Source: a virus. Taken from it: DNA of 37,168 bases. The DNA lies in IMG/VR virus record IMGVR_UViG_3300035180_002116, positions 1 to 37,168 of that record. One strand, 5' to 3'. Within the stretch, counting starts at the first letter, position 1; every line of letters starts with the position of its first letter. The notes beneath the pieces were generated by a model. That model worked only from the letters and a program-made list of their open reading frames with translations, was not told where the DNA came from and did not search any database. Of this stretch, positions 1 to 37,168 are shown piece after piece. A program made the position numbers and the translations under genes.

Positions 1-156
1 CAATCTACTTGGACATGGCAAATCGATCATATTATTCCGCATTCAACTTTCAATTATACTTCCTTGGAAGATCAGGCGTTTAGGGATTGTTGGAAACTAA
101 GTAATTTGCGACCCTACTCATCAAAACAAAATTTATTAGATAGCAATAGAAAGTAG
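1..156 (+). CDS. HNH endonuclease, C-terminal fragment (gene enters from the left edge)
   Basis: An open frame runs in from the window edge and ends at TAG (154-156), giving 51 residues. They contain WTWQIDHIIPHSTF, followed by a segment ending NLRPYSSKQNLL. This is the HNH arrangement of small phage endonucleases: an Asp-His pair, a spacer, then an Asn-Leu-Arg-Pro segment. It is clearly a paralogue of the gene at 6858-7163, which reads WIWNIDHIVPQSK and then NNLRPLPAKQNLL. Such proteins nick or cut DNA and often act as free-standing homing enzymes. The start and any N-terminal Cys motifs lie outside the window, so intactness cannot be judged. Confidence 0.75.
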   Translation, partial: QSTWTWQIDHIIPHSTFNYTSLEDQAFRDCWKLSNLRPYSSKQNLLDSNRK

Positions 157-165
157 AAAGTAAAA

Positions 166-467
166 ATGAAGAGTAAAGAAAATTGGGAAGATAAATTCGA
201 TAGTATTGTCAAAACAAATGATCGTGGTTATTTTGGTCATAACGTCGATATTGATAAAAAGTTTTTTAAAAACTTGCTAATTTCGGTGGGACATATACTG
301 GTAAATTAGAGATTATCGATGAATATTCAATTAGAATTACTTTGCCACCTCAAATGTCTGATGCTCGTGATAAAACATTGCTACTTCTTTTGACTAAAAT
401 GCCTATTCCATCTGAATGTCGCTATAATAGAAAGAAATATCAATTAACTATAGAATGGCACTTTTAA
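166..467 (+). pseudogene. Small hypothetical protein gene, frameshifted near the middle
   Basis: Translation from ATG 166 gives 47 residues and stops at TAG 307-309. The -1 frame remains open from about 260 to TAA 465-467, one base before topA, and encodes natural-looking protein (FGGTYTGKLEIIDEYSIRI...). The two frames meet next to a run of six T and five A (about 261-271). One extra A there would join them into a single 100-residue protein reading FFKKLANFGGTYTG. I see no canonical slippery heptamer: a -1 slip on the A run would put TAA in the decoding site. A real disabling indel or an assembly error is therefore more likely than programmed frameshifting. An internal ATG at 354 could give a 37-residue product. 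No family is recognised. Confidence 0.5.
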
Positions 468-468
468 T

Positions 469-2265
469 ATGAAAACATTAGTAATAGTTGAGTCTCCCGC
501 TAAAGGTCAAAAGATCCAAGAATATCTTGGAAAAGATTATGTAGTTATGGCTAGTAAGGGCCATATTACAGATTTGGCTAAAGGTGGACGATTTGGTTTG
601 GGAGTTGATATTGAAAATGACTTCAAACCTCGTTATGTCTTATCAGAAGATCGTTTAGACATTATGGATGCTCTTTTGGCTGCCGCTAAAAAAGTTGATC
701 GCATATTAGTTGCATCCGACCCTGATAGAGAAGGAGAGGCCATTGCTTGGCATCTTGCAACTCGCTTAGCTGATACTGGCAAACCTATTAAAAGAATGGT
801 ATTTAACAAAATAAAGAAGGACGCTATTCAAAAAGCTCTAAAGGAAATAAGAGACATAGATTTAGACTTATTTCATTCTCAAGAGGCAAGAAGAATTTTA
901 GATCGTTTAGTTGGATTTATGGCCTCTCCATTTTTGATGAATTTTTTTGGTCCTAAACTTTCTGCCGGTAGAGTTCAGTCGGTTGTAACTAAAATGGTTA
1001 TTGACAGAGAACGCGAGATTGAGAATTTCGTTTCTGAAGATTATTGGACAATTCAAACTAAATTAACTACTGATGGAAAAGAAAGCTTCATGGCTAAATT
1101 TACTGGCAAGCTAGCCAATGTAACTGATGCCAATGCGGCTAAAACATCCCTTGATGTAAAAGATTACGTAATATCAGAGGTTCTGGCTGATGAGGAAAAG
1201 CGCGCGCCACAGGCGCCATTAGTAACTTCTACCCTTCAACGTTTAATGTCTAAAGTACATGGTTTTGATGCTGAGCGTACCATGAAAGCAGCACAGGCTC
1301 TTTATGAAGGTGGTTATGTATCATATATTAGAACTGACTCAGTAAGAGTTGGTGATGAAGATGTAGATAGCGTTCGCAAGTGGTTAACTGATAATAAATA
1401 CGTTGTTCCAGCGAAACCAAATTATTTCAAGAATAAAGATGCTGCTCAAGACGCACATGAGTGTATTCATCCAACGGATCTTAGTTTACTACCTGGTGCA
1501 AACTATGCCATTATTGATCCAGATGAAAAGTTAGTTTATGAAACGGTCTGGAATAGCTTCGTAGCCAGTCAAATGACCCCTGCCGTGTATAATACTTTAA
1601 GTGTTACAGCTCATCCTCAGGGAAACAATAAAGCTAAAGTTAAAGCGTCTGGTAAAGCTTTAAAAGATAAAGGTTATTTGAATATTTTTGGAGTAGCGGA
1701 TGATAGCGGAATTGATATTCCAGTATTAAAAGTTGGGGAAATAGTTCATCTTGTTAAAAACAATGATCTTAAAATGGAAAAGAAATCTACTCAACCACCC
1801 CCACGTTTTTCAGAGGACAAGCTTATCAAAGAGCTAGTTAATAAAAACATTGGACGACCAGCAACTTATGCTGAGTTGTTAAGTAAAATAACTGCTCGAA
1901 ATTATGTTCAGAAAAAAGGTAATGTATATCATGCTACTGATCTTGGTAAATTAATTACCAATGAACTTGCTAAGTACTTTACGTTTATGGATTATGATTA
2001 TACTGCCAAAATGGAAACTCAACTTGATGAAATTGAGGCTGGAAAAGTAAATCATATCGATATGCTAAAAAAGTTTTTTCCAGAATTCAAAAAGGAATTA
2101 GACATGGCATATCTAGGACATGGTGGTACGCTTTGCGAAAAATGCGGAAGTCCAATGTCTAGTCGCTCTACCAAAACTGGAGATAAATTTCTAGGATGCT
2201 CTTCATATCCTAAATGTAAGCATACTATTAATTTAACCGGATCTCCGGTATCTCCTGCTGCTTGA
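469..2265 (+). CDS. topA: DNA topoisomerase I (type IA)
   Basis: The 598-residue protein relaxes negatively supercoiled DNA by cutting one strand through a tyrosine. The N-terminus (MKTLVIVESPAKGQKI) opens the TOPRIM domain, whose metal-binding motif SDPDREGE lies at residues 83-90. SAGRVQSV (165-172) and the active-site segment VSYIRTDS with Tyr286 are both present. One C-terminal zinc ribbon remains (Cys556, Cys559, Cys577, Cys583). E. coli TopA is about 865 residues with several C-terminal zinc/ribbon domains, so this is a trimmed but apparently active form. The ATG lies one base after the stop of the frameshifted small gene. With no gyrase or type II enzyme in the window, it is the only supercoiling enzyme seen and probably serves phage replication or transcription. 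Confidence 0.97.
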   Translation: MKTLVIVESPAKGQKIQEYLGKDYVVMASKGHITDLAKGGRFGLGVDIENDFKPRYVLSEDRLDIMDALLAAAKKVDRILVASDPDREGEAIAWHLATRLADTGKPIKRMVFNKIKKDAIQKALKEIRDIDLDLFHSQEARRILDRLVGFMASPFLMNFFGPKLSAGRVQSVVTKMVIDREREIENFVSEDYWTIQTKLTTDGKESFMAKFTGKLANVTDANAAKTSLDVKDYVISEVLADEEKRAPQAPLVTSTLQRLMSKVHGFDAERTMKAAQALYEGGYVSYIRTDSVRVGDEDVDSVRKWLTDNKYVVPAKPNYFKNKDAAQDAHECIHPTDLSLLPGANYAIIDPDEKLVYETVWNSFVASQMTPAVYNTLSVTAHPQGNNKAKVKASGKALKDKGYLNIFGVADDSGIDIPVLKVGEIVHLVKNNDLKMEKKSTQPPPRFSEDKLIKELVNKNIGRPATYAELLSKITARNYVQKKGNVYHATDLGKLITNELAKYFTFMDYDYTAKMETQLDEIEAGKVNHIDMLKKFFPEFKKELDMAYLGHGGTLCEKCGSPMSSRSTKTGDKFLGCSSYPKCKHTINLTGSPVSPAA

Positions 2266-2299
2266 AACTTTTCTATAGAAAGAACGAGATTTATTACGA

Positions 2300-3634
2300 A
2301 TGAGTATTAAAAATAAAGAAGTTAAGGAATACTTTACTCCTGAAGTCTTAGAAAAACAAGAACATCTTTCTAAGTTGATTTTATCTCAATTAGAGGTCAA
2401 TCCAAACTCTACAACTCAAGATTTATCTGATCGACCAATGGCTAATTTTATTCAGCTTATGGATTGGACTCAAGAAAAATTTTCACAGTATCTTAAAGAT
2501 ACTTCTGGTTTGAATAAATTTGTTCATAATAGAATCATTATAGATGGTCAGTTTTTACAATTTTGTCAAGAAAAACATGTAAAGGTAGAATGTCTTCATA
2601 AAGATTCATTTATATCTTGGAATACAGATCATAATTTTGAAAAATTCTTTGTTCAAGGTGTTTTTCTAATTAAAACCAAAGGATTAGAGTTTTTACACGC
2701 GGCCCTTTTTCATAAGGGAAATCAAAATGAAGATGAAATAAGTTTCTTCGTTATTGTATCTAAAAACAATTATGAAGCTTATCTCAGCCTTCGAAACGAT
2801 TTTGATGCTTGGGTTCAAGAAAGAGATAGAAGTAATCTTCACATAAGAGTTATTGATGGAGAAGATATTCCATACACGAAAGATTCGTCATGGGATGAAT
2901 TATTTCTTCCAGAAGATATTAAGACTGAATTAAAGGATCTTGTAGAGAGCTTTCTGGCTTCACAAGAATTCTATAAGGAATCTAAGATTCCATGGAAACG
3001 TGGAGTTTTGTTATTTGGTCAGCCAGGTAATGGAAAAACATCTATTATACGAACAATAGTGTCAGAGTATAATTTTAAGCCAGTAACATTTGTTCCTGGA
3101 GCTAATGCTGATGCATTGCGTGAAACATTTTACTATGCCGAAGAACAAAGCCCATCTCTTTTGTATATAGAAGATTTAGATTCCCTAATTGAAAATGGAT
3201 TAGATATTTCTACCTTTCTTAATTTATTAGATGGAATTTCGGCCAAAAATGGTTTATTAGTAATTGCTACAGCTAATGATGTTAGAAAATTAAAATCAAA
3301 TATTACACGTAGACCTTCTAGATTTGATAGAAAATTTGAAATTCCTCTACCAAATCAAGAAATGGCTTATATATATCTTAAGAGATGGTTTGGCAATATA
3401 ATTGACGTTAAAAAATGTCGAGAACTTGCTAAACTTGCTGTTAAACATGAATTATCTTATGCTTACTTAAAAGATTTGTATGTATCTTCAGTGTTCGAAG
3501 CTTTGGCTCATAAGCGAAAAACTCCAACAGTTAAGGATATAGACAATACATTGATTAGGTTAGTTAAAGATAAAAACATACTTAACAATGGTAATACGAT
3601 TAATACGGACAAATATTTTAAAAACGAAAGTTAA
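2300..3634 (+). CDS. AAA+ ATPase, BCS1/FtsH-like ATPase domain
   Basis: This 444-residue protein has about 230 N-terminal residues of unrecognised sequence and then one AAA+ module. Walker A is GQPGNGKT (240-247), Walker B with the catalytic acidic pair is LLYIEDLD (287-294), sensor-1 Asn is in ATAND (323-327), and the arginine-finger region RRPSRFDRKFEIPLP starts near 337. The SRFDRKFEIPLP wording is typical of classical AAA proteins (BCS1, FtsH, proteasomal ATPases) that unfold or remodel proteins in hexameric rings. No transmembrane segment or peptidase domain is present. The phage also carries a stand-alone M41 peptidase (19058-19726) without an ATPase, so a split FtsH-like pair is conceivable but is inference only. 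The substrate is unknown. Confidence 0.85.
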   Translation: MSIKNKEVKEYFTPEVLEKQEHLSKLILSQLEVNPNSTTQDLSDRPMANFIQLMDWTQEKFSQYLKDTSGLNKFVHNRIIIDGQFLQFCQEKHVKVECLHKDSFISWNTDHNFEKFFVQGVFLIKTKGLEFLHAALFHKGNQNEDEISFFVIVSKNNYEAYLSLRNDFDAWVQERDRSNLHIRVIDGEDIPYTKDSSWDELFLPEDIKTELKDLVESFLASQEFYKESKIPWKRGVLLFGQPGNGKTSIIRTIVSEYNFKPVTFVPGANADALRETFYYAEEQSPSLLYIEDLDSLIENGLDISTFLNLLDGISAKNGLLVIATANDVRKLKSNITRRPSRFDRKFEIPLPNQEMAYIYLKRWFGNIIDVKKCRELAKLAVKHELSYAYLKDLYVSSVFEALAHKRKTPTVKDIDNTLIRLVKDKNILNNGNTINTDKYFKNES

Positions 3635-3650
3635 AACGGGTTGCTGGGTT

Positions 3651-4040
3651 ATGAAAGACAATAATAGAAAAACGAAGAGACACTTTTCCAAAAAAGCATC
3701 GAGAGGAGGTGAATCGCAAGCAGTCGCAGTCAACGACAAATATCCACAAATTGAAGCTGTACAAGCTCATCCACTAGAAGTTAAAGTTTACAATAATAAT
3801 TTTGACAAAGCTCTTAGAGCTTTTAGGGCATTAGTTCAAAAAGAACGTATCCTATCTTCATATAAAGAAAAACAATCATATGAAAAACCATCTGATAAAC
3901 GTAGGAGAAAGCGTAATGAGATGAAAAGGAAGCGTCAGGAAGTTAGTGTTTCCGGCAATAATGCCGGTAATAGTAGCCGCCAAGGATCTAAAAAATCTTT
4001 TAAATCACGCAAGCCAAAATCTGACGCTACTCCAGAATAA
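3651..4040 (+). CDS. rpsU: Ribosomal protein bS21 homologue (phage-encoded)
   Basis: Residues about 42-96 of this 129-residue protein match bS21: LEVKVYNNNFDKALRAFR, then VQKERILSSYKEKQSYEKP and the basic tail KRRRKRNEMKRKR. In E. coli the corresponding landmarks are FDVALRRFKR and FYEKP. bS21 sits on the 30S platform next to the 3' end of 16S rRNA and aids initiation. The core here carries about 41 extra N-terminal and 30 extra C-terminal residues rich in Lys, Ser and Asn. I chose ATG 3651; an upstream ATG at 3588 would overlap the ATPase gene by 47 bases and add non-bS21 residues. A perfect Shine-Dalgarno sequence (AGGAGGTGA, 3704-3712) lies inside the coding region with no start codon behind it. 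Phage bS21 genes are known from large and marine phages. Confidence 0.88.
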   Translation: MKDNNRKTKRHFSKKASRGGESQAVAVNDKYPQIEAVQAHPLEVKVYNNNFDKALRAFRALVQKERILSSYKEKQSYEKPSDKRRRKRNEMKRKRQEVSVSGNNAGNSSRQGSKKSFKSRKPKSDATPE

Positions 4041-4052
4041 ACTGGAAATAAC

Positions 4053-4751
4053 ATGTCAAGTAACGAAAAGTTCAAGTTTTATAAAAATCCGGCTCGCAAA
4101 AATGTAGAGGTGCATAAACCTTATGTTCCGCAGTATCAATTAAGAGGAATTGAGCCTGTAGATCATAAGAAGGCCACTGTAATGAGCCATTCTGAAGCTT
4201 TTTCCCCAAAAGCTCAGAATTCACAAGATAATCCACGTTTACCCCGACCAGCAATTAGACAGCCGTATGCCGAGGCAGTCAATTCTCCAATTGGTCGAGG
4301 TCGTGGTCCATTACCAAATGTAGGAAATAATATAGAACAAACGTGGTCTGGTGTAGATGGTGAAATTATAGATGATATTTCTATAGATCCCAATTATCAA
4401 ATGGTAGATAATAATGATTATGTTAGCTCTACTGCTTTAGGATTACCAGAAGATAATGTCGTTAATACAGTTAATAGTGCAGTGGAAAATCAATTTTTGA
4501 CAGAAAATTATCTGGAAAAAGCTATGACTTCCGAGCACTTATCCTCTCTTGTCAAGAAACTAGAAGAAGAAGAATATTTGCTTATGGTTCAGAACGATCC
4601 TATTTGTTCTGGACCATTAAGCTTTGTTCAAGAGCAAGCTTCTTTATTAATTTTTGGTGATCATAAATTATATCAAGATAATCCTGTATCAATTGATGAT
4701 ATATTAATTATTAAGAGGGTTAAAATTAAAGTTGGAGTCTTTTTAGAATAA
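4053..4751 (+). CDS. Hypothetical protein (232 aa), probably largely disordered N-terminus
   Basis: I recognise no family. The first ~110 residues are rich in Pro, Asn, Arg and Gln (for example PRLPRPAIRQPY and IGRGRGPLP) and look disordered. An acidic stretch (GEIIDDISID) follows, and the last ~80 residues look folded, including the charged helix VKKLEEEEYLLM and a hydrophobic C-terminal segment (IDDILIIKRVKIKVGVFL). There is no signal peptide or clear membrane span. It sits 12 bases after the bS21 gene and 9 bases before the next gene, so it is probably co-transcribed. The disordered head plus small folded tail resembles virion or scaffold-type proteins, but this is a guess. Confidence 0.7.
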   Translation: MSSNEKFKFYKNPARKNVEVHKPYVPQYQLRGIEPVDHKKATVMSHSEAFSPKAQNSQDNPRLPRPAIRQPYAEAVNSPIGRGRGPLPNVGNNIEQTWSGVDGEIIDDISIDPNYQMVDNNDYVSSTALGLPEDNVVNTVNSAVENQFLTENYLEKAMTSEHLSSLVKKLEEEEYLLMVQNDPICSGPLSFVQEQASLLIFGDHKLYQDNPVSIDDILIIKRVKIKVGVFLE

Positions 4752-4760
4752 GAGGTAGTT

Positions 4761-5555
4761 TTGGATCACGAACCACGCAAAGCGTCAGATGTATTATTAG
4801 AATTAGAGAAAAAGCTAGATGTGGCTTTGGGTATTATTCGTACACAAGACTTAAATATAAAGATACTTTCTAATAAGCTAAATAGTGTACTTGAAGTTTT
4901 ACAGAAGCAAGGTGAAAAACCTCAATTCTCTGTAGAAGCTGTTCATACCACTAAAATACCACAACACACCTTTCCATTTCCAGAAAATTCAGAATTAGGA
5001 CTTGAAAAACAAGTTGCTATTTCCGCTGATTTCAATTTGCCTGTAGAACAAGAACCTAAAGGATTTAGAAGAACATCCAGGCCAGAAACTTTTGAAGGTG
5101 ATAATGCTTATCGTGCTCAGGCACCAAAATTACCGACTCAAGTTCCGAAAGCACCACCAGGACGTTCAGCGCAAGATGTTTCTGATATTATTGTGCCCTC
5201 TCAGCCCAAACCTAAAGCTGAACCTTTTAAACAGGCACAACAAAAGTCAATACATAACGCTCAAAATACGGTACAAAATGCCATTCCTGTACAGCAACGT
5301 GTAGTAAATGCTTTTGGCAAATCTATGTATTTAGCTGATGTAGAAATCATAGATTTAGACTCTATGCAACAAGCATTCAAAACCAGAACGAATGGCACTG
5401 GAAAATGGATGGCATCATTAGCAGTTGGAAACTATAGAGTTATTATTAAAAGATTAGAGTCTGCAACTTCTGAAAGATTAGAAGTAACACAAGATATACA
5501 AGTGGATGGAACCCAATCTCCATTAGAGTTGCAAACAATTATTATTAAATCATAA
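4761..5555 (+). CDS. Hypothetical protein with N-terminal coiled coil and C-terminal beta-sandwich-like domain
   Basis: The frame starts with TTG (4761) behind AGAGG (4751-4755); no ATG exists near the N-terminus, so TTG is the best start for a 264-residue product. Residues ~5-50 look like an amphipathic helix or coiled coil. About residues 70-175 are Pro/Gln/Lys-rich and probably flexible. The last ~80 residues (MYLADVEIIDLDS, TNGTGKWMASLAVGNYRVII, DIQVDG) have the pattern of a carboxypeptidase-regulatory or Cna-B-like beta sandwich: a variable acid-rich strand, a T-x-G-x-G-K-W turn, then L-x-x-G-N-Y-R-V. Such domains are common as decorations of phage virion proteins or as binding modules. 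The domain call is by pattern only. Confidence 0.7.
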   Translation: MDHEPRKASDVLLELEKKLDVALGIIRTQDLNIKILSNKLNSVLEVLQKQGEKPQFSVEAVHTTKIPQHTFPFPENSELGLEKQVAISADFNLPVEQEPKGFRRTSRPETFEGDNAYRAQAPKLPTQVPKAPPGRSAQDVSDIIVPSQPKPKAEPFKQAQQKSIHNAQNTVQNAIPVQQRVVNAFGKSMYLADVEIIDLDSMQQAFKTRTNGTGKWMASLAVGNYRVIIKRLESATSERLEVTQDIQVDGTQSPLELQTIIIKS

Positions 5556-5588
5556 ATAAGTGTTAAAGTTTTAGCTCCTTTGCACTTA
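5551..5588 (+). promoter_or_regulatory. Intergenic hairpin and CATAAATA motif before the methyltransferase gene
   Basis: CATAAATA (5551-5558) overlaps the upstream stop codon and differs by one base from the T4-type late promoter TATAAATA. Overlapping it, TAAGTG (5557-5562) pairs with CACTTA (5583-5588), and inside it AAAG (5565-5568) pairs with CTTT (5578-5581). No T run follows, so this is unlikely to be an intrinsic terminator. It could be a regulatory structure ahead of the gene at 5619. The evidence is weak. Confidence 0.2.
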
Positions 5589-5618
5589 CTTATGTATATT
5601 TAAAGTACAGGAAGTAAT

Positions 5619-6329
5619 ATGAGTTCGAAAAAATTTCGGGTAATAGTGGCCGACTGCCCATGGCCCTTTAAAGATACTTTAAAAATGTCCGATGTGCCGC
5701 GTGGGGCCGAAGCCAATTACAGCGTCATGACAATGAAAGATATTCGTGAGCTTCCTATAAAAAAGCACCTGCACCCTGATGGTAGCATTCTTGCATTATG
5801 GGTACCATCATCTTTATTACAAGAAGGTCTTGATACAATGAAAGCTTGGGGATTTTCATACAAGCAGGCGTATGTATGGGTAAAAGTTAAAAAAGAACCA
5901 TTAACATTTTTCAAAAAAGCTATTTTGAAAATGCAAAAATCTGCTCAAGTATCTTATGATAAATTTTCTTATATGAGAATGATAAAATCTATTGCTGATG
6001 CATGCGTGCCAGTAGGATTAGATTTGGTAAATACATTGTCATTTGGAATGGGTCGTCTTTTTAGACAAACTCATGAAATTTGCTTAATAGGTACTAGCAA
6101 TAATAAAATATATAAAAGCTTGAAGAATAAGTCACAGCGCTCAGTTAGTTTTGGACAAAATCTAAAGCATTCAGCTAAGCCAGAACATCTTCAAAACTCT
6201 TTGGAAATCATGTTTCCAAAGTCTCAAAAATTAGAACTTTTTGCCAGAAGATTACGTCCAGGTTGGACTTGTCTTGGTAATGAGGTTTGCAATGGTGAAG
6301 ATATTAGGGACTCACTTAGCAAACTATAA
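5619..6329 (+). CDS. MT-A70-type adenine-N6 methyltransferase
   Basis: The 236-residue protein matches the MT-A70 family, which transfers methyl from S-adenosylmethionine to adenine N6 in DNA or RNA. Visible landmarks are the catalytic-type motif ADCPW (residues 11-15), the family's usual SILALWVPSS segment, RQTHEICLIG, and the end pattern KLELFARRLRPGWTCLGNEV. The canonical catalytic tetrapeptide is DPPW; here it is DCPW, an unusual substitution that keeps the Asp and the Pro-Trp pair. A likely role is modifying phage DNA against host restriction, with no cognate nuclease beside it. The first ~170 bases of the gene are visibly richer in G+C than its second half and its neighbours, which hints at separate acquisition. 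Confidence 0.88.
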   Translation: MSSKKFRVIVADCPWPFKDTLKMSDVPRGAEANYSVMTMKDIRELPIKKHLHPDGSILALWVPSSLLQEGLDTMKAWGFSYKQAYVWVKVKKEPLTFFKKAILKMQKSAQVSYDKFSYMRMIKSIADACVPVGLDLVNTLSFGMGRLFRQTHEICLIGTSNNKIYKSLKNKSQRSVSFGQNLKHSAKPEHLQNSLEIMFPKSQKLELFARRLRPGWTCLGNEVCNGEDIRDSLSKL

Positions 6330-6369
6330 ATAACACATCACTTGACATTTGAATTTGGAGGATTATGGT
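6325..6369 (+). promoter_or_regulatory. Candidate promoters for the ribbon-helix-helix gene
   Basis: Two promoter-like signals lie in this gap. TATAAATA at 6325-6332 is an exact match to the T4-type late promoter core and overlaps the upstream stop codon. TTGACA at 6342-6347 is a perfect sigma-70 -35 box, with TATGGT (6364-6369) 16 bases downstream matching four of six -10 positions. Either could drive the regulator gene and the endonuclease genes behind it. Which one is real cannot be told from sequence. Confidence 0.35.
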
Positions 6370-6397
6370 GTATTTATGCAAGCATTTCTATCAATAA
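6365..6397 (+). CDS. Possible 10-codon leader peptide
   Basis: ATG 6365 (or GTG 6368) opens a minute frame, MVYLCKHFYQ, that ends at TAA 6395-6397. A strong ribosome site, GGAGG (6357-6361), lies three bases before ATG and six before GTG. The GTG spacing is the normal one. The peptide stops four bases before the palindromic operator candidate and thus sits between promoter and regulator gene, where a leader could couple translation to control. It may equally be a chance run; a 10-codon frame has no statistical weight by itself. Confidence 0.2.
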   Translation: MVYLCKHFYQ

Positions 6398-6400
6398 AGT

Positions 6401-6417
6401 GATATACATTGTATATC
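6401..6417. promoter_or_regulatory. Perfect 17-bp palindrome, candidate operator of the ribbon-helix-helix regulator
   Basis: GATATACA (6401-6408), a central T (6409) and TGTATATC (6410-6417) form a perfect inverted repeat. It abuts the Shine-Dalgarno GGAG (6418-6421) of the regulator gene at 6427. Ribbon-helix-helix repressors typically bind short inverted or tandem repeats and often control their own gene. The position would let a bound protein block transcription elongation or, as RNA, hide the ribosome site. I saw no second copy elsewhere in the window. Confidence 0.5.
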
Positions 6418-6426
6418 GGAGCATTA

Positions 6427-6861
6427 ATGTTAGTACCTAAATTATTGAGAATTGACGATACGACAATTCAAGAAATTGAAGAGTTGGCGCGAAAAATGTC
6501 AGAAAAAGAATATATTTCATTTTCCTCTCTAGTTAGAACATTAATCAGAAAAGGATTAGATAATAGGACTAAATCAATAATTAATTCAGAGCAAGTTAAG
6601 AAGGCAGTACATGATGTCGTAGATAAGGCACTAGAAGAGTGTGCTTATCAACAAGAAGCGCATGGAAAACCATATGAAGGTTTTGATGAATCAAAATCAA
6701 TGGGCTTGTTAGAGCCTACTGCCGAAATGAAAACAGTTTCTGAATCAAAACCAACACAAGTTAAAATAACGGTTGAGTTTTTCTTTGGAGAAGAAACTCA
6801 TACTAATAAACGTGGTAAATTAGTTTGCATACCAGTGGTTGACTTAACAAATATCAAATGA
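6427..6861 (+). CDS. Ribbon-helix-helix (CopG/Arc-type) DNA-binding regulator
   Basis: ATG 6427 has GGAG five bases upstream; a TTG at 6409 in the same frame lies inside the palindrome and is a poorer start. The product has 144 residues. Residues ~4-50 fit a ribbon-helix-helix fold: the strand PKLLRIDD, then helix IQEIEELARKM and helix SFSSLVRTLIRKGL. Proteins of this fold dimerise and bind operator DNA through the paired beta strands. The remaining ~95 residues are an unrecognised domain with a predicted helix (KKAVHDVVDKALEE) and a C-terminal beta-rich part (TQVKITVEFFFG), so it is longer than a minimal CopG protein. The stop overlaps the next start by four bases (ATGA). Autoregulation through the adjacent palindrome is an inference. 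Confidence 0.7.
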   Translation: MLVPKLLRIDDTTIQEIEELARKMSEKEYISFSSLVRTLIRKGLDNRTKSIINSEQVKKAVHDVVDKALEECAYQQEAHGKPYEGFDESKSMGLLEPTAEMKTVSESKPTQVKITVEFFFGEETHTNKRGKLVCIPVVDLTNIK

Positions 6862-7163
6862 AGATTTGTTCTAAATGCCATTCAAGTTCAAAATATTTAC
6901 CTTACACAATTCAAGAATTAAAGGAACATCTTGAATTTCAGTTTGAGCCGTGGATGACCTGTGACAATCAAGGCAAATACGACTCTCAAACTTGTGATGA
7001 TAATGATCAAACGACATGGATTTGGAATATAGACCATATTGTTCCACAATCAAAATTAACCTACACCTCTTTGGATGAGTATAATTTCCAAAAAGCATGG
7101 GCGTTAAATAATTTACGCCCATTACCTGCTAAACAAAATTTACTAAATGGTAATAGAAGATGA
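6858..7163 (+). CDS. Small HNH endonuclease
   Basis: This 101-residue protein carries an N-terminal Cys pair (Cys4, Cys7), another possible pair (Cys35, Cys46), and the HNH core WNIDHIVPQSK with Asp59-His60, followed by ALNNLRPLPAKQN. It has the normal size for compact phage HNH enzymes, which usually nick or cut DNA and often home into neighbouring genes. It overlaps the regulator gene before it and the second HNH gene after it by four bases each, so the three are translationally coupled. It is a close paralogue of the fragment at 1-156, suggesting that the family has spread within this genome. Confidence 0.82.
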   Translation: MKICSKCHSSSKYLPYTIQELKEHLEFQFEPWMTCDNQGKYDSQTCDDNDQTTWIWNIDHIVPQSKLTYTSLDEYNFQKAWALNNLRPLPAKQNLLNGNRR

Positions 7164-7672
7164 GTAAGAAAACGTTATTACTTAATGCAAGTTACGAAGT
7201 CCTGTCATTTATACCTGAGCGCAAAGTCTTTAAACTATTGTTCAAGGACAAAGTTGAAGTCATTTCATCTTGGGATGATTATTTTACTTGGGGTAACGGT
7301 AAAGTAAAGCACCCTTCTATTTTGAGATTGAAGACGCACGTTCGTCGAAATTACTTCAACTCTAACTTTAGCCGTAAAGCTCTTGTTAAAAGGGATAGAA
7401 GCACTTGTCAATACTGTGGCAAAAAGCTTACCGCATCTCAAATTACAATTGATCACGTGTTGCCACGTGCCCAAGGCGGAATTACGTCATTCATTAACTG
7501 TGTAGTCTGTTGCCAAATTTGCAATAACAAAAAAGCAGATAGAACTCCAGAGCAAGCTGCCATGGTTTTATTAAAGAAACCAACTCATCCATCTTTCTCT
7601 GCCAATTATTATGTGGCAGACCCACAAGAATATTGGCACGCCGACTGGGACGATTTCTTAGGTAGTAATTAA
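7160..7672 (+). CDS. HNH endonuclease (McrA/HNH type with zinc-binding cysteines)
   Basis: The 170-residue protein matches a widespread stand-alone HNH family. The core is RDRSTCQYCGKKL (Cys83, Cys86), TIDHVLPRAQGG (Asp98-His99) and CQICNNKKADRTP (Cys118, Cys121, Asn122). The N-terminal ~65 residues (NASYEVLSFIPERKVFKLLF) are the usual lead-in of this family. It should bind zinc through the four cysteines and cleave DNA with the Asp-His pair. It is a different HNH subfamily from the gene directly before it, with which it overlaps by four bases, so two unrelated HNH types sit in tandem. No neighbour looks like a restriction partner; homing or recombination roles are possible. Confidence 0.9.
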   Translation: MSKKTLLLNASYEVLSFIPERKVFKLLFKDKVEVISSWDDYFTWGNGKVKHPSILRLKTHVRRNYFNSNFSRKALVKRDRSTCQYCGKKLTASQITIDHVLPRAQGGITSFINCVVCCQICNNKKADRTPEQAAMVLLKKPTHPSFSANYYVADPQEYWHADWDDFLGSN

Positions 7673-7673
7673 T

Positions 7674-7757
7674 GAAAATTAGTAATTTACTAATTATAGT
7701 ATAATTTTCAATTGTTATAGTGATTTTATGAGGGATAATGTGATAAATATTATCCCT
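7674..7757. repeat. Intergenic region with two inverted repeats
   Basis: The 140-base gap after the HNH gene holds nested symmetry. ATTAGTA (7678-7684) and TACTAAT (7688-7694) form a perfect 7-bp inverted repeat around three bases. GAAAATTA (7674-7681) pairs with TAATTTTC (7702-7709). Further on, AGGGATAAT (7731-7739) and ATTATCCCT (7749-7757) form a perfect 9-bp inverted repeat with a 9-base loop but only TTG after it. They could be operators, or the second could be a weak terminator of the endonuclease operon. A -10-like TACTATATAA lies downstream near 7781-7790, ahead of the gene at 7813. Confidence 0.4.
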
Positions 7758-7812
7758 TGTAATCATTCAATATTACAGAATACTATATAACCACCGATAT
7801 ATAGGATGGACC

Positions 7813-8055
7813 ATGAACAAGGTAAGCTGTAATTGCATAGTATGCGCACAAGAGTTTGACCCAGATGAAATGCAAGGCGTTGCATTATCTAAAATCAATG
7901 TGACTAACTTTAAGGTTTGTCAGGCATGTTTAGACATTTCTGATCCTGAGGGTGATTATCGCCAAGTTCGTGAAATTGTAAATTCTTATCAAAAGTTTTC
8001 TGAAGCCAAAACTCTATTTGGTGAAGTAGAAGATATTTTGAATTCAAGGATATAA
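7813..8055 (+). CDS. Small putative zinc-binding protein (80 aa)
   Basis: I recognise no family. Cysteines at 6, 8 and 11 (CNCIVC) and at 36 and 39 (CQAC) form a plausible treble-clef or zinc-ribbon site in the first 40 residues. The second half is a charged helix (YRQVREIVNSYQKFSEAK). It begins a new run of genes after the inverted-repeat gap, with GGATGG a few bases before ATG. Possible roles include a transcription or translation adaptor; this cannot be decided from sequence. Confidence 0.7.
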   Translation: MNKVSCNCIVCAQEFDPDEMQGVALSKINVTNFKVCQACLDISDPEGDYRQVREIVNSYQKFSEAKTLFGEVEDILNSRI

Positions 8056-8068
8056 TTTATATACTTAA

Positions 8069-8272
8069 ATGTTATGCCCAAGTTGTACAAAATTAGCTTC
8101 TTTAAAAGTTAATAAAACGTGCATGCAATGTCAAGGCGCAGTTTTTAATAGCATTTCAGTTTTATGCGATTTTTGCTCTAGTACTGATAAAAAATGTGCA
8201 GTTTGTCTAAAACACATTATTTCAGAAGCACAATTAAATGCAAAACGCGGCTGTAATTGTGGTCGCAAGTAA
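8069..8272 (+). CDS. Cysteine-rich mini-protein (67 aa)
   Basis: Ten cysteines in 67 residues form five close pairs: Cys3/6, 18/21, 33/36, 43/46 and 62/64. This is enough for two zinc sites and leaves a CNC tail. The rest is short and weakly hydrophobic with no signal peptide, so a cytoplasmic zinc-knuckle protein is likely. It follows the other small zinc protein by 13 bases and precedes the deformylase gene by 17. No strong ribosome site is visible before ATG 8069. The function is unknown. Confidence 0.65.
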   Translation: MLCPSCTKLASLKVNKTCMQCQGAVFNSISVLCDFCSSTDKKCAVCLKHIISEAQLNAKRGCNCGRK

Positions 8273-8289
8273 GTTATATTAGGTAAGCA

Positions 8290-8823
8290 ATGATTATTAT
8301 TAATGATGATGCGGCTTTACGAGTAAAGTGTGAAGATGTTTTACCCAACGAAGTTGGCGAATTAATTCGTGTTTTAGAGATCGAATTAGATTATGCCAAC
8401 CAATTGGGTAAAGGTGGAATTGGTTTAGCCGCTCCACAAATTGGTATTGCTAAAAATATCGCTATTGTCAGACTGGGAAGTAAAGGCAATGATATTAATT
8501 TAGTTAATTGCAAATTAAATAAAGGATATGACCCAGCCCCATTTAAAAGTGAGGGCTGTTTATCTTTTCCTGGTAGAGTTGAAGATACTATAAGATATCA
8601 AGAAATACATGTCACAAATAATTTGGTATATCCTAATGATTTTATTGCAACTGGATTAATTGCTGTTGTTTGTCAGCATGAACTTGATCATCTTAATTCT
8701 ACTTTATTTATGGATCGTAAAGAGCCTAAAATAGAGACAGTGATCAATAAAAGAAAAATTGGCCCAAATGATCCGTGCATTTGTGGATCAGGCAAAAAAT
8801 ATAAAAAGTGCTGTAGGACATAA
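8290..8823 (+). CDS. def: Peptide deformylase with C-terminal SEC-C zinc motif
   Basis: The protein removes the formyl group from the N-terminal Met of new polypeptides. All three deformylase motifs are present: GIGLAAPQIG (43-52), EGCLSFPG (88-95, metal ligand Cys90) and QHELDHL (129-135, His130, Glu131, His134). The catalytic domain ends near 145. A SEC-C motif then follows at about 157-175, PNDPCICGSGKKYKKCC, with Cys163, Cys165, Cys174 and Cys175. SEC-C is best known from the SecA tail and some methionine aminopeptidases, where it helps docking on ribosomes or partner proteins. Phage deformylases are known from marine phages; I recall most as lacking this tail. It fits with the phage bS21 and trigger factor as an enzyme working at the ribosome exit. 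Confidence 0.96.
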   Translation: MIIINDDAALRVKCEDVLPNEVGELIRVLEIELDYANQLGKGGIGLAAPQIGIAKNIAIVRLGSKGNDINLVNCKLNKGYDPAPFKSEGCLSFPGRVEDTIRYQEIHVTNNLVYPNDFIATGLIAVVCQHELDHLNSTLFMDRKEPKIETVINKRKIGPNDPCICGSGKKYKKCCRT

Positions 8824-8832
8824 AGAGGAACA

Positions 8833-9027
8833 ATGGACAAAAAAGATTCTCAAGAAATTACCGATACTATGTTGATAGCTGATGCGCTTTTACAAATAAA
8901 AGCGTTAAGTAATCTTTTAATTTCTAAAGGATTATTGTCAAAAGAAGAATTAGAGAAAGAAGTGGGCGTTTTAACCAAACAAATCATGGACTCTTTATTA
9001 CAAAAAGCTAATATAACGATTCAATAA
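8833..9027 (+). CDS. Hypothetical small helical protein (64 aa)
   Basis: The protein is a predicted pair of helices (MLIADALLQIKALSNLLISK, then LSKEELEKEVGVLTKQIMDS) with no recognised domain. The pattern of a helix, GLLSKEEL and a second helix is common in small phage proteins and may form a dimer. GAGGAA lies seven bases before ATG, and the gene begins nine bases after deformylase and ends one base before the thioredoxin-like gene, so co-expression is likely. Confidence 0.7.
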   Translation: MDKKDSQEITDTMLIADALLQIKALSNLLISKGLLSKEELEKEVGVLTKQIMDSLLQKANITIQ

Positions 9028-9028
9028 T

Positions 9029-9340
9029 ATGAAGTTTTTAACAACAGAGCAGGATTTGAATTTTGATTCTGCCAATCAAGCATTATATTTCTATTCTTCT
9101 TGGATGCCTTATCATAAGAAAATGATGATAATGATTTCAAAAATAGAAGAAAAATATAAAGATATTCAATTTTTTGGAATTGATGTTGATCATTTGCCCG
9201 GAATGTGTAAAAGATTTAATATAGAGTCTATTCCTACTGTTATAATTATGATTGAAAATGGTAAAGAATATAAGAGAATTAATGGTTTGGTGTTAACTAG
9301 TGCTTTTAAGAGTGCTTTTGCTGATATATATAATTCTTGA
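9029..9340 (+). CDS. Thioredoxin-fold protein lacking the redox cysteines
   Basis: The 103-residue protein has the thioredoxin layout: strand ALYFYSSW, helix, strand IQFFGIDVD, then FNIESIPTVIIM with the conserved cis-proline (Pro69) and a final GKEYKRINGL strand pair. Where thioredoxin has Trp-Cys-Gly-Pro-Cys, this has Trp25-Met-Pro-Tyr-His29, so neither redox cysteine is present; the only Cys is Cys60. It therefore cannot act as a dithiol reductase. A structural role is more likely, for instance as a polymerase processivity factor (as host thioredoxin is for T7) or a protein-binding subunit. It is separated from the gene before it by one base. Confidence 0.78.
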   Translation: MKFLTTEQDLNFDSANQALYFYSSWMPYHKKMMIMISKIEEKYKDIQFFGIDVDHLPGMCKRFNIESIPTVIIMIENGKEYKRINGLVLTSAFKSAFADIYNS

Positions 9341-9360
9341 ATCGTTCGAAGGAGAAACTA

Positions 9361-9708
9361 ATGACTAAGAAGAAAACTGTTAAAGATCCAACATTAGTGC
9401 AACAGGCTGTCGTTAAGCAGCAAGAATTAGATAGCAAAAATGTTAATCTAATGGAAGGCACAGTGGCTGGTGAAATTTGGAATGAGATTAAAGACAAGAA
9501 AATTGAAATGTTTGCCTTACCTGATCAGTTTGTTTGCATGCATTGTCATCCAGTTGTAATTGAGCCATCTAAACTTTATTTACTAACTAATTCGAGCGCA
9601 GTCCTTCCATCTTTAGAAACTGCTATTGGTAGTGGTTATTTAGTGGAAAAACTTGATAAATTTGTGGCCGTTTCAAAAGTTGCGGTTCCATTAACAAAAA
9701 GATTTTGA
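9361..9708 (+). CDS. Hypothetical protein (115 aa)
   Basis: ATG 9361 is chosen because GAAGGAG lies seven bases upstream; an in-frame TTG at 9337 is less likely. I recognise no family. The first ~50 residues are a charged helix, and the middle contains FVCMHCHPVVIEP, a CxxCH pattern that could bind metal but is isolated. The remainder is mixed alpha/beta (SKLYLLTN, GYLVEKLDKFVAVS). It is followed six bases later by another unknown gene. Confidence 0.72.
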   Translation: MTKKKTVKDPTLVQQAVVKQQELDSKNVNLMEGTVAGEIWNEIKDKKIEMFALPDQFVCMHCHPVVIEPSKLYLLTNSSAVLPSLETAIGSGYLVEKLDKFVAVSKVAVPLTKRF

Positions 9709-9714
9709 GGTCAT

Positions 9715-10230
9715 ATGCCATTTGATGAAGAAGACGATGACAATAATCCATCTATTCAGTCTAAAAAAGTTGGTCTCAAAAATGTTAGTAGTCAAAAATC
9801 TATTTTTGATAACATTCCTAAAAAACCAACTCAAGAAGATCTTGATAATAGGGTAAAGAAAGTTCAGGCCCGAGCCTCTCAATATAAAGCGAAAGCTGCG
9901 GATTTAGCCTCTCAATTTAATAAGGCTATGGTTGATAAAACTTTGCCACAAAATAAAAACTTGTTTCAACAAGAGTTGGAAAAAGATTTATTGGGCCAAA
10001 TGATACAATTGGCGATAGAAATAAATAATGATCCAAATGAAAAAGAAGGCATGGGTTCTCTTAGCTGGATTACGCTATTGTTAAAAACTACTTTTTCACA
10101 AAGAGATAAAATTAATAAACTAGAATATGCAGTCTCACAATTAGAAAAAAAATCTGATCCCGCCGTTATAACGGAGTTAGTATCAAAAGAAATTTATAAC
10201 GCACTTGACAACAAGAAGAAAAGTGAGTAA
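9715..10230 (+). CDS. Hypothetical protein with acidic N-terminus and coiled coil (171 aa)
   Basis: No family is recognised. The N-terminus is strongly acidic (DEEDDDNN) and a Lys/Pro-rich linker follows. Residues ~38-70 form a Lys/Ala helix, the middle is a hydrophobic helical domain (DLLGQMIQLAIEIN, LSWITLLLKTTF), and the C-terminus is a coiled-coil-like helix (INKLEYAVSQLEKK). GAGGTCAT precedes ATG. It lies immediately upstream of the primase, SbcD and SbcC genes, so a replication accessory role is possible but unproved. Confidence 0.72.
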   Translation: MPFDEEDDDNNPSIQSKKVGLKNVSSQKSIFDNIPKKPTQEDLDNRVKKVQARASQYKAKAADLASQFNKAMVDKTLPQNKNLFQQELEKDLLGQMIQLAIEINNDPNEKEGMGSLSWITLLLKTTFSQRDKINKLEYAVSQLEKKSDPAVITELVSKEIYNALDNKKKSE

Positions 10231-10236
10231 ATTGAT

Positions 10237-10416
10237 ATGATTACTAAAGAAATCTTATTGTCTCTAATTTCTGAGGAAAAGGATAACTTTAGCAAGTATT
10301 CTCAACTATGCGCAAATTACCAAATACAACCGGATTCGATGGCTATGGCGAGACATCTTGGGAAGCTGGAGGTTCTTCAGAAACTTCTTCAAGAAAAGTT
10401 TACTATCAAGACTTAA
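10237..10416 (+). CDS. Possible small helical protein overlapping the primase gene (59 aa)
   Basis: ATG 10237, six bases after the previous stop, opens a frame to TAA 10414-10416. It overlaps the first 109 bases of the CHC2 primase gene in another frame. The product is an amphipathic, protein-like sequence (LLSLISEEKDNFSKYSQL, MARHLGKLEVLQKLLQEKF). Without it there would be a 77-base gap in an otherwise tightly packed operon. On the other hand, the ribosome site is weak and long same-strand overlaps are uncommon. The family is unknown. Confidence 0.45.
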   Translation: MITKEILLSLISEEKDNFSKYSQLCANYQIQPDSMAMARHLGKLEVLQKLLQEKFTIKT

Positions 10417-10970
10417 TTCGCAAAGCTAATACGGTTCCTTTAACTCGTATTTTTAAGTATTATAATCTACGTATCAATGAAGCAAATAGGGTGGCTACTT
10501 GTCCCTTTAAATCCCATAAGGGTGGACGAGAAAGTTCACCCTCTTTTAATTATTATCACTACACTAATAGTTTTCGATGTTTTGGTTGTAGCATAGGTGG
10601 CGAGTATGCGCACGCATGTGAGTTTATGGCCTCAATGGAGGGCATTACCACGGCAAAAGCAGCTCATCAAATTTTGGATCTATTCAAGGATGATATAGAC
10701 TATGGTAGCGATGATGGAAGCGGCGATAATTATTCATATTCTGAATCACTAGAAATTATGGTAGAGTTTTCAAATATTGTTCGTGAATTTCGACAAACAT
10801 ATCTAGATGAAAAGTCACAGCAATTTATAGAAGAAACTTGCCGTTCATATGATGAAGTGTATGCTGCACACACTGTTAAACCTAAGAAAATCAATAATGA
10901 AGCATTACGGCGCATTGTAGATTTGATTAAAAACAAGATTGCGAATTACAAGTTATGTCTTACGCTATAA
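10308..10970 (+). CDS. CHC2 zinc-finger primase subunit (zinc-binding piece of a split DnaG)
   Basis: Residues ~35-125 match the DnaG zinc-binding domain. Cys65, His70, Cys91 and Cys94 fill the C-H-C-C ligand pattern in CPFKSHKGG and FRCFGCSIGG, with the usual SPSF segment between them. This domain recognises template sites and regulates primer synthesis. The protein stops after ~220 residues and has no TOPRIM catalytic domain; its likely partner is the TOPRIM protein at 32450-33247. The N-terminal 30 residues are Gly/Ser-rich and overlap a small frame upstream. No other Met exists before residue 107, so ATG 10308 is the only sensible start. Its end overlaps the SbcD gene by 16 bases. Confidence 0.88.
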   Translation: MRKLPNTTGFDGYGETSWEAGGSSETSSRKVYYQDLIRKANTVPLTRIFKYYNLRINEANRVATCPFKSHKGGRESSPSFNYYHYTNSFRCFGCSIGGEYAHACEFMASMEGITTAKAAHQILDLFKDDIDYGSDDGSGDNYSYSESLEIMVEFSNIVREFRQTYLDEKSQQFIEETCRSYDEVYAAHTVKPKKINNEALRRIVDLIKNKIANYKLCLTL

Positions 10971-12157
10971 TACTTGGAGACGTACATTTAGGTAAAGGAA
11001 TTAATATCGGTAAAGCTGGCATTGGTTCTAATCTGAATAGTAGAATTGCAGATCAACTCAATCTTTTAGATTGGACACTAGAACGTGCAGTAGATCATGG
11101 TGCAGACAATATTATTATTACAGGTGATGTTTTCGAAGAACCAAAACCTCATCCCTCCATAATTACAATGTTCATCGCTTGGCTTAAAAAATGTCAAGCT
11201 TACAATGTTCATGTTCATATCATTTTAGGTAATCATGATATGTTAAGAAGTGGAATGGTTTTTACATCCTCATTAGATATCATTAGTGAGATGGATTTAG
11301 ATAGTGTCAGTGTTTATAAACATATAAATACGATTATGATTGGATCATCAGCTTTTACGCTAGTTCCATTTCGTGACAGAAAATCATTTAGTACTGACTC
11401 CAATGCCGCTGGAGTCAAATTATTGCACGACTCATTGGTATATGAGTTAGCCGGAATACCTGTCACTTACAAGAAAATTGTGATTGGACATTTAGCTATA
11501 GAAAATTCTATACCGATAGGCGATGAATTTGACGATATGGCCAATGAATTATTTTGTCCAGTATCTATGTTCACTGGATATGATTATGTGTGGATGGGAC
11601 ACGTACATAAGCCTCAAGTGATGCATAAGAAGAATCCTTACGTTGCTCATATAGGTAGTATGGATATCTCTAATTTTGGAGAAACCGATCACAAAAAACA
11701 CATTGTTATTATCAACTGTGATTCAGACTCTGATACATTTATTACCGAGTATTTACCAACTCGTCCATTAAGAAAATTGGCACTTAGTATTCCTAAAGAT
11801 ATAGTAGATACTACAGCCTATATAATTGAAGAGATTAAGAAGGAAAAAATAGATTTTTCTAGGTCCATCGTTAGAGTGGAGATATCTTTATCTGATCCTG
11901 ATTTGAAATCTGTTAATAAATCCAGTGTAGAAAAATTTTTAACTGAACATGGAGCCTTCAATATTACAGGTATATCTGAGTCTAAAAAAATAGCCCTTGT
12001 AAAAAGGGATACAAATAACACTATTGATACTAAAATGGATGTTACATCTGCCATTAAAACTTATGGGCAGACATACGTACTTGCGCCTGAACGCGATTCT
12101 TTCATTGAATTAGCAATGGAAATTGTAAATATTCACAAAGCTGAGGCCAAAGAATGA
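10955..12157 (+). CDS. sbcD: SbcD/Mre11-like nuclease subunit (T4 gp47-type)
   Basis: The 400-residue protein is a calcineurin-type metallophosphoesterase. Motifs in order are LGDVHLGK (Asp9, His11), IITGDVFEE (Asp58), LGNHD (Asn93, His94, Asp95), IGHLAIEN and WMGHVHKPQ. With the SbcC subunit it resects DNA ends and opens hairpins, feeding recombination-dependent replication in T4-like phages. It overlaps the primase gene by 16 bases and the SbcC gene by four (ATGA), consistent with stoichiometric co-translation. The C-terminal ~130 residues are the capping or partner-binding region and are less conserved. Confidence 0.95.
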   Translation: MSYAIILGDVHLGKGINIGKAGIGSNLNSRIADQLNLLDWTLERAVDHGADNIIITGDVFEEPKPHPSIITMFIAWLKKCQAYNVHVHIILGNHDMLRSGMVFTSSLDIISEMDLDSVSVYKHINTIMIGSSAFTLVPFRDRKSFSTDSNAAGVKLLHDSLVYELAGIPVTYKKIVIGHLAIENSIPIGDEFDDMANELFCPVSMFTGYDYVWMGHVHKPQVMHKKNPYVAHIGSMDISNFGETDHKKHIVIINCDSDSDTFITEYLPTRPLRKLALSIPKDIVDTTAYIIEEIKKEKIDFSRSIVRVEISLSDPDLKSVNKSSVEKFLTEHGAFNITGISESKKIALVKRDTNNTIDTKMDVTSAIKTYGQTYVLAPERDSFIELAMEIVNIHKAEAKE

Positions 12158-14385
12158 AGCCAGTCAGATTATATATTGAAAACTTTATTTGCTATGAACG
12201 AGCTTTTATTGATTTTACACAATTTAGTGTAGCTCAAATTATTGGTAAAAAAGAAAATAATGATATGGTTTCGAATGGTGTTGGTAAAACAACTATATTC
12301 AAAGCTATTGAATATGTATTATTTAATCAGTCAGATAGCCCTCTAGAAAGATTAGTTAGAGACGATACAACTTCTTGTCAAGTAGTATTTGATTTTCTGA
12401 TTGGAGATCAAGAATATCGTTTAACTCGGTCCAGAACTAAGAAAGGTAGTACTGATCTTACTTTATTACAAAGAAATAGTCAATCAGGTTCTACAGAAGA
12501 AGTGTATCACTCTATTGTAAATAATATAGAGGTGCCTCTTTTGAACAAATCTGTTACTGATCTATATTGGAAAGATTTATCTGGTAGTCGTGCCGGTGAC
12601 ACAGAAAAAGATTTGGCTAAACTAATAAAAATTAATGCTAAATCATTTCGTAGCACTGTACATTTCATGCAAAATGATTTCACTGGTTTACCTACAGCTA
12701 CACCAGAAAAACGCAAAGGTATTCTAAAAGAAGCTCTTAATTTAGCCATCTATTCTAAATTAGAGAAAATTGCTAAAGATAAGGCAAATTCTTTATCGAA
12801 AGAAATAGACAGAAATAAAACACTATTAGAAAATTTGGGAGATCCTTCTCAAGATTTAACGTCACTTCTATCTCAAATATCTTTGATAGATCAAACTCTT
12901 ATTGAAAAAAATGATACACTTTCATCATTAAATAGTGAATTACTATTACAAAATGACAAAATAAATGAATTGACTAATGAACATAAAAACTTAGAAAGTA
13001 AATTTGCAAATCTTCTTTCTCAAGAAAAAACAGTTTTATCTGAAAAGAATAGATTAGAAATTTCTGTTAAAGAATATCAATCTAAAAAAGCTAATACTAC
13101 TAAAGCGGCCAAAGATTTAGTAGAAGAAATAAAGGCCCTTAAAATAGAGCAAGTTAAATTGGTAGAAGAGGATTATTCTCAAATAGATATTCTCAATGAA
13201 AAAATTTCCTCATTAAAAGAAGAGATTACTCAAAATAATTTAAACATCAAATCAAGTATGGAAGAATATGAGGATTTAAAAATACCTTTACCAAGCGGTA
13301 GTGTATGTAAAAATTGTAGAAAACCTATGTCTAATAAAGACAGAGAAAATCATCAATCTCATATTTCAAAAGAAATGGTTGAACATCAAGAAACTATTAA
13401 AAAATGTAAAGAAGCTATTGTTATTTTAAATAAAAAGATTTTTCAGTATCAATTAAATGTCAATAGTTTGAATCTTGCCAAGCAACAACTTGAAGGTATC
13501 AATACCAAAATTTCTGCTAAAAATAAAGAAATACAGGATAAAAAAGCCCTTCATGAAGAATATGTTGCGCTTTTAACCAAATTTACTAATGAGCTTGAAG
13601 CCAAAAAAATAGAGTTAGAAATTATTACTAAAAAATTAGCCAACTCATCCATTGATGAAGCCAAAGAACTTCAGTCTAAAATTGAAAAAGAAAAACAAAA
13701 TACTGCTTCTATAATGACTAAAGTAAATTCTATTAATAAAGAAATAACTCATTACAACAGTAATAAAGCTGTACTACAACATACTATTGATCAGAAAAAT
13801 AAAGATAAGGATAAGTTTGCTGAATTAAAAAAATCTTTATTAGAATATGAATCTAAATTCAGTATGTATCCCTCTGTATTACAAGCTTTTTCATCTACTG
13901 GTATACCCAATTTAATTATACAAAATGTATTAGATGATTTGCAAGTTGAAGCCAATAATTTACTATCTCAATTAAAGCCTGGTATTCAATTGTCATTTTT
14001 TGTAGAAAAAACTGTTGAAAAGACTGGTGACCAAGCAGATACTCTAGATATCAACTATCAAATCAATGGTAAAGATAGATATTACGAGCAGCTTTCAGGT
14101 GCTCAAAAATTAGCGGTAACTTTTAGTTTGAAACTTGGATTATCATTCTTATTACAAAAAATGATAGGCACAGATATTAAATTATTGTTATTAGATGAAA
14201 TAGATCAAGCCTTAGATAAAGCAAGCGTGGATTCATTTGCAGACATTGTAAAATTCTTTCAAAAAGATTTTACAATTCTAATTATTACTCATAACGACAG
14301 ATTAAAAGATAAATTTTCACATGCTATATTGGTGGAACAAGATATCAATATGGTATCTAAAGCAAGAGTAGTATCTTCTTGGTAA
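12154..14385 (+). CDS. sbcC: SbcC/Rad50-like ATPase subunit (T4 gp46-type)
   Basis: The 743-residue protein has the ABC/SMC layout. The N-terminal Walker A (SNGVGKTT, 40-47) is followed by a long coiled coil broken by the zinc hook CKNC (Cys385, Cys388). A second coil leads to the signature YEQLSGAQKLAV and Walker B LLLLDEID with Asp681-Glu682. ATP-driven head closure positions DNA for the SbcD nuclease, and the hook dimerises two complexes. It is shorter than E. coli SbcC (about 1050) but a normal size for phage gp46-type proteins. AAGGAGCGTA follows directly, serving the next gene. Confidence 0.96.
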   Translation: MKPVRLYIENFICYERAFIDFTQFSVAQIIGKKENNDMVSNGVGKTTIFKAIEYVLFNQSDSPLERLVRDDTTSCQVVFDFLIGDQEYRLTRSRTKKGSTDLTLLQRNSQSGSTEEVYHSIVNNIEVPLLNKSVTDLYWKDLSGSRAGDTEKDLAKLIKINAKSFRSTVHFMQNDFTGLPTATPEKRKGILKEALNLAIYSKLEKIAKDKANSLSKEIDRNKTLLENLGDPSQDLTSLLSQISLIDQTLIEKNDTLSSLNSELLLQNDKINELTNEHKNLESKFANLLSQEKTVLSEKNRLEISVKEYQSKKANTTKAAKDLVEEIKALKIEQVKLVEEDYSQIDILNEKISSLKEEITQNNLNIKSSMEEYEDLKIPLPSGSVCKNCRKPMSNKDRENHQSHISKEMVEHQETIKKCKEAIVILNKKIFQYQLNVNSLNLAKQQLEGINTKISAKNKEIQDKKALHEEYVALLTKFTNELEAKKIELEIITKKLANSSIDEAKELQSKIEKEKQNTASIMTKVNSINKEITHYNSNKAVLQHTIDQKNKDKDKFAELKKSLLEYESKFSMYPSVLQAFSSTGIPNLIIQNVLDDLQVEANNLLSQLKPGIQLSFFVEKTVEKTGDQADTLDINYQINGKDRYYEQLSGAQKLAVTFSLKLGLSFLLQKMIGTDIKLLLLDEIDQALDKASVDSFADIVKFFQKDFTILIITHNDRLKDKFSHAILVEQDINMVSKARVVSSW

Positions 14386-14394
14386 GGAGCGTAA

Positions 14395-14985
14395 ATGTAT
14401 AAAATTGCAATTACAGGTAAGGCTAATACTGGTAAAAATACGCTTAGTAAAATGTTGGTTAAGCAACTAAGGGAAAAAGAAAAAACAGAAAGTTTTACCA
14501 GCGTTAAATATATGGCCTTCGCAGATCCTATCAAAGAAATGATACAAATAATGTTTCCAGATTTGCCTCGCAAATTTTTATATGGTTCCTCTAAATATCG
14601 TAATGAGTTTATACCTGGAACAAATAAAGACGGCCACCCATTAACTGTAAGACAGTTGTTAATTGATCTTGGCACGGGAGTTGGTAGAGGTTATAAAGAA
14701 AATATATGGTTAGATAATTTTGATAATAGATTTAGTAAAATAAATAGCAAAATTGTTGTAGTAACTGATGTTAGATTTCGTAACGAATTTGATCACCTAA
14801 AGAAAAAAGATTTCTACCAAATAAGATTATATAGAGAAACAGACAAGCCGGGAATAAATCATGTATCTGAAACAAATCAGAATTCTATTTCAGATACAGA
14901 GTATGATTATGTTATCCATAATAATGGTACACTCGCAGAGCTGAAAAAAGAAGTTTTTAACATTGTTTCTCGGCTTAAGCCATAA
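14395..14985 (+). CDS. Deoxynucleoside monophosphate kinase (T4 gp1-like)
   Basis: The protein (196 residues) converts dNMPs to dNDPs for phage DNA synthesis. The P-loop reads GKANTGKNT (8-16). AFADPIKEMI, the RQLLIDLGT segment and VVTDVRFRNE are characteristic of the phage dNMP kinase family, and TEYDYVIHNNGTL near the end is the common nucleotide-kinase closing pattern. AAGGAGCGTAA precedes ATG. It follows SbcC by nine bases, as part of the replication operon. Confidence 0.92.
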   Translation: MYKIAITGKANTGKNTLSKMLVKQLREKEKTESFTSVKYMAFADPIKEMIQIMFPDLPRKFLYGSSKYRNEFIPGTNKDGHPLTVRQLLIDLGTGVGRGYKENIWLDNFDNRFSKINSKIVVVTDVRFRNEFDHLKKKDFYQIRLYRETDKPGINHVSETNQNSISDTEYDYVIHNNGTLAELKKEVFNIVSRLKP

Positions 14986-15012
14986 GTAAGCATATTTCGG
15001 TATAAGTTTAAG

Positions 15013-15327
15013 ATGAATATCGAGATTGTGAAACAAGAAATAGTACCTAAATACATATCTAGCGGTGAACAAAAATTCTATCGCTCTATTATATTTTTAG
15101 CATTACAAAAGCTTATTGCCACAGAAAAGGGTATATATAATGGTACTCCTCCTCATTTAGAATATTTAGAATATCATGAAACTTTCCTAATTCTTTACAG
15201 AAGAGAGGGCGATGATGTTTATTTGCAAATAGCTAGAATGTTGAGAAAAGCTGCCCATAAAATTTATCGCATAATGCTTAAGAAAAACATGACTGTTTTC
15301 AATTCAAAATTTTTAAATTTGGTATAA
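15013..15327 (+). CDS. Hypothetical protein (104 aa)
   Basis: The family is not recognised. The sequence is a compact alpha/beta protein with an aromatic-rich centre (HLEYLEYHETFLILYRREG) and a C-terminal basic helical segment (ARMLRKAAHKIYRIMLKK). It begins 27 bases after dNMP kinase, and its stop lies one base before the next start. Its position at the switch from replication genes to a likely virion protein gives no clear role. Confidence 0.7.
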   Translation: MNIEIVKQEIVPKYISSGEQKFYRSIIFLALQKLIATEKGIYNGTPPHLEYLEYHETFLILYRREGDDVYLQIARMLRKAAHKIYRIMLKKNMTVFNSKFLNLV

Positions 15328-15328
15328 T

Positions 15329-16315
15329 ATGGCAGTTATAAGTATTACTATAGTAGAGTCAGAAACACAAATAGTATCAGGTATTCCTAAAACTGTTTCT
15401 ATTTCGACTAATATTCCAGCTTCAATTTTTTATACTTTAGATGGTAGTACCCCTTCCCTATTCTCTACGATGTATACTAGCCCGGTATTTTTGCCAATAG
15501 ATGCCCTTAGCGTAACTTTAAACATTATGGCGACTAATGGGGTAGATACCTCACCAATCATTAGTGAAACATACATTACAAATATGGCAGAGGGTACTAA
15601 CGCCAGACTCCCTCGATCTTCAACAGATGCGGCAGCTGGATCAAATATTCCAGGTCTATACCCTTTTGGAACTAATCCAATTCAACCTAATGCTGATTTC
15701 ATAAATCCTGCTGATGCTGGAATTACAGTAGATAACCCTGCACTACCAGCAACATCTACCGGATTTGATGGTGCTGGTAATCCAGTTGGTTTTACCAACC
15801 AAACTTATGATAGTACTAACTATAGTATTAGATATTCTACTACTGACGCTGAAGGTCAAGTTGGATTAGGAATCGGAAATTTGCCAGCTACAGCTACGAT
15901 TAAACAAGAGATTCCAGCTCCAGAATTTACTAATCAAAATAGTAATATGTTCGATCCACGTGCTTTCGTTATTTTTCAAGATGCATCTACTGAAAATCCC
16001 GATGATCCGCCACACATTAATAGAATGCATTTCTCATTAGAAAATCCTGAAAAAGCTAGAGATGGTAATGCATTTTTTACCAGTGGGTTAGATGCCCCGC
16101 CAGTTAGTGGTACTTTTTTAAGGTCTCACTATAATCCCAGAACTAATAATATCACTTATTATTATTTAGATACATGGACTAATCGTTGGATTATTTCTAC
16201 TATGCCATATAGACCAAATACTAATTGGGATGGAAATTTATCTGTAATGGCTCCTGGTAGAAACAGTCGTTTTGTGTTTGAATGGCAAAACTTCCCACGT
16301 AGAGTTTTATTCTAA
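15329..16315 (+). CDS. Putative virion structural protein with chitobiase-like N-terminal domain (328 aa)
   Basis: The first ~85 residues resemble the small beta-sandwich found at the C-terminus of chitobiase/beta-hexosaminidase and in phage structural proteins, with the landmark IFYTLDGSTPS followed by MYTSPVFLP. The middle is rich in Asn, Pro, Gly and Thr with no charged clusters, as in tail or head decoration proteins. The end carries Trp/Tyr-rich strands (NNITYYYLDTWTNRWIIS and FVFEWQNFPRR). There is no signal peptide. The start follows the previous stop by a single base. The placement amid DNA metabolism genes is unusual for a virion protein, so the assignment is only moderately sure. 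Confidence 0.6.
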   Translation: MAVISITIVESETQIVSGIPKTVSISTNIPASIFYTLDGSTPSLFSTMYTSPVFLPIDALSVTLNIMATNGVDTSPIISETYITNMAEGTNARLPRSSTDAAAGSNIPGLYPFGTNPIQPNADFINPADAGITVDNPALPATSTGFDGAGNPVGFTNQTYDSTNYSIRYSTTDAEGQVGLGIGNLPATATIKQEIPAPEFTNQNSNMFDPRAFVIFQDASTENPDDPPHINRMHFSLENPEKARDGNAFFTSGLDAPPVSGTFLRSHYNPRTNNITYYYLDTWTNRWIISTMPYRPNTNWDGNLSVMAPGRNSRFVFEWQNFPRRVLF

Positions 16316-16390
16316 TTAATTTCTCCGAATAAATACAAAGATTTTCCGTAAGATATATAGATATTACACATTAAACGAAAAGATAAAATT

Positions 16391-17179
16391 ATGACGGACA
16401 CAGACTTTCGCGTCTCTGTTAGTAAAACGAAGACTTTTGCCCAGTGCATGAAGCAGTACGAATTTAATTATATTCTGAAATTCCCCAAAAAGGAAAGAGA
16501 CTATCATACTTTTGGAAAATTCTGTCACATGGTTTTGGAAGAATTTCACAAAATGTATATTGAAGGATGTTTACTTCCTTATAATATTGTTATGGGAGAT
16601 TGTTTCAAAAAAGCAATGACCGAATACAAAGATAAAATGACTCCAGAGATGAAGAAAGAGTGTTGGGGATTAATTGATAAGTATTTACGCAAAATTTCAA
16701 ATGAAAAAAATAATGGCACGCCAGCCAACGTAATTTCCATAGAAAAAAGATTTGAGTTGCCAGTCGGCGAAAACATTATATTAAACGGAGCCATTGACAG
16801 AATTCAGGTTGATGACGATAATGTTATCCACGTAGCCGACTATAAAACTACGAAAAATAAAAAATATCTCAAGGATGATTGGTTTCAGTTATTAACGTAT
16901 GCATATGTTATATGCTCAGAAGATTCAAGTATTACTAAAGTAAGAGCATCTTATATTCTTTTAAGACATGATTTCGAGTACATTACTACAGAGTTTACGT
17001 TAAAAGATATTCTGCCTATTAAAGATAAATACATTGATTACGTTAATAAAATGCGTACTGTAAAAGATTTTACAGCATCACCAAGCGCTTTGTGTAATTA
17101 CTGTGATTTTCTTAATGACTGCCCTGAAGGTAAAGCAAAATCATATAATCAAAATATATATGGTGAAGTTAAATGGTAA
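16391..17179 (+). CDS. Cas4/RecB-like PD-(D/E)XK exonuclease with probable Fe-S cluster
   Basis: The 262-residue protein carries the RecB-type nuclease motifs: FGKFCHMVLEE with His46, LNGAIDRIQVDD with Asp136, and VADYKTTK with Asp150 and Lys152, then the QLLTYAY helix. Cys19 together with Cys235, Cys238 and Cys244 (CNYCDFLNDC) gives the four-cysteine pattern of the Cas4/AddB 4Fe-4S nucleases. Such phage enzymes are thought to process DNA ends in recombination. No CRISPR array or cas1/cas2 is in the window, so an adaptation role is not supported. An A+T-rich 75-base gap precedes it and trigger factor follows nine bases later. Confidence 0.9.
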   Translation: MTDTDFRVSVSKTKTFAQCMKQYEFNYILKFPKKERDYHTFGKFCHMVLEEFHKMYIEGCLLPYNIVMGDCFKKAMTEYKDKMTPEMKKECWGLIDKYLRKISNEKNNGTPANVISIEKRFELPVGENIILNGAIDRIQVDDDNVIHVADYKTTKNKKYLKDDWFQLLTYAYVICSEDSSITKVRASYILLRHDFEYITTEFTLKDILPIKDKYIDYVNKMRTVKDFTASPSALCNYCDFLNDCPEGKAKSYNQNIYGEVKW

Positions 17180-17188
17180 GAGGAAAAA

Positions 17189-18436
17189 ATGCAAATTGAA
17201 GTTAAAGAAATTGAACCATGCAAATTATTAGTGCAGTACACTGCTGACGCTATGGAAATTATGAATAAAAGGGGCGAGGTCCTCAATGCTTTCAAGAAGG
17301 CTCCCGTTCCAGGATTTCGTCCAGGAAAATCTTCCTTGGATGCCATTAAAGTTCATTATAAAGATCAAATTGAAGATGCTTTAAAACGTTCTCTAGCTGA
17401 AGATGCATACCATAATACTTTATTCGAAAAGAAGATTAAGCCACATGGTGCTCCCAGATTTAACACACTTATGTTAGCAGATGGAAAATTTACTTGTGAT
17501 TTTGAGGTGCATACTAAGCCAGATTTTGAGTTATCTCCATTTTTAGGCTTAGAGATTCCAAAGCCTCATGAATCTCAAACTGCATTAGAGCTTACTGAAC
17601 AATTAATGCAAGAATTACGAGTTCGTTTTGGTGAGGTTGTTCCTTATGCTGAAAACGATTTTGTTCAAACAGGTGATAACGTAATTATTGATTATGAAGG
17701 GTTTCTAGGAGAAGAAAAAATTGAACAGTTATGTGTAACTGGCGATATGATGACCGTTGGTATTAGTAAATTACCAGCGTTTGATTCTAATATTCTAGGA
17801 ATGTCACTTGGTGAAACTCGCGAGTTTGATATCGTAATTCCAGAAAATGGTTTACAGTCTCTTGCTGGTAAAACAATTAAATTAAAAGTAACTCTTACTA
17901 TGGGATCTAAAACTACTCCATGTCCATTGGATGATAGTTTGGCTCAAAAAATAGGCAAAAAAGACTTAACTGAATTAAGAACTTTTGCACAAGGAACAGC
18001 TACGGCTACTTTACAAAATAAAGAAAAACAAGTCATCAATGAGCAAATTGCTCATAAATTAGTTGATGCTAATGTAATTGCTGTGCCTAATTGGATGACT
18101 TTATCTGAGGCTCAATATGTGGTACATAGTGCTAAATTAGATTGGGATCTTCTATCTGATGAAGATAAAAAGCAATACTTAGATATTGCAGAAAAAAATG
18201 TAAAATTATCTCTTATCTTAGATAAAGTAAGAGAATTAAACCCAGAAGCCCAATTAACTGATCAAGAAGTATTTGATGTTATTAAGCATAATTTAGCTAA
18301 AACTCAAGTAGATAAACCAATAGATGAAGTAATACAACAAATGAATAAGAGCGGATATTTGCAAATTTTATTCTCTAGAATTAGAGATGAACATGCAATG
18401 GATTTTATAGCAAAAAATGTAAAGATTGTTGAATAA
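17189..18436 (+). CDS. tig: Trigger factor (ribosome-associated chaperone and prolyl isomerase)
   Basis: The 415-residue product is near the bacterial length (E. coli 432) and keeps all three parts. The N-terminal ribosome-docking domain contains the signature PGFRPGKSS (41-49). The middle FKBP-like region (DFVQTGDNVIIDYEGFLGEE, GMSLGETREFDI) would be the prolyl isomerase. The helical C-terminal domain cradles the nascent chain. AGAGGAAAAA lies before ATG. Trigger factor is normally a host protein binding at the exit tunnel, and a full copy in a phage is rare. With bS21, deformylase-SEC-C and DnaJ it forms a nascent-chain set. Whether it replaces, supplements or redirects the host protein cannot be told. 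Confidence 0.95.
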   Translation: MQIEVKEIEPCKLLVQYTADAMEIMNKRGEVLNAFKKAPVPGFRPGKSSLDAIKVHYKDQIEDALKRSLAEDAYHNTLFEKKIKPHGAPRFNTLMLADGKFTCDFEVHTKPDFELSPFLGLEIPKPHESQTALELTEQLMQELRVRFGEVVPYAENDFVQTGDNVIIDYEGFLGEEKIEQLCVTGDMMTVGISKLPAFDSNILGMSLGETREFDIVIPENGLQSLAGKTIKLKVTLTMGSKTTPCPLDDSLAQKIGKKDLTELRTFAQGTATATLQNKEKQVINEQIAHKLVDANVIAVPNWMTLSEAQYVVHSAKLDWDLLSDEDKKQYLDIAEKNVKLSLILDKVRELNPEAQLTDQEVFDVIKHNLAKTQVDKPIDEVIQQMNKSGYLQILFSRIRDEHAMDFIAKNVKIVE

Positions 18437-18447
18437 GGAGATTTAAA

Positions 18448-18762
18448 ATGAGTAAGAAAGATGGATCTGTTCCGGTTTCGTTTCCAGAAAAATGGGAAAA
18501 AGTTATTGCAAAACTTCCTGAATTTAAAGATACTGCTGACGCATCAAGTGTCGAAGATCTTAAAAAGATAGTAGTGCAGTGTGAGGGAAACATCTATTCT
18601 CTTGACCAAGAGAAAGATGCTGACGTTAAATTAAATGGTGCTAAAGAATTAGTTAAAGAATATTCTGAACCATATCGTGATGCTATTAAAGTACAAACAG
18701 CTAAAGTTAAATATGCATTATTCCTTCTAGAAGGTAAAGGCGTAGACTTAGATAACAAATAA
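18448..18762 (+). CDS. Hypothetical phage protein (104 aa)
   Basis: The protein is mostly helical and charged. The second half (KLNGAKELVKEYSEPYRDAI, KVQTAKVKYALFLLEGKG) resembles a pattern I associate with small conserved proteins of large myoviruses, but I cannot name a domain. AAGGAG lies before the start, 12 bases after trigger factor. It is probably co-translated with its neighbours. Confidence 0.75.
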   Translation: MSKKDGSVPVSFPEKWEKVIAKLPEFKDTADASSVEDLKKIVVQCEGNIYSLDQEKDADVKLNGAKELVKEYSEPYRDAIKVQTAKVKYALFLLEGKGVDLDNK

Positions 18763-18769
18763 AGGAAAA

Positions 18770-19054
18770 ATGAAGGTAGAAAGATTTACAATACAAGCTT
18801 GCTGCGGAAGAACATCTATTATTTTTAAAACCAATTGTCCGCTAAGTATGCAACATCTTTCATCTTTAGTTAAATTAGGGTTTACGGAATATCCACATTT
18901 TACTCAAGCTGGAATATTATATGTGGATAATCCGGACTTTATTTTGAATGGGCCGTTAGGATCTGATAGACTAACCGTCAAATGCAAGCACAAAGAAGCT
19001 GAATGCGCCCAAAAGATTAATAATTTGGAGGGTTTACTTCAGCAGTTGGGGTAA
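18770..19054 (+). CDS. Hypothetical phage protein (94 aa)
   Basis: The family is not recognised. The sequence is a small alpha/beta protein, with the strand VERFTIQACCGRTSIIFKT, a central helix (MQHLSSLVKLGF), strands near AGILYVDNPDFILNGP, and a C-terminal helix. Two adjacent Cys and two more (Cys67, Cys73) are present but form no standard zinc motif. AAAGGAAAA precedes ATG. It lies three bases before the M41 peptidase gene. Confidence 0.72.
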   Translation: MKVERFTIQACCGRTSIIFKTNCPLSMQHLSSLVKLGFTEYPHFTQAGILYVDNPDFILNGPLGSDRLTVKCKHKEAECAQKINNLEGLLQQLG

Positions 19055-19057
19055 ACT

Positions 19058-19726
19058 ATGGCCAGTAATAATGCAGGATCCATTGGAAATATTAGAAAAA
19101 AGTTCCATAATACTCATGAGTTGATTTCAACGGCTTATCATGAGGCAGGTCATACTGTTTATGGATTGCTTCATAATATGAATATTGAATCAGTTTTAGT
19201 ATTTGCGGACAAAAAAACTAAGAGAATCAATGGGTTTACTCATTACCACCCTTCAGATTTAGTCCAAATTCAAGATCCAGAATTGTTAAATGATCGATTA
19301 CATGCCGAAATTTGTTTATCTTATGCTGGCCTAGTTTCTGAGAAGAGATATTTCAAAATGATTTCTGGCTCAGATAAGCTGCCGATGTTTTTAAGAGAAG
19401 GATCTTCTAATGATCTTTCTGAAGCGGCAGGGCTATTTGAAAAATACAATTTATCAGAACCTGGTCATAAACGTTATAATTACAAACAAAAACTAATAAA
19501 GCAAATAGATCTTGAATTACAAGAGAACTGGATAGCTATTACTGTGATAGCTCACGCTCTTTTCAAAAAGAAAAGACTTTCATTTATCGAAATAAAAGAT
19601 TTGTTAATTAGAAAAGCTGGCAACAAAGAATTTTGGAAAAAACAATTTAAGATATTAGACCAATTGTATGGCAATGCCGAGCCACTTGACGAAAAAAACA
19701 TAAAATCTATATTGTATCAAGCGTAA
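19058..19726 (+). CDS. Stand-alone M41 (FtsH-type) zinc metallopeptidase
   Basis: The protein contains AYHEAGHTVYG, the HExxH zinc site of peptidase family M41 (His28, Glu29, His32). About 90 residues on lies REGSSNDLSEA, whose Asp119 fits the third zinc ligand seen in FtsH (usually in a Gly-Ala-x-x-Asp-Leu segment). The surrounding helices fit the FtsH peptidase domain. FtsH itself is ~640 residues with two membrane spans and an AAA+ ATPase; this 222-residue protein has neither. It could work with the phage AAA+ protein at 2300-3634 or with host ATPases, or be a regulator or decoy. It follows the unknown gene by three bases. Confidence 0.85.
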   Translation: MASNNAGSIGNIRKKFHNTHELISTAYHEAGHTVYGLLHNMNIESVLVFADKKTKRINGFTHYHPSDLVQIQDPELLNDRLHAEICLSYAGLVSEKRYFKMISGSDKLPMFLREGSSNDLSEAAGLFEKYNLSEPGHKRYNYKQKLIKQIDLELQENWIAITVIAHALFKKKRLSFIEIKDLLIRKAGNKEFWKKQFKILDQLYGNAEPLDEKNIKSILYQA

Positions 19727-19760
19727 ATTATTTTAAACCGTATTCCCTGGCAATCATACA

Positions 19761-19820
19761 TAATCTATTTTTAGATTATAGTGCTCTGTTAATATGAGCC
19801 TGTTATGAAATTTGTCATAA
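19761..19820. promoter_or_regulatory. Two inverted repeats upstream of dnaE
   Basis: In the 117-base gap before dnaE, TAATCTA (19761-19767) and TAGATTA (19772-19778) form a perfect 7-bp inverted repeat with a TTTT loop. TTATGA (19803-19808) and TCATAA (19815-19820) form a 6-bp repeat with a six-base loop. Both are short and A+T-rich, and neither has a following T run. They may be protein-binding sites or mRNA hairpins that set DnaE level. The second covers an alternative in-frame ATG at 19805. Confidence 0.35.
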
Positions 19821-19843
19821 TACCCAACCTAAAGGAAAGAAAC

Positions 19844-22800
19844 ATGACTGATTTCGTTTCATTACATAATCAAACTGATTATTCTATTCTGGATTCTATT
19901 ATTTCTCCCAAAGCTCTTTTTAACAAAGCTAAAGAGCTTGGACAGTCAGCAATCGCAATTACTGACCACGGAACATTAGCAGCAGCCTGGGATTCATTAA
20001 AAGCTTCTCGGGAAACTGGCGTAAAACTTATTATGGGATGCGAATGTTATTTCGTAGATGATGCTAGTAATACTGCCGAAAAATTTCGTCATGTTGTGCT
20101 TCTAGCCAAGAATGCTATTGGTTATCGTAATTTATTGACCTTAAATAAAAGGGGATTTGATCAAGGCGCATTTTTTGGCAAGAGAGTCTATCCAATTATT
20201 GATTGGAAGTTATTAGCTCAATATGCTGATGGACTTATTTGCCTAACTGCATGCGGTAATGGTATCGTTAGCCAATTATTAATGAATAAAAAGTTTGATG
20301 AAGCTGACCAAACACTACTTCGTTTAAAAATGATGTTTGGAGATAATTTAGGAATTGAAGTACAGCCTAATAATATGAAGCGCGGCTCTAATATTTATAA
20401 TGATGAGATTGATCAACAATTTATCAATCGTAAATTAATTGATTTGGGTAAAGCTCATGGCATCAAAATTGTACCTGCATGTAATGCCCACTATCTTACT
20501 AAAGAAGAACACTCTACACATGATGTGTTATTAGCCATTGGCTCTCATCAACCAGTTTATTCAAATTATAGACTGAAGTATAATGTTCCTGATTTTTATC
20601 TCAAGACCGGTGAAGAGGTTAAAAGCTTTTTTGCCAGAAATTATGGTGAAGATTTTGCTAATGAAATTTGTGCAAATAGCGTCCATTTCTCAAACTTGTG
20701 TGAAGTTCCTGATTGGATTGACCCGAAATTCTCCAATCCTTCTGGAAAAGAGCTTCCTGCATTTCCTGTCAAAGATGAGCCCGACTATGCAGCTTTCCGT
20801 GATTGGGTTAATTCTCAAGATGGTGAAACCCAAAAATTAGATGAAGATAAGTTATTTCTTCGTTTTAGATGTAATAAAGTTTTTGATACTAGAATCAAAG
20901 GTTTAAATGAATCTAATATTGAACAATATAAAAATCGTTTGATTGAAGAGCTTGATGTTATTGAGTTTCATGGTTTTTCCAGCTATATGCTAATTGTGGC
21001 TGATTTTATTGATTGGGCTAGAAATAATGATATTGCTGTTGGTGATGGTCGAGGTTCAGTCGGTGGTTCTTTGATTGGATTCTTGTTAGGAATTCATCAA
21101 GCAGATCCTGTCAAATATAATCTTATTTTTGCTCGATTTCATAATAAAGAAAAATCAAGCTTTCCAGATATTGATACAGACTTTGCTCCATCCGGTCGAA
21201 CGCGCGTGCAGGAGTATTTGCGTAAAAAATATGGAGAAGATCATGTTGCCCATGTATCTAACGTAAATACTATTACACCAAAAGTTTATGTTAGAGATAT
21301 TGCACGTGCCTGTGAATTGGGCGGATCTAAAGAAGAAGCAGTTAAGATTGGTACTGATGTAGCAGATTGCATTCCTGCTGATATTCATTCTATTACCGAT
21401 GCTTTAGCTAAAGTACCTTTGTTTGCAGAGTATTGCAAAAGATATCCTGAATTCGAAAAATATAAAGATATCTGTGGAAAATATCGTGCTTGGTCTACAC
21501 ATGCAGGCGGTATTATTATTTCGGCTCGTCCATTGACTGGTCTAGTTCCTTTAAGAAAGGATAAAGATGGCGCTTTGGCAATTGAATATGATAAGGACAA
21601 AGCCGAAGAAAATGGTTTAGTAAAAATGGATACTCTTGGTTTATCCACTCTAGACATTATAGGTGAAACATATAAAATAATAAAAGAACGTGGTAAAGAA
21701 TTACCGCCTGATGTTCTAGATTATGATAATTATGATAAGGAATCTTATGACCTTATTACCAGCGGAGATACATTTTGTGTATTTCAATTAGGAACTAGTG
21801 CGGGTACTATTGATTTATGTCGTCGTATCAAACCTGCAACCATTAACGATTTAGCAAATATTAACGCTTTGGCTAGACCATCAGCACGAGATATGAGATC
21901 CGATTTTATTAAAACTCGTAATGGTGAAAAACCAATGACACTTTTGCATCCTAATTTAGGTCGTGCTTTCAATAGCACATATGGGTTTGGATTATATGAA
22001 GAGTGTCTAATGTATTTGGCGCAAGATGTTGCCGGATGGAGTTTGCATTCAGCAGACCGTTTGCGTAAGCTAACTAAAGAAAAAGGCAAAAATCCTAAAA
22101 AAGCACAACAGTGGAGAACTGAATTTATTAATGATGCAGTTAAAAATAATGTACAAGAAGAAATTGCTAAACGTATTTGGGATGAAGTTGTAGATAAATT
22201 TCAGGGTTACGGATTCAACGTTTCTCACGCCGTCCTTTATTCTATGACTGGATTTAAGACAGCTTATCTTAAAGCTCATTATCCAATTGAATTTCTTTTA
22301 GCTAATTTAATGGCTGAAGTTAAATCCAATTCTCCAGATGCTCGGAGTAATATTGAAAAGATTAAAAAGGAACTTAGAAAACGTAAGGTAAAGATATTAC
22401 CACCAGATATAAATGCATCACAGCTAACTTATACTATTTCTGATGGTAATAAATTACTTACTGGATTAGATGCTTTGAAGCTAGTTGGAGATGATGCTAT
22501 AAAAGATATTATCGAAAAGAGACCTTTTAAGAGTTTCTTTGATTTTATGGTTAGAGTTGATTCTAAAAAGGTAAGAGCAAATAGTATTCAAGCTCTTGCA
22601 GCAACTGGGGCTATGGATTCATTTAAGATTCCAAGAAAAGTAATTTATTTGTATTGTTCAGATTATCGTAAAAAATTACAAGTATGGTTGAAAAAACACG
22701 ATCCTTCTAAAGAAGAGTTCGTGTATCCATGGCCATCAGAGACAGATTGGAAATTATCGGAATTATATGCTCTTGAGCAATGGTATATGGGCGAATCTTT

Positions 22801-23362
22801 TACTTGTAAGCCAGCTGATGCTTATGGTAATTTCTTTAAAGATAAACATGTGACAGTGTATGAAATTAAAAAATCTCAAGATAAAACTAGACTAAATCCT
22901 ATCAAAGCAATTGTTAGAGATTTTTTTGAATTCAAAGTTAAAAAAGAGACTAGTAAATATTATGGTCAATCTATGATCAAAGCAATGATTGAAGACAAGA
23001 ATGGAGATCAGTGCTCTTGTACTATATTTCCAGATAGATGGAAGCAAGTGCAAGAACGTATTAAATATGTGAATAGTAAAGCTGAATTTGATACAGGTAT
23101 AGCTTTAAGCTTTTCAGGAAATGTTAATACTTACGAGGATGATGTTGGCGCTATCTTGGATAATTTATATGACGTTTCGACTATACCTGCTCTTCCAAGC
23201 GATTTAAAGGCTAAAAAGATCAATTTGAAGGAAGCTAAAGCAAAATCTAAGGAAAATGACCCTACGGAGCCTACCGTTGAAAAGACTTTATTTGAAGAAA
23301 TTCAGGACACGTTATATGATGAGGGACTAATAGATTTGGATGAAGATGAATCAGACGATTGA
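19844..23362 (+). CDS. dnaE: DNA polymerase III alpha subunit (replicative polymerase)
   Basis: ATG 19844 is chosen because AAAGGAAAG lies nine bases upstream and the product then begins MTDFVSLHNQTDYS, the usual DnaE start. The length (1172) is close to E. coli DnaE (1160). The order of parts is a PHP domain (ending motif AITDHGTL), the C-family core with GRGSVGGSLIGFLLG and FPDIDTDF (Asp442, Asp444), STHAGGIIIS, and an OB-fold region near 1000 (INPIKAIVRD-like), ending in an acidic tail. The PHP metal motif His-x-His reads His8-Asn-Gln10, so the PHP nuclease site is probably inactive. A bacterial C-family polymerase instead of a T4- or T7-type one is unusual in phages. No separate epsilon exonuclease or clamp is in the window. 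Confidence 0.97.
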   Translation: MTDFVSLHNQTDYSILDSIISPKALFNKAKELGQSAIAITDHGTLAAAWDSLKASRETGVKLIMGCECYFVDDASNTAEKFRHVVLLAKNAIGYRNLLTLNKRGFDQGAFFGKRVYPIIDWKLLAQYADGLICLTACGNGIVSQLLMNKKFDEADQTLLRLKMMFGDNLGIEVQPNNMKRGSNIYNDEIDQQFINRKLIDLGKAHGIKIVPACNAHYLTKEEHSTHDVLLAIGSHQPVYSNYRLKYNVPDFYLKTGEEVKSFFARNYGEDFANEICANSVHFSNLCEVPDWIDPKFSNPSGKELPAFPVKDEPDYAAFRDWVNSQDGETQKLDEDKLFLRFRCNKVFDTRIKGLNESNIEQYKNRLIEELDVIEFHGFSSYMLIVADFIDWARNNDIAVGDGRGSVGGSLIGFLLGIHQADPVKYNLIFARFHNKEKSSFPDIDTDFAPSGRTRVQEYLRKKYGEDHVAHVSNVNTITPKVYVRDIARACELGGSKEEAVKIGTDVADCIPADIHSITDALAKVPLFAEYCKRYPEFEKYKDICGKYRAWSTHAGGIIISARPLTGLVPLRKDKDGALAIEYDKDKAEENGLVKMDTLGLSTLDIIGETYKIIKERGKELPPDVLDYDNYDKESYDLITSGDTFCVFQLGTSAGTIDLCRRIKPATINDLANINALARPSARDMRSDFIKTRNGEKPMTLLHPNLGRAFNSTYGFGLYEECLMYLAQDVAGWSLHSADRLRKLTKEKGKNPKKAQQWRTEFINDAVKNNVQEEIAKRIWDEVVDKFQGYGFNVSHAVLYSMTGFKTAYLKAHYPIEFLLANLMAEVKSNSPDARSNIEKIKKELRKRKVKILPPDINASQLTYTISDGNKLLTGLDALKLVGDDAIKDIIEKRPFKSFFDFMVRVDSKKVRANSIQALAATGAMDSFKIPRKVIYLYCSDYRKKLQVWLKKHDPSKEEFVYPWPSETDWKLSELYALEQWYMGESFTCKPADAYGNFFKDKHVTVYEIKKSQDKTRLNPIKAIVRDFFEFKVKKETSKYYGQSMIKAMIEDKNGDQCSCTIFPDRWKQVQERIKYVNSKAEFDTGIALSFSGNVNTYEDDVGAILDNLYDVSTIPALPSDLKAKKINLKEAKAKSKENDPTEPTVEKTLFEEIQDTLYDEGLIDLDEDESDD

Positions 23363-23473
23363 TATAAATGAATATATTTAATAACAAAACGGGTTTAAAC
23401 TCCGTTAAAATCATGAAAATGATATATTTGATAGTAATTGATAATATTCTATGCATAACTAAGGATATAAGAT

Positions 23474-24361
23474 ATGAAGCTGAAAGAATGGGCAGAAAAA
23501 CAAGGAATTTCTTACTTGACTGCATGGCGTTGGTTTAAGGCGGGTGACCCTCGTCTTACCAATGCCTACCAATCTGATTCAGGCACGATAATTGTGCCAG
23601 ATGAATTTGAAGCTGTGGAGCAAACAATGGATACGGTTCAATCTGGTGATATTATGTCTTTAGTTCTAAAAAAGACTGTAGAGTTTAGCAATAATTCTAC
23701 AGTTGCAGATTTTGCGGCATGGATTTTATCTAATTTTACTTTAAAACTTAAGTCAGTTTCTGATAGCCCAAGATATTCTAAAAATAAACCAAAATCCGAA
23801 GATGTTCAAAATCATTTCAAACAATACCTTAAACCAAAAGGTGATAAACCTAAGCCAAATATGTTTGTCGCTGAGCCGGAAGCTTTAGATGCTTTAATTG
23901 CTAAAGCAGATGATCTTACCGCTCAAGAATTGGTAGATGAGATACACAAAATAGGAGCCGAAGCAGGAGCCCATATTAATCCGACTGATGCTCCAGAGGT
24001 AGAGGAATTAATGAAAGATTTATCTTCTGCACTTAATTCTGAGCGTCTTATAAGTCTAGATAGTAGTGTTACTACTTATGACGATATTGCTGAAGGTATA
24101 GTTACAAGAAGCGTTGACTTAACTTCACAACAACTCAACTATTCCGGCTCAAGTGGCTCCGCCTTTAGCAATGTTTTTTACTCTGCGGCTAATCCAGATC
24201 ATTTAACTGGTAGTCCATTATATGGCTCTACTGCACTTAGCAATAATGTTAGTGCAACATCTAATTTTAAGCCAATTAAAAAAGAAATGCAATTAATATC
24301 TCGTGCCAATGAGCTTGCTGATAAGCCAAAAAAAGGCCGTAAACCATCTAAAGGAAAGTAA
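23474..24361 (+). CDS. Protein with IS607-type MerR-like helix-turn-helix domain (295 aa)
   Basis: The first ~45 residues (MKLKEWAEKQGISYLTAWRW, then FKAG, and GTIIVPDE) are the MerR-like helix-turn-helix that opens IS607-family serine recombinases. The catalytic recombinase domain that should follow is absent. About 250 residues of unrelated, partly acidic, Ser/Asn-rich sequence take its place, ending in a basic tail (KPKKGRKPSKGK). AAGGATATAAG precedes ATG. It is likely a DNA-binding protein that has borrowed the domain, perhaps a regulator or part of a DNA-packaging or virion complex. Three unknown genes of similar disordered character follow. Confidence 0.75.
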   Translation: MKLKEWAEKQGISYLTAWRWFKAGDPRLTNAYQSDSGTIIVPDEFEAVEQTMDTVQSGDIMSLVLKKTVEFSNNSTVADFAAWILSNFTLKLKSVSDSPRYSKNKPKSEDVQNHFKQYLKPKGDKPKPNMFVAEPEALDALIAKADDLTAQELVDEIHKIGAEAGAHINPTDAPEVEELMKDLSSALNSERLISLDSSVTTYDDIAEGIVTRSVDLTSQQLNYSGSSGSAFSNVFYSAANPDHLTGSPLYGSTALSNNVSATSNFKPIKKEMQLISRANELADKPKKGRKPSKGK

Positions 24362-24363
24362 TA

Positions 24364-24975
24364 ATGAAACTTTTAAATACAGTCAAAAATTTTGTAGAAA
24401 CAAAATTTCATCTATCTAATAAACAAGAAGAACTAAAAAAGAAGTATATTGATTTTGGTTTTAATTTAGTGGTTAATCATTTTATTCCACATTTAAATGA
24501 TTTTGTTCGTCATCTTATAATTCTTAAAGGAAAGAATCCGGACTATGTTTCACCTCCACCAGAACCAACTTTAAATGATGTTTTCAAACCAATAAAATAT
24601 CCACTCATTCCAAGTCAGCCAAGCTGGGTAGCAGCTTCATTTAAAAATCCAAGTAAGCATCCAATATATGCTAGCAGAACTGCTTTGCAAGAAAAAAATT
24701 TTGTACCAACTATTGAGCCTATGGTCGCTGATGATTTGTCTGCAATAGATGATCTGAAATCTTTTTTAGATACCACAGATGACTCTATTTTTGTGGGCAC
24801 ATCTTCTTCGGTTACTGATAAAAAAGATACTACAGATATAGCTCCACAAATTAAAAGAGCGTCCCCACCTGTTAAACCAGCTAAGCCAAAAATAAAATCT
24901 AAGTCAGAAGTGAAGTCTAAGGCTAAGGTATCCAAAATTTTCAATGGTTCATTCAGAAGAGTTAGAGAAGAATAA
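24364..24975 (+). CDS. Hypothetical protein (203 aa)
   Basis: The N-terminal ~60 residues are helical and amphipathic (DFGFNLVVNHFIPHLNDF). The middle is Pro-rich (VSPPPEPTLNDVFKPIKYP), and the C-terminal third is Ser/Lys/Pro-rich, ending basic (KSKSEVKSKAKVSKIF). Two small hydrophobic patches are too short for a membrane span. It starts two bases after the previous stop with AAAGGAAAG as ribosome site. I recognise no family. Confidence 0.7.
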   Translation: MKLLNTVKNFVETKFHLSNKQEELKKKYIDFGFNLVVNHFIPHLNDFVRHLIILKGKNPDYVSPPPEPTLNDVFKPIKYPLIPSQPSWVAASFKNPSKHPIYASRTALQEKNFVPTIEPMVADDLSAIDDLKSFLDTTDDSIFVGTSSSVTDKKDTTDIAPQIKRASPPVKPAKPKIKSKSEVKSKAKVSKIFNGSFRRVREE

Positions 24976-24997
24976 TTTAGTATATGAATGAGGCTTT

Positions 24998-25420
24998 ATG
25001 GCAATTAGAACGGTAAAACAACATACAGATAGGGGAAGTTTAAAGAATTTGGTTAAATCAAATGAGATTTCTAAACCAGAAGCCATTCCATTACCATCTG
25101 AATTAAGAATGAAGCAATTATATGAATTTGCTCAATTGAATAAAGATAAAAATATGCAATCTGCCTTAGGGTTTATTACTACAGATTATATTTCAGATAA
25201 AAATGCCATCCCTCTTAGCGTTTATCGAATTAGACAAATTGTAGAAGATATAAAATCTACCTCAGGAGATAAGATTAATAATCTCGCTGTGCAGTTTCTT
25301 GGGTATATGTCAGATGAGTTAAGTTCCGATGCCATCAATTATTTGAATAAAAGAGACGCCATTACAAAAACTGCTAGTGTGCGTCGGCCACCATCTTTTT
25401 GGAGAGTGAGTAGAAAATGA
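24998..25420 (+). CDS. Hypothetical protein (140 aa)
   Basis: No family is recognised. Residues ~35-125 look like a helical folded domain (MKQLYEFAQLN, YRIRQIVEDIKS, NLAVQFLGYMSDEL) with basic tails at both ends. GAGGC precedes ATG. It overlaps the next gene by four bases (ATGA), so expression is coupled to the zinc-ribbon protein behind it. Confidence 0.72.
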   Translation: MAIRTVKQHTDRGSLKNLVKSNEISKPEAIPLPSELRMKQLYEFAQLNKDKNMQSALGFITTDYISDKNAIPLSVYRIRQIVEDIKSTSGDKINNLAVQFLGYMSDELSSDAINYLNKRDAITKTASVRRPPSFWRVSRK

Positions 25421-26271
25421 AGTGTATAAGTTGCGAGACTGAAATAAATCCACAATGGACACATGCTATCGATATCAACGTTTGTCCTTTTTGTGGTAAG
25501 CATATTATGGAGGAGCATTTAAAGAATTTGTTCTCCACACTTCGTGAAACAATGGATTCACTACAATCATATCCAGATCAGGTGAATGACTGGATGCTTT
25601 CTAATCACAATTATATTAAAACTAATTCTGCTGATATTGTAAAATATATGCCAGCTGAAATGTTAAAAGAATTGAAAAAAGTAGAAGATGATAAAGATTT
25701 TCAAAAACGAAAAGAATCTCAAAAATCTATCGTTAAGGTAAAGACTGATACAGGAGAAGAGGAGGTATTAGTTGAAAAAATTCAATCTGAAGAGCGAACC
25801 CAAGACTTCTTTAAAAGAGCAGAAGTTATCAAAAGAGGTCCAAACTCACAGCACCCCAACGCCCAACAATCCTTTCAATCACCAGCAGAAAAGACTGAGC
25901 ATCTTAAAAAAGTGGCACAACAAATCAAAAGGGTTGGCTCTCAAGGGCTAACTGATCCAAGCGGTGGTAGTATGAATCTTTCAGCTGAGATGATGGAGAA
26001 TGCTGATCCAGAAGCAGTTGCTGAATTTCAACAAATGATTTCTGGTGGTGGTGAAGTTGCGTCTTCACTTGATTCAGATATGGATGACGATTTACCTGGT
26101 GGAGAATCTATTTTAGCTGCTAACCAAGCAATTGCTAATAACAAATTTGGCGGTTCTGGTGGAAATGCTAATGCTAAAGATTTAGCTCATTTGCAAAGAT
26201 TGCAAGCAAAAGTATCACAAGCTAGAAATAACATTTCAAGTGGTGCAAAAGGTTCATTTTCTAGATCATAA
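25417..26271 (+). CDS. Hypothetical protein with N-terminal zinc ribbon (284 aa)
   Basis: Cys3/Cys6 (CISC) and Cys23/Cys26 (CPFC) form a zinc ribbon in the first 30 residues. Helices follow (HLKNLFSTLRETMDSL), then a long charged region (~85-160). The C-terminal half is rich in Gly, Ser, Asn, Ala and Gln (GGGEVASSLDSDMDDD, GGSGGNANAKDLAH) and looks disordered with one final helix. Together with the preceding genes it may form a complex. Possible roles are a transcription or replication adaptor; nothing is certain. Confidence 0.72.
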   Translation: MKCISCETEINPQWTHAIDINVCPFCGKHIMEEHLKNLFSTLRETMDSLQSYPDQVNDWMLSNHNYIKTNSADIVKYMPAEMLKELKKVEDDKDFQKRKESQKSIVKVKTDTGEEEVLVEKIQSEERTQDFFKRAEVIKRGPNSQHPNAQQSFQSPAEKTEHLKKVAQQIKRVGSQGLTDPSGGSMNLSAEMMENADPEAVAEFQQMISGGGEVASSLDSDMDDDLPGGESILAANQAIANNKFGGSGGNANAKDLAHLQRLQAKVSQARNNISSGAKGSFSRS

Positions 26272-26291
26272 TTTAATAAGGGGCAGTAAGT

Positions 26292-26594
26292 ATGGGCCTA
26301 CATGTAGTTGATAATAAAAAAGTAGATATGACTGATGATGAATGGTCTATGTATCAAAAGATAGTAAGATCATATACTACCGATAGTAACAAAGGTGAAG
26401 ATTTATTTATTGATCTATTTGAAACTGATAAAGATGGTATAATTATTTTTCTAAAACCACCTTCAAAATTTAGAACTAGTTTTGAAGTATTTCTATTTTT
26501 AATGAGTCTTATGCAGCATCAACATTTAAGACAGATCCATCAACAGATGGATACTTTGGCCGCTGAAGTAAGACAAAAAATAAAAGACAAATAA
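26292..26594 (+). CDS. Hypothetical protein (100 aa)
   Basis: The product has an N-terminal alpha/beta part (MTDDEWSMYQKIVRSYT, FIDLFETDKDGIIIFLKPP). A helical C-terminal half follows, with a hydrophobic stretch (FEVFLFLMSLMQ) that is too short for a confident membrane helix. TAAGGGGCAG precedes ATG. I recognise no family. It is followed after 54 bases by the gene that precedes recA. Confidence 0.7.
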   Translation: MGLHVVDNKKVDMTDDEWSMYQKIVRSYTTDSNKGEDLFIDLFETDKDGIIIFLKPPSKFRTSFEVFLFLMSLMQHQHLRQIHQQMDTLAAEVRQKIKDK

Positions 26595-26648
26595 TTCAAT
26601 TTGTCGAGAAAAAGTTCGCGATATTATATATTAGAGAAGGAAGACAAC

Positions 26649-27161
26649 ATGAGCCAACAGGTAAGACTTGGTGATTTATTGGGTAACGAATTAGAGGTCA
26701 ATTATCAAGATTTTGATCTAACTGAAGTTAAAGAAGTATTAGATAATCTTGCAAATATTGATGCAATAGATTTGGCACATGCTGAATTTTTACAACAAAG
26801 AGCATTAAGAGGAGCAGATGTAATAACAGAATACTTAGCTAAACTGGTAAAAACAGTTGGTTATTTAGAATCAAAAGTATCAAGCACAAAGAATAAAGTA
26901 TCTTTAGAATATCAAGCTCCAGAAGGTGCAAGAACAACAGTTGATATGAAAAAGTGGGCAGCAGAATCATCGCCCGAAGTAGATGCAGTGCAAATTAAAT
27001 TAGCTAGCGCTAAGGGAAGTAAATTATACCTTGAAAAAAAATATGATCTTTTAGTGAAGGCACACCATCATTTTAAAGACATTGCAGCGGGCCTCAGACG
27101 CACGATCCTCGGATATAGTCAGAGTGCCCCAAGCGAGAGGGTTCCCGAAGGCTACGAATGA
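26649..27161 (+). CDS. Possible UvsY-like recombination mediator (170 aa)
   Basis: ATG 26649 is preferred because GAAGGA lies seven bases upstream; an in-frame TTG at 26601 is weaker. The protein is nearly all helical. Its second half is a charged central helix (AKLVKTVGYLESKVSSTKNK), then a segment leading into a long helix (KLYLEKKYDLLVKAHHHFKD), then IAAGLRRTILGYSQ. This layout resembles T4 UvsY, which loads UvsX recombinase on SSB-coated DNA, and the gene lies directly before recA and near ssb. The resemblance is by pattern and context only. Its last 25 codons are strikingly G+C-rich (27084-27158). Confidence 0.6.
   Translation: MSQQVRLGDLLGNELEVNYQDFDLTEVKEVLDNLANIDAIDLAHAEFLQQRALRGADVITEYLAKLVKTVGYLESKVSSTKNKVSLEYQAPEGARTTVDMKKWAAESSPEVDAVQIKLASAKGSKLYLEKKYDLLVKAHHHFKDIAAGLRRTILGYSQSAPSERVPEGYE
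27089..27129 (+). other. G+C-rich, probably structured RNA segment at the end of the mediator gene
   Basis: Bases 27084-27158 are about 61% G+C in an A+T-rich genome. Within them GGGC (27089-27092), CTC (27093-27095) and GAC (27097-27099) pair in order with GCCC (27126-27129), GAG (27122-27124) and GTC (27118-27120). The result is a ten-pair stem with one A/A mismatch and one bulged T. A symmetric GGGTTCCC patch follows at 27139-27146. The element ends just before the recA ribosome site (GGGAG, 27163-27167). Confidence 0.45.
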
Positions 27162-27173
27162 TGGGAGATTATA

Positions 27174-28364
27174 ATGTCGAATAAATTAGATGCGTTTTTC
27201 AAAAGTTATGCCGATTCAGAAGATCAATTAGATTATAAGATGGCGCATGAAGAGGTTGGCGAAAAGGTTCCTGTAATCTCTACAGGATCTTATGCATTAG
27301 ATAATGCCCTTTCTTCTGGTGGTCTGCCAAAAGGTAGATTAATTCAATATTACGGGCCACCGGGTTCTGGAAAAACATTGCTAGCTATGATTGCTATGCG
27401 AGAAGCGCAAATGCAAGATCCAACTGCGCAACAAATGTTTATCGATGCTGAACAAACATTTTCATCCGATTGGGCAGAAACTCTTGGAGTAGATACATCT
27501 AGAGTTATTTTGGTTGAAGGTGATCTTGCAGCTAATGGTCGCAAATGTTTTGAAATGCTTTTAGGGATCCCTAAAGAAGACCAGAAGCATGTTTTAAAAG
27601 GAAAATCTAAAGAAGGATTTTTAGATAAAGTTGCTGCCGGTGAATTTAATGTGAATCTAATTGTTTTAGACTCATTAGGATCTATTATTCCTCCAGGTGA
27701 AGATACATCTGCAATTGGAAAAATGAATATGTCTTTGTTGGCAAGGTTCTTAACTACAACATTTAGAAAGCTAACTCTAGAAGTTAATAAAGCACAAGTT
27801 CCTTTCATTATTATCAATCATAAGAGAGACTCTTTCGATATTTATAAGGGAGATCATACCTTCTCAGGTGGAAATACTTATGCTCACACGTTGAGTGCAA
27901 ACGTTTACTTTGAAGCTATTCAAAGAAAAGATGATCGTATTCTTGATGAGAAAGAAAACAAAGTTGGCCATCCAATCAAGGCAATTATTGAAAAAAGCAA
28001 GTTTGGTCCTTGGCCACGCTCTTGTGAATTTAAAGTTAATTTTGGAATCGGTGTTATAGATAGACACGAAGAAATTGCACAGTTAGCATTAGACTATAGT
28101 GTAGTAACTAAACCATCTTCAGTTTCTCATGAATATGGAGATCGTAAATGGGTTGGATTCCCTAAATTCTGTGAAGGAATTAAAGAAGATCCAGCATTGG
28201 CAGCAGAGTTGTTATTGAAGGTTGGACAAGCTCGTGAATTGAAGTTAGAACAAAAACGAGCAGAACAAGCAGCTAAGAGAGCAGCTTTTGAAGCATCTCA
28301 AGATAGTAATGTTGCTTCAATAGAAGATGGTGAAAAGAAAAAGGCTAAGAAAGGTAGTAAGTAA
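27174..28364 (+). CDS. recA: RecA/UvsX-type recombinase
   Basis: The 396-residue protein pairs homologous DNA using ATP. STGSYALDNALSSGGLPKG leads into Walker A GPPGSGKT (61-68). IDAEQTF carries the catalytic Glu, LIVLDSLGSIIP is Walker B (Asp166), and INHKRD matches the L2-side INQxR motif of RecA. A Lys/Ala/Glu-rich tail (ELKLEQKRAEQAAKRAAF) ends the protein. The mismatch to canonical RecA wording (PPGSGKT rather than PESSGKT) is typical of phage versions. GGGAG lies seven bases before ATG. Gene order mediator, recA, small gene, winged helix, ssb groups the strand-exchange machinery. Confidence 0.96.
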   Translation: MSNKLDAFFKSYADSEDQLDYKMAHEEVGEKVPVISTGSYALDNALSSGGLPKGRLIQYYGPPGSGKTLLAMIAMREAQMQDPTAQQMFIDAEQTFSSDWAETLGVDTSRVILVEGDLAANGRKCFEMLLGIPKEDQKHVLKGKSKEGFLDKVAAGEFNVNLIVLDSLGSIIPPGEDTSAIGKMNMSLLARFLTTTFRKLTLEVNKAQVPFIIINHKRDSFDIYKGDHTFSGGNTYAHTLSANVYFEAIQRKDDRILDEKENKVGHPIKAIIEKSKFGPWPRSCEFKVNFGIGVIDRHEEIAQLALDYSVVTKPSSVSHEYGDRKWVGFPKFCEGIKEDPALAAELLLKVGQARELKLEQKRAEQAAKRAAFEASQDSNVASIEDGEKKKAKKGSK

Positions 28365-28705
28365 TGGCTGAGAAAGATTTTATGGTAGGAAATGTTGGAT
28401 TACCACAAGTGGGACAAGTTTCTAAAAAGCCATGTTATTTAGTTGTTCTTGAAGATACTTCAGGTAAAACTAAAATTTTAAAGCACTTCATTGCCGTTAA
28501 GCAGCCAGATTTACAGGCAGCTTTTGTTCAAGTAAATGGCATTTATACAGATGCAACAGAGGATGCAATTAGCAAAAACTTTACAGATATCTTGACAGCA
28601 ACTCCTAAAGAAGCAATTCTTGATATGATGTTTCCTTGGCATAAAATTCATAGCATTAGAAGCCTTGTATTCAATGCTAATAAGCCATCTTCATTGGTAA
28701 AATAA
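28364..28705 (+). CDS. Hypothetical protein (113 aa)
   Basis: The start ATG overlaps the recA stop by one base (TAATG), so it is translationally coupled to recA. The product is alpha/beta with a strand pair (CYLVVLEDTSGKTKILKHFI) and a helix near the end (KEAILDMMFPWHKIHSIRSL). I recognise no family. The coupling suggests a recombination-related role, but nothing in the sequence defines it. Confidence 0.75.
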   Translation: MAEKDFMVGNVGLPQVGQVSKKPCYLVVLEDTSGKTKILKHFIAVKQPDLQAAFVQVNGIYTDATEDAISKNFTDILTATPKEAILDMMFPWHKIHSIRSLVFNANKPSSLVK

Positions 28706-28736
28706 AGTATATTAATAAAAGAAAGTGAGTAATAAA

Positions 28737-29051
28737 ATGGCATATAATAGTAAGGTAAGTGGCCGTAGAAATACTACATCAAATGACGTAGAAAGCGTTA
28801 TTTTTCGTGGCGTTACTTCGGTTGTAGAAAGACAGTCTGGTGGTTTATGGAAAGGCACTATGAGTGAATTGACAACTGCATTAACCCGAGTGTTAAGTAG
28901 AAAGCAAAGAACTTTTTTACCAGGAAGTCCAGCGGCACTTAGAATGGTAGTTAATAGAGTGGTCAATCGACTTCGTAATCGAGGAATCGGTGTAAAATTC
29001 GGTCGTACCACAGATCATACGCGCACTCGTTTCGTTAGATTTGCACAATGA
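28737..29051 (+). CDS. Stand-alone winged-helix DNA-binding protein (104 aa)
   Basis: ATG 28737 is chosen over GTG 28725, whose GTGAG serves better as ribosome site. The sequence GLWKGTMSELTTAL, then LPGSPAALRMVVNRVVNRLR, then RGIGVKFGRT, matches a winged-helix domain that I know as the C-terminal piece of many phage and plasmid primase/helicase proteins (pattern W-x-G-T-x-x-E-L, W/L-P-x-S-P-x-A-L, L-x-x-x-G-I). Here it stands alone. It might deliver the split primase to DNA, or act as a small regulator. The frame on the opposite strand (28712-29011) is a shadow. Confidence 0.72.
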   Translation: MAYNSKVSGRRNTTSNDVESVIFRGVTSVVERQSGGLWKGTMSELTTALTRVLSRKQRTFLPGSPAALRMVVNRVVNRLRNRGIGVKFGRTTDHTRTRFVRFAQ

Positions 29052-29109
29052 TGTGCTAAAGAAAAACGGTCCGATTTTTGTTAAAAGAAAACGTACTTTA
29101 AGTACAATA

Positions 29110-29117
29110 GATAAATA
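29110..29117 (+). promoter_or_regulatory. GATAAATA, candidate late-type promoter before ssb
   Basis: The motif GATAAATA differs by one base from the T4-type late core TATAAATA and stands 18 bases before the ssb ATG, with CAGGAG between. The 84-base gap after the winged-helix gene is the largest near here, so a promoter is plausible. The motif is short and A+T-rich, so chance is a real alternative. Confidence 0.3.
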
Positions 29118-29135
29118 ACAGTTCAGGAGAATAAT

Positions 29136-29855
29136 ATGACTACATTTGGCGAAATTAATTGGAATGATGATGTTTTTGGTGGACAAGATGGTAAGAAGAA
29201 TACAAATTCTAAAGATTTGTTTCTTAGATTAGAGGAGGGCTCTAACGAGATGAGACTCGTTACTCAACCTTTCCAGTACCTTGTTCATAAGTACAAGAAA
29301 GAAAATGATCCTGGATTTGGACAGAAAGTATCTTGTTCAGCCATTCATGGAAGCTGTCCTCTTTGTACAACTGGTGATAAAGCTAAGCCACGTTGGTTGC
29401 TTGGCGTAATTAGCCGTAAGACTGGAACTTACAAGATTCTTGATATCTCTTTCGCAGTTTTCTCCCAGATTAGAAAGCTTGCAAGAAACACTCAACGTTG
29501 GGGTGATCCAACGAAATATGATATCGACATTGTTGTCGATAAAAATGGTGGAGCAACTGGATATTATTCAGTTCAACCAATTGCTAAGGAGCCTTTGTCC
29601 GCAGCTGATCAACAGTTGAAGGATGGCGCAGATTTGGATGATTTGAAGCGTAGAGTTACTCCTCCAACTGCTGATGTTGTTCAAAAGAGATTGGACAAGA
29701 TTAATGGTGTAACTACTGACAGCGCTGCCCCAGTTGCAGCCACCACAAGCAAAGCTGCTAAAGCTGCACCAAAAGCTGCTGCTCCAGCAGTTAGCATGAC
29801 TGATGATGAGGATGTTGGAGAAGCATTCCCTGCCTATAATGGTGAAAACGCCTAA
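29136..29855 (+). CDS. ssb: gp32-like single-stranded DNA-binding protein
   Basis: The 239-residue protein has the gp32 plan. An N-terminal ~25-residue leader precedes a core with an OB-type strand set (NEMRLVTQPFQYLVHKY, WLLGVISRKTGTYKILDIS) and a zinc site Cys67, His71, Cys74, Cys77 (CSAIHGSCPLC). The C-terminus is a Lys/Ala/Pro linker and an acidic tip (TDDEDVGEAF) that would bind partner proteins. It coats single-stranded DNA in replication and recombination. Codon use is clean, and CAGGAG precedes ATG. A strong terminator closes the unit behind it. Confidence 0.9.
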   Translation: MTTFGEINWNDDVFGGQDGKKNTNSKDLFLRLEEGSNEMRLVTQPFQYLVHKYKKENDPGFGQKVSCSAIHGSCPLCTTGDKAKPRWLLGVISRKTGTYKILDISFAVFSQIRKLARNTQRWGDPTKYDIDIVVDKNGGATGYYSVQPIAKEPLSAADQQLKDGADLDDLKRRVTPPTADVVQKRLDKINGVTTDSAAPVAATTSKAAKAAPKAAAPAVSMTDDEDVGEAFPAYNGENA

Positions 29856-29883
29856 AGCTGCTTGACATAAGCAATCTCAAAAG

Positions 29884-29912
29884 AGGGTCAGATGAACAAT
29901 CTGACCCTTTTT
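29884..29912 (+). terminator. Intrinsic terminator after ssb
   Basis: AGGGTCAGAT (29884-29893) and ATCTGACCCT (29899-29908) form a perfect ten-pair stem with loop GAACA, followed by TTTT (29909-29912). The upstream AAAA would extend pairing with the T run, so it may also work in the other direction. It ends the recombination/ssb unit. Confidence 0.92.
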
Positions 29913-29922
29913 CTATTTGTTG

Positions 29923-29930
29923 TATAAATA
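29923..29930 (+). promoter_or_regulatory. TATAAATA, candidate promoter after the ssb terminator
   Basis: An exact TATAAATA lies ten bases after the terminator and 50 bases before the endonuclease gene at 29981. A new promoter is needed here if the terminator is efficient, because the following genes overlap and form a unit to about 33247. The match to the T4 late core is suggestive. The host or phage polymerase that reads it is unknown. Confidence 0.4.
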
Positions 29931-29980
29931 ACCAATCGTAATATTTCCAAGAAACTGTACTAATATTTTCTCATAGATTT

Positions 29981-30619
29981 ATGAGAAAATGTAAGTGTTG
30001 CAGGCAATCGTTAAATGATTCGGTATTTGTGAAATGTGCGCAATTTTGGGATGGGCATCAGATTATTTCTACTTACTACAAGTTATGTGAAAGTTGTAGG
30101 GAGAAAGGTCGCGCAGCTAATAATCGTCGTAAAGATAAGAAATCTGCTCAAGCCAAAGAACATTATCAGGTATACAAGTCAGAAATTAGTAATCGTAATA
30201 AAAAATGGCGTGAAGAAAACAAAGATAAACTTCAAGCTTACGAAAAAAGCGCCGCTAGAAAACAAAAGAACAAGAAATGGCGCGAAAACAAGAGAATTGA
30301 AGATCGTTTTAGGTTTGTTTGGTATGCAGCTAAGAGGCGTGCAAAAGATAATGGTGTCCCATTCACAATAAGTAAACAGGATATTATCGATATATTTCCA
30401 TTGGATGGTAAATGTCCAATGCTTGGAATAACACTACAGTTTAACAATAAACAGTCTAAAGACGATTCTCCCTCCCTAGATCGCATAGTACCTAAATTGG
30501 GATATGTGCCAGGTAATATTTTACTTATCTCTTATAGAGCAAATAGAATTAAAAATGATGCCACAGTTAACGAATTAGAAAGTATTCTATTATTCCTTAA
30601 GAATATGAGGGCTCAATGA
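29981..30619 (+). CDS. Homing-type endonuclease with N-terminal zinc finger and lysine-rich linker
   Basis: Residues ~139-200 (LDGKCPMLGITLQF, PSLDRIVPKLGYVPGNI, ISYRANRIKNDATVNELE) match a family of phage homing endonucleases with a CP-x-LG, P-S-L-D-R, GYVPGN and N-R-x-K-x-D-A-T pattern. A zinc-finger-like Cys set lies at 4, 6, 7 and 36, 39. A long basic linker (~40-105) probably wraps DNA. It is the first gene after the ssb terminator and overlaps the RuvC-like gene by four bases. It may be a mobile gene that landed at the unit's head and now drives or borrows its promoter. Confidence 0.8.
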   Translation: MRKCKCCRQSLNDSVFVKCAQFWDGHQIISTYYKLCESCREKGRAANNRRKDKKSAQAKEHYQVYKSEISNRNKKWREENKDKLQAYEKSAARKQKNKKWRENKRIEDRFRFVWYAAKRRAKDNGVPFTISKQDIIDIFPLDGKCPMLGITLQFNNKQSKDDSPSLDRIVPKLGYVPGNILLISYRANRIKNDATVNELESILLFLKNMRAQ

Positions 30620-31170
30620 AAAGAGTCCTTGGTATAGATGTGTCCAGTACCACTATTGGGTATTGCGTTTTAGAAATAGATGACAATAACAATATAAAAT
30701 ATGTATCTTCTAATTATTTAAAGCCGGTTAAAACTGGGTCTATTATAGAAAGAATAGTAGATACAAGAAATAAAATTCAAGATATAATAAATAAGGTTAA
30801 ACCAGATTATATTGGCATTGAAGATATTATTCAATTTATGCAAGGTAAAAGTACTGCTAAGACAATTATTATGCTTACTACTTTTAATAGAATGATTGGG
30901 TTATGCGCTCATGATTATCTAAATAAAGTTCCTGAGCTTTTCAGTGTTATGAGTATTAGGCACGGGTTGAAATTTGATAAAATTTTTCCAAAAAAAGAAG
31001 ATATGCCGGAGCTTGTCGCCAAACATTTAGGAATTACATTCCCTTATGAGTTGAATAAAAAGGGAAAAATAAAAGTGGAAAGTTATGACAAAGCTGATGG
31101 TGTTGCTGTCGCTTTATATTATGCTTTTATTTTGACCGGGAAAGTAAAGCCTAAAGGTAAGAAAAAATGA
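30616..31170 (+). CDS. ruvC: RuvC-like Holliday junction resolvase
   Basis: The 184-residue protein has the RNase H fold of RuvC. The acidic residues are Asp8 (RVLGIDVSSTTIGY), Glu69 (YIGIEDI) and Asp158/Asp161 (YDKADGVAVALYY). Length and motif spacing fit RuvC-type resolvases of phages; it lacks the T4 endonuclease VII design. It would cut four-way junctions left by the RecA/SbcCD pathway before packaging. The start overlaps the endonuclease gene and its end overlaps dnaJ by four bases each. Confidence 0.88.
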   Translation: MKRVLGIDVSSTTIGYCVLEIDDNNNIKYVSSNYLKPVKTGSIIERIVDTRNKIQDIINKVKPDYIGIEDIIQFMQGKSTAKTIIMLTTFNRMIGLCAHDYLNKVPELFSVMSIRHGLKFDKIFPKKEDMPELVAKHLGITFPYELNKKGKIKVESYDKADGVAVALYYAFILTGKVKPKGKKK

Positions 31171-32096
31171 ATTTGAAGGAAGCCTACTCAATCTTAGAAA
31201 TACCAGCAACCTCTACACCGGAGGAGGCTAAGAAAAAGTATCGCGAACTTACGAAAAAGTGGCATCCAGATATTAACAAAGAATCTGGTGCCGAAGAAAA
31301 ATTCAAAAAAATAAATGAAGCCTATCAAGTAGTATCATCTGGTAAAGGATCTGACCGAGAAGATAGAGTTTCTCAGCATGTATATAATCCATTTGGACAG
31401 CAAATAGTTTATGAGGCTGAAAATATATCACTATCTGCCACAGTATCTTTTGCAGAATCTGTATTAGGTTGTAAGAAAGAAATAAAGTTTAACCGTAAAA
31501 CAAAATGTAAAGATTGTAATGGCCAAGGTGAATTTGCCATAAACAATGGCTGTGATAAATGCGGTGGTAAGGGACAAATTACTAATCGTAATGCAAATAT
31601 GATTTTTGTTCAAACTTGCGATAAATGTTTTGGTAAAGTAGAAATCAAATCATGTTCAACATGTAATGGTGAAGGCGCAGTTCAATCTGAAGTATCCATG
31701 AGTGTTTCAGTTCCTGGTGGCGTACAAGATGATAATATACTTCGTTTAGGTGGTGTTGGAAATTTTGTAGGATCCTGGGGCCCAATAGATCAGCACACAG
31801 ACGTACATCTACGCATACGGGTGATTTCAGAACCCGGTTTAAGATTAGAAGGTAATAATGTAGTTTCTGATTTATCCATTTCTCTATTAGAAGCTTTAAC
31901 TGGGTGCAAAAAAACAGTTAAAACTATTGTAGGTGATAAGTCAGTGGATATAGTTCCTAAGTCTAGAAATAAAGATGAGATTATAATTTCACATCTAGGA
32001 GTTAACCGTGTGGGAAATCATATGGTTATTTTAGATATACAATATCCAGAAGATGTTAGCAATTTAGTTAACATATTAACTAATAAGGATAATTAA
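31167..32096 (+). CDS. dnaJ: DnaJ-type (Hsp40) co-chaperone with zinc-finger domain
   Basis: The 309-residue protein begins with a J domain (EAYSILEIPATSTPEEAKKK, HPD at 33-35) that stimulates DnaK ATPase. The Gly/Phe-rich linker is missing or very short. The zinc domain has four Cys pairs: C114/117, C129/132, C151/154 and C163/166. The third reads CDKCFGKVE instead of CxxCxGxG, a partial decay. Two substrate-binding beta domains follow (SVSVPGGVQDDNILRLGG). DnaJ is ~376 residues; the shortfall is the linker and a C-terminal dimer region. With no phage DnaK in the window, it should use host DnaK. Confidence 0.93.
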   Translation: MNLKEAYSILEIPATSTPEEAKKKYRELTKKWHPDINKESGAEEKFKKINEAYQVVSSGKGSDREDRVSQHVYNPFGQQIVYEAENISLSATVSFAESVLGCKKEIKFNRKTKCKDCNGQGEFAINNGCDKCGGKGQITNRNANMIFVQTCDKCFGKVEIKSCSTCNGEGAVQSEVSMSVSVPGGVQDDNILRLGGVGNFVGSWGPIDQHTDVHLRIRVISEPGLRLEGNNVVSDLSISLLEALTGCKKTVKTIVGDKSVDIVPKSRNKDEIIISHLGVNRVGNHMVILDIQYPEDVSNLVNILTNKDN

Positions 32097-32434
32097 TGCC
32101 ATTTTCTACTTTTTGCACTAATAAAGGTTGTGGTAAAATTCAAGAACCATATTTAGATCCACAAGATAATAAAGTTTACTGCTCCTCTTGTGATGGAGAA
32201 TTAACAAATATTACTCAATTTGTTAAGTCTCAGATGAAGAGTATGAAGCAATTCAAGCAGCGTCAAGCTAAGCCTTTTGCGGTTAAGTGCGCAATTTGTG
32301 GTAAAGAAGAACGGCCCAAACTAGTGCAGGACGATATAGTGTGCGGTGTATGTGGCAAACCACTTAATAATTTGAGCCCTATTTTCAAAAATATGCTTAA
32401 AGATAAGTTGAGAACCACAGATAAAGACGTTTAA
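32096..32434 (+). CDS. Double zinc-ribbon protein (112 aa)
   Basis: Two zinc ribbons are visible: Cys7, Cys12, Cys29, Cys32, and Cys65, Cys68, Cys83, Cys86 (CAICGK and CGVCGKPL). A helix with Lys and Gln links them (QFVKSQMKSMKQFKQRQ). The layout suits a DNA- or RNA-binding adaptor. ATG overlaps the dnaJ stop by one base (TAATG), and the primase TOPRIM gene follows 15 bases on. Function is unknown. Confidence 0.78.
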   Translation: MPFSTFCTNKGCGKIQEPYLDPQDNKVYCSSCDGELTNITQFVKSQMKSMKQFKQRQAKPFAVKCAICGKEERPKLVQDDIVCGVCGKPLNNLSPIFKNMLKDKLRTTDKDV

Positions 32435-32449
32435 AGAAAGTCCATCTTT

Positions 32450-33247
32450 ATGTTAGATAAAATTATAGAATCTTGCACTTATTTGCTTAATAATTTTCCT
32501 GGAGCCCAAGAATGTAGAGATTATTTAGATTCTAGATTGGATAGGAAAAGTCAAGAGTTTTTTAATTTTGGATATTTCCCTGATGCAAAAAACATTAATG
32601 TTTTGATTGACATGGTTGGAGAAGATACCTTAATAAGAGAAAAACTTTTATGGCACAAAAATATAGAAGATTCTTTAGGTTATCATAGTTTACCAATTAA
32701 CTATTTTGAAAATAATCCTTTAGTAATGCCATTTAAAAATACATATGGTAAAAATGTAGCTATAGTTGGCAGAACACTATTGAGTGGTGATGATTTAACA
32801 GCTTTAAATGAAGAATTGGGTAAAACGGGCCAATATAAAGCTGTTAAATATAAAAATACACAAGAAACATCTTCTTTTAAAAAAGGAAATCTACTTTTTG
32901 GATTATATGAAAATAAACAAGACATTATAGATAAAAATTGTGTTTATGTGGTAGAAGGTCAATTTGATGTAATTAAGGCTGTAGAAAAGGGTTTTAAAAA
33001 TATTGTAGCTTTAGGAACATCTAATATGAGTAACTATCAATTTTCTGTCATTAGCAGATACACTGATAACATATTCTTATTATTGGATAATGATAATGCC
33101 GGTGAAAAGGGGAGGAAAGCAATAATTAACAGATTCGGCAAGTTTGCGAATATTCAGAATTTTTTCCTACCAGACAGCTATAAAGATATTGATGAATACC
33201 TCACTAAGAGTAATGACGAGTCAATATCGTTTGTGATTAAAGGTTGA
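32450..33247 (+). CDS. DnaG-type primase catalytic subunit (TOPRIM), without zinc finger
   Basis: Residues ~1-150 resemble the DnaG core's N-terminal part (FNFGYFPD-like start, NPLVMPFKNTYGKNVAIVGR), and 160-250 form the TOPRIM. YVVEGQFDVIKAVEKG with Glu169, GLYENKQDI upstream, LLLDNDNAGEKGRKA with Asp213 and Asp215, and KDIDEYL close the set. It makes RNA primers using metal ions. The zinc-binding domain that normally precedes this core is in a separate gene 21 kb away (10308-10970), so the primase is split. No replicative helicase is fused or adjacent. It sits at the end of the operon of overlapping genes that starts at 29981. Confidence 0.88.
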   Translation: MLDKIIESCTYLLNNFPGAQECRDYLDSRLDRKSQEFFNFGYFPDAKNINVLIDMVGEDTLIREKLLWHKNIEDSLGYHSLPINYFENNPLVMPFKNTYGKNVAIVGRTLLSGDDLTALNEELGKTGQYKAVKYKNTQETSSFKKGNLLFGLYENKQDIIDKNCVYVVEGQFDVIKAVEKGFKNIVALGTSNMSNYQFSVISRYTDNIFLLLDNDNAGEKGRKAIINRFGKFANIQNFFLPDSYKDIDEYLTKSNDESISFVIKG

Positions 33248-33323
33248 ACTTTTAAAATAAATTTTCAACTCCTTACCATTGATATATTATTATTTGGTTC
33301 TGAGTCGTGTTTAATGGGGTATA

Positions 33324-33878
33324 ATGTATCAAGTTTATGTGGTGGTAAATAAGATAAATGATAAAATGTATATTGGCTCTACAGAGCGAAGATTACAAAT
33401 AGGCTGGATTGCTTATTTCGATACATATAAATCACAGCACGGATATAATGATACGCCAGGCGGAGATGGCGGAAATACTAATGGCGGTAAGAAGTTTTCT
33501 GAAGATTGGAAAGCAAAAATGTCGAAATCTTTGGCTGGCAAGCCTCAGACAGATAGAAGAAGATTTTCAGAAGAAATTAAAAAAGAAATATGTAGATTAT
33601 ATACTGAAGAAGAAAAATCTACCTATAATTTAGGTAAAAATTATAACTGTAGTAGAACTACAATAGATGACCTTTTAAAAAGAAATAACATAAGTATAAG
33701 AAAATCAAACTATACGGGTCACAGTAATAGTAAAAATATATTCTCTATTGAACAAGAAATAGAAATATGTAATAAGTATTTGCTCGGTAATGTAAGTAGA
33801 AGCGAATTGTCTAGAAAGTTTAATTGTGGTAAAACTACAATTAGAAATATCTTGTTGAAACATAACATTAAACTTTAA
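33324..33878 (+). CDS. GIY-YIG-related protein with shortened nuclease domain and helix-turn-helix repeats
   Basis: The first ~45 residues read VYVVVNKINDKMYIGSTERR (4-23), the typical GIY-YIG opening, and then jump directly to GWIAYFDTYKSQHGYN (27-42), which normally lies near the end of the domain. About 40 residues, including the usual Arg/His helix and the catalytic Glu, appear missing. NUMOD3-type GKKFSEDWKAKMSKSL and two helix-turn-helix-like units (YNLGKNYNCSRTTIDDLLKR; SELSRKFNCGKTTIRNILLK) follow. It is probably a relic of a homing endonuclease that keeps DNA binding but not cutting. A -10-like TATAAT precedes ATG 33324. Confidence 0.72.
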   Translation: MYQVYVVVNKINDKMYIGSTERRLQIGWIAYFDTYKSQHGYNDTPGGDGGNTNGGKKFSEDWKAKMSKSLAGKPQTDRRRFSEEIKKEICRLYTEEEKSTYNLGKNYNCSRTTIDDLLKRNNISIRKSNYTGHSNSKNIFSIEQEIEICNKYLLGNVSRSELSRKFNCGKTTIRNILLKHNIKL

Positions 33879-33888
33879 ATGAGGCAAT

Positions 33889-34332
33889 ATGATTAATAAA
33901 AGATCTAATCGCTCCGATAAATATCAGTGGGTTTTATTAGAGACCGTTTGTTCAAACGATATGCTAGAAGCCTTCTGTAATGAAGATAGCATTTCTGCTA
34001 GACTTAATCCATATCAATACGATGAGTCTTTAATGGATCTTGAAGACCAGCTCAAAAAAGAATTTTGGAGAGTAGTAGATACACTACTAACCCCACGACA
34101 AAGAGAAGTAATTAGATTATATGCTGATGGTTATACTCAAATGGAAATAGCTAAAATGCTTAATGTTAATCAGAGTTCTATAACTAAATCATTAAATGGA
34201 AACGTAGATTATAAAAATGGTAAAAAAGTATATGGTGGGGCCCGTAAAAAAATAAGAAAAATTATAGAAAATGATGATAAGATTAAGGACATTCTTCAAA
34301 AGATGGCTGAGTGCCGTGTAGAAAAGTGGTAA
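33889..34332 (+). CDS. Sigma-factor region-4-like transcription factor (147 aa)
   Basis: Residues ~67-102 (LTPRQREVIRLYADGYTQ, then MEIAKMLNVNQSSITKSL) are a sigma-70 region 4 or LuxR-type helix-turn-helix, with the LTPRQREV opening typical of such factors. The N-terminal 60 residues contain no recognisable region 2 or 3, and the basic C-terminus (ARKKIRKIIENDDKI) follows. Short phage factors of this type direct middle or late transcription by binding host RNA polymerase, or act as co-activators. It starts ten bases after the GIY-YIG-type gene and is followed by a strong terminator. It is a candidate reader of the TATAAATA-like sites. Confidence 0.8.
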   Translation: MINKRSNRSDKYQWVLLETVCSNDMLEAFCNEDSISARLNPYQYDESLMDLEDQLKKEFWRVVDTLLTPRQREVIRLYADGYTQMEIAKMLNVNQSSITKSLNGNVDYKNGKKVYGGARKKIRKIIENDDKIKDILQKMAECRVEKW

Positions 34333-34354
34333 TTTAATCTAAATATATTTAAAC

Positions 34355-34390
34355 GAGCCTATCTTAGAAATAAGGTAGGCTCTTTTTTTT
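34355..34390 (+). terminator. Intrinsic terminator after the sigma-like gene
   Basis: GAGCCTATCTTA (34355-34366) and TAAGGTAGGCTC (34371-34382) pair over 12 positions with one T-G wobble and loop GAAA. Eight T follow (34383-34390). This closes the unit. The following ~107 bases carry GCC/GGC symmetry (34391-34405), no gene, and an SD GGGAG (34487-34491). Confidence 0.95.
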
Positions 34391-34497
34391 GCCAATAAAT
34401 CGGCATTTGGGGATAACCTTATACCTAAATAAAGTCCCTAATAGTATCAATATTTCTTTATCTATGGTAGACACGCATTTGTTTAACGGGAGACGTA

Positions 34498-34956
34498 ATG
34501 TCAAAAAATTCGATAGATTATTTGAAGTTAGCCACTAGTATTTATAAGAAGGCTTATAAACTAAGTGATGTAAAAGAACATCTTGAGACCGTCGCATTTG
34601 ACATCGTTAGATTCAAAGACAGCGATAAAGCTGCTGATTTATGGCAAGTACAAAGCGCAGATGATGGTGAATACATTGTCGCGTTATATCAACCAGATGA
34701 AGATGTCAAAATTGCCAAGTTATGGGATGTTGCCGTAAATAAAACTGCTGGTGATTTACAAATCTCTTATAAAGGAGATCCTTTGGTAAGAATTAGTGCA
34801 AGTCAAATAGGAATTCCTTATTTAGAACTTTCAAAAGTGGAAGAATACTTGCCTGCTAAGCTAGCTTCTAATACTAAATTGGTAAAAGCATTACTAAATG
34901 AGCTATCAGAATCAGCTAAAAAAGAGGTATTAAGTAAATACCCTGAGTTAGTTTAA
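34498..34956 (+). CDS. Hypothetical protein (152 aa)
   Basis: The first gene after the terminator starts at ATG 34498 with GGGAGACGTA upstream. The N-terminus is a basic helix (KLATSIYKKAYKLSDVKEHL). The middle has alternating strands (YIVALYQPDEDVKIAKLWDV), and the end is helical (TKLVKALLNELSESAKKEVL). I recognise no family. With the following two genes, which share Ala/Lys/Asn-rich style, it could belong to a virion or head-assembly module. Confidence 0.72.
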   Translation: MSKNSIDYLKLATSIYKKAYKLSDVKEHLETVAFDIVRFKDSDKAADLWQVQSADDGEYIVALYQPDEDVKIAKLWDVAVNKTAGDLQISYKGDPLVRISASQIGIPYLELSKVEEYLPAKLASNTKLVKALLNELSESAKKEVLSKYPELV

Positions 34957-34978
34957 CATTACAGAATAGGTGCTATAA

Positions 34979-36586
34979 ATGAGCCGCGACAAAATACAAC
35001 AACTAGTAGGTTCTCTAGCCAAGACAGTAGAAAACAATGAGAGAATTGCTACTCCAATCTTAGCAGCAAAATTAGCTAAAGCTGTTGACGCTTACCCAGG
35101 CGATCAAACTATTGGCGCTATGTCTAGAGTTATTGGCAAAATGTCTGATAATAATACTTTGTTTATTCGCAAAGCGGATCTTAAAGTACTATACAATAAG
35201 CTTCATTCACGCAATACTAAATTTGCACAATTATTCCAAGATGAACTTGGCGTAGTTGAATCTCTTCCAGAGCCAACTTTAATGCCAAGAGATGAGGCGG
35301 TCAAGGTAAATACCTATGAAGTTGGAGACCAAGTACTAGCAAATGCATTAAATAGTGCTTTTGATAAGTACGCTCCACTTAAAATGTATTCACAAATTTT
35401 GGCTGATAAAGCACTATCTTCTGTAGCATCTACTTTAGATGCTTGGAATTTGAGACCAGCTACATTATCAGTTGATGATGGTAATGAAAAATTTTTAGTT
35501 ATCAAAGCTGATTATGAAACTCCTAGAGGAGTAACCAGTGTATTTATTCCAGTAGAGACTCATGGCAACAAAATTGCCGAAGCTGCTGTGTTTATGGGCA
35601 ATACAGGCCCTCAAGAATTGAATCATACTGGTATTAAAACATACCTTACCACTCAAGCTGGCACCAAATTAAAAATGAGTGCCACTGGCATTTTATCTGT
35701 ACTAACTAAAGCTGCGTCTGAAAATAGAGAAGTGAGTGATGCAGAAATTGCATTAACCAAACTTACTGCTTCTAGACAGGGTAAATCCGAATTTTTTCAA
35801 AATTCTATCATAGGTCAAAAGGTTGCAGAGGCTTCTCAAAAAGATGTTGTACTTCCAAAATCTAATGAATTTGCATCTTTCGAAGAACAATTTACTTCTG
35901 CTCATGGTCAAGCTTCATGGCAATTTGGCGAAGATAAAGTTACAGTCGCTAGAAATCATATCGTTAGAGAATTAACTAGTTATGGACATAAAAATCCACA
36001 AGTTACAGTTGCAAAGAATGATGACAATACTATTTTCTACAATGTTTCTTTAGATGCTGGACGTGTAGGATTTGTTGTTCCAGTTAAAGTGGCTAATGGT
36101 AAAGTAGTAAAACCAGGATTAATGCTATGTAATGGATCAGTTTCTGCATTTAGTCAAGAGGGTATTAATACACTATATGTTAATAATTCTAGTGATTTTA
36201 GAGCGGCTGCTGGAGCTTCTAGCTTGTCTGCTTTAAAGCCTAGTGAAGTTCTTCAAAATTTACGTACTGCTTTAGCAGATGGCAATCATACTAAGGCTGA
36301 AGATGCTCTTAATGTGTTAGCTAATTCTGGTGATACAAAAGCTTATGCCACTGGCTTTCAAGTTTATATGGCAGGATTAGGCGTCAAGGAAGCAGCTTCT
36401 GCTACTGTTAAATGTGGTCATGCTCAACATAGAAAAACTAGTGAGCACCCAATTTGCGCTCAAACTGGTTTACCAGTCCATCGTGTATATCAAGACCAAG
36501 ATGGAAATTGTCGTCCATTATATCGAAGAGGTATGGATGAAACATATGAGGGTGCCGTTTTCAATAACTCTAAGATTTTTGGATAA
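34979..36586 (+). CDS. Hypothetical protein with an internal duplication (535 aa), possibly virion-associated
   Basis: Two regions, about residues 115-225 and 300-402, follow the same pattern: a helix, then FLVIKADYETPRGVTSVFIP against IFYNVSLDAGRVGFVVPV, then a helical end (ELNHTGIKTYL against FSQEGINTLYV). The repeat appears to be a gene-internal duplication. A Cys/His cluster (Cys479, Cys493, His-rich region between, Cys511) may bind metal. The rest is Ala/Lys/Ser-rich. I recognise no named family. Its length and Asn/Ala-rich style would fit a virion protein, but this is not established. Confidence 0.7.
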   Translation: MSRDKIQQLVGSLAKTVENNERIATPILAAKLAKAVDAYPGDQTIGAMSRVIGKMSDNNTLFIRKADLKVLYNKLHSRNTKFAQLFQDELGVVESLPEPTLMPRDEAVKVNTYEVGDQVLANALNSAFDKYAPLKMYSQILADKALSSVASTLDAWNLRPATLSVDDGNEKFLVIKADYETPRGVTSVFIPVETHGNKIAEAAVFMGNTGPQELNHTGIKTYLTTQAGTKLKMSATGILSVLTKAASENREVSDAEIALTKLTASRQGKSEFFQNSIIGQKVAEASQKDVVLPKSNEFASFEEQFTSAHGQASWQFGEDKVTVARNHIVRELTSYGHKNPQVTVAKNDDNTIFYNVSLDAGRVGFVVPVKVANGKVVKPGLMLCNGSVSAFSQEGINTLYVNNSSDFRAAAGASSLSALKPSEVLQNLRTALADGNHTKAEDALNVLANSGDTKAYATGFQVYMAGLGVKEAASATVKCGHAQHRKTSEHPICAQTGLPVHRVYQDQDGNCRPLYRRGMDETYEGAVFNNSKIFG

Positions 36587-36589
36587 TCG

Positions 36590-37168
36590 ATGAGAATAAA
36601 TAAACTGGCAGAACTACTAGAATTAAAATATCAGTTTAGATCTGAAGGCGCAACTATATCTGAAGTAATTGATAGTGTTAAAAAAGACGTTATTAATGCT
36701 TATACTCTATATGTAAGCAGTAAGGCCAAAGAACCTATTTTACAAAAATTAGCTGATATTGGAGAACCATTTAGTAAATCACTAGTATCTGAAATGCAAA
36801 AAACAGTAGCCAATATAGATACTTTAGCTGATGCCCCTCCTCTTTTATTTAGACAAATCAATAAAATGTTAGGAGCTATTTCTGCAATGAAATCAGATCC
36901 AGAACATACTACTCGTAATTTTATTCATGATAGTGTTCGGGTAAATAGAGAATCAGAAAAAAATTATAGAGAACATCTTAAATCTAAATTTGAAATGGTT
37001 GTAAGTCGCATTTCTTCCATTTTAGAAAAACAAGCTAGAATATTAAAAGCTTTTCTTCCTAAAGATATTCCATTAGCTGGTGGAGCAGTAGATCCACAAA
37101 GAAAAGAGCTAAGCAAAGAAAAACTATTAATGTTTTCTAGAAGTCTGGCGGCACAAAGATATGGATTA
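36590..37168 (+). CDS. Hypothetical protein, 5' part (gene runs off the right edge)
   Basis: ATG 36590, three bases after the previous stop, opens a frame of 193 codons that continues past the window. The visible part is helical and charged (KLAELLELKYQFRSEGATIS, FVS-free, EKNYREHLKSKFEMVVSRIS). It resembles coiled-coil proteins that pair with the gene before it. There is no recognised motif. The true length is unknown. Confidence 0.7.
   Translation, partial: MRINKLAELLELKYQFRSEGATISEVIDSVKKDVINAYTLYVSSKAKEPILQKLADIGEPFSKSLVSEMQKTVANIDTLADAPPLLFRQINKMLGAISAMKSDPEHTTRNFIHDSVRVNRESEKNYREHLKSKFEMVVSRISSILEKQARILKAFLPKDIPLAGGAVDPQRKELSKEKLLMFSRSLAAQRYGL

Follow-up and report, generated by a model that had tools for sequence, protein, structure and literature searches.

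A trigger factor gene with a conserved ribosome-docking loop and a mostly lost isomerase pocket in a lineage of huge phages

Trigger factor (TF) is a bacterial chaperone stationed at the ribosome exit. In this study, we report a TF gene in the window, the 37,168-base stretch of DNA that was analysed and that constitutes the entire virus record, and describe its relatives in dozens of contigs from huge, uncultured phages, where TF occupies one and the same slot. Profile matches and a predicted structure confirm the reading frame as a real three-domain trigger factor. The docking loop is kept and the prolyl isomerase (PPIase) pocket is mostly lost, which suggests that newly made phage proteins are probably taken care of by the viruses themselves. 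The reading that we prefer, at a probability of roughly 0.6, is that the pocket-decayed TF would dock on uL23 and, as a holdase, receive the nascent proteins of the phage, in line with a peptide deformylase (PDF) and a DnaJ of the phage itself.

Table 1. Features of the window that bear on the TF gene
Feature	Position	Strand	Basis or remark
TF gene	17189..18436	+	ATG start, 415 aa; Pfam, TIGR00115, AlphaFold2, structure matches
AAGAGG, Shine-Dalgarno-like ribosome-binding site	17178..17183	+	5 nt ahead of TF start; sequence read directly
N-terminal ribosome-docking domain, residues 1-114	17189..17530	+	Pfam Trigger_N; model Z 13.5, 2.1 A over 114 residues to E. coli docking domain (1oms_B)
Docking loop GFRPGK, residues 42-47	17312..17329	+	motif conserved across phage TFs
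PPIase (FKBP-like) domain, residues 154-246	17648..17926	+	fold kept, pocket residues lost
C-terminal chaperone domain, helical arms, residues 247-415	17927..18433	+	Pfam Trigger_C; AlphaFold2 model
PDF with C-terminal SEC-C zinc motif	8290..8823	+	PF01327 1.3e-24, PF02810 1.5e-8
PD-(D/E)XK nuclease, upstream slot marker	16391..17179	+	PF12705 4e-27; synteny
Two small genes, function unassigned	18448-18762, 18770-19054	+	follow TF in 32/32 close relatives
Stand-alone FtsH-type M41 metallopeptidase	19058..19726	+	PF01434 7.5e-7, just below cut-off
DNA polymerase III alpha (PolIII alpha, DnaE-like), downstream marker, TF-blind probe	19805..23362	+	phrog_405 2e-243
DnaJ: HPD motif, zinc centre, DnaJ_C	31167..32096	+	profile matches

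The original prediction of a full-length TF in a phage was confirmed (Table 1). Pfam assigned Trigger_N to residues 1-139 (2.6e-19), a partial FKBP_C to residues 158-219 (3.3e-4) and Trigger_C to residues 260-408 (3.8e-10), and the order N / PPIase-like / C that is required of a trigger factor was found by Pfam, in the model and in the structure match. The TIGR00115 equivalog profile was passed with 185.4 bits against a cut-off of 180.2. An AlphaFold2 model built from an alignment of 44 relatives had a mean pLDDT of 86.2, and its best PDB match was E. coli TF 1w26 (Foldseek E 8.5e-23; Z 20.1 over 402 residues). The PPIase domain of the model adopts an FKBP-like fold (Z 11-12, 1.5-2.3 A over 83-90 residues). 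The whole-length rmsd is high, 10 A, and was attributed to freedom of the inter-domain hinge because the single domains superpose well. The putative ribosome-binding site overlaps the stop codon (17177-17179) of the nuclease gene upstream. The further claim that three domains and the GFRPGK signature are retained stood for the domains, the fold and the docking loop, and does not extend to the catalytic pocket of the PPIase domain.

A protein-level scan of IMG/VR found 15 contigs that carry a full-length TF relative at 57-73% identity, and a subsequent profile scan raised their number to 32. With a mixed phage and bacterial profile, the family was continuous from 73% down to 32%, with three further members at 22-24% (L220-L222); one contig, in which host-like DNA adjoins a prophage, was set aside from this list. 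Over this whole range of identity, 73% to 22%, the relatives (L220-L222 among them) occupy the slot formed by the PD-(D/E)XK nuclease, TF and PolIII alpha, and TF is full length in all close relatives. The gene order is PDF, Trx, SbcD, SbcC, dNMP kinase, a 328-aa protein, the nuclease and TF, continuing with two small genes, the M41 peptidase, PolIII alpha and RecA; both flanks of TF were syntenic in 32/32 related contigs that had been seeded with TF. In the window, the neighbours of TF are the nuclease upstream and PolIII after three small genes, not clpP-clpX, and the locus is thus not of the bacterial tig type. TF-bearing contigs reach 481 kb; one of them encodes a large terminase subunit (phrog_675, 1.9e-61) ~28 kb downstream of TF, and others have weaker terminase matches at a similar distance. 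This confirms that the owner of the gene is a phage. The closest named relatives of that terminase are only ~25% identical, and a PolIII of at least 60% identity was found in none of the named phages of the collection.

Several further features of this neighbourhood were recorded. The conserved 328-aa protein (window 15329-16315), which contains a 'IPASIFYTLDGSTPSLFS' stretch and in almost every relative is encoded by the second gene upstream of TF, had no PHROG match. FtsH-like functions are split between an AAA ATPase (window 2300-3634) and the M41 metallopeptidase ~15 kb away, the latter with HEAGH and SND present and no ATPase domain of its own; in the distant phages (L210 onwards), no M41 match was found beside TF. 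HNH endonuclease genes, likely mobile homing genes, occur at varying points near TF in L009, L014, L019, L020 and L022. PolIII alpha is interrupted or lengthened in L234 (10730 region), L169, L026, L160 and L161, and in L234 an intein-like end (DIVAHNC) lies within PolIII.

The presence of TF was also assessed on contigs seeded by the polymerase and not by TF. Thirty-five contigs had a polymerase 59-86% identical to that of the window, and TF was present on all 34 that cover the slot; the remaining contig (L146) begins inside the M41 gene, i.e. after the slot. A polymerase seed of the L220-L222 type returned 13 contigs at 38% identity or more, with TF on 12 of the 12 covering the slot, the thirteenth (L229) starting at the polymerase. 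In one of these 12, L227, TF is split into two overlapping frames (6112-7470), by either a frameshift or a sequencing error. No TF was detected within the flanks fetched for 67 contigs with a polymerase of 32% identity or less, although the slot may lie beyond the end of some of the shorter ones. TF and polymerase distances were correlated over 56 contigs (r = 0.97) and among the 39 closest contigs (r = 0.80), and in neither case did any of 2000 permutations reach the observed value. dN/dS between related TF copies was 0.05-0.19, to be read as well below 1 since several pairs come close to saturation in dS. The presence in TF-blind sets, the co-divergence and the dN/dS values together indicate vertical inheritance under constraint, and we conclude from these comparisons of sequences that phage TF is a core gene of long standing, passed on vertically under purifying selection.

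The claim that this TF is not a host gene copy also held for the genes found: when 84,980 species were scanned with a close pattern, none had a bacterial gene of that type, and a broader scan returned 80 TFs from bacteria, chiefly Bacillota and Pseudomonadota, with identities of 22-31%. A maximum-likelihood tree of 88 rows placed phage and bacterial TFs on opposite sides of one branch (support 91/89), and the stem of the main phage clade (100/100) measured 1.15 changes per column, the position of an old phage lineage and not of a recent copy. When the distant L231 and L234 were added, support for the branch uniting all phage TFs dropped to 36/11, with the remaining 28 phage rows grouping at 90/72; in these two contigs, TF directly precedes PolIII, with DnaJ and RecA behind PolIII. 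A single old capture appears to fit these trees best, and TF may later have been replaced in the L231 branch. The donor cannot be named because the stem of the main clade is too long and because the bacterial sampling was mostly of Bacillota and Pseudomonadota, with no Bacteroidota, Chloroflexota, Cyanobacteria or CPR. A recently captured host tig gene, or chimeric assembly at its borders, has practically no probability left; nothing was found in favour of either, and they are refuted by the flanks conserved in 32/32 contigs, the low identity to bacterial TFs, the tree and the co-divergence with PolIII.

Among named phages, INPHARED yielded 22 TF matches, all weak, and of eight records opened most had clpP and/or clpX beside tig, which identifies such 'phage' records as bacterial contigs; two of the eight had neither gene within the short stretch fetched. 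Examples labelled as phage that are contigs of bacterial chromosomes are CAKLQH020000005.1, OR844993.1 and MT837294.1. PHROG 26774, an unnamed family of unknown function, matches the window TF and appears to be trigger factor; bacterial tig matches it better (5e-71), so that this family may rest on host DNA. The BFVD viral structure library gave no match to the TF model at E <= 0.001.

Docking loop and isomerase pocket have fared differently in the phage proteins. In E. coli numbering, and with loop alignments that are approximate at ~24% identity, the 48 TFs of the main phage clade keep G43 and R45 in 48/48, F44 and G47 in 47/48 and K48 in 45/48. Eight early-branching phage TFs likewise keep GFRxG, and in the window the GFRxGK signature lies within a docking-domain fold, as in trigger factor. 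Y221 was found in 0/48 main-clade phage TFs compared with 83/87 bacterial ones, and F177 in 4/48 compared with 83/87; the GG in the loop that comes next is mostly replaced, F185 has become Glu in 41/48, and F198 and F233 are mostly retained. The active-site residues (F177, F185, I195 and Y221) are those which we take to be such from E. coli TF and FKBP12. The PPIase domain is the most diverged domain relative to bacteria, with an identity to E. coli TF of 0.24 in phages vs 0.46 in bacteria; for the docking loop region these values are 0.29 vs 0.40. Many C-domain positions are invariant among phage TFs. The FKBP-type fold is thus present without the active-site residues, and, judged by sequence, the label of an active prolyl isomerase fails for main-clade phage TF. 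Nearly the whole pocket is retained in L220, L226, L228 and L233, and it is lost in L231 and L234 too. The pocket was also decayed in a control, L053, a genuine bacterial tig-clpP-clpX locus; the loss is therefore not specific to phages and, taken alone, is no sign of a special function. E. coli TF with mutations in FRK44-46 does not bind the ribosome, and the PPIase activity of TF is dispensable for its function in vivo.

Two other genes of the window would act on the same newborn proteins. The PDF, which has all three motifs (GIGLAAPQ, EGCLS and HELDH), was present in 10/10 records of a first set and 15/16 of a wider set with its catalytic motifs kept, and almost all close relatives have a SEC-C-type zinc motif at the end of this protein. 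The motif could serve to anchor PDF at the ribosome; no paper in the literature searched links PDF with SEC-C. A DnaJ C-terminal domain was found in 16/16 contigs. DnaK was found in 0/16 and GroEL in 0/12 long contigs, with positive controls in both cases and from records that are possibly incomplete.

From these observations we infer for phage TF ribosome binding, a client preference, isomerase inactivity and cooperation with PDF and DnaJ. Through its GFRxGK loop, the protein would dock uL23 of the host 50S subunit and cover the exit tunnel, either replacing the host TF or beside it, and it would receive nascent phage chains as an isomerase-dead holdase. The phage PDF would process N-termini at the same exit site before this reception. 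Because the phage brings no DnaK, its DnaJ would hand the chains on to host DnaK, and with PDF, TF and DnaJ present but DnaK absent, the phage would rely on the Hsp70 of its host. The complete reception line at the host ribosome, with PDF held by SEC-C, an isomerase-dead TF on uL23 and DnaJ enlisting host DnaK, is a tentative extension, to which we give about one chance in three. If true, the virus would refit the exit site of the host with factors that have been passed down, and tuned, in its own lineage.

TF also acts off the ribosome, and the phage protein might instead be an assembly chaperone for replication or virion proteins. Its position in a replication block, near the nuclease, PolIII, SbcCD and RecA genes, is in keeping with such a role. 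However, GFRxG is nearly invariant in TFs that share only ~20-25% of their residues, which points to ribosome docking, and since the docking loop is the best-kept part we regard an off-ribosome role as unlikely. The loop could also be kept for stability. Slightly less likely still is a decoy, an isomerase-less TF that occupies uL23, excludes host TF (and SRP or SecA) and damps the maturation of host proteins to the benefit of the phage. Retention of the loop together with loss of the pocket would be expected of it, but a decoy would need only the N-domain, whereas these phages keep the whole chaperone cradle, with invariant C-domain positions and strong purifying selection. The conserved cradle makes a decoy less likely, and a phage that also encodes DnaJ and a PDF with all its motifs is better described by service; conservation, PDF and DnaJ together favour a role in service rather than that of a pure decoy. 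The pocket loss and the frame-split copy in L227 could be taken as signs of a relic, in which the TF fold lost its function along with the pocket and has drifted since, but the dN/dS range largely refutes this, as do the full length in all close relatives and the presence of TF wherever the slot is covered, and it is very improbable. Reception of nascent phage chains at the host ribosome remains the reading to which we hold.

It is known that huge phages supply components of translation, and an exit-tunnel chaperone among these was not reported in the literature searched. The main text of the huge-phage survey names PDF, and neither trigger factor nor nascent-chain chaperones were found named there. 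No phage TF was described in the open-licence literature searched, a scope outside which supplementary tables and subscription papers fall; the only mention of trigger factor there, apart from unrelated papers, was as a solubility tag, and it is possible that phage TF has been annotated elsewhere without a name. That TF has stayed in the core while the lineage diverged deeply (identity down to ~38% for the polymerase and ~22% for TF) would make control over the reception of nascent chains a basic need of these viruses. Loss of the pocket in only some phage subclades, with docking kept, provides a natural comparative set for the purpose of the isomerase domain.

Compared with bacterial TF (tig; TIGR00115; 1w26), the phage protein has the same domain order, whole-length fold and GFRxGK loop and a similar length (415 vs 432 aa), but only ~20-30% identity and, in the main phage clade, no intact pocket. 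Phage TF adjoins phage nuclease and PolIII genes, whereas bacterial tig adjoins clpP-clpX. The chloroplast TFs TIG1 and Tig2 are likewise diverged, organellar and encoded by eukaryotes (PMC5587573, PMC11731035). The TIG1 structure 7zgi matches the phage TF model (Z 17.2), whereas Tig2 consists of the N-domain only (PMC5587573, PMC11731035) and phage TF is full length. Ribosome-linked factors already described from phages are PDF (cyanophage; huge phages), bS21, L7/L12 and IF1/IF3 (PMC7162821, PMC9723584), and phage TF, judged by its sequence, would be like them a gene acting at or near the host ribosome.
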